A stretch of 64,000 nucleotides of DNA, taken from assembly GCF_004217565.1 (NCBI RefSeq), contig NZ_SHLA01000001.1, forward strand, positions 1,922,001-1,986,000, given 5' to 3'. Origin of the DNA: Zhihengliuella halotolerans. GTDB taxonomy: Bacteria > Actinomycetota > Actinomycetes > Actinomycetales > Micrococcaceae. Below are positions 1 to 64,000 of the stretch, piece after piece; within the stretch, counting starts at the first letter, position 1; every line of letters starts with the position of its first letter. The translations under genes were made by a program, and so were the position numbers. Under the pieces are notes generated by a model. The model did not search any database and was not told the DNA's origin. It saw only the letters and a program-made list of their open reading frames with translations.

Positions 1-6
1 GAACCC

Positions 7-528
7 ATGAGCAACTACCCCGTGGCGCCCGAGCCCCAGGAAACCGCCGCACCCGAGCCCTCGAAGTTCGCGATGTTGAAGAAGCTGACACTCGTTTCGG
101 CGGCCCTTTACCTGATCTCGACACTCGTCTCCCTGCCGGCCGCGATGGACAACAGCGCCATACGTGAGCAGATGGAGATGTCCGGAACGACCGTCGACGA
201 CGCCATGCTCCAGGCCGCACAGGGCGTGGCGATCGGCACCGCAATCGCCACGCTCGTCGTCGGACTGGGCCTCTACGCGCTGGTGATCATCGGCCTCTAC
301 AAGCGCAAGAACTGGGCACGCGTCCTCGGCATCATCTTTGCGATCCTCTCGCTGGTCGGCTTCCTGATCGGCCTCTTCGCGAGCGGACTCATGCCGACCG
401 TCGCCAGCACGTCCGTCTTCACCACGATCCTGGGCATCGTCTCCGCCCTCGTGACCGTCTACTGGCTGGTGCTCGCCTTCAGCTCGCAGGTGGCCGAGTA
501 CCTGCGCAAGCCGAGCCCTCTGGCCTAG
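7..528 (+). CDS. Small four-helix membrane protein (paralogue 1)
   Basis: This 173-residue protein of unknown function is predicted to sit in the cytoplasmic membrane. A polar, proline-rich N-terminus of about 25 residues precedes four hydrophobic segments near residues 27-47, 73-97, 104-126 and 135-160. A short basic loop, KRKNWARVLG, precedes the third helix. The next gene encodes a protein of identical length with the same layout and the same NWARVLG loop, so the two are tandem paralogues. Only six bases precede the ATG in the window, so its promoter cannot be judged. I do not recognise a named family. Confidence 0.75.
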   Translation: MSNYPVAPEPQETAAPEPSKFAMLKKLTLVSAALYLISTLVSLPAAMDNSAIREQMEMSGTTVDDAMLQAAQGVAIGTAIATLVVGLGLYALVIIGLYKRKNWARVLGIIFAILSLVGFLIGLFASGLMPTVASTSVFTTILGIVSALVTVYWLVLAFSSQVAEYLRKPSPLA

Positions 529-540
529 GCCACCGGCACA

Positions 541-601
541 TCCAGCACGACGGCGTCCCCGCACCGAACCGCGTTCGGTGCGGGGACGCCGTCGTGCTGG
601 A
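541..601. terminator. Perfect 29-bp hairpin downstream of paralogue 1
   Basis: Two perfectly complementary 29-nt arms flank a 3-nt loop (arms 541-569 and 573-601), starting 13 nt after the stop codon. There is no T-run, which fits the intrinsic terminators without U-tracts reported in actinobacteria. The arm core GTCCCCGCACCGAA recurs in the hairpin at 2166-2213. Confidence 0.7.
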
Positions 602-694
602 GTGATCGGCGCGTCCACATCGTCCTCAAGGCTGACGCCCGAACCCCGCGCGTCTGAAAGACTCGCCGGAAGGAGAACGGAAGGACACGCACCG

Positions 695-1216
695 ATGAGC
701 GATCATCCCGTGGCACCGGAAGCGCGCCAGACGGCCGGCGGCGAGCCGGCGGAGTTCACCCGGCTGAAGCGGCTCACGATCGCCTCGCTGCTCCTCTTCA
801 TGATCGCCGTGGCCGCGGGCGTCCTCGGTGCGCTGGACGCGGACACGATGCGCGAACAGCTCGATTCCGCCGGTTCGCCCACCGACGAGACGGCGGTGCA
901 GTTGGCTCAGGCGGTCGCGCTCGCCATCGCGGGCGGCAGCGCCGTCGGCGGCCTTGCCGCCTATGTGCTCGTGATCAAGGGCCTCTATCACCGCAGGAAC
1001 TGGGCGCGTGTCCTCGGCATGGTGTTCGCGGTCCTCTCCATCATCACCTACGCCTTCAGCCTGACCACCTCCGCGCCGTTGCTCGCCACCGGCGGACTCG
1101 CCGTGGCCTCCCTCGCTGTCGAGGGCCTGGCACTGCTCGTGAGCGGCTACTGGCTGGTCCTCGGCTTCAACGCGCAGGTCGCCGAATACCTGCGCAGGCC
1201 ACGCAACCTCGCCTGA
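695..1216 (+). CDS. Small four-helix membrane protein (paralogue 2)
   Basis: This 173-residue unknown membrane protein is the same length as the gene at 7-528. It shares a SNYP/SDHP-VAPE-type start, a KKLT/KRLT stretch before helix 1, and the NWARVLG loop before helix 3. The open frame extends upstream to 578. I chose the ATG at 695 because it gives the paralogue's length and follows a purine-rich GGAAGGAGAACGGAAGG stretch. Four hydrophobic segments are evident. The function is unknown; the pair probably arose by tandem duplication. Confidence 0.72.
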   Translation: MSDHPVAPEARQTAGGEPAEFTRLKRLTIASLLLFMIAVAAGVLGALDADTMREQLDSAGSPTDETAVQLAQAVALAIAGGSAVGGLAAYVLVIKGLYHRRNWARVLGMVFAVLSIITYAFSLTTSAPLLATGGLAVASLAVEGLALLVSGYWLVLGFNAQVAEYLRRPRNLA

Positions 1217-1225
1217 TGCGCTCGC

Positions 1226-2131
1226 TCAGCCGGCGTCGAGGAAGGCCTGGGCAGCCTCGCGGTGTTGCTGCTCGCCCGTCAGGAGCGCGAATTCGACGTA
1301 GGCGAGCGCGCTGGCCGACAGCAGCGCCGTTCCCCGTTCGGCCAGCCGTTCAGGCACCGCTCCCCCGGCCTCCCGGTAAGCGTCCAGGAGGATGCCGAAC
1401 TCCTCCGGCGTGGACAACGACTGCTGCAGGGCGAAATCGGCCACCGGGTCGGTGACCTTGGCCGTCGTCCAGTCGAGGACCGCGAGGATCCCGGCGTCGG
1501 CCCCGAGCAAAAGGTGCGCCGGGTAGAGCTCGCCGTGGCTGAACCGCATGTCCTCGGGCCACATCGAGTCATCGTCGATCCACCGGTCCCAGCGTTCGCG
1601 GGCGTCAGTCGGGACGTCGAATTCGGCCACTGCGGCGTCGAAGCGGTCACGCCAGGCGGAGCGGACGATCTCAGACGTCTCGACGACGAGGCCCGCACCA
1701 CGCGCTTCCTCCACGTCCGCGGTGTGCAGCTCGGCGAGCAGCCGGCCGAAGGACCGCAGGTAGGCCGGCGCGTCCGAGTCGAAGTGCATGACGGGCGCGC
1801 CGTCGTCGTCGAGGGTCAGGCCCGGCTCTCCGGGCAGCAGCGGGTACGCGATGAGCTCCCCGGTGGCAATCCGCCAATCCGGGATCGCGACGCTGAGGTG
1901 CGGGGCCGCAAAGTCGAGGATGCGCCGCTCGTCCTGGATCTTCGCCGCCACATCGGCACGCCGCGGCACGCGCAGCACCCAGCCGTCACCATCGTCGTCC
2001 GTGGCGAGCGCGACCTGGTAATCGAGCCCGGCCTCGATGACGCGCATCCCGTCCGGGCGCACCGTCAGACCGTGCCGTGCAGCGAGTTGGACCAGCGCGT
2101 CCGTCCGTGGGGAGTCGTTGTCAGCGTCCAT
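1226..2131 (-). CDS. Macrolide 2'-phosphotransferase-like kinase (APH/Mph fold)
   Basis: This 301-residue protein of the aminoglycoside/macrolide phosphotransferase family would transfer phosphate from a nucleotide to the 2'-OH of macrolides, if active. The N-lobe has the strand pattern VLRVPRR near residue 60. The C-lobe shows SHGELYPAHLLL (Brenner-type motif) followed by VLDWTTAKVTDPVADF, the Mph-style DxD/DPxxDF segment. The usual catalytic Asp of HGD is Glu here, which is atypical and makes activity uncertain. The start at 2131 follows AAAGGTGAAGGC; the longer open frame upstream runs antisense-like through the folD terminator. It stands alone between convergent units. It could be a kinase for another hydroxylated substrate. 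Confidence 0.7.
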   Translation of the reverse strand: MDADNDSPRTDALVQLAARHGLTVRPDGMRVIEAGLDYQVALATDDDGDGWVLRVPRRADVAAKIQDERRILDFAAPHLSVAIPDWRIATGELIAYPLLPGEPGLTLDDDGAPVMHFDSDAPAYLRSFGRLLAELHTADVEEARGAGLVVETSEIVRSAWRDRFDAAVAEFDVPTDARERWDRWIDDDSMWPEDMRFSHGELYPAHLLLGADAGILAVLDWTTAKVTDPVADFALQQSLSTPEEFGILLDAYREAGGAVPERLAERGTALLSASALAYVEFALLTGEQQHREAAQAFLDAG

Positions 2132-2165
2132 GCCTTCACCTTTCCACGCGGTCGACGCCCTCGCA

Positions 2166-2213
2166 ACGACGACGTCCCCGCACCGAACGCTTTCGGTGCG
2201 GGGACGTCGTCGT
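2166..2213. terminator. Perfect 22-bp hairpin at the end of glyA-folD
   Basis: Arms 2166-2187 and 2192-2213 are perfectly complementary around a 4-nt loop. The hairpin lies 17 nt beyond the folD stop on the minus strand and just upstream of the Mph-like gene. It shares the GTCCCCGCACCGAA arm core with the hairpin at 541-601. Confidence 0.7.
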
Positions 2214-2229
2214 GCTGGAAGGACCGCCG

Positions 2230-3117
2230 TCAGGCCAGGCCGGCCTGGCGCTCGGCCGCCTCCACGACGTTGGTCATGAGCAGCGCGACGGTCATAGGGC
2301 CGACGCCGCCGGGGTTCGGCGACAGGAAGCCCGCCACCTCGGCCACGCCCGGGTGCACGTCGCCGTAGATCTTCTGCTTGCCCGTCTCCGGATCGTCTTC
2401 GCGGGTCACGCCCACGTCGAGCACTGCGGCGCCCGGCTTGACGTGCTCCGGCTTGACGATGTGCTTGACGCCGGCGGCGGCCACGATCACATCCGCCTGC
2501 TGCAGGAAGGGCGCCATGTCCGGCGTGCCGGTGTGCACCTGCGTGACGGTGGCGTTGACCGAACGTCGCGCGAGCAGCAGACCCATGGGGCGGCCGATCG
2601 TCACGCCGCGGCCGACGACCACGACGTGCTTGCCGGCCAGATCGTAGTCGTTGCGCTGGAGCAGTTCGATCACGCCGCGGGGCGTGCACGGCAGCGGGGT
2701 GTCGATCGGTCCGTTGACGTTGAGGACCAGGCGCCCGAGGTTGGTCGGGTGCAGGCCGTCAGCGTCCTTGGCCGGGTCGATGCGCTCGAGGATCGCGTCG
2801 GTGTCCAGGTGCTTGGGCAGTGGCAGCTGCACGATGTACCCGTGGCAGGAATCGTCCGCGTTGAGCTCATCGATCAGCGCCTCGACCTCTTGCTGCGTGG
2901 CGTCGGCCGGCAGCTCGCGCTGGATCGAGTTCATGCCGATCGCTTCGGACTGCTTGTGCTTCATGCCGACGTAGAGCTGCGACGCCGGGTCCGCGCCGAC
3001 GAGCACCGTGGCGATGCCCGGGGTGACGCCCTTGGCCTTGAGCGCGGCGACGCGCTCGACCAGTTCGTCCTTGATGGCCGCTGCAGCGGCCTTGCCGTTG
3101 AGTTTCTGTGCAGTCAT
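2230..3117 (-). CDS. folD: Methylenetetrahydrofolate dehydrogenase/cyclohydrolase FolD
   Basis: FolD interconverts 5,10-methylene-, methenyl- and 10-formyl-tetrahydrofolate in the cytosol, using NADP. The 295-residue product has the family signature around Y48 and K52 ([10 protein letters not shown]), the QLPLPKHLD stretch, [11 protein letters not shown] and the dinucleotide-binding [13 protein letters not shown] preferred the ATG at 3117 over an in-frame start at 3144, because 3117 follows a GAGG element while the upstream start has no properly spaced site. It lies 20 nt after glyA and is almost certainly cotranscribed with it, so the serine-derived methylene group made by GlyA is oxidised by FolD to formyl-folate for purine synthesis. 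A strong hairpin follows. Confidence 0.96.
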
Positions 3118-3137
3118 CGCGCCGGTGCCCGCCTCGT

Positions 3138-4427
3138 TCACCATTCCTCGTGGCCCGGGTAGAGCGGGAAGGCCTCGGCCAGCGCGTCGACGCGTGCCTT
3201 CAGGGCCTCCTTGTCCGCTGCCTGGCCGTTGATGAGCGCGGTGGCGATGATGTCGGCCACCTCGATGAACTCCGTCTCGCCGAAGCCGCGGGTGGCCAGA
3301 GCCGGCGTGCCGATGCGCAGACCGGAGGTCACCATCGGCGGGCGGGGGTCGAACGGGACCGCGTTGCGGTTCACGGTGATGCCGATCTCGTGCAGAAGAT
3401 CCTCGGCCTGTTGGCCGTCGAGCTCCGAATTGCGCAGGTCGACGAGGGCCAGGTGCACGTCCGTGCCGCCCGTGAGGACCGAGACGCCGGCTTCGGCGAC
3501 ATCGGCCTGGCTCAAGCGCTCGGCGAGGGCGCGAGCACCGGCGAGGGTGCGCTCCTGGCGCTCGCGGAACTCCTCGGAGGCGGCGATCTTGAAGGCCACG
3601 GCCTTGCCGGCGATCGCGTGCATCAGGGGCCCGCCCTGCTGGCCCGGGAAGACGTTCGAGTTGATCTTCTTGTACAGCTCGAGGTCGTTCGTGAGGATCA
3701 GGCCGGAACGCGGGCCGGCCAGGGTCTTGTGCACGGTCGACGAGACGATGTCGGCGTGCGGGACCGGGCTCGGGTGCAGCCCGGCCGCCACCAGACCGGC
3801 GAAGTGCGCCATGTCAACCCAGAGCTTGGCGCCGACCTCGTCGGCGATCTCGCGGAACTTCGCGAAATCGAGCTGGCGCGGGTACGCGGACCAGCCGGCG
3901 ATGATGACATCGGGCTTCTCGGCGATGGCCTGCTCGCGCAGCTTGTCCATGTCGACGGTGAAGGTCTCGGGGTCGACCTCGTAGGCGGCGACCTCGTAGA
4001 GCTTTCCGGAGAAGTTCAGCTTCATGCCGTGAGTCAGGTGGCCGCCGTGGGCGAGCGAGAGGCCGAGGATCTTGTCGCCCGGCTCGATGAGCGCGGCCAG
4101 GACGGCGGCGTTCGCCGAAGCGCCCGAGTGGGGCTGAACGTTGGCGTACTTGGCGCCGAAGAGCTCCTTGGCGCGGTCGCGGGCCAGGTTCTCGGCGACG
4201 TCGACGTGCTCGCAACCGCCGTAGTAGCGACGGCCCGGGTAGCCTTCCGCGTACTTGTTGGTCAGCACGGAGCCCTGCGCTTCGAGAACGGCGCGCGGGG
4301 CGAAATTCTCGGAAGCGATCATCTCCAGGGTGTTGCGCTGGCGTCCCAGTTCGGCTTCGAGGACCGCGGCGATCTCCGGGTCCAGCTCAGCGAGGGAACG
4401 GTTGGTCACGTTCGAGTCAGTGCTCAA
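3138..4427 (-). CDS. glyA: Serine hydroxymethyltransferase
   Basis: GlyA is a PLP enzyme that converts serine and tetrahydrofolate to glycine and 5,10-methylene-THF. The 429-residue product is of normal length and shows [18 protein letters not shown] near the N-terminus, the [15 protein letters not shown] segment, [14 protein letters not shown] and the PLP lysine motif [13 protein letters not shown] (K234). It is the first gene of a glyA-folD operon whose leader contains a ZTP riboswitch (about 4528-4603). A GGAG element sits shortly upstream of the start, and purU is divergent. Expression should therefore rise when ZTP/ZMP accumulates during shortage of 10-formyl-THF. Confidence 0.97.
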
Positions 4428-4527
4428 TCTTTGCTCCTTGTCGAGAAGGCAGTTCTATTTCGGCGTGGACGGGCAGCAGGTAGCGCATCCACCGTCTTCG
4501 GCGGGCAGGCCCCTGCTCGACCCTGGG

Positions 4528-4603
4528 CCCAGGCGCGCGGTCCGGATAGGTCTCATGGTGCCGCTCCCTGGTGGTTATCCACCTCACGCCAGTCGCGACG
4601 GTT
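4528..4603 (-). ncRNA. ZTP (pfl) riboswitch in the glyA leader
   Basis: Read on the minus strand, this leader segment carries the conserved blocks of the pfl/ZTP aptamer in order: a GACTGGCG block, a short hairpin GGTGGATAACCACC, then CAGGGAGCGGCAC. After a variable linker comes the 3' pseudoknot segment CCGCGCGCCTGGGC. This class senses ZMP/ZTP and commonly precedes glyA, folD and purH in bacteria, which matches the glyA-folD operon about 100 nt downstream. The 3' block is continued by CCAGG, making a self-complementary CCTGGGCCCAGG that could be the switching element. Whether control is by termination or translation cannot be told by eye. A covariance-model search would settle the call. Confidence 0.88.
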
Positions 4604-4761
4604 CTACTCTATCGGAGATGGGCCCGAGGATCCGGCCTCGATTTCGTGCCCGTCACGTTCGCGTCACAGCGGTGTCATATGACAGCCGGCGGAGCCGCAG
4701 CGTGGGCCCGCTTCTCCGTCTCGACTGCCACCCGCCGCGCGCACGGAGGCGACGGGGCGAC

Positions 4762-4767
4762 TACCCT
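4762..4767 (+). promoter_or_regulatory. -10 box TACCCT of purU
   Basis: TACCCT lies 7 nt before the GTG at 4775, so transcription would begin at or next to the start codon. This supports a leaderless purU mRNA and decides the start against the upstream in-frame ATGs. Confidence 0.55.
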
Positions 4768-4774
4768 TGTGGGG

Positions 4775-5668
4775 GTGAGCATCGAATCATCTACTGGCGA
4801 GAACACCCCTGCTACCGCACCCGCGGCACGAAACTTCATCGTGACGCTCTCCTGTACAGACCAGCCCGGCATCGTGTACGCGGTCTCCGGCGCACTGTTG
4901 CAGGCGGGCTGCAACATCACGGAGTCGCAGCAGTTCGAGTCCCCGGAGACGGGGACCTTCTTCATGCGCGTCGCCGTCGCCACCGAGGCGACGCAGGCCG
5001 AGGTGTGGGGTTCGCTCGAGCCTGTCGCGCAGGCTTTCGGCATGCAGCTCGACGTGTTCGACGCCGAGCGCCCGGCGCGGACGCTCATCATGTGCTCCAA
5101 GGAGGGCCACGCTCTCAACGACCTGCTGTTCCAGCAGCGTGCGGGCATGCTCTCGATCGAGGTGCCGCTGATCGTCTCCAACCACGCGGACCTGCGCCCG
5201 ATGGCCGAGTTCTACGGGGTGCCGTTCGTCCACCTGCCGGTCACGAAGGACAACAAGGCCGACGCCGAGGCGCGCCTGCTGGAACTCGTGACCGAGCACC
5301 AGATCGACGTGGTGGTGCTGGCCCGCTACATGCAGATTCTCTCCAACGACCTGTGCCGCGAGCTGAACGGGCGGGCGATCAACATCCACCACTCGTTCCT
5401 GCCGTCCTTCAAGGGCGCCAAGCCGTACCACCAGGCGCACGCGCGCGGCGTGAAGCTGATCGGCGCGACCGCGCACTACGTGACGACCGACCTCGACGAG
5501 GGCCCGATCATCGAGCAGGAGGTCATCCGCGTTAACCACGCGCAGACGCCGCAGCAGTTCGTGGCCCTGGGACGCGACGTCGAGGGCCGCACTCTGGCCA
5601 CGGCCGTCCAGTGGCACGCGCAGCACCGCGTCCTGCTCGACGGCACCCGGACGGTCGTCTTCAACTAG
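4775..5668 (+). CDS. purU: Formyltetrahydrofolate deformylase
   Basis: PurU hydrolyses 10-formyl-THF to formate and THF, balancing the one-carbon pool and supplying formate. The 297-residue protein has an N-terminal ACT domain (about residues 20-95, starting VTLSCTDQPGIVYAVSGAL). A formyltransferase-type catalytic domain follows, with INIHHSFLPSFKGAKPYHQA and a late DLDEGPIIEQ, giving the Asn-His-Asp set of the PurN fold. The open frame reaches back to 4571, but only the GTG at 4775 gives the usual family length and a -10 box at the right distance. It is divergent from glyA-folD, which makes and interconverts the same cofactors. Confidence 0.94.
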   Translation: MSIESSTGENTPATAPAARNFIVTLSCTDQPGIVYAVSGALLQAGCNITESQQFESPETGTFFMRVAVATEATQAEVWGSLEPVAQAFGMQLDVFDAERPARTLIMCSKEGHALNDLLFQQRAGMLSIEVPLIVSNHADLRPMAEFYGVPFVHLPVTKDNKADAEARLLELVTEHQIDVVVLARYMQILSNDLCRELNGRAINIHHSFLPSFKGAKPYHQAHARGVKLIGATAHYVTTDLDEGPIIEQEVIRVNHAQTPQQFVALGRDVEGRTLATAVQWHAQHRVLLDGTRTVVFN

Positions 5669-6160
5669 TCAGGCACGAGGGCGCCGCGCGGCCAACATGC
5701 TGGCCGGCACCAACACCGCGAACGCGACGAGGCTCACGAAGTAGAGGAGCGTCCCCCACGGGGGATAGCTGCCCGACGTGACAAAGGTGTCGCCGAGCGC
5801 CATCCCCGGACCGAAGGACACGAAGAGGTACGACGGCGCCGCGAGCACGAGCAGCGCGAGGTGCAGCACGAGCGTCTGGTGGGCCGAGAAGCGGCGCGCG
5901 AGCGCCCCGGCGAGGACCGCGGCAGCCAGCACCGTCCCGATAACGGCCCAGCCGACGACGACCGGCTCGTACAGAGACTCACCCGCCTGCTCGACGGCGG
6001 CCCGGATCTCGTCGAGCGAGGCGCCCGGCGCCGCGGCCAGCGGCTCCCACACGAGCAACTGCAGCACGCCGACCTGCGCGTACGCGGCGACAACACAGAA
6101 CCCGGCCAGACCAGCCCACGCCGCCCGGCGCGAATTTCCAGCTCGTCGTATGGCCAACAC
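5669..6160 (-). CDS. Four-helix membrane protein, unknown
   Basis: This 163-residue hydrophobic protein has predicted helices near residues 15-37, 66-88, 95-115 and 135-157. The loop between helices 1 and 2 (about residues 38-65) is long and acidic, probably extracytoplasmic. The GTG start at 6160 lies next to a GGGGGA stretch, and TAGATC stands 6 nt before it. Its stop touches the end of purU, so the two genes are convergent with no room for a hairpin between them. It lies just downstream of rlmC and may be cotranscribed with it. No family is recognised. Confidence 0.6.
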   Translation of the reverse strand: MLAIRRAGNSRRAAWAGLAGFCVVAAYAQVGVLQLLVWEPLAAAPGASLDEIRAAVEQAGESLYEPVVVGWAVIGTVLAAAVLAGALARRFSAHQTLVLHLALLVLAAPSYLFVSFGPGMALGDTFVTSGSYPPWGTLLYFVSLVAFAVLVPASMLAARRPRA

Positions 6161-6169
6161 TCCCCCGAT

Positions 6170-7354
6170 CTACGCCGCCCTCGTGAGCAGAGTGATGACC
6201 TCATAGTGGTTCGATTGCGGGAACATGTCCATCACGCGCGCCTTGACCGGCTTCAGCGAGGGCATGAGCTCGAGGTCCTTCGCCAGCGTCACCGCGTTGC
6301 AGCTCGAGTAGAGCACGTGCCGGATCCCCGACGCCTCAAGCCATCCGGCCAGCTCCGCCCCGGTCCCCCGCCTCGGCGGGTTCACGACGACCATCTCCGG
6401 CAGTTCCTCCGGCTTCGCACCCAGCGCGAACGCCGTGGCGTCACCGGCCGCGAACTCGACGCCGTCCAGCCCGAGCTCGTCGCGCGTCAGTTCGGCACTC
6501 GCGACGGCCTCTGCGCTGAGTTCGATCCCCCTCACGCGGCGCCCCGGGCGGGCGCCGGCGCGGGACGCCCCGTCGTCGTACCCTGCTCTTCCCACGCCCG
6601 CGGCGAGATGCAGCGCGAAGCCGCCGACCCCGCAGTACAGGTCCCACACACTGGCGGGCCCCACCTCGTCGACCCACGCCGCGCCCTGCCGGTAGAGCGC
6701 CGCGCCGACCTCGGTGTTGGTCTGGAAGAAGCTGCGCGGCAGCAGGTGCAGGCCGATGCCGTTGACCTCCATCGTCAGCGACGTCTGCGCGGTCAGCGGG
6801 ATCTCGGTCTCGCCCTCGAGCACCGCCTTGTGCGCGGGTTGCAGGTTCGCGCTCGCCACGCGCAGGGCCGGCAGGCGTTCGATGAGCCCGGGCAGATGCT
6901 CGCGCAGGACGGGGACGAGGGCCTCGCTGCGCAGCACGAACCGCACCATGAGCTCGCCCGACGGCGCCTCGGTCACCAACAGGTACTTCAACTCGCCCGT
7001 GCGGGTCGGCACGTCGTACGGGGTCAGGCGGGCCGCGCGGATCAGGTTCGAGAGCACGCGCAGCGCCTCGGCGATCCCGGGGGTGATGAGGCCGCAGCGC
7101 CGCAGGTCGATGCCGTGGCCGTCGGCGTCGAGGATGCCAATGCGCGGGTGGCGCGTGGTGCCCGAGACGACCATCTTGGCCTTGTTTCGGAAGCCGGATT
7201 CGGCGCCGGCGAACGGCTCGAGCCACTCGATGTCCGGGTGCGCCGCGAGCAGGTGGCGGCACTGCGCCTCCTTGCCGGCGACCTGTTCCGCGTGGTCCTG
7301 ACCCATCAGGGAGCAGGAGCGGCAGCGGCCGGCGTCGTAGTAGTCGCATTGCAT
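6170..7354 (-). CDS. rlmC: 23S rRNA (uracil-C5)-methyltransferase, RlmC type
   Basis: This SAM-dependent methyltransferase of the TrmA/RlmC/RlmD family forms 5-methyluridine in 23S rRNA. The 394-residue product opens MQCDYYDAGRCRSCSLMGQ, whose C3, C11 and C14 are the RlmC-type iron-sulfur cysteines. It has the SAM-site segment VWDLYCGVGGFALHLA, the VVVNPPRRG motif and the catalytic YSSCNAVTLAKDL cysteine at about residue 352. Length and N-terminus favour RlmC over RlmD, which has a TRAM domain. The start at 7354 discards a 22-residue spurious extension and follows a TAGAAT box by 7 nt. It is divergent from the carbonic-anhydrase-like gene. Confidence 0.88.
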   Translation of the reverse strand: MQCDYYDAGRCRSCSLMGQDHAEQVAGKEAQCRHLLAAHPDIEWLEPFAGAESGFRNKAKMVVSGTTRHPRIGILDADGHGIDLRRCGLITPGIAEALRVLSNLIRAARLTPYDVPTRTGELKYLLVTEAPSGELMVRFVLRSEALVPVLREHLPGLIERLPALRVASANLQPAHKAVLEGETEIPLTAQTSLTMEVNGIGLHLLPRSFFQTNTEVGAALYRQGAAWVDEVGPASVWDLYCGVGGFALHLAAGVGRAGYDDGASRAGARPGRRVRGIELSAEAVASAELTRDELGLDGVEFAAGDATAFALGAKPEELPEMVVVNPPRRGTGAELAGWLEASGIRHVLYSSCNAVTLAKDLELMPSLKPVKARVMDMFPQSNHYEVITLLTRAA

Positions 7355-7361
7355 GCGGGCA

Positions 7362-7406
7362 ATTCTAGTTCCGCGCGCGGAACCTGCACGACGGCGGCAG
7401 TAGTCT
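7362..7406. promoter_or_regulatory. Divergent leaderless promoters of rlmC and the carbonic-anhydrase-like gene
   Basis: On the minus strand TAGAAT (7362-7367) lies 7 nt before the rlmC ATG. On the plus strand TAGTCT (7401-7406) lies 7 nt before the ATG at 7414. Neither gene has a Shine-Dalgarno element. The two -10 boxes are about 33 bp apart, so the two polymerases would overlap. Confidence 0.6.
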
Positions 7407-7413
7407 GAGTGCC

Positions 7414-7935
7414 ATGGCACACCTGATCGAAATCAATGGCAAGAGCCCCGTCGTCCACGCGGGAGCGTTCGTCGCTCCGACCGCCGTGCTCAGCGGTGAC
7501 GTGGTCCTCGCGGACGGGGCCAGCGCCTTCTACGGGGTCTCCGTGCGCGGCGACTCGGACGCGATCCGCATCGGGGCGGGGACGAACCTGCAGGACAACG
7601 TGGTGGTGCACGCCGACCGCGGCGTGCCCTGCACGGTGGGCGAAGGAGTCTCCGTGGGCCACGCCGCCGTGATCCACGGCTGCACGATCGGCAACGGCTG
7701 CCTGATCGGCATGAGCGCGACCGTCATGAACGGGGCCGTCATCGGTGAACAGTCGCTCGTGGCCGCAGGAGCGCTGGTGCTGGAGGGCACGCAGGTCCCG
7801 CCCCGCTCGCTCGTCGCCGGCGTGCCGGCCAAGGTGCGGCGGGAGCTGACCGACGAGGAGGTCGCCGGTCTGGGCACCAACGCCGCGACCTATCTGGAAC
7901 TGGCCGCTGCCCACCGCTCCGCGACGCAGCAGTAG
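7414..7935 (+). CDS. Gamma-carbonic-anhydrase-like left-handed beta-helix protein
   Basis: This 173-residue hexapeptide-repeat protein of the YrdA/gamma-CA group is probably a cytosolic trimer. The repeats run from about residue 15 to 140 (GAFVAPTAVLSGDVVLADGA and following turns). Histidines H66 (VVVHAD), H83 (VGHAAV) and H88 (VIHGC) match the three zinc/iron ligands of the family. R45, D47 and Q60 fit the conserved RGD...Q positions around the active site. Many members of this group have no proven carbonic anhydrase activity, so the reaction is an inference. The start is fixed by a -10 box 7 nt upstream. Confidence 0.88.
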   Translation: MAHLIEINGKSPVVHAGAFVAPTAVLSGDVVLADGASAFYGVSVRGDSDAIRIGAGTNLQDNVVVHADRGVPCTVGEGVSVGHAAVIHGCTIGNGCLIGMSATVMNGAVIGEQSLVAAGALVLEGTQVPPRSLVAGVPAKVRRELTDEEVAGLGTNAATYLELAAAHRSATQQ

Positions 7936-7963
7936 CGCGGCATCCTGCGGCGCCGAACTAATC

Positions 7964-7993
7964 CTAAAGAAGTCTTGCTAAAGACTTCTTTAG
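7964..7993 (+). promoter_or_regulatory. Operator palindrome of the ArsR-type repressor
   Basis: A perfect inverted repeat has arms CTAAAGAAGTCTT (7964-7976) and AAGACTTCTTTAG (7981-7993) around a 4-nt spacer. It ends 5 nt before the -10 box TAGAGT (7999-8004), so bound repressor would cover the -35 region. TAGAGT is 6 nt before the ATG at 8011. The AT-rich arms stand out in a high-GC background. Confidence 0.8.
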
Positions 7994-8010
7994 GTAGGTA
8001 GAGTGGCGCC

Positions 8011-8619
8011 ATGGAACCAGACGACTACACCCCGAAACCCGGCGAGAAGGTCAGCACCGACCCCACCCAGATCCGCGCGCTCGCACACCCGACGCGACTG
8101 GCACTACTGGATTTCCTGGGCACCGTCACGCAGGCCACCGCCACCGAATGCGCCGAGGCGACCGGAGAGTCCGTCGCCAGCTGCTCGTTCCACCTGCGCT
8201 CCCTGGCGCAGCACGGATTCATCGAGCCCGGCGAGCGCTCCGGCCGCGAGAAGCCCTGGAAGAAGGTGTACGGCTCCTTCACCCAGGCCATCGATCCGGA
8301 CGAACCCGGCGGAGCGGACGCCGTCGCCGCCATGGGAGCTCTGTCGATTCGCCGCGAGGCCGAGCGGCTGCAGGACTTCATGGCCCAGCTGCCGTCCTTC
8401 ACGACCGAGGACGGCAATCGCAACGTCGTGACGACGTCGTCCTTCTACGCGACCGATGAGGAGATGGCCGACGTGCGCGAGGTCCTCCTCGGCCTCGCCG
8501 AGCGCTTCGCCGGCCGCGGCCAGGAGCCCGGCTCCCGTCCGGAGGGGTCGCGCCGGGTCCACCTGTTCGGCGCCCTCACCCTCGACGTCGCCGACGCCCG
8601 CCGCAAGGAACGCTCATGA
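8011..8619 (+). CDS. ArsR-type winged-helix repressor
   Basis: This 202-residue transcription factor probably represses its own operon with the adjacent MFS exporter. The winged-helix domain is at about residues 20-95: IRALAHPTRLALLDFLG, a recognition region TECAEATGESVASCSFHLRSLAQHGFIE, then a basic wing. The C-terminal half (about 100-195) is longer than in classic ArsR proteins and resembles the helical extension seen in YczE/SmtB-like regulators of drug exporters. No metal-binding ELCVCDL motif is visible, so the inducer is more likely organic. A perfect palindrome overlaps its promoter, and its stop overlaps the MFS start (ATGA). Confidence 0.85.
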   Translation: MEPDDYTPKPGEKVSTDPTQIRALAHPTRLALLDFLGTVTQATATECAEATGESVASCSFHLRSLAQHGFIEPGERSGREKPWKKVYGSFTQAIDPDEPGGADAVAAMGALSIRREAERLQDFMAQLPSFTTEDGNRNVVTTSSFYATDEEMADVREVLLGLAERFAGRGQEPGSRPEGSRRVHLFGALTLDVADARRKERS

Positions 8620-9881
8620 ACGAGCCGACTACTCCCGCGCCCACCGCGGAGGAAACGACGACGGACGCGCCGCCGTCGTCCAGACCCGCCCACGGCGGAA
8701 ACCGCGAGCTGCTCGCCCACCCCGGATACCGCCGGCTGCTCGCAGCCTGGACGGTCAGCAACCTCGGCGACTCCGCCCTGTACATCACGGCGGCGATCTG
8801 GATGAAGGTCATGACCGGCTCGGACGCGCTCGCCGCGAGCGTCTTCCTCGTCATGGGCGTGCCGGCGATCCTCTCGCCGTGGATCGGACTGCTGGCGGAC
8901 CGCGTGCCGCGGCGCGGGCTCATGATCGCGAACAACACGCTCACCGCGGCGGTGGTGCTCGCGCTGCTGTTCGTCGAGCCGAGCGGCTGGCTCTGGATCG
9001 TCTACGTCGTCATGGCGCTATACGCGACGTGCGGGTTCGTGAACGCCAGCGCGCAGTCGGGCCTGCTCAAGTCCCTGATGCCGACGCACCTGCTGGCTCC
9101 GGCCAACGGGATGTTCGCGAGCGTCGACCACGGCCTGCGGATCGTCGCCCCGCTCGCCGGCGCCGCGGTCTTCGGGCTGTGGGGCATGGCCCCGGTGGTC
9201 TACGCGACCGCGATTTTCTTCCTCCTCGGCGCGCTGCTGCTGCTGCGCGTCTCCCCCAGGCCGGTGGTGCGCGAGCACGAGGGCGATTCGCTCATGCGCC
9301 AGACGCTGGCCGGGTTCGGGGCGATCACCTCCCGCCCCGCCGTCCGCATCGCGACCGTCATCATGGGGCTGGCCTGCGTGGGTGGAGGGATGACGAATTC
9401 GACGACGTTCGCCGTTGTCGACCGCGGCCTGGGCCTGCCGCCGGAGGCGCTGAGCGTCGCCGTCGCGTTGCAGGGCGCCTTCTCGATCATCGCGGGGCTG
9501 AACGCCTCGAAGATCCTCAACCGGTTCGGGTTCGCCCGCACCCTCGGCTTCGGCGCGTTCGCGTTCGGCCTCGGCTACGCCGCGCAGACAACGGGCGTCC
9601 TCTGGCTGACGATCCTGGGCATCCTCCCCTTCGCCTTCGGCATCACCGTGGTCATCATCGCCGCGGCGACGATCCGACAACTCCAGCTTCCCGACCACCT
9701 GCAGGGGCGCGGCGCGGCAGCCGCGAATGTCTTCGCCAACGGCACGCAGACCCTCGCCGCCGGTTGCGCGGCGGCGGTCATCGACGTCGTCGACTTCCGC
9801 TACATCATCGCCGTCGGCGCACTCTTCGCGATGGCCGGGCTCGTGCCCGCGCTGCGTCGCCGCAAGGTGATCGACGTGTGA
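8616..9881 (+). CDS. MFS exporter paired with the ArsR-type repressor
   Basis: This 421-residue major facilitator protein has about 12 transmembrane helices in the cytoplasmic membrane and is probably a drug/proton antiporter. Features are a polar N-terminus, WTVSNLGDSALYITAAIW in helix 1, the loop motif GLLADRVPRRGLM between helices 2 and 3, and a long central loop after residue 200. The start codon overlaps the regulator's stop by 4 nt, so the two are translationally coupled. This coupling suggests its substrate or a relative induces the operon. The exact substrate cannot be read from the sequence. A 200-bp gap follows in which no gene is evident. Confidence 0.85.
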   Translation: MNEPTTPAPTAEETTTDAPPSSRPAHGGNRELLAHPGYRRLLAAWTVSNLGDSALYITAAIWMKVMTGSDALAASVFLVMGVPAILSPWIGLLADRVPRRGLMIANNTLTAAVVLALLFVEPSGWLWIVYVVMALYATCGFVNASAQSGLLKSLMPTHLLAPANGMFASVDHGLRIVAPLAGAAVFGLWGMAPVVYATAIFFLLGALLLLRVSPRPVVREHEGDSLMRQTLAGFGAITSRPAVRIATVIMGLACVGGGMTNSTTFAVVDRGLGLPPEALSVAVALQGAFSIIAGLNASKILNRFGFARTLGFGAFAFGLGYAAQTTGVLWLTILGILPFAFGITVVIIAAATIRQLQLPDHLQGRGAAAANVFANGTQTLAAGCAAAVIDVVDFRYIIAVGALFAMAGLVPALRRRKVIDV

Positions 9882-10057
9882 AGGGCGCACCGCCAACGAC
9901 AGGTCGCCCGCGACCTGACTCCCACGGCTTCGGCGCACCGAGATCCACGTAGGCATCCCGCGGGCGCCAGATGCCCACCCTCGAGGATTCCCACATCGGC
10001 CTCGGCGCCGGCTATACGGCGATTCTCGTTGACCCGCGTTGCTATATAGACAGCCGT

Positions 10058-10080
10058 ACTAGTTAGAGCTACTATCTAGT
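10058..10080 (+). promoter_or_regulatory. Operator dyad over the PadR promoter
   Basis: A 23-bp imperfect palindrome has arms ACTAGTTAG (10058-10066) and CTATCTAGT (10072-10080), complementary at 8 of 9 positions. It covers the likely -10 box TACTAT (10070-10075), which is 6 nt before the PadR ATG. PadR proteins usually bind such sites over their own promoter. Confidence 0.6.
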
Positions 10081-10081
10081 C

Positions 10082-10450
10082 ATGTCCGACACCGAACAAC
10101 GCTGGCCGAGTGAGTGGATGCGCGGCGTGCTAGGCACGTGTGTCCTCCGCACCTTAGATGACGGCCCCATCTACGGGTACGCAATCGCCCAGCGTCTGGC
10201 CGAGTCCGGGCTGGGTGTTGTGAAAGGTGGCACCCTGTACCCCTTGCTCACGCGGCTAGAAGAAGCCGGCTGGGTGACCGCCGAGTGGCGTGCCGGTGAG
10301 GCCGGGCCCGGCCGAAAGTACTACGTCCTGACCGACGACGGTCGCTCCGAGCTCAAATCCAGCGAGCAACGCTGGGCGGAATTCGCGGATCTCACTCGCC
10401 ACTTCATCGCCACCGGCAGAGGCCGCACCGACACCACGGAAGAGGAATGA
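10082..10450 (+). CDS. PadR family transcriptional regulator
   Basis: This 122-residue protein is a PadR-type winged helix (residues about 14-85) with the diagnostic GPIYGYAIAQRL and GTLYPLLTRLEEAGWV segments and a short C-terminal dimerisation helix. It is a typical small subfamily-2 PadR. Its ATG follows a TACTAT box by 6 nt, and a 23-bp dyad covers that box, so autorepression is likely. The stop overlaps the next gene by 4 nt. PadR paired with a HAAS/DUF1700-type membrane protein is a recurring arrangement in Gram-positive bacteria; the signal sensed is unknown. Confidence 0.9.
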   Translation: MSDTEQRWPSEWMRGVLGTCVLRTLDDGPIYGYAIAQRLAESGLGVVKGGTLYPLLTRLEEAGWVTAEWRAGEAGPGRKYYVLTDDGRSELKSSEQRWAEFADLTRHFIATGRGRTDTTEEE

Positions 10451-11253
10451 CGATGGGACTCCCCAGAGTGAACAAACTGCACACCCGGCCGACGTCGCTC
10501 GAGGAACAGTTCGCGCCCCACGTCGAGACGAAGTGGGCCGGTGACATGATCTTGGAACTGCGTCTACGCGGCGTCGACGGTACCCGCATCGGAGATGCCC
10601 TCGCTGAGGTCAACTCACATTGTGCGGAGAGCGGCGAGCGGCCGGAAGACACGTTCGGTGATCCCGTCACCTACGCCCGCAGCTTGAAGCTTCCCTCCGT
10701 CGAGGACACTGCCATCGTCATGGTGCGCGTCGTCGCGCCCGTCCTCGTTCAGATCCTGGGCATGCTTCTGCTGCTCTGGAGCTTCACCGACTGGCGCCGC
10801 GGCAGCCTCTTCAATCTCACATCCGGCGAGGCTCTCATCGCTGCGACCCTGACCGTGGAGGTCATCGCGGTAGCTCTACTGGCCCAGCCCGTGCTGCGGT
10901 TCCTCGTTCGGCACCCTGTCCTGACGTTTGGCGCCTTGGTGCTGAACATGGGGCTCTTCGTATTCGCCGCGGCGATCTGGGACAACGTCGTCGCGGAGTT
11001 CCCGCCGATGTGGGCTCTGACGCTGGGGGCGGCGGCAATGCTCGGCGGATTGATGTGGGGCTTCTTCGGGCGCACCGGCCTAAACTCCCCGGATGATCCG
11101 ATCGAGTCGCCGCTGTCTGGCCCGTTGCCGAACGCTGCCGCCGGAGACACCAAGCGCCGACTCCGCCGGAGCCCGTGGGAAACTTTCTTGCCACTGATGA
11201 TCCCCATCGCCACTGCGCTGCAGCTGGCCATGGGCTGGTTGTTGATCCGGTAG
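10447..11253 (+). CDS. HAAS/DUF1700-type membrane protein partner of PadR
   Basis: This 268-residue protein has a cytoplasmic N-terminal helical domain (about residues 18-82) resembling the HAAS/DUF1700 domain found next to PadR regulators. It contains ELRLRGVDGTRIGDALAEV and the TFGDPVTYARSL signature. About five transmembrane segments follow between residues 90 and 266, and a basic cytoplasmic loop lies before the last helix. Its ATG overlaps the PadR stop. The family arrangement suggests that the membrane part senses envelope state and the N-terminal domain communicates with PadR, but this is inference. Confidence 0.75.
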   Translation: MTMGLPRVNKLHTRPTSLEEQFAPHVETKWAGDMILELRLRGVDGTRIGDALAEVNSHCAESGERPEDTFGDPVTYARSLKLPSVEDTAIVMVRVVAPVLVQILGMLLLLWSFTDWRRGSLFNLTSGEALIAATLTVEVIAVALLAQPVLRFLVRHPVLTFGALVLNMGLFVFAAAIWDNVVAEFPPMWALTLGAAAMLGGLMWGFFGRTGLNSPDDPIESPLSGPLPNAAAGDTKRRLRRSPWETFLPLMIPIATALQLAMGWLLIR

Positions 11254-11333
11254 CAGCGGCGCTGCGGCAGCCACGTTCGAGCCCGAGGTCCTCGGGGCGA
11301 CTCCACTCTCGACGGCGTACAAGACGAAAAGCA

Positions 11334-11363
11334 TGCGACGCGGCTCCAGGAACCGTCGTCGCA
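11334..11363. terminator. Bidirectional terminator between convergent genes
   Basis: The stem TGCGACGCGG (11334-11343) pairs with CCGTCGTCGCA (11353-11363) with one bulged base. A CCTTT run lies on the right and an AAAAG run on the left, which is CTTTT for the minus strand. It sits between the ends of the HAAS-type gene and the BASS transporter. Confidence 0.6.
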
Positions 11364-11387
11364 CGCCTTTCGTCTGCGTCGGGAATA

Positions 11388-12350
11388 CTAGCGGCGGCGC
11401 CAGAAGGCCGCCACGAGCGCACCAGAGACGTTGTGCCAGACGGAGAAGATCGCGCCCGGCAGCGCGGCCTCCGGGGCGAAGTACTGGCCGGCCAGGCCTG
11501 CGGCGAGGCCCGAGTTCTGCATGCCGACCTCGACAGCCATCGTCCGCCGCGAGGCGACGGGCAGGCCGAAGAGGCGTCCGACGGCGTAGCCCAGGCTCAG
11601 CCCGGCCGCGTTGTGCAGCACGACAGCCAGCAGGATCAGCAGGCCGGCCGCGAAGATCGCGTCCGCGCTGCGGGCCACCACGACGACGACCACGAACGTG
11701 ATCGCCGCGACCGAGACCCACGGCAGCGCGGGCAGCGCGGCCTCGACCAGGCGCGGGAAGAGCGTGCGCAGCAGCAGCCCGCCGAGCACGGGGATGAGCA
11801 CGATCTGGACGATCGAGAAGGCCATGGACCCGGCCTCGACCGGCAGATACTGCCCCGCCAGCCAGAGCGTGAGCAACGGGGTCAGTAGCGGCGCCAGCAG
11901 AGTGGAGACGCTCGTCATCGCCACCGACAGCGCCACGTTGCCGCGTCCGAGGTACGCGACGACGTTCGACGCCGTGCCGCCCGGGGCGCAGCCGACGAGG
12001 ATCACGCCGGCCGCAAGCGCCGGGTCCAGGTTCAGCGCCACGGCGATCGCCCAGCCGATGAGGGGCATGAGGCCGTACTGCGCGAGCACACCGAGCGCGA
12101 CGGGCAGCGGGTGGCGGAAGACCACTGCGAAGTCCGGGAAGGACAGAGTCAGCCCCATGCCGAACATGATGACCATGAGCAGGGGGTTGATCAAGAACGC
12201 GAGGTCGACGAACGGCGTCGGCACGGCCAGAGCGAGCGCGCCGCCGCCGATGATGAGCAGCGGGAAGAGGGTCACGGCGATTCGGGCGCCGCGATCCTGT
12301 CGTGAGGTGCTCTCCGCGGACACGGGAGAGCTCGATTGTTCGTTGGGCAT
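11388..12350 (-). CDS. BASS-family (bile acid:sodium symporter-like) transporter
   Basis: This 320-residue secondary transporter has about 9-10 helices. It shows PLLMVIMFGMGLTL in an early helix, the helix-breaking segment VGCAPGGTASNVVAYLGRGNVALSV and a later TMAVEVGMQNSGLAAGLA. Both are the unwound crossover regions typical of BASS proteins such as the ASBT/YocS group. The real substrate in bacteria is often an organic anion or pantoate-like acid and cannot be assigned here. The start at 12350 is chosen over a longer frame because CAGAGT (12358-12363) lies 7 nt upstream, in the leaderless pattern. Confidence 0.85.
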   Translation of the reverse strand: MPNEQSSSPVSAESTSRQDRGARIAVTLFPLLIIGGGALALAVPTPFVDLAFLINPLLMVIMFGMGLTLSFPDFAVVFRHPLPVALGVLAQYGLMPLIGWAIAVALNLDPALAAGVILVGCAPGGTASNVVAYLGRGNVALSVAMTSVSTLLAPLLTPLLTLWLAGQYLPVEAGSMAFSIVQIVLIPVLGGLLLRTLFPRLVEAALPALPWVSVAAITFVVVVVVARSADAIFAAGLLILLAVVLHNAAGLSLGYAVGRLFGLPVASRRTMAVEVGMQNSGLAAGLAGQYFAPEAALPGAIFSVWHNVSGALVAAFWRRR

Positions 12351-12512
12351 GGGCTCAACTCTGGCACCGGCGGTGCTCCGGCAGGAACACGACCACGCTT
12401 TTGTGACGGCCTCGATCACTCCCTGAGGCATGGATCGGGCCGTTCGGGCGTTGAACTACCCTTGAAGGGGCCTTTCGCGCCCACTCGCATCACGTGAAGG
12501 AAACCAGGTCTC

Positions 12513-14171
12513 ATGCAGAAGTCCCGCAGGCGCGCTGCCGCGTCCGCCGCCGTCGTCCTCGCCTCGGCTCTCGCCCTCTCCGCCTGCTCGGCAGGGGCAC
12601 CGGAACCCGCACCCCTCGAGCCCGTCGCCGGCGGCACGCTCGTCTACGCGTCGGGCGACGCGGAGCCGGACTGCCTCGACCCGCACGTCGGCGGCAACTA
12701 CCCGCAGGCCCTGCTGGCCTCGCAGTTCCTCGAGACGCTCTACACGAAGGACCAGGACGGCGAGGTCGTGCCCTGGCTCGCGTCAGGGGCGGACGTGTCC
12801 GACGACGGCACCACCATCACGCTGCACCTGCGCGACGGCATCGAGTTCACGGACGGCGCGCCTTTCGACGCCGAGGCCGTCAAGGCCAACATCGAGCACG
12901 TCCTCGACCCGGCGACCACGTCGTCGACGGGCTATCTCGCGATGCAGAAGGTCGCGTCCATGGAGGTCGTCGACGCGGCCACCCTGCGCCTGGACCTCTC
13001 GGCACCGGACGCCGCGCTCTTCGAGTCCTTCACCCAGCCCTGGAACGCGATGATGTCGCCGGCTGGCCTGGAGCGCAGCCAGGAGGAGAACTGCGCCGCC
13101 CCGATCGGCACCGGGCCCTTCGTCGTCGAGGACTGGCAGCGCCAGGACGCTGTGACGCTGGTCCGCAACGAGAACTACACCGTCCCGAATCCCGCGGCCA
13201 CCGCCGATCCGGAGCATACCGGTGCCGCCTACCTCGAGGGCATCGAGTGGCGATTCGTGCCCGAGTCCGCGACGCGCTACTCGGCGCTGCAGGGCGGGAC
13301 CGTCGACATGATCGACAACGCCCAGCCCGATACCATCGCCTCCGCTGCGGAGTCCGCCGACATCGAGCACCTCGACGCTCCCCGTCCGGGAGCCTCCAAC
13401 CGGATCGAGCTGAACTCCTCAAAAGCCCCCTTCGACGACGCCCGGGTCCGCGAGGCCTTCGTCCGCGCCGTCGATGTCGACTCCGCCGACGACTCCCTGT
13501 TCTTCGGCAGCGCCGAACGCTCCTACTCCCCGCTGTCCTCGGTCGAGCCCATGGGCTACGCCGACGAGTCGCTGTTCGCCCGTGATCCCGAGGAGGCCGC
13601 TCGCCTGCTGGACGAGGCCGGATGGAGAGAGACCGACGACGCCGGCTACCGGGTCAAGGACGGCGAGCGCCTGAGCGTGCACCTGCCCGTCTCGACCAAC
13701 CAGTCGGTGCCCGCCGAGCAGTCCTTGTTCGAGCAGCTGCAGGCCACCGCCAAGGAGTCCGGCATCGAGGTCACCACCGAGCTGCTGGATCTGGGCAGCT
13801 GGTACGGCGCGCTCGGCGAACACGACTACGACCTGGTTTCCGCCCCGTACACGAAGGTCGGTCCGGACGTGCTGCGGATCCTCTTCCACTCGGATTCGAC
13901 CGTGCCGGCCCCGTCCGGCTACTTCGCCAACCACGCGATGGTCCGTGAGGCGGCGATCGACGCCGCCCTCGAGGAGGCCGCCAGTGCCGACGACCCCGAG
14001 GTGCGAGCCGCGCTCTACGCGGAGGTCCAGGCGAAGGTGCTCGAGGGGTACTACATCCTGCCGCTCTACGACCAGCAGAACCACTTCCTCTACCGCGCCG
14101 GCCTGCACGGGGTCGGCGAGACAACGGCCGTCGCCACCCCGGTCTTCCACAACGCCTGGCTGGCCGACTGA
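12513..14171 (+). CDS. Peptide/nickel-type ABC substrate-binding lipoprotein
   Basis: This 552-residue solute-binding protein of family 5 (DppA/OppA/NikA) is lipid-anchored outside the membrane. It has an N-terminal signal with lipobox LSAC (C25), GGTLVYASGDAEPDCLDPH at the mature start, and the family segment SDDGTTITLHLRDGIEFTDGAPFDAEAVKANIEHV. It opens a four-gene operon with two permeases and a fused double ATPase. A GAAGGAAA element precedes the ATG, and TACCCT at 12457-12462 could be its -10 box, leaving a leader of about 45 nt. The ligand (peptide, nickel complex or other) is not determined by sequence alone. Confidence 0.9.
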   Translation: MQKSRRRAAASAAVVLASALALSACSAGAPEPAPLEPVAGGTLVYASGDAEPDCLDPHVGGNYPQALLASQFLETLYTKDQDGEVVPWLASGADVSDDGTTITLHLRDGIEFTDGAPFDAEAVKANIEHVLDPATTSSTGYLAMQKVASMEVVDAATLRLDLSAPDAALFESFTQPWNAMMSPAGLERSQEENCAAPIGTGPFVVEDWQRQDAVTLVRNENYTVPNPAATADPEHTGAAYLEGIEWRFVPESATRYSALQGGTVDMIDNAQPDTIASAAESADIEHLDAPRPGASNRIELNSSKAPFDDARVREAFVRAVDVDSADDSLFFGSAERSYSPLSSVEPMGYADESLFARDPEEAARLLDEAGWRETDDAGYRVKDGERLSVHLPVSTNQSVPAEQSLFEQLQATAKESGIEVTTELLDLGSWYGALGEHDYDLVSAPYTKVGPDVLRILFHSDSTVPAPSGYFANHAMVREAAIDAALEEAASADDPEVRAALYAEVQAKVLEGYYILPLYDQQNHFLYRAGLHGVGETTAVATPVFHNAWLAD

Positions 14172-14211
14172 CCCGCCGGCGGGTCCTTCGCCGGGCCCGC
14201 CGAGACGACCC

Positions 14212-15216
14212 ATGAGATATCTGCGCTGGCTGCTCACTCGCCTGGCCGGAGGGCTGTTCGTCCTCTGGGCCGTCGCCACGCTCGTTTTCATCGGCATCCG
14301 GCTGGTGCCCGGGGACCCGGTCGAGGCGATCGTCGGGGGCCCCGGGTCGCAGGCCGGCCCCGAGGCGTTCGCCCTCGCGCGCGCCGAATACGGTCTCGAC
14401 CAGCCGCTGCCCGTGCAGTACGGGACGATGCTCGCGAATCTGGCGAGCGGCGACCTCGGCACGAGCTATTCGCTCAAGGCACCCGTCGCCGAGGTCGTCG
14501 CCGAGCAGCTGCCGGGCACGCTCACCCTCGCGTTTCTCGCCTGGGCTCTTGCCTGGGTGCTCGCCGTGGCGGCCGCCCTCTTCACCGCCCTCGCGGCGGG
14601 TCCGCGCTTGGCCCACCTCGCTGACGCGCTCGGCTCCGGACTGGAGATCCTCGCCGCGGCGGTACCGCACTTCTGGCTCGGCAGCATCCTGGTCCTCGTC
14701 TTCGCGACGGGGCTCGGCTGGCTGCCGCCGGTCGCCACCGACTCGGCCGCCGGGCTCGTGCTGCCCGTCGCGACGCTCGCCCTCCCGCTCGCAGGCTTCC
14801 TCGGCCAGGTCATGCGCGAATCCCTCGCGACCGCGCTGGCCAGCCCCTTCGCCCTCGCCGCCCGGGCCCGCGGCGAGTCCGAGGCTGACGTCCTCCTGCG
14901 CCACGGACTGCGGCACGCGGCCCTGCCCGGTATCTCGCTCTCCGGCTGGGCGCTGGGATCGCTGATCTCGGGCGCCGTCGTCGTCGAGGCCCTGTTCGCC
15001 CGCGGCGGCCTCGGCCGCACCCTGCTCTCCGCCGTCACGGTGCGCGACATCCCGCTCGTCACGGGCGTGGTCCTCGTCTCGGCGTTGACCTACGTCGTGG
15101 TCATGGCCGCGGCCGACGTCGTCGAGCGCCTCGTCGACCCGCGCCCGGGATCCGCCCGCACGACGGCGTTGCGCGCCTCCACCCCCCAGCCAGCCCCCGC
15201 GGGTGGTCGCCCGTGA
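14212..15216 (+). CDS. ABC permease, DppB type
   Basis: This 334-residue permease of the Dpp/Opp family has six helices. The first helix (about residues 10-30) is followed by a large periplasmic loop beginning RLVPGDPVEAIVGGPG. The EAA coupling motif AARARGESEADVLLRHGLRHAALP contacts the ATPase. The open frame extends upstream into the binding-protein gene, but the ATG at 14212 gives the canonical MRYLRWLLTRL start, 40 nt after the previous stop. It forms the channel together with the DppC-type partner, which overlaps it by 4 nt (GTGA). Confidence 0.9.
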   Translation: MRYLRWLLTRLAGGLFVLWAVATLVFIGIRLVPGDPVEAIVGGPGSQAGPEAFALARAEYGLDQPLPVQYGTMLANLASGDLGTSYSLKAPVAEVVAEQLPGTLTLAFLAWALAWVLAVAAALFTALAAGPRLAHLADALGSGLEILAAAVPHFWLGSILVLVFATGLGWLPPVATDSAAGLVLPVATLALPLAGFLGQVMRESLATALASPFALAARARGESEADVLLRHGLRHAALPGISLSGWALGSLISGAVVVEALFARGGLGRTLLSAVTVRDIPLVTGVVLVSALTYVVVMAAADVVERLVDPRPGSARTTALRASTPQPAPAGGRP

Positions 15217-16109
15217 GCGCGCCGTCCTCGCCCGTGGTGCGCGCCGGCGCCGTCGGGCTCGCCCGGGCGTCCGCGGCGGCAGGCGCCCTGCCCGCGCTGG
15301 TAGCGGCCGCCGTCGTCGTGCTGCTCGCCGCCGCAGTGGCGGTGCCGGGCTGGTTGGCCCCGTTGGACCCGCTCGGCATCGACCCGGCCTCCGCGTTCAG
15401 CGCGCCCGGGCCGGGTCACGTGTTCGGCACGGACGAGTCGGGCCGGGACGTCTACACGCGGATCGTGCACGGGGCGCGCGACTCGCTGACGATCGGCGTC
15501 GCCGCGACCGGGGTCGGGCTGGGGCTCGCGCTGCTGCTCGGGGTGCCCGCCGGGCTCACCGCGGGCCGGCGCGGGCGCCGCGTGCATCCGGCGTGGATCG
15601 ACGCGTCGATCTCCCGCGTGCTCGAGGTGCTCTTCGCGCTGCCGGGGCTGCTGCTCGCGCTGGTATTCATCGCGTTCGCCGGCCCGGGCGTGACGACGAC
15701 GGTCGTGGCGGTCGGCCTGTCGACGGCGCCCGGGTACGCGCGCATCATCCGCGCCCAGGTCGTGCGGCTGCGCGATGCGGAGATGGTGCAGGCCGCGCGC
15801 GTGCTCGGACGCTCGCGCACAAGGATTCTGCTGCGGCACCTGCTCCCGAACGCGCTCGGTCCCGTAGCCGTGCTGGCGACTCTGGGGGTCGGGCAGGCGG
15901 TCGTGTGGGCGTCGGCGCTGAGCTTCCTCGGGCTCGGCACCCCACCGCCTGCGCCCGAGTGGGGTGCCATGCTCTCGGCCGGGCGCACCTACCTGACAGT
16001 CGCCTGGTGGATGACGGTCTTCCCTGGGCTCGCGATCGTGCTGGTCGCCGCGTCCGCGACCGTTCTGGGACGCTGGTTGCAGCGGCGCGCGGAAGGGATC
16101 GCCGCGTGA
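15213..16109 (+). CDS. ABC permease, DppC type
   Basis: This 298-residue second permease has a hydrophobic N-terminal helix. The family sequence HVFGTDESGRDVYTRIVHGARDSL lies before helix 2, and the EAA motif QAARVLGRSRTRILLRHLLPNAL lies before the fifth helix. The GTG start overlaps the DppB stop, and its own stop overlaps the ATPase start in the same GTGA manner, so all three membrane-complex genes are translationally coupled. It pairs with the DppB-type subunit to form the translocation pore. Confidence 0.9.
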   Translation: MSAPSSPVVRAGAVGLARASAAAGALPALVAAAVVVLLAAAVAVPGWLAPLDPLGIDPASAFSAPGPGHVFGTDESGRDVYTRIVHGARDSLTIGVAATGVGLGLALLLGVPAGLTAGRRGRRVHPAWIDASISRVLEVLFALPGLLLALVFIAFAGPGVTTTVVAVGLSTAPGYARIIRAQVVRLRDAEMVQAARVLGRSRTRILLRHLLPNALGPVAVLATLGVGQAVVWASALSFLGLGTPPPAPEWGAMLSAGRTYLTVAWWMTVFPGLAIVLVAASATVLGRWLQRRAEGIAA

Positions 16110-17896
16110 GCGCCGCCGAGCCGCTTGTCGACGTGCGCGGGCTGAGCGTCACCTTCGGCGGCGACGACGTCGTCTCCGGCCTCGACCTGCGCATCGACCC
16201 CGGAGAGTCCGTCGCGCTCGTCGGGGAGTCCGGGTCCGGCAAGTCGGTGACCGCCCGCGCGCTGGTCGGCCTGGCCGACGGCGGCCGCGGCTCCCGGGTG
16301 CGCGTCAGCGCTGAGGAGTTCCGCATCGCCGGGCACGATCTGCGCGGCCGCGACGGCCGCGTGTCCACCGATGCGGTCCGTTGGCGGAGGCTGCGCGGCG
16401 GCGAGCTCGGGCTCGTTCTGCAGGACGCGCTGACCTCGCTCGACCCGCTGCGCCCCGTCGCCCGCGAAATCGGTGACGCCCTGCGCCTGCACACACGCCT
16501 CTCCCCCACGGCGCGGGCGGAGCGCGTGCGCGAGCTGCTCGCCGCCGTCGGGCTCGCCGACGACGGACCCGACGGCGCGGACGTCGGAGCGCTGCGGCCA
16601 GGTGAGCTCTCCGGCGGGATGCGCCAGCGCGCGCTCATCGCCGCGGCGCTCTCGGGCGCGCCGCGCCTGCTGATCGCCGACGAGCCGACCACGGCTCTGG
16701 ACGCGACCGTCGCGGCCCGCGTGCTGGACCTGCTCACGGATCTGCGGGCAGGTGATCCGCCGGCATCGGCCGGCATGGGCCAGTTGCTGATCAGCCACGA
16801 CCTCGCCGTCGTCTCCCATGTCGCCGATCGGGTGCTCGTGATGCGCGCCGGGAAGGTCGTCGAGTCCGGGCCGACCGCCCAGGTCCTCGCCGCTCCACGG
16901 CACGAGTACACGCGCATGCTGCTCGCGGCCGTGCCCGCCGGAAAGCCCCGCGGCACGCGGCTGGGCCCAGTTTCCGCGGCGGACGGCGACGCTGGCCCCG
17001 GCACGGCGGCGCGCGCCGAGCCCCCGACCCCGGACCCGCGCGCGGGCGCTGCGGCACCTCCCGGCACCGCCCGGACTGCCGCCCCGGAGATTCCCGCGCT
17101 GGAGGCCACGGGGCTCGTCAAGAGCTTCACGACGCGCGATGCGGCGGGCCGGGCGCGCGCGTTCCGGGCCGTGGACGACGTCTCGTTCTCGCTCGCCGCC
17201 GGGACCACTCTCGGGATCGTCGGCGAGTCCGGATCGGGCAAGACGACGACGGCGCGCATGGCGCTCGGGCTGCTCGCCCCAGACGCGGGAGGTGTCGACC
17301 TCTTCGGGACGCCGTTTGCCGGAGACCGGGGCGACGGACGCGACGTGGCCGAGTCGGTCCGCCGGCCGCACCGCCCGCAGCTCGGGGCGGTCTACCAGGA
17401 CCCGCTCTCCTCCTTCGACCCGCGCATGTCCGTCGGCGCGCTGCTCGCCGACGCCGTCTCCGGCGGCCGGACGCGCCGGGCGGGCGCCCACCGGCGTCGG
17501 ATCGGGGAACTGCTCGACATGGTGGGCTTGGAGGCCGGTACTGCGGCCCGGCACCCGCGTTCGCTCTCGGGCGGTCAGCGCCAGCGCGTCGCGATCGCGC
17601 GGGCCCTGGCGCCGGGACCGCGGGTCATCGTGTGCGACGAGCCCGTCTCCGCGCTCGATGTCTCGGTGCAGGCGCAGATCCTGGATCTGCTCGACGACCT
17701 CCAGCGGGACCTCGGCCTGAGCTACCTCTTCATCTCCCACGACCTGGCCGTGATCCGGCACGTCAGCGACCGGCTGCTGGTCATGCGCGGTGGCCGCGTC
17801 GTCGAATCCGGCGCGACCGAGCGCGTCTTCTCCGACCCGCAGCACGAGTACACGCGGGAGCTCCTGGCCGCCTCCGCGCCACCGTCCGGGGCTTAA
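16106..17896 (+). CDS. Fused double ATPase of the peptide ABC importer (DppD-DppF in one chain)
   Basis: This 596-residue protein contains two complete nucleotide-binding domains. Domain 1 (about 1-275) has Walker A GESGSGKS, signature LSGGMRQRALIAAAL and Walker B LLIADEPTTALD. A proline/alanine-rich linker of about 55 residues follows. Domain 2 (about 330-595) has GESGSGKTT, LSGGQRQRVAIARAL and VIVCDEPVSALD. Each domain ends with the oligopeptide-type tail HEYTRMLLAAVP or HEYTRELLAAS. It energises import of the substrate delivered by the lipoprotein at 12513-14171. The GTG at 16106 is chosen by its overlap with the previous stop; the frame is open much further upstream without meaning. One chain replaces the two used by most Dpp systems. 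Confidence 0.93.
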   Translation: MSAAEPLVDVRGLSVTFGGDDVVSGLDLRIDPGESVALVGESGSGKSVTARALVGLADGGRGSRVRVSAEEFRIAGHDLRGRDGRVSTDAVRWRRLRGGELGLVLQDALTSLDPLRPVAREIGDALRLHTRLSPTARAERVRELLAAVGLADDGPDGADVGALRPGELSGGMRQRALIAAALSGAPRLLIADEPTTALDATVAARVLDLLTDLRAGDPPASAGMGQLLISHDLAVVSHVADRVLVMRAGKVVESGPTAQVLAAPRHEYTRMLLAAVPAGKPRGTRLGPVSAADGDAGPGTAARAEPPTPDPRAGAAAPPGTARTAAPEIPALEATGLVKSFTTRDAAGRARAFRAVDDVSFSLAAGTTLGIVGESGSGKTTTARMALGLLAPDAGGVDLFGTPFAGDRGDGRDVAESVRRPHRPQLGAVYQDPLSSFDPRMSVGALLADAVSGGRTRRAGAHRRRIGELLDMVGLEAGTAARHPRSLSGGQRQRVAIARALAPGPRVIVCDEPVSALDVSVQAQILDLLDDLQRDLGLSYLFISHDLAVIRHVSDRLLVMRGGRVVESGATERVFSDPQHEYTRELLAASAPPSGA

Positions 17897-17984
17897 GACG
17901 AACCCCAGGTGAGAGGCCGCACCGTGCGACCGTATCGACCCCATGGCCGTGGCCCGGCCGGCTGATTCGGCCGCCAACGCGAGA

Positions 17985-18019
17985 CGCCCCGCCGTCCGCG
18001 TGAAGCGGACGGCGGGGCG
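17985..18019. terminator. Bidirectional terminator between the ABC operon and icd
   Basis: Perfect 15-bp arms CGCCCCGCCGTCCGC (17985-17999) and its complement (18005-18019) flank a 5-nt loop. The hairpin lies between two convergent transcription units. Confidence 0.75.
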
Positions 18020-18045
18020 CCGTCGTCGTGCCGGGCGGGATCCGG

Positions 18046-20394
<2,349 letters not shown>

Positions 20395-20462
20395 TCACAC
20401 CCTTTCCCAGTACGACGACGCCCGCCGGCCCGCAGCCCTCGTCCCCGCCGGGCGCGCGGCGA

Positions 20463-20514
20463 TAGTCTGGATGAGATGAGCCACCCCGTCATCGGGGCTG
20501 GCAGACGAGCGAGG
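20463..20514 (+). promoter_or_regulatory. Promoter and leader hairpin of the BadF-type kinase
   Basis: TAGTCT (20463-20468) is a good -10 box. Downstream, GCCACCCCG and CGGGGCTGGC can form a hairpin around TCAT, and GAGGAG lies 7 nt before a GTG at 20524. An ATG at 20476, exactly 7 nt after the -10 box, is in the same frame, so two starts are possible. Confidence 0.45.
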
Positions 20515-20523
20515 AGCGCCACC

Positions 20524-21459
20524 GTGGATCATGCTGCACTTGCCATCGATGGAGGCCAGAGCGGGATTCGTGCGCGATTGCGCACGCTGGACGGTCCCCC
20601 GGTCCCGGGGCGCCCCGTCCTGCAGTTTCCCGGGCTGCTGACCGACCGGCCCATCGCGGCCCAGGTCGCCGACGTCGTCCGGCAGGTCGTCGAGGAGACC
20701 GGCGCAACACTCGGCGTCGTCTCGGCCGGGCTGAGCGGCCTCACCGACGGCGGCCGGACGGCCCGCGACCTCCTCGGCGCCACCCGGGGGCTCGGCGTCG
20801 CGCAGGTCAACGTCGCGCACGACTCCGTGACGTCGTACGCGGGGGCCCTCGGCGACGCGCCGGGCGCCGTCGTCGCCGCCGGCACCGGCGTCGTCACGCT
20901 CGCCGTCGGTGCGCGGGAGACCGCGCGGATCGACGGGTGGGGGCACAGCATGGGCGACGCCGGCAGCGGGTACTGGATCGGCCGCCGCGCCCTGGACGCC
21001 GTGATGCGCGCCTACGACGGCCGGGGCCCGGCGACCGGCTTGGCAGAGATCGTGCGGGCCGACCTCGGGGACCTGGAACACGCCTACATCGCCCTGCAGT
21101 CCGACCCACACTGGGTGAGTCGAACGGCCGCCTTCGCCGCCGACGTCGCTCGGCTTGCCGACACGGACGAGGTGGCCTCCGCGATCTGCGACGATGCCGC
21201 CGCTGAGCTCGCCCGCTCCGTCGAGACGGGGCTGACTCGCGTGGGCCTGGCCGGGTCGAATTCCCCCGCGGTCTGCCTGCTCGGGGGCGTCCTGCACGGC
21301 CAATGGGTCCACGCCGGACTCACGGCACGGCTGCGGGAGCGCTGGCCCGGCGTCGACATCCGTGAACCGGCGGCCAACGCGCTCGAGGGGGCCGCCCGGC
21401 TCCCGTTCCTGGCCGGGGACAGCCCGCTGCGCGGACTCACCGCCGCGGTCGGCGCCTGA
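20524..21459 (+). CDS. BadF/BadG/BcrA-type ATPase, probably an N-acetylglucosamine-like sugar kinase
   Basis: This roughly 311-residue protein has the ASKHA (actin-like) fold. An N-terminal phosphate-1 loop LAIDGGQSGIRARL is followed by the VAAGTGVVTLAV phosphate-2 segment, then GWGHSMGDAGSGYWIGRRALDAV, which is characteristic of GlcNAc-kinase-like members of the BadF family. A C-terminal LLGGVLHG provides the adenosine site. It would phosphorylate an amino sugar in the cytosol, but the substrate is inferred. The start is ambiguous: GTG 20524 has a Shine-Dalgarno element and gives the family-like start, whereas ATG 20476 would be leaderless and adds 16 residues. Confidence 0.8.
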   Translation: MDHAALAIDGGQSGIRARLRTLDGPPVPGRPVLQFPGLLTDRPIAAQVADVVRQVVEETGATLGVVSAGLSGLTDGGRTARDLLGATRGLGVAQVNVAHDSVTSYAGALGDAPGAVVAAGTGVVTLAVGARETARIDGWGHSMGDAGSGYWIGRRALDAVMRAYDGRGPATGLAEIVRADLGDLEHAYIALQSDPHWVSRTAAFAADVARLADTDEVASAICDDAAAELARSVETGLTRVGLAGSNSPAVCLLGGVLHGQWVHAGLTARLRERWPGVDIREPAANALEGAARLPFLAGDSPLRGLTAAVGA

Positions 21460-21463
21460 TAGA

Positions 21464-21503
21464 CGACGGCGGGCGGCGCCCCGAAGGTCGCCGCCCGCCG
21501 TCG
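21464..21503. terminator. Bidirectional terminator between the BadF-type kinase and purH
   Basis: Perfect 15-bp arms CGACGGCGGGCGGCG (21464-21478) and its complement (21489-21503) enclose a 10-nt loop in the 64-nt gap between convergent genes. Confidence 0.75.
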
Positions 21504-21523
21504 CACTGCTCGTGCAGCTCCTC

Positions 21524-23197
21524 CTAGTGGAAGAAGTGGCGCGTGCCGTTCGTGAAGTACATCGTGATGCCGGCCGCGTTGGCGGCCTCGACGACCTCTT
21601 CGTCGCGGACGGAGCCGCCCGGCTGGACGACGGCCTTCACGCCGGCGTCGATCAGGATCTGCAGACCGTCGGCGAACGGGAAGAACGCGTCGGAGGCGGC
21701 CACGGCGCCGCGGGCGCGCTCCGGTGCGGAGCCGCTCTCCACGTTCTCCGCCCCGCCGGCCGAGTCAGCGCCGGAGTCGACGGCCACGCCGAGCGTGTTC
21801 GCCCGCTCCACGGCCAGCCGGCACGAGTCCAGGCGGTTGACCTGCCCCATGCCGATGCCGACGGCGGCACCGTCGGCGGCGAGCAGGATCGCGTTCGACT
21901 TCGCCGCACGCACCGCGCGCCACGCGAACGCGAGGTCCGCCAGCGTCGCCTCGTCGGCGGCGTCGCCCGCGGCCAGAATCCAGTTCTCGGGGGCGTCGCC
22001 CTCGGCGTCGATCTCGTCGCGCTTCTGCAGCAGCATGCCGCCGGAGACCTGCTTGTAGTCGACGGTGTCGCGGGCGAAACCCTCCGGCAGCTCGATAAGG
22101 CGGATGTTCTTCTTGGCCGAGAGGACCTCGACGGCCTCCGGCTCGAAGCCCGGCGCCACGACGACCTCGGTGAAGATTCCCTTCACGGCCTCGGCCATGC
22201 CCCGGGTCACGGTGCGGTTGGCGGCGATGACGCCGCCGAACGCGGAGACCGGGTCGGTCGCGTGAGCCTTGGCGTGGGCGTCGGCGATCGGGTCGGCTGC
22301 GCCGGGCGAGGCCACGGCGACGCCGCACGGGTTGGCGTGCTTGACGACGGCGACGGCCGGCTCCGCGAAGTCGTAGGCGGCGCGCACGGCGGCGTCGGCG
22401 TCGACGAAGTTGTTGAAGCTCATGGCCTTGCCGTGCAGCTGCTCGGCCTGGGCGATGCCGGGCTCGGCGCCGTCCTCGACGTAGAGCGCGGCGGCTTGGT
22501 GCGGGTTCTCGCCGTAGCGCAGGGTCTCCGAGCGCTCGAGGGCCAGACCGGCGTACGGCGGGAAGGCGGGGACCTCGTCGGCGTCGTCGTCGCCGAACTG
22601 AGCTGCGGTCCAGCGGGCGACCGCCGTGTCGTAGGCCGCCGTGTGCGCGAACGCGAGGGAGGCCAGCCGGGCGCGGGTCTTCAGGTCGAATCCGCCGGAG
22701 GCCGCGGCCTCGACGACCTCGCCGTACTTGGCCGGGTCGACGACGATGCCCACCGACGGGTGGTTCTTCGCGGCCGCGCGCACCATGGAGGGGCCGCCGA
22801 TGTCGATCTGCTCGACGACGGCGTCGCGGTCGGCGCCGGACTTCACGGTCTCGACGAACGGGTACAGGTTGACCACGACGAGGTCGAACGGCTCGACGTC
22901 GAGATCGGCCAGCTGCCGCACGTGGTCGTCCAGGCGGCGGTCGGCCAGGATGCCGGCGTGCACGCGCGGGTGCAGGGTCTTCACGCGGCCGTCCAGGCAC
23001 TCGGGGAAACCGGTGATCTCGGAGACCTCCGTGACGGGAACGCCCGCGGCGGCGATGCGCGAGGCGGTCGAGCCCGTGGAGACGATCTTGACCCCCGCGG
23101 CGTGCAGCCCCTGCGCCAGTTCCTCCAGCCCGGTCTTGTCGTAGACGGAAATCAGGGCCCGGCGAATGGGAACGCGGTCCAGGACGGTTTCGCTCAC
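21524..23197 (-). CDS. purH: Bifunctional AICAR formyltransferase/IMP cyclohydrolase
   Basis: PurH catalyses the last two steps of purine synthesis, formylating AICAR (ZMP) with 10-formyl-THF and closing the ring to IMP. The 557-residue protein has the N-terminal MGS-like cyclohydrolase domain ([38 protein letters not shown]). The AICAR transformylase domain includes the KHANPCG catalytic Lys-His segment, and the protein ends [17 protein letters not shown] start at 23197 follows GGAG. Its substrate ZMP is the precursor of the ligand sensed by the riboswitch upstream of glyA, so failure of this step would induce glyA-folD. It stands apart from purN in this window. Confidence 0.96.
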
Positions 23198-23305
23198 AGA
23201 TGTCTCCTGCGTTGAGGTGTCTTCGGGTCGGTCACCTCAGTCTAGCCGCGCGGCAACCACCGCCGAGAAGTGTTGCCTCCGCGGCGGGACCAGACGTGAC
23301 GCGTC

Positions 23306-23839
23306 TTACTCGCCGTCGGTGATCATCTCCCCGTCGGGTGCCACGACGTACCAGACGTCGTTCACGCCCTGCCCGTTGGCGTCGCCGGGCGCCCCGTCCT
23401 GCGCGAAGTAGTAGAGGGGCATGCCGCCGAGCGTCAGGTGGAGCTGGCCGTCGGGCGATTCGATGGTGCCGACCTCAGCTGTGATGGCCTCGTCGACGGC
23501 GGGCTCGGCACCGGTCGCGACCGCGATGGGCCACGCCGTCAGACAGTCGCCGGTGCACGCGCTCTCGCCCGCGCCCGCGGTGTCGTTGGTGAAGTAGTAG
23601 AGCGTGTTCCCGTCGCCGTCGGTGACCACGGTACCGAGGTCCGTCTCGGCCGTGGACAGGTCGACGTCGGCCGCCATGGAGTCGTCGGGCGCCTGCGTGG
23701 TCTCCTCCGCCCCGGTGCCTCCCCCGTAGCCGCCGCCAGCGCCGTTTCCGCAGCCGGCCAGAAACAGCGTGCCCGCCGCGACCAGAGCCGCGCAGCGGAA
23801 GGCCGCGCGCGTCGTCGTGTTGGTCCTGGTAGTCGTCAT
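23306..23839 (-). CDS. Secreted lipoprotein with two YxFxxD repeats (COG4315/Lipoprotein_15 type)
   Basis: This 177-residue predicted surface lipoprotein has a signal peptide ending in LAGC (C30) and a low-complexity glycine/threonine spacer. Two copies of the family repeat follow: GNTLYYFTNDTAG...CTGDCLTAWP (about residues 80-108) and GMPLYYFAQDGAPGDANGQGVNDVWYVV (about 140-168). The family is widespread in actinobacteria and proteobacteria, and its biochemical role is not established. The start at 23839 is supported by GGGAGG 8 nt upstream. The CxxxC pair in the first repeat may form a disulfide. Confidence 0.8.
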   Translation of the reverse strand: MTTTRTNTTTRAAFRCAALVAAGTLFLAGCGNGAGGGYGGGTGAEETTQAPDDSMAADVDLSTAETDLGTVVTDGDGNTLYYFTNDTAGAGESACTGDCLTAWPIAVATGAEPAVDEAITAEVGTIESPDGQLHLTLGGMPLYYFAQDGAPGDANGQGVNDVWYVVAPDGEMITDGE

Positions 23840-23955
23840 GATGCGATACCTCCCACTGCGAGGGGTCGGTCGCGAACCCGGTCGGTGCACGGGTCCTCCA
23901 GCCCTTGTTTCCACCATAGGCCGGGGCGCGCACGGCGGGAACCCCGCGGGCGAAG

Positions 23956-24765
23956 CTACCCGACGGTTTCGGCGTCGAGGTTCATCAGCTCGGGGAAGTG
24001 CTCCTGCAGCTGCTCCTCGGTCAGGCACTTCTGGAGGAGCTTCTCCGCGTGGTCCTCGTCGGAGACGAAGGCGACCAGGTGCAGCCGCTTGCGGTCCAGT
24101 TCCTGCCGCACCCCGATCACCGCGGCGATGAGCGTGCGGTAATACTGCCGCACGGTGTTCTCCCAGCCGTGCTCGGCCGCGGCCTGGTTCAGCCGCTCGT
24201 TCCAGGCCTCGACATGGTCGTCGTCGAAGAGATCCATCGAGCACCAGTGCCACGAGCTCGCATCCCAGCGCCGCGAGTAGAACCCGCCGCCCTCCTCCAC
24301 CGGAGCGTCCAGCGGATCCAGTACGACGTCGTCGTCCTCCACTGCTTCCCGCGCGTCCTCCGCGTCGGAGAGATCGTCCACCTTCAGCAGGTCGGTGTCC
24401 TCGGCGTCGACGGGTTCGCCCGCCGCGTCAGTCTCGTCCTCGTCCGTCGTCTCATCAGCATCGGCCACCGGGTCGGCGACAACCGGGTCGGTGTCGATGC
24501 CGGCCGCCAGCTCCTGATCGTAGGCCCGCAGCTGGCGCTCCTCGTCGCTGAGGTCGCGGTCGAGCGCCTGCTCCGAGTTGAGGGCGAGCACGGGCAACCG
24601 CAACGGCTCGTCAGCAGCGACATCAGCGGCATCGGGCGCGGTGGCGGTGACCTCCAGCGCCAGACCGTAGAACGTCTGTCCGGGGTGCTCCGAGACCACT
24701 TCCCGCGCAATCCTGACCGCGGCGGAACGGATCTCGCGTTCGAGGAGATTCCAGTCGAGTTCCAT
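23956..24765 (-). CDS. DUF4303-like cytosolic protein with an acidic middle
   Basis: This 269-residue protein is of unknown function. The N-terminus (about 1-65, with GQTFYGLALEVTA) and the C-terminal half (about 165-265, with SRRWDASSWHW and VSDEDHAEKLLQKCL) resemble DUF4303 proteins, in which an FY-A and a W-W motif are conserved. Between them is a strongly acidic Asp/Glu-rich insert of about 70 residues that looks disordered. There is no signal peptide or membrane segment. TAATGT (24772-24777) lies 6 nt before the ATG, so the mRNA is likely leaderless. The family assignment is tentative. Confidence 0.6.
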   Translation of the reverse strand: MELDWNLLEREIRSAAVRIAREVVSEHPGQTFYGLALEVTATAPDAADVAADEPLRLPVLALNSEQALDRDLSDEERQLRAYDQELAAGIDTDPVVADPVADADETTDEDETDAAGEPVDAEDTDLLKVDDLSDAEDAREAVEDDDVVLDPLDAPVEEGGGFYSRRWDASSWHWCSMDLFDDDHVEAWNERLNQAAAEHGWENTVRQYYRTLIAAVIGVRQELDRKRLHLVAFVSDEDHAEKLLQKCLTEEQLQEHFPELMNLDAETVG

Positions 24766-24853
24766 AACCAGACATTACCGCCGTCCGGTGTGACTTGACA
24801 CTCATTTGGGCCAGATTAACCGAAAAGTATTCTTATCCGGCCCCGGAACGACC

Positions 24854-26179
24854 TCAGCCGGCGAAGACCTCGCTCACCCTGGAGACCAGCTCGTAGAGGC
24901 CCAGCCAGACGAACAGCACGGCGGTGATGACCAGCGCCGTGTTGGTGTACCACCGGTTCCGCCATTCGGCGGGGATCCCCCACCGGGTGCCGTTGAGCAG
25001 CGGCAGCAGGGTGATCGCGAGGAACGGCATGAACAGCGAACCCATGACGCCGTAGGCGAGCACGAGTCCGATCGGCTTGCCGAGCATGAGCAGCAGCATC
25101 GGCGGGAACGTCAGCCAGACCAGGTAGAAGCGGAAGTACTTCCCGTGGGCTTTGGCGTCCGAGTGGTCCGAGCCTTTGCCGCGGAAGTTGGCCCAGAAGT
25201 CGGCGAACATGAGCGAGACGCCGTTCCAGACGCCGAGCATCGAGGAGAACGCCGCCGCGAAGAAACCGATGAGGAAGACCTTGGAGATCACGACGCCGTA
25301 CTCCACCTCGAGCACGTTCGTCAGGTCCAGCAGCCCCTGGTCACCGGAGGATACGGCGACGCCGGCCGCGCGAACGACCTCGGCGCCGACGATCATCATC
25401 GCGAGGACGAAGATGCCCGTCATGACGTAGGCCATCGTGTTGTCCAGGCGCATCACGCGCATGAACTTCGGCTGGTACCAGCCCTTCTCCCGCAGCCAGT
25501 AGCCGTACGCGGCCAGGGTGATCGTGCCGCCGACGCCGCCGGCGAGCGCGAGCGTGTAGAGCATCCCGCCCTCGGGCAGCAGCGGGACGAAGCCGGTGAA
25601 CATCTCCGGGATGTTGGGCGTTGCGATCACGGCCAGGCCGACGATCGTGAAGAACATGATGCCGACGAGGATCGCGGTGATCTTCTCGAAGACGGAGTAC
25701 CGGTTCATCCAGACCAGCCCGAAGCCGAGCAGCGCGGTGCCGATCGCGAAGACCCACAGCGGCACGGCCGGGAAGAGCGCGGCCAGCGGCAGCGCCGTCG
25801 ACGACATGGCCGACGCCCCGTACACGAAGCCCCAGATCACGATGTAGGGACCGAAATACCAGAGCGGCCAGCGGCCCAGCTTGCGCCAGCCCTCGAGGAT
25901 CGTGTTGCCGGTCGTGATGGAGTACCGTGCCGTGCCCTCGACGAGGACGATCTTCAGGATCACGCCGACGACGACGGCCCACAGCAGGCCGTAGCCGTAA
26001 CGAGAGCCCGCGGCGAGCGTGGCGACCATGTCCGCGGCGCCGACGCCCGTGGCGGCGACGACGAGCCCGGGTCCGACGACCTTCCACTTCTTGGGCGGCT
26101 CGAGTTCGGAGGCGGGCGCGAAGCCGCCGGCCGGGGGCGGGGTTGCCGGCGTGCGGCCGGAGTGCGATTCGTTGCTCAC
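24854..26179 (-). CDS. Nramp-family-like transporter lacking the DPGN motif
   Basis: This 441-residue protein has about 11 helices and the LeuT/Nramp fold pattern. Helix 1 begins KVVGPGLVVAATGVGAADMVATLAAGS, the position where canonical Nramp manganese/iron carriers have DPGN. Here the metal-binding Asp-Pro-Gly-Asn is replaced by a GVGAAD pattern. Helix 6 has FSSMLGVWNGVSL rather than the usual metal-binding methionine motif. It therefore belongs to a divergent Nramp-related branch whose substrate may not be Mn/Fe. The GTG at 26179 (MSNESHSG) with an upstream AGGAAGG is taken as the start. It is divergent from the MFS gene at 26366. Confidence 0.75.
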   Translation of the reverse strand: MSNESHSGRTPATPPPAGGFAPASELEPPKKWKVVGPGLVVAATGVGAADMVATLAAGSRYGYGLLWAVVVGVILKIVLVEGTARYSITTGNTILEGWRKLGRWPLWYFGPYIVIWGFVYGASAMSSTALPLAALFPAVPLWVFAIGTALLGFGLVWMNRYSVFEKITAILVGIMFFTIVGLAVIATPNIPEMFTGFVPLLPEGGMLYTLALAGGVGGTITLAAYGYWLREKGWYQPKFMRVMRLDNTMAYVMTGIFVLAMMIVGAEVVRAAGVAVSSGDQGLLDLTNVLEVEYGVVISKVFLIGFFAAAFSSMLGVWNGVSLMFADFWANFRGKGSDHSDAKAHGKYFRFYLVWLTFPPMLLLMLGKPIGLVLAYGVMGSLFMPFLAITLLPLLNGTRWGIPAEWRNRWYTNTALVITAVLFVWLGLYELVSRVSEVFAG

Positions 26180-26365
26180 AGGTGGAGGTGCCTTCCTGGG
26201 TTGCTGTCCGACGCGCACACGGCCCCCAAGCTGCACGTCGTCGTCTGCTGTGCTCTGCGCCACAGCATAGCCAGTGTCGCGGCTCTCACGGGAACCGCGC
26301 CGGGCCGATAGCCTAGGAGCGTGCCGCGGTTGCGGCGCGCTCACCCGTGACATCAAGGAACCTCG

Positions 26366-27718
26366 TTGACGAACGAATACCGCAAGCTGCCCACGGGCGC
26401 CTCCGTCGTGCAGAACCTGCCGTGGCGCTGGAACGTGCAGGGAAAGATCTTCCTGATCGGCGGCCTGGGCTTCATGTTCGATGCCTGGGACGTCACACTC
26501 AACGGCGCCCTGATCCCCCTCGTCAGCGAGGAGTGGGGCCTCGAACGCAGCACGGCCGCGCTGCTGAGCACGGCCAACCTCATCGGCATGGCCGTGGGCG
26601 CCTTCGCGTGGGGGACGATCGCGGACCGGATCGGACGGAAGAACGCGTTCGCGTGGACGCTGCTGATCTTCTCCGTGTTCACCGTGGCCGGCGCACTGTC
26701 GCCGTCGTTCGAGCTCTTCGTGCTGTTCCGCTTCCTCGCCGGCATCGGCCTCGGCGGCTGCATCCCGGTCGACTACGCGCTCGTCGGCGAGTTCACGCCG
26801 GCGAAGGCCCGTGGCCGCGTGCTGACCGCCATGGACGGCTGGTGGCCGATCGGCGCCGCGCTCGCGTTCTTCGTCACCGCCGTGATCCAGTCGACGTTCG
26901 ACAACTGGCGGCTCATCCTCGTGGTCATGGTCCTGCCGGCGCTGCTCGTGTTCTGGGTCCGGCGTGGGGTCCCCGAGTCTCCGATGTACCTGATCCGCCA
27001 GGGCCAGAGCGCGCGGGCGGCGAAGGTCATCGACGACCTCGTCGCGCGCACCGGTGCCGCGGAGACGCCGTACACCCTGCCGGATCCGCGCGACGCGCCG
27101 CGCCTGTCAGCCGGATCGGTCGGCGAGCAGCTCGCCAAGGTCTGGCGCTACGACTGGAAGATCACGACGGCGGCCTGGTCCCTGTTCTTCTCCGTCCTGC
27201 TGGTCTACTACCTCGCCCTGACGTGGATGCCGACCATCCTCGCCGACGCCGGCATGAGTCAGATCCGCGCCTTCTTCAGCACGGCCGGCATGGCGGGGGT
27301 CGGGCTCCTCGGCGTCGTCGTCTCGGCGCTGCTCGTCGAGCGCGTCGGGCGAAAGTGGCTGCTCGGCGTCTCCGGTCCGCTGGCGGCGATCATCCTGATC
27401 ATCACGTCGTTCGCGCTCGGCAATCCGAGCGCGGCGGTCATCTGGCTGCTCGTCTTCGGCTTCGTGATCCAAATTGCCATACCCGTTCTCTACGCTTACG
27501 TCTCAGAGCTCTACCCCACGGATCTTCGCGGTTCCGGTTTCGGTTGGGCCTCGACTTTCAGCCGGGTCGGCGCAGGTGTTGGCCCGCTGGTCTTCGCGGC
27601 CGCCTGGCCCGTGATCGGATTGGCGAACTCGTTCCTGATCGCGGCGGTGCTGGTCATCGCCTCGGTCTTGTGGATGAGTCGCTTCGCGCCGGAGACTAGA
27701 GGCAGGGTTCTGCACTAG
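26366..27718 (+). CDS. MFS transporter of the sugar/aromatic-acid type
   Basis: This 450-residue, 12-helix proton-coupled importer has the signature loop GTIADRIGRKNAF after helix 2, the RFLAGIGLGGCIPVDYALVGEFTPAKARG segment of helices 4-5, and the matching second-half motif VERVGRKW. Helix 1 has GFMFDAWDVTLNG, a charged pattern typical of aromatic acid/sugar-porter families such as AAHS. A TTG start with AAGGAA upstream is used. The protein ends ETRGRVLH, as in sugar-porter relatives. The substrate is not identifiable. The downstream protease gene lies 37 nt away. Confidence 0.85.
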   Translation: MTNEYRKLPTGASVVQNLPWRWNVQGKIFLIGGLGFMFDAWDVTLNGALIPLVSEEWGLERSTAALLSTANLIGMAVGAFAWGTIADRIGRKNAFAWTLLIFSVFTVAGALSPSFELFVLFRFLAGIGLGGCIPVDYALVGEFTPAKARGRVLTAMDGWWPIGAALAFFVTAVIQSTFDNWRLILVVMVLPALLVFWVRRGVPESPMYLIRQGQSARAAKVIDDLVARTGAAETPYTLPDPRDAPRLSAGSVGEQLAKVWRYDWKITTAAWSLFFSVLLVYYLALTWMPTILADAGMSQIRAFFSTAGMAGVGLLGVVVSALLVERVGRKWLLGVSGPLAAIILIITSFALGNPSAAVIWLLVFGFVIQIAIPVLYAYVSELYPTDLRGSGFGWASTFSRVGAGVGPLVFAAAWPVIGLANSFLIAAVLVIASVLWMSRFAPETRGRVLH

Positions 27719-27755
27719 AGCCGCCAGGGGCCGCCGCCCCAGTCAGGAGGAAGTA

Positions 27756-28919
27756 ATGTACGAGCCGAACCAGTCCTACTCCGTCACCGCCGCCTCGAAC
27801 CGCTTCGTCGTGGTCTTCGATACCGACGACGTCGACGCCCTCGCCTCGGACGCGCCCGGGCTCCTGAGCGCCGAGGGCTTCGGCACCGACACGTACTTCC
27901 CGCGCCTGGGCATCGCTGTCGTCGACGGCGAATCGGGCAAGCTGGGCGCCTTCCAGGCCAAGAGCCTCGCATCGCATCGTCGCCTGCGTGTCGTCCCCGA
28001 GCTGACCTACCACGCCCTCGCGCCGGAGACAGGCGGGGCAGCGCCGGCGTCGTTCGCTGACACCGAGCGGCTGACGTGGGGCGTGCAGGCGGTCCGTGCC
28101 GTCGAGTCCGGGTACACGGGCGCGGGGATCCGCGTCGCCGTGCTGGACACGGGATTCGACCTCGACCACCCCGACTTCGCCTCGCGCACCGTGACGGCCG
28201 AGTCGTTCATCGAGGGCGAGGACGCTCGCGACGGCCACGGCCACGGGACCCACTGCATCGGTTCGGCGTGCGGCCCCCGCGAACTCGACGGCGGGCGCGG
28301 CTACGGCGTCGCACCGGGCGCGGAGATCTACTCGGGCAAGGTGCTGGGGAATTCCGGTTCGGGTTCCGATACCTCCATCCTCTCCGGCATCGAGTGGGCG
28401 CTCGAGAACGAGTGCGCCATCATCTCGATGTCGCTCGGCGCCGACGTCCGCGAGGTGCATCCGCCGTATGTCGCCGCCGGACGGGCGGCGCTCGCGCAGG
28501 GCTCGCTCATCATCGCGGCCGCCGGGAACAACGCCCGCCGCAGCTCGGGCGACGAGGGCTTCGTCGGTGCCCCGGCGAACAGCCCGTTCGTGATGGCGGT
28601 CGGAGCACTCGACAGTTCCTTGGGCATCGCGGAGTTCTCGGCCCGCACGCTGCCGGGCCGCGGCGGGCAGGTCGACGTCGCCGGCCCCGGTGTGGACGTC
28701 TACTCCTCCTGGCCCGGCGAACAGCGCTACAACACCATCAGCGGCACCTCGATGGCGACCCCTCACGTCGCCGGCGTCGCCGCACTGCTCGCCGAGGCCA
28801 CGGGTTTCCGCAGTCGCGAGCTCTGGGCTGAGATCGTGCAAGAGGCCGAACGCCTCCAGCTGCCCTCGGTCGACGTCGGTTCGGGCCTGTCCGTCAGCCC
28901 TCCTCCAGCTGAAATCTAG
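27756..28919 (+). CDS. Subtilisin-like (S8) serine protease without signal peptide
   Basis: This 387-residue endopeptidase has the full S8 catalytic set: Asp131 (VAVLDTGFDLDHPDF), His163 (GHGHGTHCIGS), oxyanion Asn258 (IIAAAGNNA) and Ser332 (ISGTSMATPHVAG). Residues 1-105 precede the catalytic domain and resemble a short I9-like prodomain (NRFVVVFDTDDVDAL...). There is no signal peptide, so it probably acts inside the cell or leaves by another route. A strong GGAGGAA element precedes the ATG. A separate small I9-like protein is encoded about 2.7 kb downstream, at 31644-31916. Confidence 0.9.
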   Translation: MYEPNQSYSVTAASNRFVVVFDTDDVDALASDAPGLLSAEGFGTDTYFPRLGIAVVDGESGKLGAFQAKSLASHRRLRVVPELTYHALAPETGGAAPASFADTERLTWGVQAVRAVESGYTGAGIRVAVLDTGFDLDHPDFASRTVTAESFIEGEDARDGHGHGTHCIGSACGPRELDGGRGYGVAPGAEIYSGKVLGNSGSGSDTSILSGIEWALENECAIISMSLGADVREVHPPYVAAGRAALAQGSLIIAAAGNNARRSSGDEGFVGAPANSPFVMAVGALDSSLGIAEFSARTLPGRGGQVDVAGPGVDVYSSWPGEQRYNTISGTSMATPHVAGVAALLAEATGFRSRELWAEIVQEAERLQLPSVDVGSGLSVSPPPAEI

Positions 28920-29045
28920 CTGGGAAATTCCCGGGGGCAGGCTCCGGAGACAAGGGGCTGCGCCCGGCCCGTGGCATACTATCGTTCACGACAACTACAT
29001 CACGGAGCGTGAATTACAAGACAGTGGATAGATCCTCTGCCGCAC

Positions 29046-29134
29046 CCCGGTCGTCCGACGACCCGGGTCATAGTCGAAGCTCGACTCGCACCACCGAACC
29101 GCACCACTCGTCCGCACGTCCTCCCCGATCGGGG
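29046..29134 (+). promoter_or_regulatory. Structured 5' leader of the CNNM operon
   Basis: The 225-nt gap before the first CNNM gene can form three successive hairpins: 29046-29067 (CCCGGTCGTC with GACGACCCGGG), 29072-29086 (AGTCGA-agc-TCGACT) and 29123-29134 (CCCCGA-TCGGGG). The last sequesters the GGGGG Shine-Dalgarno stretch before the GTG at 29145. A CATACT box near 28976 could start this RNA. I match no known riboswitch class; it could be a metal-responsive leader. Confidence 0.4.
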
Positions 29135-29144
29135 GTGAGACGCG

Positions 29145-30557
29145 GTGCTTGAACCACTCCTGATCCTCCTGCTCGGCGTTGTCGTCATGTCGGCGATCAT
29201 CGCGGCGAACGGCTACTTCGTGGCCCAGGAGTTCGCCTACATGTCCGTCGACCGGTCACGTCTGGCCTCCCGCGCGGCCTCCGGTGACAAGGTCGCAGGA
29301 CGCGCCCTGAAGGTCACCCGGCGCACCTCGTTCATGCTCTCCGGCGCGCAGCTCGGCATCACGGTGACTGGCCTGATGATCGGCTACGTCGCGGAGCCGC
29401 TCATCGGCCGCTCCCTCGGCGAACTGCTCGGCGGGGTCGGAGTGCCGGCAGCCGTCAGCATCTCCGTCGGCACCGTCCTCGCACTCGCCGTCGCGACGAT
29501 CGTGCAGATGATCTTCGGCGAGCTGTACCCGAAGAATCTGGCCATCGCGGACCCGGAGCCCCTCGCCCGTCGTCTGGCCGGATCGACACTCGTCTACCTC
29601 ACCGTGTTCGGCTGGCTCATCACGGTCTTCGACTGGTCGGCGAATGCGCTCCTGCGGCTGTTCCGCATCGAGCCGGTGCACGACGTCGACACCACGGCCA
29701 CCGCCGAGGACCTCGAGCAGATCATCGCCGATTCCCGGGACAGCGGGGACCTCCCGGAGGAGCTCTCCGTCCTGATCGACCGCATCCTCGACTTCCCGGA
29801 TCGCGACATCGAGCATGCGATGATCCCCCGCGCCCAGACGGGACTCGTGGCCCCGGAGACGACCCTCGCAGAGGTCAAGGCCCTCATGGCGGATGCGCAC
29901 TCCCGGTACCCCGTGATCGCCGACGACGAGCCGGTCGGGGTCGTCCATCTGGACGACGTCCTGCAGGCCTCTGTCGACGACGGCACCACGGCCGGCGACC
30001 TCATGCGTCCCGCGCTCGTGCTGCCGACTTTGATGTCGCTGCCGGACGCACTGGCCCAGCTGGTCGACTCCCGCAATGAACTGGCGTGCGTCATCGACGA
30101 GCACGGCGGCTTCGTGGGCGTCCTGACCGTCGAGGATCTGGCGGAAGAGCTCGTCGGGGAGATCACCGATGAGCATGATGTCTCCCCGGCCGTCTCGATT
30201 GAGGCCGACGCGGATCGACGCTCATGGCAGTTGACCGGTGAGGTTCATATCGACGAACTCGAACGGGCTATCGGGCACGACGTACCGGTCGGCGACTACG
30301 AGACGGTTGCGGGCCTCCTGATCGCCGTCGTCGGCCGCCTGCCCGTGCCCGGGTCGACGGTGTCCGTCGAGCTTCAGCCGGAGCCCGGCGACTTCGTCTC
30401 GGAGACCCCGCTCCGGCGCACGCTGGAGGTCGACGTTCTCTCCGTGGCGCGCCATGTGCCGGACCGGCTGTCAGCGCGGCTCGTCGAAGTCGACGAATCC
30501 GCAACCGGGCGGAACAACCAGGAGTCGTCGACCCAGAGCAGCGAGGCACAGGAATGA
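29145..30557 (+). CDS. CNNM/CorC (HlyC) family membrane protein 1
   Basis: This 470-residue protein has an N-terminal DUF21/CNNM membrane domain of about four helices (residues 1-180). A central pair of CBS domains (about 215-335) binds adenine nucleotides, and a C-terminal CorC-HlyC domain (about 345-430) contains VGDYETVAGLLIAVVGRLP. Such proteins are linked to magnesium or cobalt efflux. The segment SFMLSGAQLGITVTGLMIGYVAEP is typical of the DUF21 core. It starts with GTG behind a GGGGGTGA site that lies inside a leader hairpin. Its stop overlaps the second CNNM gene (ATGA), and the two may form a heteromeric transporter. Confidence 0.9.
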   Translation: MLEPLLILLLGVVVMSAIIAANGYFVAQEFAYMSVDRSRLASRAASGDKVAGRALKVTRRTSFMLSGAQLGITVTGLMIGYVAEPLIGRSLGELLGGVGVPAAVSISVGTVLALAVATIVQMIFGELYPKNLAIADPEPLARRLAGSTLVYLTVFGWLITVFDWSANALLRLFRIEPVHDVDTTATAEDLEQIIADSRDSGDLPEELSVLIDRILDFPDRDIEHAMIPRAQTGLVAPETTLAEVKALMADAHSRYPVIADDEPVGVVHLDDVLQASVDDGTTAGDLMRPALVLPTLMSLPDALAQLVDSRNELACVIDEHGGFVGVLTVEDLAEELVGEITDEHDVSPAVSIEADADRRSWQLTGEVHIDELERAIGHDVPVGDYETVAGLLIAVVGRLPVPGSTVSVELQPEPGDFVSETPLRRTLEVDVLSVARHVPDRLSARLVEVDESATGRNNQESSTQSSEAQE

Positions 30558-31591
30558 ACAGCCCTATGATCGTCACGCTGGTGACGACGGCCCTCATCGT
30601 CCTGAGCGCCTTCTTCGTCATCATCGAGTTCGCGCTCCTGAGCGCCCGGCACCACCGTTTGGAAGCCGAGGCTCCGACCAGCCGGTCCGCTCGTGCCGCC
30701 CTGCGCGGCGTCAACGAGCTGACCATCATGCTCGCCGGTGCCCAACTCGGCATCACCGCGTGCACGTTCGCCCTCGGCGCCGTCACCAAACCGGCCATCG
30801 ACGCCTGGCTCGGACCCATCCTGCTCTCCTGGGGGCTGCCCGGTCAGCTCGCCGACGGCACGGCGTTCGGCCTCTCCTTGCTGCTGGTCACCTTCCTGCA
30901 CCTCGTTGTCGGCGAAATGGCGCCGAAGTCCTGGGCCATCGCGCACCCGGAAACGTCGGCGAAGCTCATCGGGTTGCCGGCCCGCGGATTCATCTGGCCG
31001 CTGCGCCCGCTCCTGCTCTGGGTGAACGCCATCGCCAATCGGCTCGTCCGCGCCACCGGAGTCACGCCCGTGGAGCGCGCCGCCGTCGGCGGCCAGGACA
31101 TCGAGACCATCCGCCAACTTGTCGAGCAGTCCGCCTCGGCGGGCGCCCTCGACCGGGAGTTCGGCAGCCACCTCGCCGACGTCATCAGTCTCAAAGACCT
31201 GACAGTCGCGGACCTCATCGCGCCGGGTGCACGCCCGACCAAGGTGCCGGCCACCGCCGTCGTCTCCGACGTGCAGGACGCTGCCGCGACCTCGGGGCAC
31301 ATGCGGATCCTCGTGGACGGCGACAGCTCCGGCGCGCCCGGTCTGCTGCACGTGCGCGACACCCTGCTCGAACCGGCGGACCGCCCGGTCCGCGAGCTGG
31401 TCCGTCCGGCCTTCACGCTGGACGCGGACACTCCGGTCTACGAGGCGCTGGCTGCGGTTCGCCGCGAGAGCGAGCAACTCGTGGCCGTGCTCTCAGAGGG
31501 CCGGTTCATCGGAGTGGTCAGCCTGACCGACATCGTCAAGCGCGTGCTGCCCCACGGCGATCCGTCAGGTCCACGCCCGCGTATCGCCTGA
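30554..31591 (+). CDS. CNNM/CorC (HlyC) family membrane protein 2
   Basis: This 345-residue second member of the pair has the same DUF21 membrane domain (residues about 1-190, with IMLAGAQLGITACTFALGAVTKP). CBS motifs follow at about 205-335, and the chain ends near residue 345 without the C-terminal CorC-HlyC domain carried by its partner. The start overlaps the partner's stop by 4 nt, so translation is coupled. Paired long and short CNNM genes are common in actinobacteria. The missing domain suggests that the partner provides it in a complex, which is inference. Confidence 0.88.
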   Translation: MNSPMIVTLVTTALIVLSAFFVIIEFALLSARHHRLEAEAPTSRSARAALRGVNELTIMLAGAQLGITACTFALGAVTKPAIDAWLGPILLSWGLPGQLADGTAFGLSLLLVTFLHLVVGEMAPKSWAIAHPETSAKLIGLPARGFIWPLRPLLLWVNAIANRLVRATGVTPVERAAVGGQDIETIRQLVEQSASAGALDREFGSHLADVISLKDLTVADLIAPGARPTKVPATAVVSDVQDAAATSGHMRILVDGDSSGAPGLLHVRDTLLEPADRPVRELVRPAFTLDADTPVYEALAAVRRESEQLVAVLSEGRFIGVVSLTDIVKRVLPHGDPSGPRPRIA

Positions 31592-31643
31592 CGCTTCGCC
31601 CCGGGGCCTACACGCGCCGGGCCGGCGGCGGTACGCTGGCCCC

Positions 31644-31916
31644 GTGGGCGAAGAGCAGACGAACGAGGGAACGCCTCCCGGTGACGTCGAATGGATCGTC
31701 ACCGTCGAGGAGAAGTACCGGGCGCAGATCGGCGACGTGACGGCCGCGCTGGAATCAGCGGGGCTGCGAGTCGACCGCGTCCTGAAGACCCTCGGAATCG
31801 TCTGCGGCAGCGCCGGCGGGGACTGCCGCGTCGCATTCGCCAGCATCGAGGGCGTCGCCTCGGTCGATGCCGAGCGGTCGATCCGGATCGCCCCGCCCGA
31901 TTCCGACGTTCAGTAG
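31644..31916 (+). CDS. Small I9/propeptide-like protein
   Basis: This 90-residue soluble protein has a beta-alpha-beta pattern: EWIVTVEEKYRAQIGDVTAALESAGLRVDRVLKTLGIVCG, followed by a second half ending GVASVDAERSIRIAPP. This resembles stand-alone peptidase inhibitor I9 or subtilisin-propeptide domains (the Val-Glu-x-Glu/Asp ending and GVxSV motif). It may fold or inhibit a subtilisin such as the one at 27756-28919, but that is inference from the fold pattern and proximity. The GTG is 6 nt after TACGCT (31632-31637), implying a leaderless mRNA. The end of the CNNM operon is 52 nt upstream. Confidence 0.6.
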   Translation: MGEEQTNEGTPPGDVEWIVTVEEKYRAQIGDVTAALESAGLRVDRVLKTLGIVCGSAGGDCRVAFASIEGVASVDAERSIRIAPPDSDVQ

Positions 31917-31974
31917 CCACCAGCCAGCAGCAGCGAGGATCCGACGGCGCGTGCCGTCCCCGAAGGAGCAACAC

Positions 31975-32787
31975 GTGCACCAGAGCACGGCCGCGCCCGG
32001 CCGCGTCGCCATCGTCACCGGGGCCAATCACGGCATCGGGGCCGCCATCGCCGAGCGGCTCGCCGCCGAGGGGTGCTCGGTCCTGATCACGTACCTGCGG
32101 CTGGAGGCGCCCGAGCACGAGCCCGAGGCCCTGCGCCGCTTCCACGCGAGCGACGGGGACGACGTCGTCGCCCGCATCCATGAACGCGGCGGGCAGGCCG
32201 CTGCCGTCGAGGCCGACCTGAGTGATGCGGCGGCGATTCCGCGTCTCTTCGACGCCGCCGAGGCCCGCTGGGGCGGGGTCGACGTCGTCGTGAACAATGC
32301 GACGGCGTCGCTCCAGGACACGTTCGTCGACGCCGACGCCGACTGGGCGGGCCGTCTCCTGCACCGGGTCTCGGCGGAGACCTACGACCGCCAGTTCGCC
32401 GTCGACGCCCGTGCCGGCGCCCTCATGATCGCCGAGTTCGCTGCCCGCCTCCAGGCCCGCGGCGGCGACTGGGGGCGCATCATCTCACTCACCTCCGGCG
32501 GGGAGAAGGGCTTCCCCGGCGAGGTCTCCTACGGGGCGGCGAAGGCGGCCCTCGTCAACTACACGTTGGCGGCGAGCCTCGAGCTCAGTGCGTTCGGGGT
32601 CACCGCCAACGCCATTCACCCACCAGTGACCGACACCGGCTGGGTCAACGACACGGTCCGCGAGGCCGTGGCCGCGGACCGGAACTTCTTCTCAGTCGCC
32701 GCACCGGAGGAGGTCGGCGATCTGGCCGCGTTCCTCGTTTCGGAGGCGGGCCGGCGGGTCACCGGCAACGTGATCCGCATGGGGTAG
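31975..32787 (+). CDS. Short-chain dehydrogenase/reductase
   Basis: This 270-residue NAD(P)-dependent SDR has a Rossmann motif VTGANHGIGAAIAE, DVVVNNATAS (the NNAG position), the active-site segment LTSGGEKGFPGEVSYGAAKAAL (Ser, Tyr and Lys in YxxxK) and a PxxTDTGW stretch after strand 6. It resembles 3-oxoacyl-ACP reductase-like enzymes with an insert after the first helix. The GTG at 31975 follows GAAGGAG and gives the normal N-terminus. The substrate is unknown. Its neighbours are the I9-like gene upstream and a convergent DUF1801 gene 6 nt after its stop. Confidence 0.85.
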   Translation: MHQSTAAPGRVAIVTGANHGIGAAIAERLAAEGCSVLITYLRLEAPEHEPEALRRFHASDGDDVVARIHERGGQAAAVEADLSDAAAIPRLFDAAEARWGGVDVVVNNATASLQDTFVDADADWAGRLLHRVSAETYDRQFAVDARAGALMIAEFAARLQARGGDWGRIISLTSGGEKGFPGEVSYGAAKAALVNYTLAASLELSAFGVTANAIHPPVTDTGWVNDTVREAVAADRNFFSVAAPEEVGDLAAFLVSEAGRRVTGNVIRMG

Positions 32788-32793
32788 ACAGCC

Positions 32794-33246
32794 TCAGCGG
32801 GGCTGAGCCCGGCTCGTCACGCCGCCGCTGCCGGGTTCCTGGTGCATGACGGTCATCGTGTACTGGTAGCTTTCGGCCATGAGCTCGCGGAGCACGTCGA
32901 TGTCGATGTCGGCCAGCTTGTTCACATACAGGCACGCCACGCTCCGCTTGTGCTTGCCGAGACGGGCCAGGAACCCCGCGCATCGCTCCCCCGGCATCAG
33001 GACGTAGAGCGCCAGGTTGGACTTCCGTGGGGAGAACCCGACGGCGGGGGCGTCCCCCTCGCGCCCCGACGCGTAGCGGTAGTGGTAGGCGCCGAATCCG
33101 ATGATGCTCGGCCCCCACATCACCGGCTCCTGGCCGGTGACGTCGGCGAAGAGTTCGAGCAGCACCTCCGCATCCGCTCGCCGGACGGGATGTTCGACGT
33201 CCGCGACAAAGGAGCGCGGATCGACCTCAGTCGGAACAGTCTGCAT
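32794..33246 (-). CDS. DUF1801 domain protein (YdhG-like)
   Basis: This 150-residue cytosolic protein has the DUF1801 layout: an N-terminal helix RRADAEVLLELFADVTG, then PVMWGPSIIGFGAYHYRYASG, KSNLALYVLMPG and LGKHKRSVACLYVNKLADIDIDVLRELM. The family is related to the iron chaperone frataxin fold, but its role in bacteria is not settled. The frame is open to 33390; the ATG at 33246 matches the usual family N-terminus and has a GAGG element upstream. A second, divergent DUF1801-like gene lies at 45884-46309. Confidence 0.8.
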   Translation of the reverse strand: MQTVPTEVDPRSFVADVEHPVRRADAEVLLELFADVTGQEPVMWGPSIIGFGAYHYRYASGREGDAPAVGFSPRKSNLALYVLMPGERCAGFLARLGKHKRSVACLYVNKLADIDIDVLRELMAESYQYTMTVMHQEPGSGGVTSRAQPR

Positions 33247-33404
33247 GGCGTCCAGCCTCTTTTCGTTGTCCGGTCCTACCCAGCGTAGGCCCAGGGCCGA
33301 GCCCTTGGAAGCACTGATCGCCATCCACTCGCGCTTGCGAGCCGGACAGCCCCGTCGAACGACGCTACGTTGCCGCCGGTCTCGCCGCACCGCACAATGG
33401 GGTC

Positions 33405-33959
33405 ATGACGTCCCCGCCGTTTCCGCCCTGGCCGGAGGTGCCGCCCGCGTGCGGCGCCGTGCTGCTGCGCCCCGTGCGCGACGACGACGCCGCCATGGCC
33501 CGCGAGCTCTCGACCGACCCCTACGTCGTCTCCATCGGCACGCTGACCCCTTCCGCGGACGATGCGGAAGCGCTGGCCTGGGTCCGCCGACAGCAGCAGC
33601 GGTACGTGGACAATGCGGGCTTCTCCTTCACCATCGCAGAGTCCACAACGGGCACGGCCGTCGGCCATTGCGGTCTGTGGCTCAAGGAGCTCTCGGCGGG
33701 CCGGGCGAGCGCCGGCTACGCCGTCACTCCCGCGGCCCGCGGCAAAGGCCACGCCACGGCCGCGCTCGTTGCACTCGTGGGCTTCGCCTGGACTATCGAG
33801 GAGCTGCACCGGATCGCGTTGTACATCGAGCCTTGGAACATCGGCTCGATCAGGACAGCGGAACGGGCGGGATTCGCCGCCGAGGGCATGCTGCGCAGCT
33901 ACCAGAAGATCGGCGGCGTCCGCCGCGACATGCTCCTCTACGCCGCAGTGCGCCCGTAG
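33405..33959 (+). CDS. GNAT N-acetyltransferase (RimJ/RimL type)
   Basis: This 184-residue acetyl-CoA-dependent transferase has the start LLRPVRDDDAAMARELSTDPYV, the central strand-turn GHCGLWLKELSAGRASAGYAVTPAARGKGHATAALVAL (motif A with RGKGHA), and ELHRIALYIEPWNIGSIRTAERAGFAAEGMLR (motif B). This is the RimJ/RimL-like group that acetylates N-terminal or other amines, and the acceptor is not identifiable. CACAAT lies 6 nt before the ATG, a weak leaderless arrangement. Confidence 0.85.
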   Translation: MTSPPFPPWPEVPPACGAVLLRPVRDDDAAMARELSTDPYVVSIGTLTPSADDAEALAWVRRQQQRYVDNAGFSFTIAESTTGTAVGHCGLWLKELSAGRASAGYAVTPAARGKGHATAALVALVGFAWTIEELHRIALYIEPWNIGSIRTAERAGFAAEGMLRSYQKIGGVRRDMLLYAAVRP

Positions 33960-33987
33960 CCGCGCCCGAGACGACGGCCGTGCGAGC

Positions 33988-34557
33988 CTAGGCCCTACGT
34001 GCAGCCAGCTCCGCCAGGACCTCGATGAGGAGCTCCCGTTCCTGGACCTTGATCCGCTCGTGCAGAGAGTCCTCGGTGTCGTCCTCGAGCACCTCGACAG
34101 CGCGCTGGGCGAGGATAGGGCCCGTGTCGACGCCGGCGTCGGCGATGTGCACCGTGCAGCCGGTGATCTTCACGCCGTAGGCGAGGGCGTCGCGGACGCC
34201 GTGGGCGCCCGGGAACGCCGGCAGCAGGGCCGGATGCGTGTTCAGGTAGGTGCCGTCGAAAGCGTCGATGAACTCCTCGCCGACGATGCGCATGAAACCG
34301 CTGGAGACCACGTAGTCGGGTTCGTAGGACAGGCACTTGGCCGTCAGCGCATGATTCCACTCGCCGCGGTCGGCGTAATCCTTGAAGTTCACCTCGAACG
34401 TCTCGATGCCGGCGGCCGCGGAGCGCTCCAGCCCCTTCGTTCCCGGCCGGTCGGCTCCGACGGCCGCGATCTCGATGTCGAGGCGGCCCGCCGCGACGGC
34501 GTCGATGACGGCCTGGAGGTTGGATCCTGTGCCGGAGACTAAAGCCACGATTCGCAT
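33988..34557 (-). CDS. purN: Phosphoribosylglycinamide formyltransferase
   Basis: PurN transfers the formyl group of 10-formyl-THF to GAR in purine synthesis. The 189-residue product has the N-terminal SGTGSNLQAVID loop that binds the substrate phosphate. It has the catalytic Asn-His pair in TYLNTHPALLPAFPGAHG and the Asp of HIADAGVDTGPILAQ. The usual HPSLLP serine is alanine here. I chose ATG 34557 over a GTG two codons upstream, because TAAGCT (34565-34570) lies exactly 7 nt before it. It is divergent from the DinB-like gene, and purH is about 11 kb away. Confidence 0.95.
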   Translation of the reverse strand: MRIVALVSGTGSNLQAVIDAVAAGRLDIEIAAVGADRPGTKGLERSAAAGIETFEVNFKDYADRGEWNHALTAKCLSYEPDYVVSSGFMRIVGEEFIDAFDGTYLNTHPALLPAFPGAHGVRDALAYGVKITGCTVHIADAGVDTGPILAQRAVEVLEDDTEDSLHERIKVQERELLIEVLAELAARRA

Positions 34558-34564
34558 GCGCACC

Positions 34565-34582
34565 AGCTTATCGGGCTACGCT
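34565..34582. promoter_or_regulatory. Divergent leaderless promoters of purN and the DinB-like gene
   Basis: On the minus strand TAAGCT (34565-34570) is 7 nt from the purN ATG. On the plus strand TACGCT (34577-34582) is 6 nt from the ATG at 34589. Only 31 bp separate the two start codons, so the promoters must compete for the same DNA. Confidence 0.6.
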
Positions 34583-34588
34583 TCCACC

Positions 34589-35158
34589 ATGAGCACGCGT
34601 GAAGAGAACACCGCCGAGAACGCCGGCTGGGTGCCGGACTCCAAGGACTGGACCTGGGTCCTCGCCGAGACCTGCCCCGAGTGCGGTGCAGACGTCTCCG
34701 CGATGTCTCCGCAGGACGTGGCCGCGGCGATCCGCGACTGCCTGCCGGCCTGGCGCGAACTGCTGATCGACACGTCCGACGACGACGCGGCGCTGCGCAC
34801 GCGGCCCGAGCCGAACACCTGGTCGCCGTTGGAGTACGCGGCCCACGTGCGGGACGTCTTCCGGATCATGCACTACCGCCTCGACCTGATGCTGCGCGAG
34901 GACGTGCCGACGTTCCCGGACTGGGACCAGGATGCGACGGCGCGCGAGGACCGGTACCTCGAGCAGGATCCGCGCACGGTCGCGATCCAGCTGGCCTCGG
35001 CCGGGCGGGGTCTCGCGGATGCCTTCGACTCGGTCCTGGCCCGGGACATCGGCCGCCGGGGGCTGCGTAGCAACGGCTCCGAATTCACCGTCGAAACGCT
35101 CTCCCGCTACGCCTGGCACGACATCGCGCACCACCTGCACGACCTCGAGCTGGCCTGA
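34589..35158 (+). CDS. DinB-like (DUF664/mycothiol-dependent type) four-helix protein
   Basis: This 189-residue protein has the DinB four-helix-bundle pattern. A helix contains LPAWRELLIDTSDDDAALRTRPEPNTWSPLEYAAHVRDVFRIM, with His in YAAHVRDV, and the end has YAWHDIAHHLHDLELA, giving the HxxxHHL metal-ligand triad. In actinobacteria many such proteins are mycothiol-dependent maleylpyruvate-isomerase-like enzymes. The N-terminus has a CPECGADVS pair of cysteines. The exact substrate is unknown. The start is set by the -10 box 6 nt upstream. Confidence 0.8.
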   Translation: MSTREENTAENAGWVPDSKDWTWVLAETCPECGADVSAMSPQDVAAAIRDCLPAWRELLIDTSDDDAALRTRPEPNTWSPLEYAAHVRDVFRIMHYRLDLMLREDVPTFPDWDQDATAREDRYLEQDPRTVAIQLASAGRGLADAFDSVLARDIGRRGLRSNGSEFTVETLSRYAWHDIAHHLHDLELA

Positions 35159-35159
35159 G

Positions 35160-36338
35160 CTACGACGCCGGCTCGGGCGGGGTCGCCCCGTTCACGGGCT
35201 GGGTCTCCTCGTGGCCGGGCGCGGCGGCGGTGCCGGTGACCGCCGTCGTGTTCCGGATGAAGACCACCAGCCAGCTGAAGACGATGCCGGCGGCGGCGAG
35301 CTCGAGCGCGGTGAGGTTGTAGTACCGCAGGGGGAACCACAGGTACGCGGCGCCGGCGAGCAGGACGACCGCGCCGTAGGTGAACACGTAGAACGCCCGC
35401 GGGTAGCCGGGCGCCCACAGCGGGATGCCCAGCAGCAGCACGAGCAGGATCGCGGTCAGCAGCCGCACGAAGAACGTGTGCACCGGTTCGGAGGCGTGCA
35501 GCGTGACCAGCCCGATGCCCATCATGCAGAACCCGATGCCGATGAGGCTCCAGCGAACCACCGCGGCCCGGGGGCGCAGGAACCGGCGCCGGGCGCGGCC
35601 GAGGGCCTCGTCACGCCGGTCGAGCGCGTCGGCCCAGAGTTTGAGGTCGCGCGTGACGAAGGCGGAGAGCGTCGTGAGGATGACGCCCGAGGTCGTGATC
35701 GTGGTGTTGAACGTCCAGAACGAGGTCTGGCCCGCGGTACCGGTGCCGAGCTCGCTGAACATGATGTGCCACCACAGCGGGTTCTCCGCCGCGAGCATAC
35801 TCACCAGCATGCCGGAGGCCATGAAGCCGGCCAGCAGCAGGGCGATGGTCGAGGCATTGATCCGCGCGCCCGAATCGTAGGAGGCGTACGCGGCGATGCC
35901 CGCGGCAATGGCCAGCATCACGCCACCAGCGTAGGAGTCCACGGTCAGGCCGAAGAAAGCGTCCTGAAAAATGCGGAAGACCACGAGCGAAGACATGACG
36001 GCGATCGACGCGTGCACCACCACGAGGGCCGCCCCGTCCACGATCTGCCGGGCCAGGGGCCGGGCCGAGAGCCAGGAGTGCGTGCCGCGGATCGTCTGCA
36101 GGTAGCCGGCCACGAAGCCCGCGCCGGCGGCGATCCCGGACGTGACCGCCGCGAAGACGGCGACGGAACGGTCCCCGGCCAGGGACGGACGGTAGCCCTC
36201 GAACCCGACCAACCCGACGACGAGCGCGAACAGCGCCGCGAGCCCGCCGGCGATGAGCGCGCGCGACTCGACGAGGGCCTGCGCCCCGTTGCCCCGTCCC
36301 GGCGTGCTGGAGGCCCCGCGGCGGTCTTCGGTCGGCAT
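35160..36338 (-). CDS. Polytopic membrane protein, unknown
   Basis: This 392-residue protein has about ten predicted helices, a short charged cytoplasmic N-terminus and a hydrophilic C-terminal tail of about 35 residues. A basic loop after the sixth helix (near residues 230-255, DRRDEALGRARRRFLRPRA) is probably cytoplasmic. The sequence WWHIMFSELGTG between helices is rich in aromatic residues. I do not recognise the family; it could be a DUF998-like sensor or carrier. The ATG at 36338 follows GGGAGGGAG. Its stop lies 1 nt from the stop of the DinB-like gene, so the two are tightly convergent. Confidence 0.65.
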   Translation of the reverse strand: MPTEDRRGASSTPGRGNGAQALVESRALIAGGLAALFALVVGLVGFEGYRPSLAGDRSVAVFAAVTSGIAAGAGFVAGYLQTIRGTHSWLSARPLARQIVDGAALVVVHASIAVMSSLVVFRIFQDAFFGLTVDSYAGGVMLAIAAGIAAYASYDSGARINASTIALLLAGFMASGMLVSMLAAENPLWWHIMFSELGTGTAGQTSFWTFNTTITTSGVILTTLSAFVTRDLKLWADALDRRDEALGRARRRFLRPRAAVVRWSLIGIGFCMMGIGLVTLHASEPVHTFFVRLLTAILLVLLLGIPLWAPGYPRAFYVFTYGAVVLLAGAAYLWFPLRYYNLTALELAAAGIVFSWLVVFIRNTTAVTGTAAAPGHEETQPVNGATPPEPAS

Positions 36339-36405
36339 GTCCGGCTCCCTCCCGTCGGTGTGCGTTGTCGTCCGTGCCCATCGTGGCACGCCGCGGAGGC
36401 GTGCG

Positions 36406-37725
36406 TCAGGAGCGCCCGTGGTCGTCGTCCAAGACCGGGTCGGGGACGAGCAGCGGGCCCGAAAGCGTGCCCAGCATCGTGCCGACGGCGACCTCGGCCC
36501 CCAGGAACGCGGCGGTCATCCAGAGGTCCGGCCCGATCTCGGTCAGGCGTCCGAGCCCGAGCGAGCCCATCGAGATCCAGCTGCCAACCATGGACAGCAG
36601 GCCCGCCCCCGCTCCCACGAAGGCGCCCAACAGAAGCGTCGAGATCGCGAGCGAGAGCCACCGGTACGGCACCTTCAGGGCGCACCAGTCGTCGAGGTGA
36701 TCCTCGCCCTCGCGCACGAACCACCAGCCGGCGAGGAAGCCAGCCACGACCGGCAGTGCCATGAACATCCACGCAGAGGAGAGCACGTCGCCGGTCGGCA
36801 GCGCGGCGAGCAGGGGCACCGCGGGGAGCGGCCCGACCGTGGTCTCGAGGGTGCTCAGCGTGGATCCGGCGCCCAGGCTGAAGCCGCCGCCGCTGACCCA
36901 GGCGAGGGCGAAGAAGGCGAAGTTGGGGATGAGGCCGAGCTGACCGATCGTGAGCAGGATGCCGCCGATCACGCCCGTGCTCAGCTGCTGGTAGACGTTC
37001 GACATCTCGGCCCAGCGCGTGCCGAGGCTGGCCGCGAGCACGAGGCACGCGAACAGCAGGGAGGCGAAGTATCCGAGTACGCCGGCGCGGACGACGGCCC
37101 ATGCGTAGGAACCGGCCCACCGGGCGTGCTGGCTGGTGGTGGCGATCCAGTCCACGAGGTTCACGCCGACGAGCCGCGCCCACGAGCCGGCCTCCCGCCG
37201 GCACCCGATGACGACGCCGGCCCCGGCCACGACCAGCGGGATGAGGCCCGCGCTCGCCAATCCGATCGCGACCTCCGCCGTCGGAGCGACGAAACCCACG
37301 AGGAGCCCGAACAGCGCATACGCGCCGAGCGCCCCTGCGAGTCCCTGCCAGAGCTGGTCTGCGTAGGAGGCCCGGGCGATGCGCCGTCCGGCCCGCCACG
37401 AGAGCAGGAACGGCACGAGCGCCAGGCCGAGCGGCGTGAGCGAGAGCGTGCCGGCGAGGGCCGCACCGCCGTCGTCCTCGAGGCTCAAATGCAGCGGGAC
37501 CCCGTGCATGAGCAGCCACGCCTGCCCGCAGAGCCGGAAGAGATCGTCCAGCTTCAGGTCCTCGAATCCGCCGGCGAACCAGACGGCGACCAGCGGGATC
37601 ACGACGAGCAGCGAGGAGATGATCGCGCTCTGGAGGAGCTCGAAGGCGCCCTGGAGCCACAAGGGCATGGGGATGCCCTCGCGCAGGACGGTGCGCGCGC
37701 GTTCGTTCAGGCTCGGCTTGTTCAT
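36406..37725 (-). CDS. DUF6350 family integral membrane protein
   Basis: This 439-residue protein has about 12 helices. Its start (RTVLREGIPMPLWLQGAFELLQSAI), the WFAGGFEDLKLDDLFRLCGQAWLLMHGVPL segment and NFAFFALAWVSGGGFSLGAGSTLSTLET fit DUF6350, an actinobacteria-specific family usually encoded near purN and purH. That matches the purN gene 2 kb away. The role is unknown. The start at 37725 has GGAG close upstream. The C-terminus is polar and acidic. Confidence 0.8.
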   Translation of the reverse strand: MNKPSLNERARTVLREGIPMPLWLQGAFELLQSAIISSLLVVIPLVAVWFAGGFEDLKLDDLFRLCGQAWLLMHGVPLHLSLEDDGGAALAGTLSLTPLGLALVPFLLSWRAGRRIARASYADQLWQGLAGALGAYALFGLLVGFVAPTAEVAIGLASAGLIPLVVAGAGVVIGCRREAGSWARLVGVNLVDWIATTSQHARWAGSYAWAVVRAGVLGYFASLLFACLVLAASLGTRWAEMSNVYQQLSTGVIGGILLTIGQLGLIPNFAFFALAWVSGGGFSLGAGSTLSTLETTVGPLPAVPLLAALPTGDVLSSAWMFMALPVVAGFLAGWWFVREGEDHLDDWCALKVPYRWLSLAISTLLLGAFVGAGAGLLSMVGSWISMGSLGLGRLTEIGPDLWMTAAFLGAEVAVGTMLGTLSGPLLVPDPVLDDDHGRS

Positions 37726-37799
37726 CGTCTCCAATCGTGCCACCTGCAGTGCGCGGCGGGGCCGAACGACTCGGGCGAAGCGCACCACACGACGACGGT

Positions 37800-38549
37800 T
37801 CAGAGCACGTCGGCCAGGCCCTTGCCGAGCGCGGTGAACGCGCCGACGAACGCGACGAAGAGGACGAAGATGCGGGCGCTGCGGTCGGAGACGTAGCGCT
37901 GCACCCACTCGCCGCCGAAGATGCCCGCGACGATCGCCACGGTGATCGCCGCCCACACCCACCAGCCGATCTCCGGTGCCTGGGTGGGATCGAGGATCAG
38001 TTTGGTGATGATGACGGCGGCACCCATGGCCGCGAAGAACGGCTGCAGTGTCGCCGCGAACGGCCGCTGGGGCCAGCGGGCGAGCACCGCGTAGGCGCTC
38101 ACGGCGGGGCCGCCGACGCCCGCCATCGCGTTGGTCAACCCGGAGAGCACGCCTGCCGCCACGCGCACTGGCCTGCCGGTCACGACGACGTCGGCCCGGC
38201 TGAGCAGCAGCGACAGGACGAGCGCGGCGAGCACGACCGCGCCGATGACCAGGGACAACGGCCCGGCGGGCAGGGCGGCGGCGATGAGCGCGCCGGGGAT
38301 CGTGCCGGCGAGCGCGGCGGGGGTCAGCCAGCGGAACATGGACCAGTCGATGTCGCGCCAGACGCGCGGGATGATGAGCAGGCTCGAGATCATCCCGCAC
38401 ACGTTGACGACGAAGACGCCGTGGTGCGGGCCGAGCAGGAGCACCAGGAATGGGGCCACGAGCATCGCGAAGCCGAGCCCGGCGACACGTTGGGCGACGG
38501 CGCCGACCACCACGAGCACCAGCGTCATCGTCAAAATCATCGCGTCCAC
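37800..38549 (-). CDS. TauE/SafE family membrane protein
   Basis: This 249-residue protein has about eight helices and two internal repeats, typical of TauE/SafE (sulfite/organosulfonate export) proteins. It shows GAVAQRVAGLGFAMLVAPFLVLLLGPHHGV in the first repeat and VLSGLTNAMAGVGGPAVSAYAVL in the second. The substrate is usually a small anion and is not predictable. The GTG at 38549 lies 7 nt after TACGCT (38557-38562 on the plus-strand coordinates), so the mRNA is probably leaderless. It is divergent from the glycosyltransferase gene. Confidence 0.85.
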   Translation of the reverse strand: MDAMILTMTLVLVVVGAVAQRVAGLGFAMLVAPFLVLLLGPHHGVFVVNVCGMISSLLIIPRVWRDIDWSMFRWLTPAALAGTIPGALIAAALPAGPLSLVIGAVVLAALVLSLLLSRADVVVTGRPVRVAAGVLSGLTNAMAGVGGPAVSAYAVLARWPQRPFAATLQPFFAAMGAAVIITKLILDPTQAPEIGWWVWAAITVAIVAGIFGGEWVQRYVSDRSARIFVLFVAFVGAFTALGKGLADVL

Positions 38550-38663
38550 CCGAGCAAGCGTACGGCAGACCGGCCAGACGGTCGGTAATGTGCTCGCGAA
38601 GTGTTCACCGCCGCCTCCGGGGGTGTTCACCCGCGCGCCACCGGCGGGCGCGACGCTTGAAGC

Positions 38664-39812
38664 GTGAAGATCGCTGTGATTGCAGAATCGTTCCTTCCAC
38701 ACATGAATGGCGTGACCAACTCCGTGCTGCAGCTGCTGAGGCACCTGCGCCGCGAGGGTCACGAGGCCGTCGTCGTGGCCCCCGCGACGAGCTGGGCCGG
38801 CCCCGCCTGGGCAGCCGAGCAGGCGCCCGCCGTCGTCGAGGGCTTCGAAGTGCACGCGCTGCCGGCGCTGCCGCTCTCCGGCTACCCGAACGTGCGGGTC
38901 GCCGCGGGCACCGTGAGCCGGGTGCGCCGCCTGCTCGAGCGGGTCTCTCCCGACGTCGTGCACGTCGCCAGCCCATTCGTGCTGGGCTGGCGGGCCATCC
39001 AGGCCGCGAACCAGCTGGGGCTGCCGACGGTCTCGGTCTTTCAGACGGAGATCCCCGCCTACGCCCAGCGCTACGGCGCCCCATGGCTCGAACAGCTGCT
39101 CTGGAACCACGTGCGCACAATGCACGCGGCCTCGACGATCAACCTGACGCCGAGCAGCTACTCGATGGCCCAGCTGGCCAGCGCGGGGGTCCCCCGGCTG
39201 CGGATGTGGCGCCGCGGGGTGGACACGGAGCGCTTCGCCCCGGCGCGGCGTTCGGGCGAGCTACGCCGCCGCCTGGCGCCGAACGGCGAGCGCCTCATCG
39301 GGTTCGTCGGGCGCCTCGCCGCGGAGAAGCAGGTGGAGGACCTCGCGGTACTGGCCGACCTGCCGGACACGCGCCTCGTGATCGTCGGCTCGGGACCGCT
39401 CAAGGCGCAGCTCCAGGAGTTGCTGCCGGGCGCGTACTTCGCCGGGTTCCTCGGGGGCGACGAGCTGGGCGAGATGGTCGCGAGTCTGGACATCTTCGTC
39501 CACCCGGGCGAGTCCGAGACCTTCTGCCAGACGATCCAGGAGGCCATGGCCTGCGCGGTGCCGGTCGTCGCCGTCGGCCGCGGCGGACCGCTCGACCTCG
39601 TCGACAACTCCCGCACCGGCTGGCTATACGCGCCTGGGAGGCTCGCCGACCTGCGCGGCCACGTCACGGACCTCGCGTACGACGACGCCAAGCGCCAGGC
39701 GTTCGCGTCGGCAGCCTGGGCCTCGGTCCAGGGCCGGACGTGGCCCGTACTGTGCGACGAGCTGCTCGGGCACTACCGGTCCGCGATCGCGACGGCGGGC
39801 GCCCGCGTCTAG
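38664..39812 (+). CDS. GT4 glycosyltransferase, mannosyltransferase-like
   Basis: This 382-residue GT-B retaining glycosyltransferase has an N-terminal Rossmann start MKIAVIAESFLPHMNGVTNSV. The C-terminal nucleotide-sugar site begins at RLIGFVGRLAAEKQVEDL and includes the EX7E motif EAMACAVPVVAVGRGGPLDLV. The overall pattern resembles actinobacterial GDP-mannose-dependent alpha-mannosyltransferases (MgtA/PimB type) that build glycolipids or lipomannan at the inner membrane leaflet. Donor and acceptor are inferred. The GTG follows GACGCT (38652-38657) by 6 nt. It is divergent from the TauE/SafE gene. Confidence 0.85.
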   Translation: MKIAVIAESFLPHMNGVTNSVLQLLRHLRREGHEAVVVAPATSWAGPAWAAEQAPAVVEGFEVHALPALPLSGYPNVRVAAGTVSRVRRLLERVSPDVVHVASPFVLGWRAIQAANQLGLPTVSVFQTEIPAYAQRYGAPWLEQLLWNHVRTMHAASTINLTPSSYSMAQLASAGVPRLRMWRRGVDTERFAPARRSGELRRRLAPNGERLIGFVGRLAAEKQVEDLAVLADLPDTRLVIVGSGPLKAQLQELLPGAYFAGFLGGDELGEMVASLDIFVHPGESETFCQTIQEAMACAVPVVAVGRGGPLDLVDNSRTGWLYAPGRLADLRGHVTDLAYDDAKRQAFASAAWASVQGRTWPVLCDELLGHYRSAIATAGARV

Positions 39813-39848
39813 CGGGCATGGCAGTCCACCTCTGCGACTACCGGCCGC

Positions 39849-40667
39849 CTAGTAGCTGGCCGGCCCCGTGCCGGAGTCGTCGCCGATGTACTTCGCGGCG
39901 AGGGCTTCGGAGCCGCGGGCCAGGATCGCGACGTCGGCCCCCACGTTCACAAAGTCGGCACCGGAGGCGATGTACTCACGCGCCTGCGACTCGACGAACG
40001 CGTTGACTCCCACGATCTTGCCCGCCGCCTTGACGTCGGCGATGGTCCGCTTGACCGCCGCGACGACGTCGGGGTGGTCCTGCTGGCCGAGCAGGTCCAT
40101 CGTCGCGGCGAGGTCGGACGGACCGATGAAGACGCCGTCGATCCCGTCCACCGCGGCGATCTGGGCCGCGTTGGCCACGGCCTCGGCTGACTCGATCTGC
40201 ACGAGCAGCGTGATGAACTCGTCGGCGCGCGCCAGATAGTCCGGCACGCGGTTCCAACGGGCCGAGCGGGCCAGCGCGGAGCCGACCCCGCGCACGCCGG
40301 CGGGCGCATAGCGGACGGCCGAGACGGCGGCCGCGGCGTCGTCGGCCGTGTTGACCATGGGCACGATCAGGGACTGGGCACCCAGATCGAGGAACTGCTT
40401 GATGAGCACGGGGTCGTTGAACGGGACGCGGACCACCGAGACGCAGTCGTAGCCGGCGACCGCGCGCAGCTGAGCCAGGACGGATTCGAGATTGACGGGG
40501 CCGTGCTCGGCGTCGATGAGCACGTAGTCGAGACCGGACCCTGCGCAGATCTCGGCCGCTCCGGCGTCGCCGGAGCACACGAACATCCCGGCGACGGGAC
40601 GGCCGGTGGAAGGTTCACCGGCGAACAGATCCTTGAAGGACTTCGGCGGCTCTAGACGAAACGACAT
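39849..40667 (-). CDS. hpaI: HpcH/HpaI family class II aldolase
   Basis: This 272-residue metal-dependent aldolase acts like 4-hydroxy-2-oxoheptanedioate aldolase, which cleaves to pyruvate and succinate semialdehyde in homoprotocatechuate degradation. Seen are the catalytic VLIDAEHGPVNLES segment, the Glu metal ligand in TLLVQIESAEAV, and GIDGVFIGPSDLAATMDLLGQ with the Asp ligand. The ATG at 40667 lies 16 nt inside the 3' end of hpaH, so the two genes overlap and are cotranscribed. Related aldolases accept other hydroxy-acids, so the in vivo substrate is inferred from the hpaH neighbour. Confidence 0.85.
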   Translation of the reverse strand: MSFRLEPPKSFKDLFAGEPSTGRPVAGMFVCSGDAGAAEICAGSGLDYVLIDAEHGPVNLESVLAQLRAVAGYDCVSVVRVPFNDPVLIKQFLDLGAQSLIVPMVNTADDAAAAVSAVRYAPAGVRGVGSALARSARWNRVPDYLARADEFITLLVQIESAEAVANAAQIAAVDGIDGVFIGPSDLAATMDLLGQQDHPDVVAAVKRTIADVKAAGKIVGVNAFVESQAREYIASGADFVNVGADVAILARGSEALAAKYIGDDSGTGPASY

Positions 40668-41437
40668 GCCACCGTCCCCAGCTGGCCGTAGTCGGCGAGC
40701 ACGGTGTCGCCCTCGTGCACCCACATGGGTCGCGTGAAGGAACCGGCCAGAATGATCTCGCCGGCCTTGAGCCCGTCGCCGTGCGGGGCGATCTTGTTGG
40801 CGAGCCAGTGCACACCGGAGGCCGGGTGGTTGAGCACCCCGGCGCCGACGCCCGTCTCCTCGACAATCTGGTTCTTGAACAGGATCGCGGAGACCCAGCG
40901 CAGGTCGACGTCGTTCGGCCGCACCGGGTTGCCGCCGATGACCATGGAGCCCATGGCCGCGTTGTCGGAGATGGTGTCGACGATCGTGCGCCCCTCCATC
41001 TCGATCCTGGAATCGAGGATCTCGAGGGCAGGCACCACGTAGTCGGTCGCATCGAAGACGTCGAAGATCGTGGCGTTCGGGCCGGTGATGTCGCGGCCGA
41101 GTTTGAACGCGAGCTCGACCTCGACGCGCGGGTGCGTGTAGTCGGCCCATGTGATCTCGACGCCGGTCTCGTGGATCATGTCGTCGAAGATGATGCCGTA
41201 GTCGGGCTCGGTGATGCCCGTGGCCATCTGCATGGCGCGGGAGGTCAGGCCGATCTTGCGGCCCGCGAGCCGGCGACCGTCCTCCTCGCTGCGCTTCCGC
41301 CACAGGTTCTGCACGCGGTAGGAGTCCTCGATGGTCATCTCCGGATAGCGGGCTGTGAGTCGCTTGACCGGTGTCCGGTTCTTCCCGGCCGCGACGAGTT
41401 CGTCCGCGATCTCGGTAATGGTCTCGTCACTGAGCAT
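40652..41437 (-). CDS. hpaH: 2-oxo-hepta-3-ene-1,7-dioate hydratase (FAH superfamily)
   Basis: This 261-residue hydratase of the fumarylacetoacetate hydrolase superfamily adds water to the oxo-heptenedioate made in 4-hydroxyphenylacetate catabolism. The text shows AGRKIGLTSRAMQMATGITEPDYGIIFDD, HPRVEVELAFKLGRDI with the metal-binding Glu pair, and ASGVHWLANKIA. The start at 41437 follows GGAAGG by 7 nt. It is followed directly by hpaI, which cleaves its product. The rest of the hpa pathway (HpaB-G) is not in this window, so this is an isolated pair or the edge of a scattered set. Confidence 0.85.
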   Translation of the reverse strand: MLSDETITEIADELVAAGKNRTPVKRLTARYPEMTIEDSYRVQNLWRKRSEEDGRRLAGRKIGLTSRAMQMATGITEPDYGIIFDDMIHETGVEITWADYTHPRVEVELAFKLGRDITGPNATIFDVFDATDYVVPALEILDSRIEMEGRTIVDTISDNAAMGSMVIGGNPVRPNDVDLRWVSAILFKNQIVEETGVGAGVLNHPASGVHWLANKIAPHGDGLKAGEIILAGSFTRPMWVHEGDTVLADYGQLGTVACRFV

Positions 41438-41679
41438 GCATGCGCCTTCCGCCACGTCGCGAATCCGCCGGGGTCCGGCGGGCTGTCACAGTCGCGGCCC
41501 GCCCCTGGGGGCCGGCCGCTCCGATGTGACCATGCTAACGCGCGACGACGACGGCGGCCCGCCGCCGGGGGTTCTCCGCCGTCCGCTGCGCGCAGCGTCA
41601 ACGCGCGGTCGCCCCGCGTCAAGGACCGGGAGCGAGACCTGTCAGGTCCAGCGATCCCGCGGCATCCGGCGTCGGGGCC

Positions 41680-42405
41680 TCAGACTCGAACGCGGTTGCC
41701 GTTGATGCTCGCGAGCAGATCCTCGAACGGCATCGACGTCATGCCCGCAGCTTCGGCGCTGTTCGCGCCGACGTTCGCCCCGGGCACCGCGCCTGCCGGG
41801 CCTCCGGTCGCACCGGCGGTGAGCGCGAGCCCCAGCTCGCGCCCGGCGCGACGGGTGCGGGAGGTGAGTGCGTCGCCGTCGTTCCCGGATTCACCCTCCC
41901 CGCCCCAGTCGCCGGGGGCGGCGAAGACGCCGGTGGGCATCACGTCGGCCTTGAGATAGGCGAAGACGGGCCGCAGGGCGTAGTCGATCACGAGCGAGTG
42001 CCGGGCCGAGCCGCCCGTGGCGGCCAGGACGACGGGCATGCCGGCCAGAGCGCTCGGATCGAGCACGTCCAGGAAGGACTTGAAGAGCCCGGAGACGGAC
42101 GCGGTGAAGACGGGGCTCACGGCGACGAGCGCGTCGGCGTCGGTCACCACGTCGATCGCGGCTTGGAGGCGCGGGCTCGCGTAGCGCGAAACCATGGCGT
42201 TGGCGATGTCGCCGGCGTATTCGCGCAGTTCGACGACGTCGACGCGCGCGTTCCCGCCGAGTGCTTCGACCGACTGCGCGGCGGCCTCGGCGATCCGGTC
42301 GCCGAGCATGCGGCTCGTCGAGGGGACCCCCAGCCCGCCCGAGACCACGACGATGTTCCTGATGGCGGCTGCGTTGGTGTTGGCGGCTGCGCTGCTGGCT
42401 CCCAT
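41680..42405 (-). CDS. NAD(P)H-dependent FMN reductase (CE1759 type)
   Basis: This 241-residue flavodoxin-fold reductase supplies reduced FMN to monooxygenases or reduces quinones. It has IRNIVVVSGGLGVPSTSRMLGDRI (flavin phosphate loop), DADALVAVSPVFTASVSGLFKSFLDVL and GMPVVLAATGGSARHSLVIDYALRPVF, the actinobacterial CE1759 pattern. A GAGAGGAG element precedes the ATG. The C-terminus after residue 185 is low complexity. No monooxygenase partner is encoded nearby. Between 41438 and 41679 I see no gene, only a small CCGCCGG hairpin at 41465-41481. Confidence 0.85.
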   Translation of the reverse strand: MGASSAAANTNAAAIRNIVVVSGGLGVPSTSRMLGDRIAEAAAQSVEALGGNARVDVVELREYAGDIANAMVSRYASPRLQAAIDVVTDADALVAVSPVFTASVSGLFKSFLDVLDPSALAGMPVVLAATGGSARHSLVIDYALRPVFAYLKADVMPTGVFAAPGDWGGEGESGNDGDALTSRTRRAGRELGLALTAGATGGPAGAVPGANVGANSAEAAGMTSMPFEDLLASINGNRVRV

Positions 42406-42442
42406 GGCCGACTCCTCTCTTGGCGGCCGGGGCCGCCGTCGA

Positions 42443-42462
42443 TTTATGCGTTTGCATATAAA
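42443..42462. promoter_or_regulatory. AT-rich palindrome upstream of the FMN reductase
   Basis: TTTATGC (42443-42449), a GTTT spacer and GCATATAAA (42454-42462) form an imperfect inverted repeat with one bulge. It lies 38 bp upstream of the FMN reductase start, in a surrounding that is very GC-rich. It looks like an operator or promoter element; the regulator is not identified. Confidence 0.4.
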
Positions 42463-42506
42463 ACCGCGGAGGCGGATCGGATATTCCCGGGGCAGTGCAC
42501 GCCCCG

Positions 42507-43007
42507 CTAGGAGCGGGGGCGCAGCATCATCGGCAGGACGAGCAGCATGAAGAGGCCGGCAAGCAGCACGCCGCCGCCGATCCAGAGGGCGGCCGTGCGA
42601 TGCAGCGCCACATCGACGACGAAGAACACGGCGAGGCTGATGACGAGCCCGACCGCCAGGGTCGAAATCCGCACCACGCGATGCCCGTAGCGGACGGTGC
42701 GCTGCTTGACCCGGCGCTGAAAGAACCGACGATGGATGGCCACCGGCACCATGAGCAGCCCGGTCACGAGCGCGGCCGAGACCAGCAGCACGACGTAGAC
42801 GACGACCTGGAAGTCGCTCAGGTCGCCGAAGGCCGAATGGAACGGGAGCGTCATGAGGAATGCGGTCATGATCTGCGTTCCCATCTGCATGACGCGCAGC
42901 TCCTGGAGCAGCTCGATCCAGTTCCTGTCGAACCGCTCGGCATCGCTCTCGTCCCGCTCGTAACTCCCGCTCGCGCCGAATTCGCGGCGGGATTTCGGTC
43001 CCGTCAT
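42507..43007 (-). CDS. DUF6328 family membrane protein
   Basis: This 166-residue protein has a charged N-terminus and the family signature RNWIELLQELRVMQMGTQIMTAFLMTLPF. About four helices follow (near residues 55-75, 85-105, 118-140 and 143-163). DUF6328 proteins are common in actinobacteria and have no known function. The ATG at 43007 is 7 nt from TAAAGT (43015-43020), a leaderless pattern. It is divergent from the Dps gene. Confidence 0.8.
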   Translation of the reverse strand: MTGPKSRREFGASGSYERDESDAERFDRNWIELLQELRVMQMGTQIMTAFLMTLPFHSAFGDLSDFQVVVYVVLLVSAALVTGLLMVPVAIHRRFFQRRVKQRTVRYGHRVVRISTLAVGLVISLAVFFVVDVALHRTAALWIGGGVLLAGLFMLLVLPMMLRPRS

Positions 43008-43014
43008 ACGGCGA

Positions 43015-43076
43015 ACTTTAGTCCTCGAATCCGCGAAGGTGAACAGAGGCTGACTAGAATCTGGGAATCCTCCCAG
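43015..43076. promoter_or_regulatory. Divergent promoter region of DUF6328 and Dps
   Basis: The minus-strand -10 box TAAAGT (43015-43020) serves DUF6328. The plus-strand box TAGAAT (43055-43060) precedes the Dps gene by about 90 nt. Right after it is the inverted repeat CTGGGA-atcc-TCCCAG (43061-43076), which would cover the start point and could be an operator. Confidence 0.45.
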
Positions 43077-43149
43077 CCCACTAGCCACTCACGGCCTGCG
43101 GCGCTAGCGTGGCGGTTGTCAGCATTTGTCACGCATCAGGAGGGTACAG

Positions 43150-43662
43150 ATGGCAGAAACCAACGACTCCCGCTTCACCGTCCCGGGCCTTTCGCTCGAG
43201 GACGGGCATCGCGTCGGCGCCGCCCTGCAGGAGCGGCTGCACACCCTCAACGACCTGCAGCTCACCCTCAAGCACGCCCACTGGAACGTCGTCGGGCGCG
43301 GATTCATCTCGGTGCACGAGATGCTCGACCCGCAGATCGAGCTCGTCCGCGGCTTCGTCGACGAGATCGCCGAGCGCATGGCGACCCTGGGCGTCCCGCC
43401 GAACGGGCTGCCGGGCGCCCTTGTCGCCACGCGTGAATGGGATGACTACGACGTCGGACGCGGCAGTACACAGGAGCACCTCGCCGCGTTGGACCACGTC
43501 TATAACGGAGTCATCTCCTCGCAGCGCGACGTTATTGGCGTCGTCGCGGAGATCGACCCGATCACCGAGGACATGCTGATCGCCCAGACCGGCAAGCTCG
43601 AGCTCTTCCAGTGGTTCATGCGCAGCCACCTCGAGAACGACGCCGGCGAACTCAGCGACTGA
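43150..43662 (+). CDS. dps: Dps-type ferritin
   Basis: This 170-residue DNA-protection ferritin forms a 12-mer that oxidises and stores iron using hydrogen peroxide. The intersubunit ferroxidase ligands are all present with correct spacing: H44 and H56, then D71 and E75 in FVDEIAERM. The helix AALQERLHTLNDLQLTLKHAHWNVVG is typical. A GGAGG element lies upstream of the ATG. It is followed 39 nt later by a CsbD-type gene, so the two probably form a stress operon. The N- and C-termini are short and not strongly basic, so DNA binding is uncertain. Confidence 0.92.
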   Translation: MAETNDSRFTVPGLSLEDGHRVGAALQERLHTLNDLQLTLKHAHWNVVGRGFISVHEMLDPQIELVRGFVDEIAERMATLGVPPNGLPGALVATREWDDYDVGRGSTQEHLAALDHVYNGVISSQRDVIGVVAEIDPITEDMLIAQTGKLELFQWFMRSHLENDAGELSD

Positions 43663-43701
43663 CCACAAGACCACCCGGAAAACCACCAACAGGAGGAAGA
43701 C

Positions 43702-43896
43702 ATGTCGTTCTCAGACAAGATCTCGAACAAGGCCCAGGAGCTCTCCGGCAAGGCCAAGGAGTCCGCCGGCGACGCCACCAACGACGACGAGCTGAAGGCC
43801 GAAGGCCTCAAGGACCAGGCGGAGGCCGGCCTGAAGCAGGCGGGCGAGAAGATCTCCGACGCCGCCAAGTCGGCAACCGAGCACTTCAAGAAGTAA
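43702..43896 (+). CDS. CsbD-like stress protein
   Basis: This 64-residue, highly charged helical protein has the repeated KxxELSGKAKESAGDAT pattern of CsbD/YjbJ proteins, which are induced by general stress and have no known biochemical role. It has a strong GGAGGAAG element before the ATG. It lies directly after dps, and a perfect 15-bp hairpin follows, so dps-csbD is a two-gene unit. Confidence 0.88.
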   Translation: MSFSDKISNKAQELSGKAKESAGDATNDDELKAEGLKDQAEAGLKQAGEKISDAAKSATEHFKK

Positions 43897-43911
43897 TCCC
43901 GCAGTTCCGTC

Positions 43912-43944
43912 CGTCAGCGCCCCGCCACCGGCGGGGCGCTGACG
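43912..43944 (+). terminator. Terminator after dps-csbD
   Basis: Perfect 15-bp arms CGTCAGCGCCCCGCC (43912-43926) and its complement (43930-43944) enclose a 3-nt loop, 15 nt after the CsbD stop codon. Confidence 0.8.
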
Positions 43945-44003
43945 TGCGTCTATCTGCGAATTCAGGCCTCGCCGCCACGGCGCCGAGGGGACATAATGAA
44001 CCC

Positions 44004-44429
44004 ATGGCCACTCCGATGTCCGAGGAACGCCTCGACGAGTTCAGGCGGCTGCGGCGCGCACGGGATCGGATGGACCGGGACTTCGCGCAACCCCTCGATG
44101 TGCCAGCGCTCGCCAGAACGGCGTTCATGTCCCCGGCCCACTTCAGCCGCCGCTTCCGCGAGGCCTACGGCGAGACCCCCTACTCGTATCTGATGACCCG
44201 ACGCATCGAGCGCGCCAAGGCACTGCTCCGCCGCGGCGACATGTCCGTCACGGACGTGTGCTTCGCCGTCGGCGCGATGAGCCTCGGCTCGTTCTCCTCG
44301 AAATTCACCCAGCTCGTCGGAGAATCCCCCAGCGCCTACCGGGACCGGGACCATACCGCTATGCAGGACCTGCGGGTCTGCCAGGTCATGGCGATCTCGC
44401 GTCCGCGGAAGCCTGCCTCCCCCGCATAG
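44004..44429 (+). CDS. AraC-type DNA-binding protein (HTH only)
   Basis: This 141-residue regulator consists of the two AraC helix-turn-helix motifs: FAQPLDVPALARTAFMSPAHFSRRFREAYGETPYSYLMTRRIERAKALLRRG, then SVTDVCFAVGAMSLGSFSSKFTQLVGESPSAYR. No ligand domain is attached. In related bacteria this short type is usually followed by a VOC-family gene; here a VOC gene comes 2 kb later. The ATG follows CATAAT by 6 nt, implying a leaderless mRNA. Confidence 0.87.
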   Translation: MATPMSEERLDEFRRLRRARDRMDRDFAQPLDVPALARTAFMSPAHFSRRFREAYGETPYSYLMTRRIERAKALLRRGDMSVTDVCFAVGAMSLGSFSSKFTQLVGESPSAYRDRDHTAMQDLRVCQVMAISRPRKPASPA

Positions 44430-44513
44430 GCGTGTGGGACCGAACCGCCCGGCCTGCTTCGCAGCCCGGCGCGCAGCCCAAATTGCAAAGTCGTGTCGAT
44501 CTACTGTGGGTTC

Positions 44514-44999
44514 ATGAGTGACGAACCGCGAATCCATACCAATCCGCCGCTGACGATCCTCGGCCGCCACATCCGCACTGACGGCAAACGAGCAGCTGAA
44601 GACATCCCAGCCCTGTGGCGAGAGGTCATCGACTCGGACCTGATGGCCAGCATTCCCGGACGTATATCCGCGGACGTCTACGCGGTTTACACGAATCTCG
44701 AAAACTCCGGCATCAACAACGAAGGTTGGTTTTCCTTCGTCATCGGAGTCTCGGTGGATCCTGGTTCACCAGCCCCGCCCGGATGGGGACTATTCTCGAT
44801 TCCATCGTCGCGACGTGCCGCATTCGACGCACCAGAAAACGACAGCACTCGAATCGTCGAGGCCTGGCAACAGGCTTGGGCCTTCGACGACTCGGCGAAA
44901 ACGTTCATCTGCGAATACGAGGTGTACACGGAAGACGGCGAAGCCAGCGTCAACCTCGGGCTCAGAGAGCCCCGCAATGGAGAAGGGAGCTGTCACTAG
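44514..44999 (+). CDS. Stand-alone GyrI-like effector-binding protein
   Basis: This 161-residue protein has the GyrI/AraC_E_bind fold pattern. It begins PPLTILGRHIRTDGKRAAEDIPALWREVIDSDLM, contains a middle YAVYTNLENSGINNEGWFSFVIGVSV and ends ICEYEVYTEDGEASVNLGL. Such domains bind small cationic or aromatic ligands. The ATG at 44514 is 6 nt from TACTGT (44502-44507), so the seven upstream codons of the frame are not used. The next gene is an AraC regulator that itself contains a GyrI-like domain, 4 nt downstream, suggesting a shared ligand. Confidence 0.75.
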   Translation: MSDEPRIHTNPPLTILGRHIRTDGKRAAEDIPALWREVIDSDLMASIPGRISADVYAVYTNLENSGINNEGWFSFVIGVSVDPGSPAPPGWGLFSIPSSRRAAFDAPENDSTRIVEAWQQAWAFDDSAKTFICEYEVYTEDGEASVNLGLREPRNGEGSCH

Positions 45000-45003
45000 C
45001 GCC

Positions 45004-45903
45004 ATGCAGAGAAGCGGATGGATTGACTACGAAGAGCGGTTCGACGCCGTCGTCACCCACGTCGCCGAACACTTGGACGAGCCACTCGATCTCATCCGTC
45101 TGGCGGAGGTAGCGGGCCTTTCCCCCAAACACTGGCACCGCGTCTTCACGGCAGCCTACGGGGAGACGCTCGCCTCATTCGTCAAGCGCCTGCGTCTGCA
45201 ACGCGCCGCCTTCGCACTGGCGAATACGGACGCCCCAATTGCCGAGGTCGCCCAAACGTGCGGATACCCTAACGTCGCCTCGTTCACCCGGGTCTTCACA
45301 TCCGCTTTCGGGATGCCTCCGGCTCGCTATCGGAAGATTGGCTCGCATGCGCCGTTCAGACGAGCCAGCATGAACCTTGACCCCCATGCATTCTCCGTAG
45401 ACGTCCGGCACACCCCGGAAATCGAGTGTTTCGCCGTCGCTCATCGCGGCCCCTACATTCGCATCGACGAAGCGTTTCGCGATCTCGAAGCCTGGTACGC
45501 GGCGCACGGGATGGCGGTTGAAGACCAAGAGCTCTTCGGTGTCTTCTTCAGCGATCCGAGTCGAACACCGGAAAAGGACCTGCGGTCACTGGCCTGCTAC
45601 CGGCGCCCACCGGAATTCGTGGGGCCACCGAATCCCCTCTCTCCGGGAGCCGCCGATCTCCAACCATTCACGTTGGGCGGCGGAATTTACGCCGTTCTCC
45701 CCCACCACGGCACCTACGCCGATATGCCGGCGAAATACGACTGGCTCTTCGGCTGCTGGGTCCCTCACAGTGGATATGCTCTGGCTGATCGACCCGTGAT
45801 CGAGCGCTACGTCGATCTGCCGCGCGATACGGCCCCCGATGACCTCCAGACAGAAATGTGGTTGCCACTGGAGGTGCCCGCACGTGCCAGAAAAGAACAG
45901 TAG
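45004..45903 (+). CDS. AraC regulator with C-terminal GyrI-like domain
   Basis: This 299-residue protein has an N-terminal AraC DNA-binding domain (about residues 8-110, with LAEVAGLSPKHWHRVFTAAYGETLASFVKRLRL and VAQTCGYPNVASFTRVFTSAFG). A C-terminal effector-binding domain (about 130-290) starts VRHTPEIECFAVAHRGPYIRIDEAF and contains GGIYAVLPHHGTYADMPAKYDWLF. This is the Rob/SbmC-like arrangement of drug-responsive activators. The ATG at 45004 is preferred, but an in-frame ATG at 44977 overlapping the previous gene is possible. Codon use here is less GC-rich than in flanking genes. Confidence 0.83.
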   Translation: MQRSGWIDYEERFDAVVTHVAEHLDEPLDLIRLAEVAGLSPKHWHRVFTAAYGETLASFVKRLRLQRAAFALANTDAPIAEVAQTCGYPNVASFTRVFTSAFGMPPARYRKIGSHAPFRRASMNLDPHAFSVDVRHTPEIECFAVAHRGPYIRIDEAFRDLEAWYAAHGMAVEDQELFGVFFSDPSRTPEKDLRSLACYRRPPEFVGPPNPLSPGAADLQPFTLGGGIYAVLPHHGTYADMPAKYDWLFGCWVPHSGYALADRPVIERYVDLPRDTAPDDLQTEMWLPLEVPARARKEQ

Positions 45904-46309
45904 GACAGCCGCGCCTCCGATGGATGAGGACATTCGCGCGATCTTCGACTCCTACTCGGAAGCTCCCCGCGCTGTGCTGCTGGAGTTGAGATCCCTCATC
46001 TTCGCCACGGCGGCGACCTTCGAGGATGGTGATCGCCTGACCGAGACGGTGAAGTGGGGGCAGCCGAGTTACGCAGCCCTCAGGCCCGGCAAGGGCACAG
46101 CCGTACGTTTGGGCACGCCCAGCGAATCCGAAATCGCCGTCTTGGTTCACTGCGGGACCTCCCTGATCAGCACATTTCGCCGTCTGTATCCGGAACTCCA
46201 GTACTCGAAGAACCGTGCCATCCTGCTTCACGTCGACCAGCCCCTGCCACGTGAACCACTGAAACGGTTCGTTGAGATGGCGCTCGCTTATCCCTCTTCC
46301 CGACGCTGA
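45884..46309 (+). CDS. DUF1801-like protein
   Basis: This roughly 141-residue protein has the DUF1801 pattern IRAIFDSYSEAPRAVLLELRSLIFATAATF, VKWGQPSYA and GTAVRLG, ending LPREPLKRFVEMALAY. The function is unknown. The GTG at 45884 follows GGAGG by about 9 nt and overlaps the AraC-GyrI gene by 20 nt, which favours translational coupling. An internal ATG at 45920 would give the minimal domain. It belongs to the cluster 44514-46309. Confidence 0.7.
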   Translation: MPEKNSRTAAPPMDEDIRAIFDSYSEAPRAVLLELRSLIFATAATFEDGDRLTETVKWGQPSYAALRPGKGTAVRLGTPSESEIAVLVHCGTSLISTFRRLYPELQYSKNRAILLHVDQPLPREPLKRFVEMALAYPSSRR

Positions 46310-46378
46310 ACTCGACGCCGCGGAAACCGAGCAGTTCTGGAGAAGCGCCCACGCGGTAGGCCCCGTAGCGTTCAGAAC

Positions 46379-46783
46379 ATGAACATTTCATTGAGTCAGG
46401 TCCATGTATACGCAGACGACGCCGACGCCGCCCTCGCCTTCTACCGAGACGCGCTGGGACTGAACATCGGGTTCGAGGTGGAGAACGACGGCTTCCGCTA
46501 CATCACCCTCGTCTCCGCGGCTCAGCCCGACGTCAAGCTGGTCCTCTTTCACCCGCGGGCCGGCCGGTCGCAGGAGAGTGGAGACGCGATCGCCGCGCTC
46601 CTGGCCAAGGGTGAGCTCGGAAGCATCCACCTTCGATCCGACGACCTCGCGGAGACCTTCACTCGCATTGCCGAGACGCCAGGCGCTGAAATCGTGCAGG
46701 AACCTGCCGATCAGCCCTGGGGCGTGCGCGACGGCGCCGTTCGCGACCCCGCCGGCAACCTCGTCCGCATCGAACAGGGCTGA
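46379..46783 (+). CDS. VOC-family (glyoxalase/bleomycin-resistance fold) protein
   Basis: This 134-residue protein has two beta-alpha-beta-beta-beta modules. SQVHVYADDADAALAFYRDALGLNIGFEVENDGFRYITLVS is the first, and GSIHLRSDDLAETFTRIAETPGAEIVQEP...WGVRDGAVRDPAGNLVRIEQ the second. The metal-ligand positions are partly filled, as often in antibiotic-binding or dioxygenase relatives, so the activity is not assignable. The ATG follows TAGCGT (46366-46371) by 7 nt. A terminator hairpin follows. Confidence 0.82.
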   Translation: MNISLSQVHVYADDADAALAFYRDALGLNIGFEVENDGFRYITLVSAAQPDVKLVLFHPRAGRSQESGDAIAALLAKGELGSIHLRSDDLAETFTRIAETPGAEIVQEPADQPWGVRDGAVRDPAGNLVRIEQG

Positions 46784-46797
46784 TCCCCCGCCACGCC

Positions 46798-46840
46798 AAG
46801 GGCCGCCTCCCACGCATCGACAACGTGGGGGACGGCCCTT
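46798..46840 (+). terminator. Terminator after the VOC gene
   Basis: AAGGGCCGCCTCCCACG (46798-46814) pairs with CGTGGGGGACGGCCCTT (46824-46840) with two non-Watson-Crick positions. TTGTTT follows. It separates the VOC gene from the convergent SDR gene. Confidence 0.7.
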
Positions 46841-46868
46841 GTTTCTGCGGGAGGGGGCGAGGTAGGGC

Positions 46869-47768
46869 TTACGGGGACGCCTTGCCGCCGTTCACGTTGA
46901 GGGTCTCGCCCAGGACGTAGCTGGCGTCCTCGCTCGCGAGGAAGACGTAGGCCGCCGCCAGCTCGGCCGGCTGCCCGGCCCGCCCGAGCGGGACGTCGTG
47001 GCCGAAGGTCGGCAAGCGCTCCTTCGGCTGCCCGTCCGAGACCTGGAGCGGCGTCCAGATCGGCCCCGGTGCGACCGCGTTCACGCGGATGCCGCGCGGG
47101 CCGAGCTGCTCGGCCAGCCCCTTCGTGAAGGCGTTGATGGCCGCCTTGGTCGTCGCATAGTCGAGCAGGTGAGCCGAGGGCTCGTAGGCCTGGATCGACG
47201 TCGTGTTGATGATGGCCCCGCCGGCCGGAAGGTGCTTCAGCGCGGCGCGCGAGAGCGTGAACATCGCCATGATGTTGACCTGGAAGGTCTGCTCGACCTG
47301 GTCGTCGTCGAGGTCCTCCAACTGCTCGGCGAAGATCTGCTTGCCTGCGTTGTTGACGAGGATGTCGAGTCCCCCGAGGGCCTCGACCGCATCGTCCACG
47401 AGCCGGCCCCGGTAGTCGAGATCCAGCAGGTCGCCCGGGAGTCCGACCCCGGTGCGACCCGCAGCGTCGATCTGCTCGAGGACGTGGCGGGCGTCCTCTT
47501 CTTCGGCCGGGAGGTAGGCGATGGCGACGTCGGCGCCTTCCCGGGCGTAGGCGATGGCGACCGCCGCGCCGATGCCTGAGTCACCGCCCGTGATCAGGGC
47601 CTTTCGTCCCGCCAGCCGGCCCGAACCTTGGTAGCTTTTCTCGCCGAGGTCAGCCCGCGGCTCGAGCTTCGCGTCGAGCCCGGGTTCCGGCTGGTCCTGC
47701 TGGGGAGGGGAGAGCTTCGGGTACTTGGTGACGGGGTTGTTGAGGTCGGTCGTCGTCTCATCCGGCAT
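46869..47768 (-). CDS. SDR oxidoreductase with N-terminal extension (YghA/YhdF type)
   Basis: This 299-residue NAD(P)-dependent dehydrogenase has an N-terminal proline-rich extension of about 55 residues. LAGRKALITGGDSGIGAAVAIAYAREGADVAI follows, then DILVNNAGKQ, the STSIQAYEPSAHLLDYATTKAAINAF active-site region (Ser, Tyr, Lys) and GPIWTPLQVSDGQ. This type is often stress-induced and co-located with CsbD or DUF7218 genes in actinobacteria. The start at 47768 follows AGAGGAG and overlaps the end of the acidic-protein gene by 11 nt, so the two are coupled. Confidence 0.87.
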   Translation of the reverse strand: MPDETTTDLNNPVTKYPKLSPPQQDQPEPGLDAKLEPRADLGEKSYQGSGRLAGRKALITGGDSGIGAAVAIAYAREGADVAIAYLPAEEEDARHVLEQIDAAGRTGVGLPGDLLDLDYRGRLVDDAVEALGGLDILVNNAGKQIFAEQLEDLDDDQVEQTFQVNIMAMFTLSRAALKHLPAGGAIINTTSIQAYEPSAHLLDYATTKAAINAFTKGLAEQLGPRGIRVNAVAPGPIWTPLQVSDGQPKERLPTFGHDVPLGRAGQPAELAAAYVFLASEDASYVLGETLNVNGGKASP

Positions 47769-48054
47769 CGAATCGCTCCTCTTCGTCGTTGGGTCCTTCG
47801 GCACCGCGCGCTGTTTCTTCGCCGGAACCGTCGGGCAGTTCGTCCGGGTCCGGTCGCGGGGTGTCCGGGATGGGCGGCGGCAGCAGCAGGTCGCCGTCGA
47901 TCGGGTCCAGTGCGTCTCGCAGCGGATCCTCCTCGTCGAGCGTGGAGGGCTCGTCCTGGGATCCGCCGGTTCCCGGCTGGGAGTCGCGTCCGTCGAGCGG
48001 CGGTGCGCCGGGCTCGTCGTCGTCCGGTTCGATGTAAGGATCTGTGCTCATCAT
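47758..48054 (-). CDS. Acidic proline-rich small protein, probably disordered
   Basis: This 98-residue protein consists largely of Asp, Glu, Pro and Gly (for example PYIEPDDDEPGAPP and PPPIPDTPRPDPDE), with no hydrophobic core. It is probably intrinsically disordered and its function is unknown. Translation is supported by GGAGG a few bases before the ATG pair and by the overlap with the SDR gene downstream. It lies between the DUF7218 gene and the SDR, which together look like a stress unit. Confidence 0.65.
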   Translation of the reverse strand: MMSTDPYIEPDDDEPGAPPLDGRDSQPGTGGSQDEPSTLDEEDPLRDALDPIDGDLLLPPPIPDTPRPDPDELPDGSGEETARGAEGPNDEEERFDAG

Positions 48055-48096
48055 GCTTCCTCCGTCGGTTGAGGTTCGGCGTGTGTGGCGACAGCG

Positions 48097-48372
48097 CTAC
48101 GAGTTGCGGAGCGCGTCGATGAGATCGTCCTTGCGCATGTCCGAGTAGCCGGTCACGCCGATTTCGCGGGCGCGATCCTTGAGCTCCTCGACCGTCCAGT
48201 CCTCGTAGCTTCCCGACTCTCCTCCACGTTCCCCCACGGCGGATCGGCCGTCGCGGGCGGCCGCGTTGGCGATGCGTGCGGCCTTCTGCTTGGAGGCACC
48301 GTCGTCGCGGAGCTCCTCGTAGAGTTCGTCGTCCTTGATCTGCGGGGTATCGTCCCGCTCTTCCTTCGGCAT
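48097..48372 (-). CDS. DUF7218 family protein with Rho_N/SAP-like C-terminus
   Basis: This 91-residue protein has the signature [30 protein letters not shown], then a [42 protein letters not shown] module. That module resembles the Rho termination factor N-terminal (SAP-like) helix-hairpin that binds nucleic acid. DUF7218 proteins are small actinobacterial stress-associated proteins without a defined role. The downstream genes on the same strand are the acidic protein and the SDR. The 203-nt gap upstream separates it from the divergent AlkD-like gene. Confidence 0.8.
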
Positions 48373-48575
48373 GTCCCACCTCCGGATCTCGTCGGTAGGC
48401 CCAGAGTAGGCAGGCCTCCGGTTCCCTCGTCAATGGGACGGCGAACGTTTTCAGGGACTCGACCGCGCGCTTTCAGTATCAACACAGGCGGCTTCAACTG
48501 CGGCGGAAAGCGCACGTACGCCGCCCGGCGTCCGGGCATAAGCTGGCACCAGCAAACTGGCCAGAGGAGGACGAG

Positions 48576-49247
48576 ATGGGACAGACGGAACTCGACGAGG
48601 TCATGGCTGAACTAGCCGGACACGCGGACCCGAAGATGCGGGAGGCGAACGAGAAGCGCGGCGACGACCACGGGGTCAATCTGACGAAGCTGCGGGCCGT
48701 CGCCAAGCGCCTGAAAAAGCAGCAGCCGCTCGCGACCGAACTGTGGGCCACCGACGACACCGCGGCCCGCCTGCTGGCGCTGCTGATCTGCCGCCCCAAG
48801 GAGTTCACCCGCGACGAGCTGGACACCATGCTGCGCGCGGCGCGGGCGCCCAAGGTCCACGACTGGCTCGTGAACTACGTGGTCAAGAAGAGCACGCACG
48901 CCGAGGAGCTGCGCACGGCCTGGACGGACGACGCGGACCCGGTGGTCGCGAGCGCCGGCTGGGCACTCACCGCGGAGCGCGTCGCGAAGGACCCCGACGG
49001 ACTCGACCTTTCCGGCCTGCTGGACACCATCGAGTCGGAGATGCGCGAGGCACCCGCCCGCCTGCAGTGGGCCATGAACACCTGCCTAGCCCAGATCGGC
49101 ATCGAGCACGAGCGGCAGCGGGCCCGCGCGCTGGACATCGGGGAGCGCCTCGGCGTCCTCAAGGACTATCCGACGCCGCCGGGCTGCACGTCGCCGTTCG
49201 CCCCGGCGTGGATCAACGAAATCGTCCGGCGCCGCGAACAGGACTGA
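48576..49247 (+). CDS. DNA alkylation repair (AlkD-like) HEAT-repeat protein
   Basis: This 223-residue helical protein of the COG4912/AlkD-like family is built from HEAT repeats. Seen are ANEKRGDDHGVNLTKLRAVAKRLKKQQPLATELWATDDTAARLLALLIC, DWLVNYVVKKSTHAEELRTAW and ASAGWALTAERVAKDPDGLDLSGLL. AlkD removes alkylated bases, but many members of this family lack proof of glycosylase activity. The start is set by GAGGAGG upstream of the ATG. It is divergent from the DUF7218-SDR unit. Confidence 0.8.
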   Translation: MGQTELDEVMAELAGHADPKMREANEKRGDDHGVNLTKLRAVAKRLKKQQPLATELWATDDTAARLLALLICRPKEFTRDELDTMLRAARAPKVHDWLVNYVVKKSTHAEELRTAWTDDADPVVASAGWALTAERVAKDPDGLDLSGLLDTIESEMREAPARLQWAMNTCLAQIGIEHERQRARALDIGERLGVLKDYPTPPGCTSPFAPAWINEIVRRREQD

Positions 49248-49289
49248 CGCCCGCCCCGCGGTGCCGTCGATCACGAAATTCGCGCCCTC

Positions 49290-49311
49290 AAACATCAAAC
49301 GTCTAATGTTT
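49290..49311 (+). promoter_or_regulatory. GntR-type operator over the MFS-GntR promoter
   Basis: A 22-bp imperfect palindrome has outer arms AAACAT (49290-49295) and ATGTTT (49306-49311) and a partly symmetric ACGT centre, matching at 18 of 22 positions. It overlaps the -10 box TAATGT (49304-49309), which is 6 nt before the MFS ATG. The FCD-type GntR encoded next is the likely ligand-responsive repressor. Confidence 0.7.
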
Positions 49312-49315
49312 AGGC

Positions 49316-50623
49316 ATGACTTCTGAGGCAACGCAGCAACCTCCCGGGCCGACGGCTTCCGGCAGCGCCGCAACGATCGCGGTCGAGCCGACCAGTGGCA
49401 CGACCCGCCGCCCGCGGTGGCTGACGGGGCTGCTGGCGATCACCGCCGTCGTGCTGGTCGGCCTGAACCTGCGCGCCGCGATCGCCTCGGCAGCTCCCCT
49501 CTTCCATGACCTGGAGGTCATGCTGGGCTACGGGACGCTCGTGGCCGCGCTGCTGCCCACGATCCCCGTGCTGTGCTTCGCCTTCGCCGGGGCAGGGACC
49601 GCGTGGCTCGTCAAGCGCACCGGCCTCGAGTGGGCGCTCGCGCTCGCGCTGACCATGCTCACGCTCGGGCTCGCGGTGCGCGCGTTCGAATCGACGTGGC
49701 TGGTGCTCGCCGGGACGGTGCTCGGCATGTCCGGCCTGGCCGTGTGCAACGTGACGATGCCCGCGTTCATTCGCGAGTACCACCGGCACCGGACCGCGTC
49801 CATGACGGCGACCTACAGCGTGACGATGTCGGTCGGTGCGACGACGGCGGCCGCACTCAGCGTGCCGATCGCCGAACGCCTCGGCTCCCCCACACTGGGA
49901 CTGGCCGCCTGGGCGGTCCCGGCGGTGCTGGCGCTCGTGCTCTTCCTCCCGCTGGCGTTCGCGGGCCGCCGCGGTGCCGGCCCGGCTCAGCCGCACGTCT
50001 CGCCGTGGCCGATGCTCGCGACCCGCAAGGGCCTGCTGTTCACGTCCCTCTTCTCGGTGCAGGCCCTGCTGGTCTACACGCTGCTGAGCTGGCTGCCGCA
50101 CATGCTCATCTCCCGCGGGCTCGACGCCGCCACCGCCGGTTTCATGCTGGGGCTCGTGCAGGCGGTCAGCATCCCCACCGTCCTGCTCATGCTCTGGATG
50201 GCCTCGAAGCCGCGCCTGCTGCGCTCGGCATTCCTCATCACCTGCACGTGCTCCGTCGCGGGCTTCACGACCCTGCTCGTGCTGCCCGTCGAGTACTCGG
50301 TTGTCCCGGCGATCCTGACCGGGCTGGGCCTCGGTCTGTTCCCGCTGCTCATGCTCATGATCAGCCGCAGCGGCGAGAGCGCCAGCGAGACGACGGCGCT
50401 CTCCACGCTCGCCCAGTCCGTGGGCTACTTCATCGCGGCCGCCGGACCGTTCGGCCTCGGCCTGCTGCAGGGCGCGCTCGGGTCCTGGACGATCCCGTTG
50501 ATCATCCTGGTGACGCTCACTCTGGTGCAGTTCGTGCTCGGCTACCGGATCAGCAACTACGGGCGCTCACGTCCTGCGACCGCCCCGATCCCTCTGGTCG
50601 CTGTCGTCGAGGAGAGCAAATGA
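49316..50623 (+). CDS. CynX/NimT-type MFS transporter
   Basis: This 435-residue, 12-helix MFS protein is of the cyanate/nitroimidazole porter group. It has ITAVVLVGLNLRAAIASAAPLFHDLEVMLGYGTLVAALLPTIPVLCFAF in the first helices, LRAA being the family hallmark, and the MPAFIREYHRHRTASMTATYSVTMSVGATTAAAL loop. The substrate is unknown; these proteins often export or import small anions or drugs. A 22-bp palindrome overlaps its promoter. Its stop overlaps the GntR start (ATGA), so carrier and regulator are translated together. Confidence 0.87.
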   Translation: MTSEATQQPPGPTASGSAATIAVEPTSGTTRRPRWLTGLLAITAVVLVGLNLRAAIASAAPLFHDLEVMLGYGTLVAALLPTIPVLCFAFAGAGTAWLVKRTGLEWALALALTMLTLGLAVRAFESTWLVLAGTVLGMSGLAVCNVTMPAFIREYHRHRTASMTATYSVTMSVGATTAAALSVPIAERLGSPTLGLAAWAVPAVLALVLFLPLAFAGRRGAGPAQPHVSPWPMLATRKGLLFTSLFSVQALLVYTLLSWLPHMLISRGLDAATAGFMLGLVQAVSIPTVLLMLWMASKPRLLRSAFLITCTCSVAGFTTLLVLPVEYSVVPAILTGLGLGLFPLLMLMISRSGESASETTALSTLAQSVGYFIAAAGPFGLGLLQGALGSWTIPLIILVTLTLVQFVLGYRISNYGRSRPATAPIPLVAVVEESK

Positions 50624-51300
50624 GCACATCCTCGCTACGCCCGCCGCTGGCCGGCGAGGTCGTTTCCCGCCTGCGCGACGCCGTCGCCTCCGGGCGCTGG
50701 ACGGTCGGCGAACGCATCCCTCCGGAGCACGAACTCGTCACCGAGTTCGGAGTCTCCCGCGGCACCCTGCGCGAGGCGGTGAAGGCGCTGGCCCACACGG
50801 GCGTGCTCGAGGTGCTGCGCGGGGACGGGACGTACGTCCGGGCCACGAGCGAGATCAGCGGCACGGCGCAGCGGGTCTACCGCGAGCATTCGGACGAGGA
50901 CGTGCTGCAGGCGCGCTTCGCGCTCGACACCCAGACGGCGCGGCTCGCCGCCCGCGCGGCGGATGCCGCCGTCGTCTCGGAGCTGCGCTCCCTGCTGCAG
51001 CAGCGGTGCGCGGCATGGGCCGCCCGGGACTTCGAAGCGTGGTCGGCCGCTGACTGGGCGTTCCACCTGCGGGTCGCGGAGGCGTCCGGGAACCTGCTGC
51101 TGTTCGAGCTCTACGACAGCTTCGGGGATGTCTTCCACGGGACCAAGATGGTCCAGCGGCTCGAGGACGGCTTCGACGGCTGCCTGACCGCCGGCCACGA
51201 CGACCTCGTCGACGCGATCGCCGCGGGAGACGCCGACGCCGCCGTGCGCACGGTCATCGCCAATCTGGACTACTGCATGGGTTGGGTGCCGGCCCGCTAG
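50620..51300 (+). CDS. GntR/FadR-type regulator with FCD domain
   Basis: This 226-residue regulator has an N-terminal winged helix (LAGEVVSRLRDAVASGRWTVGERIPPEHELVTEFGVSRGTLREAVKALAHTGVLEVLRGDGTYV). The all-helical FCD ligand domain (about residues 95-220) has ARFALDTQTARLAA, DWAFHLRVAEASGN and TAGHDDLVDAIAAGDADAA, with conserved Asp and His metal ligands. It probably represses the MFS-GntR operon through the palindrome at 49290-49311 and releases it when the transported acid is present. Confidence 0.9.
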   Translation: MSTSSLRPPLAGEVVSRLRDAVASGRWTVGERIPPEHELVTEFGVSRGTLREAVKALAHTGVLEVLRGDGTYVRATSEISGTAQRVYREHSDEDVLQARFALDTQTARLAARAADAAVVSELRSLLQQRCAAWAARDFEAWSAADWAFHLRVAEASGNLLLFELYDSFGDVFHGTKMVQRLEDGFDGCLTAGHDDLVDAIAAGDADAAVRTVIANLDYCMGWVPAR

Positions 51301-51312
51301 GTCGGCCGGAAG

Positions 51313-51912
51313 CTAGGCTGCGGCGCCGCGATCGGCGAACTCCGGCGGCCAGACGACGGCGAAGCGCTCGAGCACGAGTTCCTGGCCGGGCTGCAGCGTG
51401 TCTTCGGGCCGCCAGTCGTGTCCGGCGGCGGCGCGCGTGCGGCGCCAGAACTTCTCGTGCTCGCGGCGCCAGGATTCGAGGCTGCGATCGTCCTCGCCCT
51501 CGTCATGTGCGAAGGCCGCATCGACGTCGTCGAAAGCCGCGAGCATCAGTTCGGTGGTCCGCACGATGATCGCCGGCTCACCGGACCCGTCGCACACGAC
51601 CCAGTGGCCCCCGATTTCAGGGCGGGGTTCACCCTCCTCGACGTATTCGACGAGCAGAGACGAGGTCGCCCGCTTCGCGCCGTGGGTGACTGCGTGCAGG
51701 AGCGCGTCCGCGAGCGCAGGTGAGTCGCCGAAGCACTCGGCGATGTAGTCGCTCGACTCTTCCGGCACGACGGCGGTCGCCGCCACGTACTCGTTCCACA
51801 TGGCGCGCGCCGCACCCTGATCAACGGGCGGCAGACGGTCCGAATCGGCCGGCGTCGCGGCCGAGCCCGGGCGCTCGAGAGAGGACTGGCTCGCCTGGAA
51901 TTCTTCGCTCAT
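51313..51912 (-). CDS. ASCH domain protein
   Basis: This 199-residue protein has a disordered N-terminus of about 35 residues, then an ASCH (PUA-like beta-barrel) domain. Features include AVTHGAKRATSSLLVEYVEEGEPRPEIGGHWVVCDGSGEPAIIVRTTELMLAAFDDVDAAFAHDEGEDDRSLESWRREHEKF. The GKxxT-like GAKRATSS loop matches the RNA or nucleoside-binding site proposed for ASCH proteins; some have amidohydrolase activity on N4-acetylcytidine. The true substrate is unknown. It is convergent with the GntR gene, 12 nt away. Confidence 0.83.
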   Translation of the reverse strand: MSEEFQASQSSLERPGSAATPADSDRLPPVDQGAARAMWNEYVAATAVVPEESSDYIAECFGDSPALADALLHAVTHGAKRATSSLLVEYVEEGEPRPEIGGHWVVCDGSGEPAIIVRTTELMLAAFDDVDAAFAHDEGEDDRSLESWRREHEKFWRRTRAAAGHDWRPEDTLQPGQELVLERFAVVWPPEFADRGAAA

Positions 51913-51973
51913 ACGGCCACTCTAGGCCCTGACATGCGCCGTCTGCGTGCATCCGGCACGCCGGCCCGGAAGC

Positions 51974-52525
51974 TCATACGGGTTCCAGCAGGCGCAGCGC
52001 GGCCTCTTTCGCGGCGGGGACGCACTCGACCGACCCCGCGATCCCGGCAGCGACCATCGCCCCCTCGGCGAGCAGGAACACCGCCCGGGCCGTGGCTTCG
52101 CCGCCGCCGGCGGCTCCGACGATTTCGCCGAGGTATCCGCGGAACCGATCCTTGTGCCGGCGGACAGCCGCAGTCACCTCAGGTGACTGCGCACCCAGCT
52201 CGCCGTAGGCGTTGACCCATGCGCACCCCCGATGTCCGGCCCCGGAGAGCCACCATCCCAGCCAGTCAAAGACCGCCCCCACGCTGGCCGCGGGTTCGAC
52301 CTCGAGCTCCACCCGGGAAGAGAGGGCACCCATCCACGCGTCGTCGCGCCGGTCGAGCATCGCGACAACCAGCGCCTCCTTGCCGGGAAAGTTCCGGTAA
52401 ATCTGCTTCAGGGAGACTCCGGAAGCGCCCCGCAGGTCGGCCATGGAGACCGCCTGATAGCCCTTCTCGTAGAACTCCCGCTCCGCCGCATCCAGGAGCA
52501 CCTCGCGCGCCGCTTCCAGTTCCAC
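51974..52525 (-). CDS. TetR-type repressor
   Basis: This 183-residue TetR-family protein has an N-terminal helix-turn-helix AAREVLLDAAEREFYEKGYQAVSMADLRGASGVSLKQIYRNFPGKEALVVAMLDRR. A C-terminal all-helical ligand domain of about 120 residues contains GAVFDWLGWWLSGAGHRGCAW and EIVGAAGGG. The GTG at 52525 follows GAAGGGA. The gene is divergent from the HPP gene. Two copies of the motif GAGAAT-N4-RTTCTC lie at the HPP promoter, so this protein most likely controls that gene and itself. Confidence 0.87.
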   Translation of the reverse strand: MELEAAREVLLDAAEREFYEKGYQAVSMADLRGASGVSLKQIYRNFPGKEALVVAMLDRRDDAWMGALSSRVELEVEPAASVGAVFDWLGWWLSGAGHRGCAWVNAYGELGAQSPEVTAAVRRHKDRFRGYLGEIVGAAGGGEATARAVFLLAEGAMVAAGIAGSVECVPAAKEAALRLLEPV

Positions 52526-52573
52526 AGACCAGTCCCTTCGCCTTGCCGGCCCACCGTTAACTCGAACGGCGTC

Positions 52574-52633
52574 TTGACGTAGAGAATACTCATTCTCTAC
52601 GCTCGACGCTACCGGGAGAATGGTCGTTCTCCC
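52574..52633 (+). promoter_or_regulatory. HPP promoter with two TetR operators
   Basis: TTGACG (52574-52579) and TACGCT (52598-52603) make a -35/-10 pair with 18-bp spacing. The spacer contains a perfect inverted repeat CGTAGAGAAT-actc-ATTCTCTACG (52578-52601). A second site, GGGAGAA(T)...(G)TTCTCCC (52614-52633), follows with its centre 34 bp downstream. Both contain GAGAAT-N4-RTTCTC and would be bound by the divergent TetR protein. Confidence 0.75.
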
Positions 52634-52665
52634 AGCGACAGCCCCAGCCAAGAGTCAGGAGCTCC

Positions 52666-53166
52666 ATGTCCACCCCCGCCCTTGCCACATCCCGACCCAG
52701 TGCACCGCCTCGCCCACCCTGGCAGCAGATCTTCACGTCGGTACTCGCCTCGACCGCAGCCCTCGGAACCCTGGTGGCCATGGGCCTGCTCACCGGGCAC
52801 GAGCTGCTCATTCCGCCGATGGCAGCCAGCATGGCGCTCGTGGCGGGCGCCCCGAACCTGCCCTTGGCGCAGCCGCGGAACGTCGTGGGCGGACAGGTTC
52901 TCTCGGCCCTGATCGGCGTAGGCGTGGGCTGGATCAGCCACTCGCTGTGGGCGGCGGCCATCGCCGGGGCGCTGGCCCTCGGCGTCATGGCCGCGACGCG
53001 GACGGCGCATTCTCCGGCGGCCGCGACCGCAGTGATCGGCTGCCTGGCCACCACGGACCAGGCCTCTTTCGTCCTGTGCGCTGCGGCGGCCTCGCTCGTG
53101 CTCGCCGGCGCCGGCTGGTTCCGTTCGCGGGTCGGCGGCCCTCGCTACCCGACCTACTGGTGGTGA
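52666..53166 (+). CDS. HPP family membrane protein
   Basis: This 166-residue protein has about four helices and the family-naming motif LIPPMAASMALVAGAPNLPLAQPRNVVGGQVLSALIG (His-Pro-Pro region, here IPP). Plant HPP proteins transport nitrite; bacterial ones are of unknown substrate, often beside TetR regulators. Expression is predicted to be controlled by two TetR operators at its promoter. The start is the first in-frame ATG after the operators, and the sequence GAGCTCC before it is not a strong ribosome-binding site. The region 53167-53252 after it holds no gene that I can see. Confidence 0.8.
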   Translation: MSTPALATSRPSAPPRPPWQQIFTSVLASTAALGTLVAMGLLTGHELLIPPMAASMALVAGAPNLPLAQPRNVVGGQVLSALIGVGVGWISHSLWAAAIAGALALGVMAATRTAHSPAAATAVIGCLATTDQASFVLCAAAASLVLAGAGWFRSRVGGPRYPTYWW

Positions 53167-53252
53167 TCGCAATCGGGTGACGGACAACCGAGAACCCCAC
53201 CCGGCGGCCGACCGCGTGCTGGGCAGGCGGAGACGCCCGGTCGGGGCGGCGG

Positions 53253-53948
53253 TTAGTTGTAGGAGGCCAGGACATTGTTGAGGCGCGACGGCGTCGCCGA
53301 TGCGGGTGGCTTTCCGTGGCGCGCGCGGTCCGGTCAGTGGTAATTGAAGTGCCGGTTCCAGACTCCGAGCGCGACAGTCCGTTCGTCTTCTGAGCGCCAG
53401 GTGTGGGCATAGAGCAACTCGACAGCGAGGATGTGGTGGCACCGCTCGATCGGAGTGATGCCATCTGCGGCGAACCAGGTTCTAGCGCGATCGAGGAACC
53501 CGACGCCCGTGACGGCCTTCTCGTCTTCTCAGGCTTCGGTGTAGGCGAGCCTGGAGTGGCCGTCGATCGCGAAGTGCAGGAGGAAGTGCAGGAGTACGTA
53601 GCCGGTCTTGACTCCTCGCGTATTTGTGCCCACAACCGCCTTTACCTCGGAGCTATTTTCCCGTGGACGCACCGTCCTCCGCCGTCAGGGATACGGCCGG
53701 CTTTCTTCACGTCGATATGGACCATGTGGCCGGGACGTTGGGCGATGACCGTCTGCGGCTGCCGATTCGATTCGCCGTTCGGGTCGATGAGCCGCCGTCT
53801 CCGTGCTGTTTATACCGGTTTACCCACTTCGCAGCGGTCGCACGCAAGATGCCCCTCTTGGCGGCGACGTGAGCAGTCGAGCGGGTGCGACAACACGCAA
53901 TGAGCCGGTGGCGACTTCCGGCGTCAGCGGGGCGTTCTTGGGGGTCAC
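53253..53948 (-). pseudogene. Degraded IS481-type transposase
   Basis: Read on the minus strand, the start VTPKNAPLTPE matches IS481 transposases. After a frameshift come HVAAKRG and TAAKWVNRYKQHG, then a gap. A DDE segment RPGHMVHIDVKKAGRIPDGGG is visible in another frame. Later FAIDGHSRLAYTEA, an in-frame stop, DEKAVTGVGFLDRARTWFAADGI and a final NNVLASYN stop follow. At least two frameshifts, two in-frame stops and a missing middle (about 60 residues) mean it is dead. A short duplication, CTGCACTTC, occurs before the AIDGHSR motif. GC content is lower than the core. No clear terminal inverted repeats are visible. Its 5' end overlaps the TPR-like gene by 4 nt. Confidence 0.75.
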
Positions 53949-54454
53949 CCGGCCGCTCCGGGATCGGAGTCTCGACGGACGGTGTCGCGGTTGTCGATGG
54001 CCCTATGGACTTCGCAGATCGCCTCAAGGATGGTCGCACCATAGGGACCTTCGGGCAAAGCAGAACTGTGCTGCTTGGCATTGATGATGTATTTGGCGGC
54101 CACTTCGAACGCGCTCAGGCGGCGTAGGTTGTCGGCAATGTTGAGATAGAGACTTGGGTAGAACCCGGCCACCTGGAGGCTGGCATGGTGTTGTTGGGCG
54201 CGATCATCGGTCAACGAATCGGCAGCATCAAGCGCGCGAATGTCCCAGATGAGCGCTTCTGCCGGCTCTTGGTGGAGGTCAGCCATATAGTGAGCGAGCG
54301 TGCACCGGTGGAGCGGATCGCCCACCGGGCCTATCTGCTGCCAGATCGCCAGCAGGTTGCGTCGGGCCGACTCTTGCTCGCCTTGACGGCCTAAAGCCGC
54401 TGCGTTTCCAATTGCTTCCATTGTCAGGTCGGATGTTGCGGCAGATTCTGTCAT
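53945..54454 (-). CDS. Helical-repeat (TPR-like) protein next to the MerR-clamp gene
   Basis: This 169-residue, mostly helical protein has the sequence AAALGRQGEQESARRNLLAIWQQIGPVGDPLHRCTLAHYMADLHQEPAEALIWDIRALDAADSLTDDRAQQHHASLQVAGFYPSLYLNIADNLRRLSAFEVAAKYI. The repeating pattern of small and aromatic residues is TPR-like (two or three repeats). It resembles tetratricopeptide-like proteins of streptomycetes and other actinobacteria. The ATG at 54454 follows TAGAAC (54462-54467) by 7 nt, so longer in-frame starts are rejected. The C-terminal 25 residues border an IS481 remnant and may have been altered by it. Role unknown. Confidence 0.65.
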   Translation of the reverse strand: MTESAATSDLTMEAIGNAAALGRQGEQESARRNLLAIWQQIGPVGDPLHRCTLAHYMADLHQEPAEALIWDIRALDAADSLTDDRAQQHHASLQVAGFYPSLYLNIADNLRRLSAFEVAAKYIINAKQHSSALPEGPYGATILEAICEVHRAIDNRDTVRRDSDPGAAG

Positions 54455-54512
54455 GAGTTCGGTTCTATTCTTGAGGTCTTTTCGGGGCATGGTTTTGTAG
54501 AACAGTTGCACC

Positions 54513-55586
54513 TCACGCCGTTGGGGTCGTCCGATCGGGCAGACCGGCTCGACAGGGCATGACGAGTGTGGTGAGATCGCCATCGTCGGCCGATCGGATG
54601 GTGGCTGGCTGGTAAGTCCCACGCAGATCAATCAGCACGTCGTTGCCCAGTGCATGCCTTAACGCGGGAAATAACGTTGTCAACTCGAACCACACCGTCA
54701 CATCCAGACCCTTCGCTGTGCCATTGAGAGCCATATCCGTACCCGACAAAAGCAAGCTGGACCGGCCGCCCGAGATCCGCAGTCCGATCGTCGCCGGCGC
54801 GTGCTCGAGAGCCTTAAGGACCTGCCGCCTCTCGATAGTGAGGCGATGAGTCACTTCAGGTAAAGAGCCCAAAAGAAGCCTGTAGTCAGGGAAGATTTCG
54901 GTGTGCAGGCGGCAGTGGGCGACCCCATCCTCCGCGCGAAAGTAAAAACTCAGCTCGCTCACTTCTAGTGTCACCGTGGGGCTTCGGCGCAGCCAGGAGA
55001 GCGTCGCTTGGACATCTTCGCCCACCAGTGTCCCTGACCACGAAACACTAGACGCCTTGCTAGGTACTAGCGTTCTTGTAGCTAGGCGATACCGATCCGT
55101 CGTTGTCAGTGAGATTGAGCCGGGGTCGGCTTCCAAACGGATACCCGCCAAGGCCGGGGCCTCCGGGTCGTGAACAGTCGATGCCAGGACCTCGTCGATC
55201 GCCGCCGCGATGACCGGACCCGAAAGCGCACCGATCACGATGCCGGGGTCCGCTACGAGGGAGGCCTTAAGCATCTCAGCCGTCCGTTGCACTGAGGCGG
55301 CTTCTGCGCTGGCCTTCGCCATCTGCTGGTCGATGAGTAGTGCAGCTTCAGTAGTAGAAACGGTGAAAAAGCGCCCGATAGTCGACAACGGCATCCCGAT
55401 CTCGCGAAGCTGACGCAATTGCGAGGCAGGCAATACTTGGGACTCACCATAGAACCGGTAACTCGTTAACGGGTCCACCAGTTCAGGTCGGAGCACGTCA
55501 GCATCGTCATAGAACCGCAAGGCGCTCGTTGTCAGTCCGACGCGTTTCGCGAACGCACCAATCGGCATCAAATCAGGATCAGTCAC
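54513..55586 (-). CDS. MerR-type HTH fused to DNA polymerase III beta-clamp-like domains
   Basis: This 357-residue protein begins with a MerR helix-turn-helix (residues about 6-75: MPIGAFAKRVGLTTSALRFYDDADVLRP and SQLRQLREIGMPLSTI) and a linker helix (80-115). Residues about 118-346 look like domains II and III of the bacterial sliding clamp. They carry TTDRYRLAT at 162-170 (clamp TDGHRLA), EIFPDYRLLLG at 230-240 (clamp FPDYRRVLP) and the terminal TTLVMPCR at 339-346 (clamp VVMPMRL). Clamp domain I is absent and the MerR domain takes its place. GTG 55586 is 6 nt from CATGAT (55593-55598), with TTGACC at -35. The TPR-like gene follows 58 nt later. Confidence 0.85.
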   Translation of the reverse strand: MTDPDLMPIGAFAKRVGLTTSALRFYDDADVLRPELVDPLTSYRFYGESQVLPASQLRQLREIGMPLSTIGRFFTVSTTEAALLIDQQMAKASAEAASVQRTAEMLKASLVADPGIVIGALSGPVIAAAIDEVLASTVHDPEAPALAGIRLEADPGSISLTTTDRYRLATRTLVPSKASSVSWSGTLVGEDVQATLSWLRRSPTVTLEVSELSFYFRAEDGVAHCRLHTEIFPDYRLLLGSLPEVTHRLTIERRQVLKALEHAPATIGLRISGGRSSLLLSGTDMALNGTAKGLDVTVWFELTTLFPALRHALGNDVLIDLRGTYQPATIRSADDGDLTTLVMPCRAGLPDRTTPTA

Positions 55587-55663
55587 ACGACCATCATGGA
55601 GCTTCAACCAACTCGAAGGTCAACCCGAGCTGTCACCGTCAACAACCTCCTGGCCAACAACAG

Positions 55664-55843
55664 CTAGTTGTCGTCCTCGTGGATCTCGTCGAAGCCGGTC
55701 TTGGCGGCCGCTTCCTTGCGGTGCTCCTCGTCCTCAGCGTGGTGCTTGAGCTCGTCGAGGTGCTCGCGTTCCAGGTCCTCGGAGCCGAAGTCGTGATCGG
55801 CGAACCGGTGGTCACCCACCTGCTTCTCGGTCTGCGTGCTCAT
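55664..55843 (-). CDS. Short charged protein, unknown
   Basis: This 59-residue acidic/basic helical peptide (STQTEKQVGDHRFADHDFGSEDLEREHLDELKHHAEDEEHRKEAAAK) has no hydrophobic core, signal or cysteine. GGGAG precedes the ATG at 55843. It resembles the small abundant charged stress peptides of actinobacteria but matches no family I know. It lies between the MerR-clamp gene and the TEX30-like hydrolase on the other strand. Confidence 0.5.
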   Translation of the reverse strand: MSTQTEKQVGDHRFADHDFGSEDLEREHLDELKHHAEDEEHRKEAAAKTGFDEIHEDDN

Positions 55844-55988
55844 GGCCTCTCCTTCCCGTTCCAACCTCCAGAGGCGGTCCGTCGTGCCCCGCCCCTGCTG
55901 GTACTTCGGATCGTAGACCCGCCCCGCGCCGGGCTCAAGACCTGTACCGCATCAATTCGGGACCGGTTCGGATGCCAGAATGTCCCCC

Positions 55989-56708
55989 ATGAGCATCACG
56001 CGCATCCCCGTGTCCATCCCCGTTGCCGCCGAGACCCCGAAGGGCCTCGTCGAGACCGAGGTGAGCGGCCTCTGGGCCGAGCCCGCGGACGGCGAGCCGC
56101 GCGGCGTCGTCGTGCTGGCCCACGGCGCCGGGGCCGGCATGGCGCACCCGTTCCTGGCGGGGTTCGCCGAGGCCCTGGCCGGGCTCGGATACGCCGTGCT
56201 GCGCTTCAACTTCCCCTACATGGAGGCCGGGAAGAAGTTCCCGGACCGCCCGCCGCTGGCGGTCGGCACGTGGAACTCGGTCCTCGCGTACGCGGCGAAG
56301 GAGAAGGCCACGACGGCGTCGCGCATCGTGGCGGCCGGCAAGTCCTTCGGGGCGCGCATGGCGTCAGTGGCGGTGGCCGAGGGTATGGAGGCGGCTGCAC
56401 TCGTGCACCTGGGCTACCCGTTGCACCCGCCGGGCAAGCCGGAGAAGCTGCGCGATGGGCACCTGTACGGCATCGGGATCCCGCAGCTCTTCGTCGAGGG
56501 CACGCGGGACACGTTCGCGCGCGTCGACCTGATGGAGCAGGTGGCCGCGAAGCTCGAGGACGCGCAGCCGGGGAAGGCCGCGCTGACGTGGGTCGAGGGC
56601 GGTGACCACTCGTTCAACGTCAAGGGCCTCAAACGGGAGCCGGAGGAGGCCGGCGCGTCGCTCGCGCCGCTCGTCGCGGAGTTCCTGACCGAGGCCGCCC
56701 GGACGTAG
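55989..56708 (+). CDS. Alpha/beta-hydrolase of the KANL3/TEX30 type
   Basis: This 239-residue protein has VVVLAHGAGAGMAHPFLAGFAEALAG (oxyanion loop), RFNFPYMEAGKKFPDRPP, the nucleophile elbow AAGKSFGARMASVA (Ser) and a late EGTRDTF and GGDHSFNVKG supplying Asp and His. This is the KANL3/TEX30 group of hydrolases, whose substrates are mostly unknown. ATG 55989 is preferred over one 3 codons earlier because CAGAAT (55976-55981) is 7 nt upstream. A hairpin ends it. Confidence 0.85.
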   Translation: MSITRIPVSIPVAAETPKGLVETEVSGLWAEPADGEPRGVVVLAHGAGAGMAHPFLAGFAEALAGLGYAVLRFNFPYMEAGKKFPDRPPLAVGTWNSVLAYAAKEKATTASRIVAAGKSFGARMASVAVAEGMEAAALVHLGYPLHPPGKPEKLRDGHLYGIGIPQLFVEGTRDTFARVDLMEQVAAKLEDAQPGKAALTWVEGGDHSFNVKGLKREPEEAGASLAPLVAEFLTEAART

Positions 56709-56713
56709 GCGTC

Positions 56714-56732
56714 CGGCCGGCGATCCCGGCCG
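56714..56732. terminator. Bidirectional hairpin between two convergent hydrolase genes
   Basis: CGGCCGG (56714-56720) and CCGGCCG (56726-56732) pair around a 5-nt loop in the 41-nt gap between the two hydrolase genes. Confidence 0.55.
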
Positions 56733-56749
56733 AACGACACCCGCAGCCG

Positions 56750-57445
56750 TCAGCCGACGACGTCGGCCAGCAGCCGCCCCAGCTCCGCCGGGCGGGTCAG
56801 TTGGGGCCAGTGGCCCGTGGGCAGTTCTTTGATGCTCAGGTCCTTGATCTGGGCGAGCTCGCTCGTGAACGGCGCCCCGGCCTCCATCCAGGATCGGATC
56901 TGGGCCGCGGAGAACTCACACGCGATGACGGTGGCGGGGATCTCGAAGCGGGCGTCGTTGCGCACGGATTGCGGCTCGCTGGCGACGAGCGCCGGCTCCG
57001 GGACGGCCATGCGCCGAAACTCCTGGCGGAGCTCGTCGCTCAGGTCGGTGAGGTCGGCGTCGTCGAACACCTCCCACCCCGGCAGCGGAATGGAACAGCC
57101 GACGGCGGGGAGTTCGTCGTTGATGACTCCCCCGTCGGGCAGGGGCACGGCGTCGACGTAGATCAAGTGCGCCACGCGGCCCGGCCGAGCGTCTGCGGCC
57201 GCCTGGATGATCGCGGCGCCGCCCGAGTGCCCCACGAGCACGGCCGGCGCGTCGATCGAGTCCAGAACGTCCACGACGGCGTTGACGTGGTCGCGCAGGC
57301 CGATGCCGTGTCGGCTGGCGATCGGCGACTCCTTCCCGGGCAGAGTCATGGCGAGTGTGCGGTGGCCGGCGGCTTCAAGATCGCGCGTGACCGGGTTCCA
57401 GGAAGCGCCGTCGAGCCAGAATCCGGGGATCAAAATGACATCCAT
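56750..57445 (-). CDS. Alpha/beta-hydrolase (esterase-like)
   Basis: This 231-residue hydrolase has an oxyanion stretch LIPGFWLDGASWNPVTRDLEAAG, the nucleophile elbow LVGHSGGAAI (Ser74), YVDAVPLPDGG with the acidic region, and a C-terminal LPTGHWPQL supplying the catalytic His at about residue 212. It belongs to the broad group that includes salicylate-esterase-like and EstA-like enzymes; the substrate is unknown. The ATG follows TAGCGT by 6 nt. It is convergent with the TEX30-like gene. Confidence 0.85.
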   Translation of the reverse strand: MDVILIPGFWLDGASWNPVTRDLEAAGHRTLAMTLPGKESPIASRHGIGLRDHVNAVVDVLDSIDAPAVLVGHSGGAAIIQAAADARPGRVAHLIYVDAVPLPDGGVINDELPAVGCSIPLPGWEVFDDADLTDLSDELRQEFRRMAVPEPALVASEPQSVRNDARFEIPATVIACEFSAAQIRSWMEAGAPFTSELAQIKDLSIKELPTGHWPQLTRPAELGRLLADVVG

Positions 57446-57506
57446 ACGCAGACGCTACCGCGTCCGGGCGACCGGGAACAGTGACGGGCTCCGCGAATCG
57501 GCCGCG

Positions 57507-58715
57507 CTACGCTCCGACGGGCGTGACGCGCGGGATCGGACGGGTCGGGCCCTCCTGGGCGCGGCGCGACGGCGGCTGGCCCCGGCCGACGAACGACGCG
57601 ATGCCGACGCCCGCGAAGGTTACGGCGGCCGCAGCGGCGAGGGCCACCTGCCCGCCGTAGGCGTCGATGAGGACGCCCGCGGCGGAACTGCCGCCGGCGA
57701 TGCCAACGAGCTGCGCCGTCGTGCTCCAGCCGAAGGCCTCGGCAACGTCGGACGAGGCGACCGCCGTGGACGTCATGTGCGTGATGGCGGCGATGACCGG
57801 GGCGATGCCCGCGCCGGCGATGACGCCGGCGGCGAGGACCCACCAGAAGCCGGTCTGCATCGAGGCCAGGGCCAGGCCGACGCCGACGAGGCCGAGGCGC
57901 TTGGCGAGCGACCAGCGGGTGAGCCGGCGCTGGCCGACGAGGAACCCGGCTGCAAGCGACGAGGCGCACAGGGCCGCGAGGATCACGCCGGCCTGAACGC
58001 CGCCGTGGCCGAAGTTCGCGACGACGGCGGCCTCCATCATGGCGGTGGCCGCGGAGATGACGAACCCGACCGCGAGGACCATGAGCAGGGCGTGCGAGCG
58101 CAGGACGGAGCCGAGGCGCCCGGTGGGCTCGCCAGAGACGGCGTGCACAACCTGCGGGGCGGTCAGGAACCAAATCCCGCCGGTGACCAGCAGGGCCGCA
58201 GCAGCGAGGATGCCGAGGGCGCTGTGGATCGAGAGCGAGAGGAACGTGACGATGACCGGGCCGAAGATCCAGATGATCTCCTGGACGGAGGCGTCGAACG
58301 CGAAGAGCGCGGTGCGCTGCTTGGGGGCGACGAGCGAGGGGTAGAGCGAGCGCGCGGCCGGTTGGATGGGCGGCGTGGAGGCGCCGGCGATGAACGCGAT
58401 GACCGCGTAGAGCGGCACGGACAGTCCGGGGATCGCGAGCGAGACGGTGGCGAGGGCGGCGATCGTCAGGGTGACGCCGATGACCCGGAACATGCCGAAG
58501 CGGCCGAAGATGCGGCTCGTCAGCGGTCCGGCGATGGCCTGGCCGATCGCGAGCGCGGCGAGGACGAGGCCTGCTGCGGCGTAGGAGTCGTGCTGGCGCT
58601 GCACGTGGATGAGCGCGGCGAGGGAGAGCATGCCCGCCGGGAATCGCGCGATGAGCTGCGAGACCACGATGCGGAACACACCCCGGGTACGGAAGAGATC
58701 GCGGTAGTTCGTCAC
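57507..58715 (-). CDS. MFS transporter
   Basis: This 402-residue, 12-helix carrier has YRDLFRTRGVFRIVVSQLIARFPAGMLSLAALIHVQ in the first helix, AIGQAIAGPLTSRIFGRFGMFRVIG as the helix 2-3 loop, and a second-half AGFLVGQRRLTRWSLAKRLG loop. It is probably a drug or metabolite exporter; the substrate cannot be told. The GTG at 58715 is preferred over upstream frames because TATCGT (58722-58727) lies 6 nt before it. It is divergent from the VapBC operon. Confidence 0.83.
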   Translation of the reverse strand: MTNYRDLFRTRGVFRIVVSQLIARFPAGMLSLAALIHVQRQHDSYAAAGLVLAALAIGQAIAGPLTSRIFGRFGMFRVIGVTLTIAALATVSLAIPGLSVPLYAVIAFIAGASTPPIQPAARSLYPSLVAPKQRTALFAFDASVQEIIWIFGPVIVTFLSLSIHSALGILAAAALLVTGGIWFLTAPQVVHAVSGEPTGRLGSVLRSHALLMVLAVGFVISAATAMMEAAVVANFGHGGVQAGVILAALCASSLAAGFLVGQRRLTRWSLAKRLGLVGVGLALASMQTGFWWVLAAGVIAGAGIAPVIAAITHMTSTAVASSDVAEAFGWSTTAQLVGIAGGSSAAGVLIDAYGGQVALAAAAAVTFAGVGIASFVGRGQPPSRRAQEGPTRPIPRVTPVGA

Positions 58716-58806
58716 CGACCCACGATATCGCAGCGTGCAACATACTGCATCATGAAGTGCATCACCATGAGCGGCGTCACAGCCTCTCGCGTCGCGCAGG
58801 CCGTCG

Positions 58807-58824
58807 ATATACAATGGTTTATAT
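58807..58824 (+). promoter_or_regulatory. AT-rich dyad upstream of vapB
   Basis: ATATA (58807-58811) and TATAT (58820-58824) form an inverted repeat spaced by 8 nt, just before the AGAGGAGG ribosome-binding site. VapB-VapC complexes usually bind such AT-rich operators to autoregulate. Confidence 0.45.
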
Positions 58825-58840
58825 AGAGGAGGTTCCCATC

Positions 58841-59071
58841 ATGGCTATTACAAGCATCGACATTTCCGGCGACCTGCTCCGGCAGGCCCGGAGCCTGACC
58901 GGCGCAAGCTCCAATCGCGAGGTGGTCGACCTAGCGCTCCGACGCCTGATCGCGCACAAGTCCAAGCAGCAGATGGTTGATGCCATCAGCCAGCTGGCCG
59001 ACCTCCCGTCGGGCCTTCATGCACCGACGATCAAGCCCGGGCAGCCTGACCAGCACCGAGACGCCCAGTAG
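58841..59071 (+). CDS. vapB: VapB-type antitoxin
   Basis: This 76-residue protein has a ribbon-helix-helix-like N-terminus (ITSIDISGDLLRQARSLTGASSNREVVDLALRRLIAHKSKQQMVDAISQLADL), matching the VapB family that binds operator DNA. A flexible C-terminus (about 55-76) would wrap and inhibit the VapC toxin. A strong AGAGGAGG element precedes the ATG, and an AT-rich dyad sits just upstream. The next gene, vapC, starts 4 nt after its stop. Confidence 0.85.
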   Translation: MAITSIDISGDLLRQARSLTGASSNREVVDLALRRLIAHKSKQQMVDAISQLADLPSGLHAPTIKPGQPDQHRDAQ

Positions 59072-59075
59072 AAGC

Positions 59076-59483
59076 ATGACCGACTACCTGGTCGACAATT
59101 CAGTCTGGTCCCGAGTGGCCCAGCAAGTTCCTCGTGTTCTTGCCCGGGTCAACGCGATCGTTGCCAGCCCATCGGACGCGTTCGTCACCTGCCCACCCCA
59201 GGTACTGGAGTTCTGCCACTCCGCCCCGCCAGATCAACACGAGCGTTACGTTGATGCGATCATGCTGGGCTTTCCACTCGAGCACCATCCGAACGAACAT
59301 TTCGTTCTGGGCATCCAGCAGGCGCTCTGGTCTCACGGACTGCATCGTGCAGCCGGCCCAACCGACATTCTCATCGCCTCGTATGCCATCCTCAACGAGG
59401 CCACCGTCCTCGCCTGCGATCAGGACTACAGCCACATCGCGCGCGTCGACGACAGGCTCGCTTACGAGTATTTGTCCCCTTGA
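59076..59483 (+). CDS. vapC: VapC-type PIN ribonuclease toxin
   Basis: This 135-residue PIN-domain protein has acidic residues D7 (YLVDNSVW), E45 (QVLEFCH), D97 (PTDILIASYA) and D115/D117 (ACDQDYSHIA) placed as the metal-binding catalytic set. VapC toxins cut tRNA or rRNA and are neutralised by VapB. The gene follows vapB by 4 nt. The antitoxin-first order and AT-rich operator fit a complete type II module; the RNA target is not predictable. Confidence 0.88.
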   Translation: MTDYLVDNSVWSRVAQQVPRVLARVNAIVASPSDAFVTCPPQVLEFCHSAPPDQHERYVDAIMLGFPLEHHPNEHFVLGIQQALWSHGLHRAAGPTDILIASYAILNEATVLACDQDYSHIARVDDRLAYEYLSP

Positions 59484-59534
59484 ACACCGAGTGAGACATC
59501 GCCGCAACGAGCGCTGATGTCGATGGGACGCCGC

Positions 59535-59837
59535 CTACTCCCGCAGCGGCGAGCCCGCCACCTCGAAGCGCATGCCCTCCATGCGCCCGGACAGGATCGG
59601 CCTCGCCTCGGCGATGGAGGCCTGCACCCCGGGCAGCTGTAGGGACGCGGCGTGGGCCTCTGCGCTGACCCAGAGCTCCGACACGAACACGGCCTCGGGG
59701 TCTTCGTCATTCACCCCCACCTCGTAGAGCAGGCAGCCGGCGTCGGCGAGCTCGGCGGACGGGCGGGTGAGGATCTCCACGAGGGCGTCGCGGTTTCCGG
59801 GGGTGGCCTCGAGCAGGCCGACATTTGCATAGGTCAT
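59535..59837 (-). CDS. Antibiotic-biosynthesis-monooxygenase-like (ABM) protein
   Basis: This 100-residue protein has the ABM ferredoxin-like fold: YANVGLLEATPGNRDALVEILTRPSAELADAGCLLYEVGVNDEDPEAVFVSELWVSAEAHAASLQLPGVQASI. Such small dimeric proteins act as quinol or aldehyde monooxygenases or bind heme, and the substrate is unknown. The start at 59837 is fixed by TACGTT (59844-59849) 6 nt upstream. It is convergent with vapC. Confidence 0.83.
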   Translation of the reverse strand: MTYANVGLLEATPGNRDALVEILTRPSAELADAGCLLYEVGVNDEDPEAVFVSELWVSAEAHAASLQLPGVQASIAEARPILSGRMEGMRFEVAGSPLRE

Positions 59838-59935
59838 GTCCTCAACGTAGCGGGGCGCGCCCACATCTGGAAGGCCTCCCTTGTCCGCCCCGGATAGACT
59901 GAACCCCGCCCTTGCCCACGACCGACGAGGATCAC

Positions 59936-60514
59936 GTGACCGAGAACCAGGACATCGCCGCTCTGATCGGCCAGCGCGTGCGCTCGCTGCGCAACAAACG
60001 CGCGTGGACCCTCGACGACCTCGCGAACCGCTCCGGCGTCAGCCGTCGCACGCTGGTCACGATCGAGCAGGGGCAGGCGAACCCGTCGATCGCGGTGCTT
60101 TCCTCGATCGGAGACGCCCTGGGCGTCTCTTTCGTCGCGCTCGTGGAGACGGAGCCGCGCGAGCAGATCCGCGTGATCCGCGCGGGCGAGGGACCGCGCA
60201 TCTGGCAGGGGAACGACGGCGGCTCGGCCCACCTGGCCGGGTCCCTTCCGGGCGCTAACGTGGCCGAGCTGTGGGAGTTTCGCATGGCCCCGGGCGAGGG
60301 CTATCTGGGGCAGCCGCACCCGGGCGGGACGCGCGAGCTGGTGCACGTGGCCTCGGGCGAGCTGACGCTGAGCGTGCTCGATCAGGAGTACGTGCTCACC
60401 GAGGGCGACGCAGCCACGCACCCGGCGGACGTGCCCCACGGCTACCGCAACGACGGCGACGGACCGGTGGTCTTCTCCAACCTGGTGCAATACCCGAGCC
60501 CGCAGGACACTTGA
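59936..60514 (+). CDS. XRE-HTH plus cupin regulator
   Basis: This 192-residue protein has an N-terminal XRE helix-turn-helix (LIGQRVRSLRNKRAWTLDDLANRSGVSRRTLVTIEQGQANPSIAVLSSIGDALG) and a C-terminal cupin barrel (ELWEFRMAPGEGYLGQPHPGGTRELVHVASGELTLSVLDQEYVLTEGDAATHPADVPHGYRN) that would bind a small ligand. The GTG at 59936 has GAGG five bases upstream; the frame also has a TTG at 59912. TAGACT at 59895-59900 is the -10 box. The likely role is repression of nearby metabolism genes, unproven. Confidence 0.87.
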   Translation: MTENQDIAALIGQRVRSLRNKRAWTLDDLANRSGVSRRTLVTIEQGQANPSIAVLSSIGDALGVSFVALVETEPREQIRVIRAGEGPRIWQGNDGGSAHLAGSLPGANVAELWEFRMAPGEGYLGQPHPGGTRELVHVASGELTLSVLDQEYVLTEGDAATHPADVPHGYRNDGDGPVVFSNLVQYPSPQDT

Positions 60515-60584
60515 CCTACCGGACCAAACTCCCGGCCGAGCAGCCGACCCGCCCCGCAGAGCAGCCGGCCTGCCCCGCGGCCCG

Positions 60585-61421
60585 CTACTCGAAGTAGCGG
60601 GCCATCTTCTTGGCGACCATGGTCACGACTTTGGCCGGCAGCCGCCGGGAGAGCCGGTCCATCATGACGGCGTCCTTGCCGATCAGCACGCGCGGCTTGC
60701 CGGTCTCGACAGCGCGGACGATCTCCGCGGCGGCGTCCTCGGGGCTCGTGAGCGTAGGCTCCTTGTGCTTCTTGGGTTTCTTGCCCTTCTTGACCGCAGT
60801 CACAGGCTTCACGGCCGCAGGGCGCATCTCGACGCCGGAGTTGGCCGTGATGTTCGTGGAGATCGCGCCGGGGAACACCACGGTCACGGCAAGCTTCGTC
60901 CCCTGGTGCTCGGCCCGCAGCCCCTCGGTGAACAGCTTCACGGCTGCCTTCGACGCCCCGTAGGCGCTCTGTCCCGGGAACGGAACCAGTGCGCCCATGC
61001 TGGACACGTTGACGATCGCGGCGTACGGGCGGGACTCAAGCTCCGGCAGGAACGCCTGCGAGGTGTTGACGGTGCCCCAGAAGTTCACGTTCATCACACG
61101 CTCGATGACCTCGCAGCCGAGCTCGGAGAGCGGCGTGAACTCGTGGATGATGCCGGCGACGTTGATGAGCCCGTCGACCTTTCCGTGGGCCTCCTTGACG
61201 GCGGCCGGCAGCGCGCCGACGGCCTCGCGGTCGGTGATGTCGATGGCGTGGGTGCTCAACAGTTCCCCCGCATTGGCCAGGCGGGCGGTCTCGGCCAGTG
61301 CGCCGGCGTCGAGGTCGACTGCGGCGACGCGCGAGTTCCGGCCCAGCAGCTGCAGGACGACCTCGCGGCCGATCCCGTTGCCGCCGCCCGTGACGACGAA
61401 AACGTTCTGAATGATTTCCAT
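60585..61421 (-). CDS. SDR oxidoreductase
   Basis: This 278-residue SDR has VFVVTGGGNGIGREVVLQLLGRNSRVAAVDLDAGAL, the NVAGIIHEFTPL region, the catalytic VSSMGALVPFPGQSAYGASKAAVKLF (Ser, Tyr, Lys) and a VFPGAISTNI segment. A basic insert KPVTAVKKGKKPKKHKEPTLTSPEDAA near residues 203-230 is unusual. The C-terminus is helical (PAKVVTMVAKKMARYF), suggesting membrane association as in fatty-aldehyde-type SDRs. The substrate is unknown. Confidence 0.83.
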   Translation of the reverse strand: MEIIQNVFVVTGGGNGIGREVVLQLLGRNSRVAAVDLDAGALAETARLANAGELLSTHAIDITDREAVGALPAAVKEAHGKVDGLINVAGIIHEFTPLSELGCEVIERVMNVNFWGTVNTSQAFLPELESRPYAAIVNVSSMGALVPFPGQSAYGASKAAVKLFTEGLRAEHQGTKLAVTVVFPGAISTNITANSGVEMRPAAVKPVTAVKKGKKPKKHKEPTLTSPEDAAAEIVRAVETGKPRVLIGKDAVMMDRLSRRLPAKVVTMVAKKMARYFE

Positions 61422-61531
61422 GGCGTGTATCTCGTCTCCCGTAGAGGTCAGGTCTGCGCCGCGGCGCTCATCTCCACACTAACCGGCGGCCCCGCTCCCC
61501 CGCCCGTGTTAGTCGGATCTATCATGGGGAC

Positions 61532-61813
61532 ATGTCGTATCCGCAGCAGCCGCCCGTCGTGATCCGGACCGAGCCCCGGGGCGCGAGCATCACCTCGCTG
61601 GTCCTCGGGCTGTGCCCCGTGGCCCTCGGGTTCACGTTTGTCGTGCCGATCGTCGGCGTGGTCATGGGCATCATCGGCCTCATGAAGGAACCAGCCGGCA
61701 AGTCGGTGGCCACGTGGGGCATCATCCTCAATGCGGTCATGATGCTGGGCTGGCTCCTGCTGCTCCTGTTCCTGCTCCCGCTCCTCGCGGTGGCGTTCTT
61801 CGGGTTGTCGTAG
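61532..61813 (+). CDS. DUF4190-like small membrane protein
   Basis: This 93-residue protein has a proline-rich cytoplasmic N-terminus, then two hydrophobic segments (near 18-45 and 62-90) with the SLVLGLCPVALGFTFVVPIVGVVMGIIGLMKEPAGKSVATWGIILNAV pattern of DUF4190. The function is unknown. The ATG follows TATCAT (61520-61525) by 6 nt. It is the last normal-GC gene before the acquired region. Confidence 0.75.
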   Translation: MSYPQQPPVVIRTEPRGASITSLVLGLCPVALGFTFVVPIVGVVMGIIGLMKEPAGKSVATWGIILNAVMMLGWLLLLLFLLPLLAVAFFGLS

Positions 61814-62065
61814 CCCCGGGCCAGACTTGAAAACTCTGCCTTACCGTTCCTGATGGTGTCCGAGGTGGAAGACTGGCATGAGACATCTTGCTCACACCCC
61901 AGCTCCGCCCTTCTTTGCGTACGCCCTTAGTCACCAATCTCAAACCTGAGTTGGACCGCTTGACCTGCCCCTCGGGCCCTCTAGTGCTTTTTCCTAGTCA
62001 GCGCCCCATATCCGACAGTTTTGGGGCACTAGTCTGCGGGATGTTCTGAGAGGACGAGCCCGTTT

Positions 62066-62761
62066 CCGCCGAAAGTGAAGACCGCGTCAGGGGCGACCGT
62101 CTACAGATCGTCGAGAAGCATCGCTAGCGCGCGGTGGATTCTCGAGTATCCTGGTTCGGCTCGGACCGAGGCCGAACTGCAGGCACTGACGCACTCCGGG
62201 CGCCAGAAACTCCGACCCGGGCAGCAGGCCCTGGACCTCGGCATGACCTCGGAGCAGGAACCGACCCGTGCCGTGGTCCAGTCCCGGCGATCTCGATCAT
62301 CGAGGGCGACCGGGCCCCCGAAGAAGGCTCGCTTCATCACCGAGAAATCCGGGACTCGTCGCTTCGACGAGGCCTGCGACGAGCGGGCCAGCGACCGCGT
62401 CGAGTGGAACGACTACAGGACCAACATTGACTCCACGAAGATGAGCGCGGCCGAAGTCATCGCCAGCTACCACGGTCTCTGGCGCGTAGAACAATATTTA
62501 CGCATGTTCATAACTGATCTGCGCACCCAACGGACATCTACCGGCCCCGGAGATTCCGTTGAAGCGCACCTGGCGATCGTTTTCTCCGCTCTCGCTGTCG
62601 CGCGGTACCTGAAAGACGCCTCGGGCGTGAGCCAGAAAAGCTCATCAACACGCTCAAGCCCCTGCGAACTGTGATGATCGGTCTCGGGGACCGAGCAGAT
62701 CAACGCCGAACCATCACTCACAAGCGACGCCAGTAAACTCCTCAACGCGCTGGGGCACTAA
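62066..62761 (+). pseudogene. Degraded IS1634-type transposase
   Basis: The beginning PKVKTASGATVY and, one frame over, LQIVEKHR followed by a stop match the N-terminus of actinobacterial IS1634-type transposases. The frame then resumes with ILEYPGSARTEAELQALTHSGRQKLRPGQQALDLGM. The middle with the DDE residues is missing. The C-terminal part NDYRTNI...EVIASYHGLWRVEQYLRMFITDLRTQR...EAHLAIVFSALAVARYLKDASGVS, then shifted, ends SKLLNALGH and a stop at 62759-62761. Frameshifts and a large internal deletion make it non-functional. It separates the core chromosome from the low-GC helicase gene. The 10-mer TGGGGCACTA occurs at 62022-62031 and again at the stop. Confidence 0.75.
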
Positions 62762-62954
62762 CGAGGTCCGCCTCAGGTCGACTTCGAATGTCCATTCAAC
62801 TGGGAAGGGGACACAACACGAGTTTCGAAGGGCGCAGTTCCGTACCCAAGCACGTATCGTTGTTGGCAAGCTAACCATGGTGGCGCATAATTTGGGGTTT
62901 GCGCGACAAAGAGTTAGTCAACCTGTAGTCAATACCACAGTTAAGGGCTATACG

Positions 62955-64000
62955 ATGACCCACCAGGAAGTATCGTTTCCCACACGCACGCGCCCGTCGC
63001 GTCCGCCCGCGAGTCCAGAGGATCTCTTTGGATCATTACCTAAGATTCCGACCCGCGCGCCGGTCCTATGGGCACACCAAGCTGATCAACTGCGAACCTA
63101 CTTTAAGGTTCACAAGAACGACACTGACGTGGCGTTGGAACTACCTACAGGTTCAGGCAAGACGCTAGTTGGTCTCCTCATCTCGGAGTGGCGACGCCGA
63201 GCACTCTCACACAGAACCCTGTTCGCATGCCCCACGCAGCAATTGGCGGAGCAAGTACATGCATCCGCCGAAGCACAGGGGTTGAACACCGTGCTTCTAA
63301 TTGGGAGCAACACAGCTTGGGCTGGAGGTGACCTGAATGCCTACACGCGATGCCAAGCGACGGCGATCACCACGTATAGCCATATCTTTAATGAATATTC
63401 GAAATTTTCCGACGCGCAATCGATCATTTTCGACGATGCGCACGCGGCAGAAGGCTATGTAGCCGAAGCTTGGGCACTCAGAATCCCGAAAAAGATCGAC
63501 GCTTACCAGCAGATTTTCGATGCTCTTAGCGATGACCTCGACCCATTGATGATCGAACGTCTCACAAACAAGAACGCGAATGAAGAATTCGAACCTGAGG
63601 TGCGCATGCTCCCATTATCGATCATCGCTAAAAATAAGTCCTCTCTGGCTCAGGTACTGTCGCAAGCGATTACCCAGGACGGCAACCTAAAATGGGCCGT
63701 TAGGCGTGTAGTTCCACATCTTTCATCTTGCCTTTTCTTCGTCGATAATTCGCAATGGTACATACGCCCGATGATTCCGCCCACATTTGACCATCATCCT
63801 TTCGTGGATCCAGTGCAGCGAATATACCTATCGGCGACGATCGGTGGAGGTGGTGAACTCGAGCGTGCTTTCGGACGGCCCAAAATCGAAAAGATCGGCG
63901 TTCCGGAGGCCTGGGAGAAGGCAGGAAGCGGCCGTAGATTCTTTGTTTTTCCGAGCCTCGCGGAATCAGCCCAACTTCCTGGTGCCCTGCCCGAAGATCA
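62955..64000 (+). CDS. Superfamily 2 helicase (DEAD/DEAH-like), 5' part only
   Basis: The reading frame is open from ATG 62955 to the window end (348 codons seen). It has Walker A ALELPTGSGKTLVGLL (K69), motif Ia-like LFACPTQQLAEQV, motif II IIFDDAHA (residues 158-164; DDAH instead of DEAH) and motif III IYLSATIGG (291-298). This is the XPD/DinG-like or general SF2 type seen in DNA repair and in several phage-defence systems; the second RecA domain lies beyond the window. GC content is well below that of the core, and it sits next to an IS remnant, so transfer is likely. The start is uncertain: no good Shine-Dalgarno element is visible. Confidence 0.7.
   Translation, partial: MTHQEVSFPTRTRPSRPPASPEDLFGSLPKIPTRAPVLWAHQADQLRTYFKVHKNDTDVALELPTGSGKTLVGLLISEWRRRALSHRTLFACPTQQLAEQVHASAEAQGLNTVLLIGSNTAWAGGDLNAYTRCQATAITTYSHIFNEYSKFSDAQSIIFDDAHAAEGYVAEAWALRIPKKIDAYQQIFDALSDDLDPLMIERLTNKNANEEFEPEVRMLPLSIIAKNKSSLAQVLSQAITQDGNLKWAVRRVVPHLSSCLFFVDNSQWYIRPMIPPTFDHHPFVDPVQRIYLSATIGGGGELERAFGRPKIEKIGVPEAWEKAGSGRRFFVFPSLAESAQLPGALPED

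Follow-up and report, generated by a model that had tools for sequence, protein, structure and literature searches.

We report that a gene of Zhihengliuella halotolerans encodes a protein in which a MerR-type helix-turn-helix (HTH) domain is joined to domains II and III of the DNA sliding clamp, DnaN. We judge, with somewhat better than even confidence, that this fusion acts in the manner of TipA and AlbA, sensing and soaking up clamp-binding antibiotics while controlling its own gene. The architecture and the autoregulatory layout are well supported. The fold, the kept pocket, the lost dimer-interface residues, the operator, the autoregulatory layout and the exporter linkage are supported by computation. 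The gene lies in a stretch of 64,000 nucleotides, here called the window, whose relevant features are listed below. Among the matches listed in a search of the open-access literature, we found no paper on a MerR-clamp fusion.

Features of the fusion operon in the window (positions are those of the window)
Feature	Position	Strand	Details
MerR-clamp fusion regulator, 357 aa	54513..55586	(-)	GTG start at 55586
MerR DNA-binding domain, residues 7-78	55353..55568	(-)	Pfam MerR_1 7-72; PDB match (presumably BmrR) E 1.8e-9 over 8-79
Predicted long helix, residues 78-112, at the usual place of the MerR dimerisation coiled coil	55251..55355	(-)	helix prediction
Clamp domain II, residues ~117-239	54870..55238	(-)	Pfam DNA_pol3_beta_2; pocket motifs TDRYRLA (163-169) and FPDYRLLL (232-239)
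Clamp domain III, residues ~240-347	54546..54869	(-)	dimer-interface region shortened; ends in pocket motif LVMPCR (341-346)
Candidate MerR-type promoter/operator	55593..55623	(-)	-35 TTGACC (55623-55618), 19-bp spacer, -10 CATGAT (55598-55593)
Small TPR-like protein of 169 aa, encoded by the second gene of the putative operon	53945..54454	(-)	58 bp past the fusion stop

The joining of the two parts had been proposed in an earlier note on this DNA, and it is borne out by Pfam, by alignment with clamps and by fold comparison. The N-terminal part exceeds the cut-offs of both MerR models (PF13411, 37.2 bits against 21.6; PF00376, 30.7 bits against 28.2), and its best PDB matches are chains of the multidrug-efflux transporter 1 regulator, records that we take to be BmrR. 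The protein as a whole is not a DnaN: the NCBIfam equivalog TIGR00663 gives it 41.1 bits against a cut-off of 137.65, and of the three clamp domains only II and III are present, the MerR part standing in the stead of domain I exactly as the note had read it. The Pfam domain III model gave no match in the single window protein, and neither a TipAS-type ligand domain nor a GyrI-like effector domain appeared among the Pfam matches reported for it at E values up to 1. The better structure model was obtained from an alignment including 28 phage clamps, an earlier three-row model having been poor (pLDDT 40).

The three clamp landmarks first noticed in the sequence (the motifs in the table) prove to line the pocket in which the clamp takes up its partners. 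In the excerpted text of PMC11139829, from which we took the pocket and dimer-interface residues in E. coli numbering, this pocket is the site of partner peptides, whose Gln is taken up by subsite II; in that of PMC10817943 it is also where griselimycin and mycoplanecin bind. Transferring these residues to 51 intact fusion copies through an alignment with E. coli DnaN showed the pocket to be largely kept, with T172 in 48, R at 174 in 49, Y or H at 175 in 45, R176 in 45, L177 in 40, P242 in 50, M362 and P363 in all 51 and R365 in 34. Scored over eight core positions (T172, R174, Y/H175, R176, L/M177, P242, M362 and P363), 34 copies reach 8/8, 13 reach 7/8, three 6/8 and one 5/8. In a comparison limited to columns without variation across E. 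coli and five further clamps, an average of 42.0 of the 51 copies keep the residue at nine pocket columns, as compared to 13.4 at 33 others (p 5e-5). Conservation is low at subsite II: N320 is found in 15/51, Y323 has mostly become F or T and V344 varies, the window copy having E301, T304 and Y325 there. The clamp pocket appears to be retained at subsite I and in part at subsite II. The idea that the clamp fold serves as a ligand domain gains support from this pattern of residues. Counting against the drug-sensor reading, genuine clamps conserve the same residues as well, and retention of these residues thus shows selection on the pocket rather than which ligand selects.

The features that make a ring have fared differently from the pocket. 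Of the dimer-interface residues, E304 is found in none of the 51 copies and E298 in one, while position 303 is still E in eight; the segment between E. coli positions 258 and 318 has 49 residues in the window copy and a median of 52 (range 21-63) across the family, as compared to 60-61 in clamps. As regards a positively charged DNA channel, net charge over four inner helices, taken at approximate bounds, averages -2.7 in the fusions and is -1 in the window copy, +3 in E. coli and from -1 to +2 in five DnaN proteins. With domain I missing and the domain III interface deleted or replaced, the ring- or half-ring-forming protein that the earlier note envisaged finds no support in these data; a kept pocket together with lost interface residues argues for a sensor rather than a ring. 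The homology of domains II and III might still be taken to mean that the fusion joins host DnaN in mixed clamps and has a direct effect on the replisome, but against the absence of domain I, the loss of E298 and E304 and the shortened segment we regard this as extremely unlikely.

The promoter ahead of the fusion gene carries a dyad, GACCTTC-N9-GAAGCTC, inside its 19-bp spacer, and six bases separate its -10 element from the start codon. Spacers of 19-20 bp holding dyads are described as a hallmark of MerR promoters in the excerpted text of PMC10189885, and the window promoter has this arrangement; its sequence layout is likewise that expected of the autoregulated promoters of the TipA/AlbA class. 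Counted over all 57 loci, broken and doubtful ones included (as are all our operator and context counts), an operator precedes the fusion's own start in 45 by a strict pattern and in 51 by a looser one. A hexamer with A at base 2 and T at base 6 lies 19 bp past the -35 element in 50 of 51 loci, whereas the best of twelve other spacings tested (13 to 25) gave 10 of 51. In 47 of these loci the site starts 37 or 38 bases ahead of the start codon and its -10 element ends 6-7 nt from that codon, and because of this position the fusion mRNA is probably leaderless.

Where the operator is missing from the fusion's own start (six loci: L108, L109, L110, L115, L146 and L148), it has in the first four been placed directly before the next gene, an MFS exporter, instead, while the last two are doubtful members of the family; L106 and L111 carry it twice, ahead of the regulator and ahead of the adjacent MFS gene, which brings the loci with an operator before an adjacent exporter gene to six. 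The window's own genome (3.58 Mb) has a single exact match to the pattern, at the fusion promoter. A scan of that genome allowing two mismatches returned 10 sites, no more than the 10 of the reversed control, and we therefore do not claim a wider regulon.

A comparison of synteny across relatives, as the earlier note had suggested, brought out two recurrent partners. A TPR-like gene lies downstream of the fusion in 17 of the 57 loci, the window included, and an MFS gene adjoins it in 12 (in ten loci it lies downstream in the same orientation, in one upstream and in one convergent; the count leaves out an MFS match at E 6.6e-7 that lies 1.4 kb upstream of L135). Under one gene-calling rule the gene after the fusion is MFS in 6/57 and the TPR gene in 15/57, as compared to 1/836 for each after the other genes of these loci, an enrichment that counts only partners of these kinds, the MFS and TPR profiles having been built from fusion neighbours. 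The TPR matches of the window's own partner are weak and below cut-off, and the window copy is without an MFS partner of the fusion-linked kind. Neither partner adjoins the fusion in 28 of the 57 loci, so that efflux is not universal, and the neighbours were mixed in the 27 of these 28 that were inspected. The well-supported branches of the tree require that MFS linkage changed three times or more, whether by gain or by loss. The TPR gene has relatives elsewhere that adjoin uracil-DNA glycosylase (ung) genes in 10 of 30 loci inspected out of 53 matches, as judged by a motif test, with two of the ten ung genes confirmed by Pfam; this recurrent neighbourhood (L195-L198, L201, L203, L205, L207, L211 and L213), probably from Streptomyces, hints at DNA metabolism.

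Selective retention of the pocket and linkage to exporters are the grounds on which we infer that the ligand is a clamp-binding antibiotic. Alternatively, the clamp fold might have been recruited as a scaffold, its pocket now binding unrelated small molecules in multidrug sensing of the BmrR/TipA kind. The variability of subsite II across the family and the linkage of several subclades to MFS exporters are consistent with such a role; subsite I nonetheless remains clamp-like, with M362 and P363 invariant, where free drift would be expected to alter the pocket, and we consider this explanation quite unlikely.

The fusion is sparsely distributed. Full-length relatives were found in 3 of the 149 genomes of the family sample, the window's own included, the other two at 66% and 28% identity, and the four other genomes of its genus in the sample matched at E 3.6e-7 at best. 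With a threshold of E 1e-35, 20 of 396 genomes match in the order sample and 32 of 394 in the class sample, the window's genome being included in each; a few of these matches cover only part of the profile, and the two samples share genomes. Of 296 genomes sampled across the phylum, 9 match at E 1e-45, all from that same class, whatever share of the sample the class makes up. A relative in Gordonia zhenghanii (L035) has 54% identity. Among 72,556 plasmid records, eight match over 80% or more of the query, and seven of the eight bear the annotation "MerR family transcriptional regulator"; Streptomyces and Kitasatospora plasmids are among the carriers, and some copies lie beside transposases. 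Together with the Gordonia relative, these hosts suggest that the class is the actinobacterial one. The fusion gene and its partner have 60% G+C and a GC3 of 0.66 in a window of 68.7% G+C, and the operon was probably acquired. From the patchy occurrence, the plasmid copies, the transposase neighbours and the low G+C, the fusion looks like a horizontally moving accessory gene.

Several observations concern the surroundings of these copies. The fusion operon is itself a low-G+C island of about 60% (window 53945-55623). A TetR regulator gene beside one for an HPP-family membrane protein lies outside the island (51974-53166), and Pfam identifies a VapB antitoxin and PIN-domain gene pair of VapBC type at 58814-59483. 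One Streptomyces plasmid copy (L151, NZ_CP033583.1) stands about 3.5 kb from a plasmid-borne dnaE, a proximity that may mean nothing since DNA resembling this dnaE block is present on 94 plasmid records.

The main rival of drug sensing is the sensing of clamp-binding proteins or replication stress: the pocket would bind, or be freed from, the clamp-binding motifs of polymerases or repair proteins, and the regulator would report replisome stress to the operon. That the pocket is the clamp's own site for partner peptides (PMC11139829, excerpted text) speaks for this possibility, as do the uracil-DNA glycosylase genes beside relatives of the TPR partner. However, the Gln-binding subsite II is little conserved, MFS exporter genes too are preceded by the operator, and the only exact operator in the genome is the fusion's own; moreover the patchy distribution (at family, order and class level alike) and the plasmid copies are unlike a core replication sensor. 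On the strength of the exporter operators, the distribution and the weak subsite II, we consider the regulator that "reads replication or repair state", as first proposed, unlikely, and less likely than a sensor of drugs.

As to descent, the clamp parts of the 51 fusions fall on one side of a branch from 34 host and phage clamps (SH-aLRT 97.6 in a quick tree whose host side comprises six clamps), and this placement suggests a single fusion event. The 51-row alignment excludes L143, L144 and L147 (broken frames), L146 and L148 (no clamp match) and L118 (overlong frame), and retains L112 and L113 despite an absent or weak clamp match; genomes G693, G758 and G863 contribute two loci each. In a profile search of viral contigs, all matches at 29 loci start in the clamp part and no MerR fusion was seen. 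At L035:5980-6823 the Gordonia zhenghanii fusion is disrupted, with two overlapping frames and its central part missing. Disrupted copies such as L035, L143, L144 and L147, for which assembly errors are possible, could be taken as signs of a decayed or non-functional fusion; yet the pocket and the HTH are kept in 51 open copies, whose identity to the window copy falls as low as 21%, and most copies keep the promoter, making decay very unlikely as a general explanation.

We note that the fusion resembles several known systems. It shares with AlbA (albicidin) and TipA (thiostrepton) a MerR HTH, a coiled coil, a drug-binding C-terminal domain and autoregulation, the last three being predicted for the fusion, and, as described for AlbA in the excerpted text of PMC10189885, a 19-bp-spacer promoter with a dyad that stands before its own gene once per genome. 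It differs from both in that its sensor consists of two sliding-clamp domains rather than TipAS and its operon adds a TPR-like or MFS gene. The MerR multidrug regulators of the BmrR/EcmrR type provide the best PDB matches to the HTH and share the exporter linkage, but the fusion has no match to their GyrI-like ligand domain. With DnaN it has in common the fold of domains II and III and the partner/antibiotic pocket, and it departs from DnaN in lacking domain I and the dimer-interface residues and in bearing a MerR HTH in front. GriR and MypR, the additional DnaN genes of the griselimycin and mycoplanecin clusters (PMC10817943, excerpted text), likewise tie a clamp-derived protein to defence against clamp antibiotics, a role that is presumptive for the fusion; they are, in contrast, second DnaN genes and not transcription regulators. 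A non-systematic look found no fusion copy tied to a clamp-antibiotic gene cluster. A link between plasmid copy H1 and griselimycin was dropped, the published table giving griselimycin for strain ADI98-12 and not ADI95-16. To our knowledge, what is new is the sensor domain, a piece of the presumed antibiotic's own target, which is absent from the described MerR drug sensors.

We envisage the fusion as a one-component MerR-type drug sensor, whose HTH dimer would sit on the 19-bp-spacer promoter before its own gene while the former clamp domains II and III, no longer forming a ring, present their pocket to antibiotics of the griselimycin/mycoplanecin kind. Ligand binding would shift the dimer to a DNA-distorting, activating state; the putatively leaderless operon would then be transcribed, yielding more of the clamp mimic, which would soak up the drug, together with a co-made partner, a TPR-like helper in the window operon or an MFS exporter in other lineages. 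The regulator would thus be a repressor-activator of its own promoter and a self-amplifying decoy.

We put at about an even chance the broader proposition that actinobacteria turned two sliding-clamp domains, freed from the ring, into the sensor of a transcription factor that is both decoy and detector of clamp-binding natural antibiotics. Sliding-clamp inhibitors are a target class validated against tuberculosis, according to the excerpted text of PMC10817943. If our reading is correct, the fusion would be a one-component regulator that has captured part of a core replication protein as its sensor, and it would offer a ready-made, specific biosensor for sliding-clamp inhibitors. The fusion family as a whole, local operator and exporters included, would in that case serve as a genomic marker of natural clamp antibiotics, those still unknown among them, and environmental resistance to clamp inhibitors may look like a self-inducing clamp decoy, accompanied in some lineages by an exporter.
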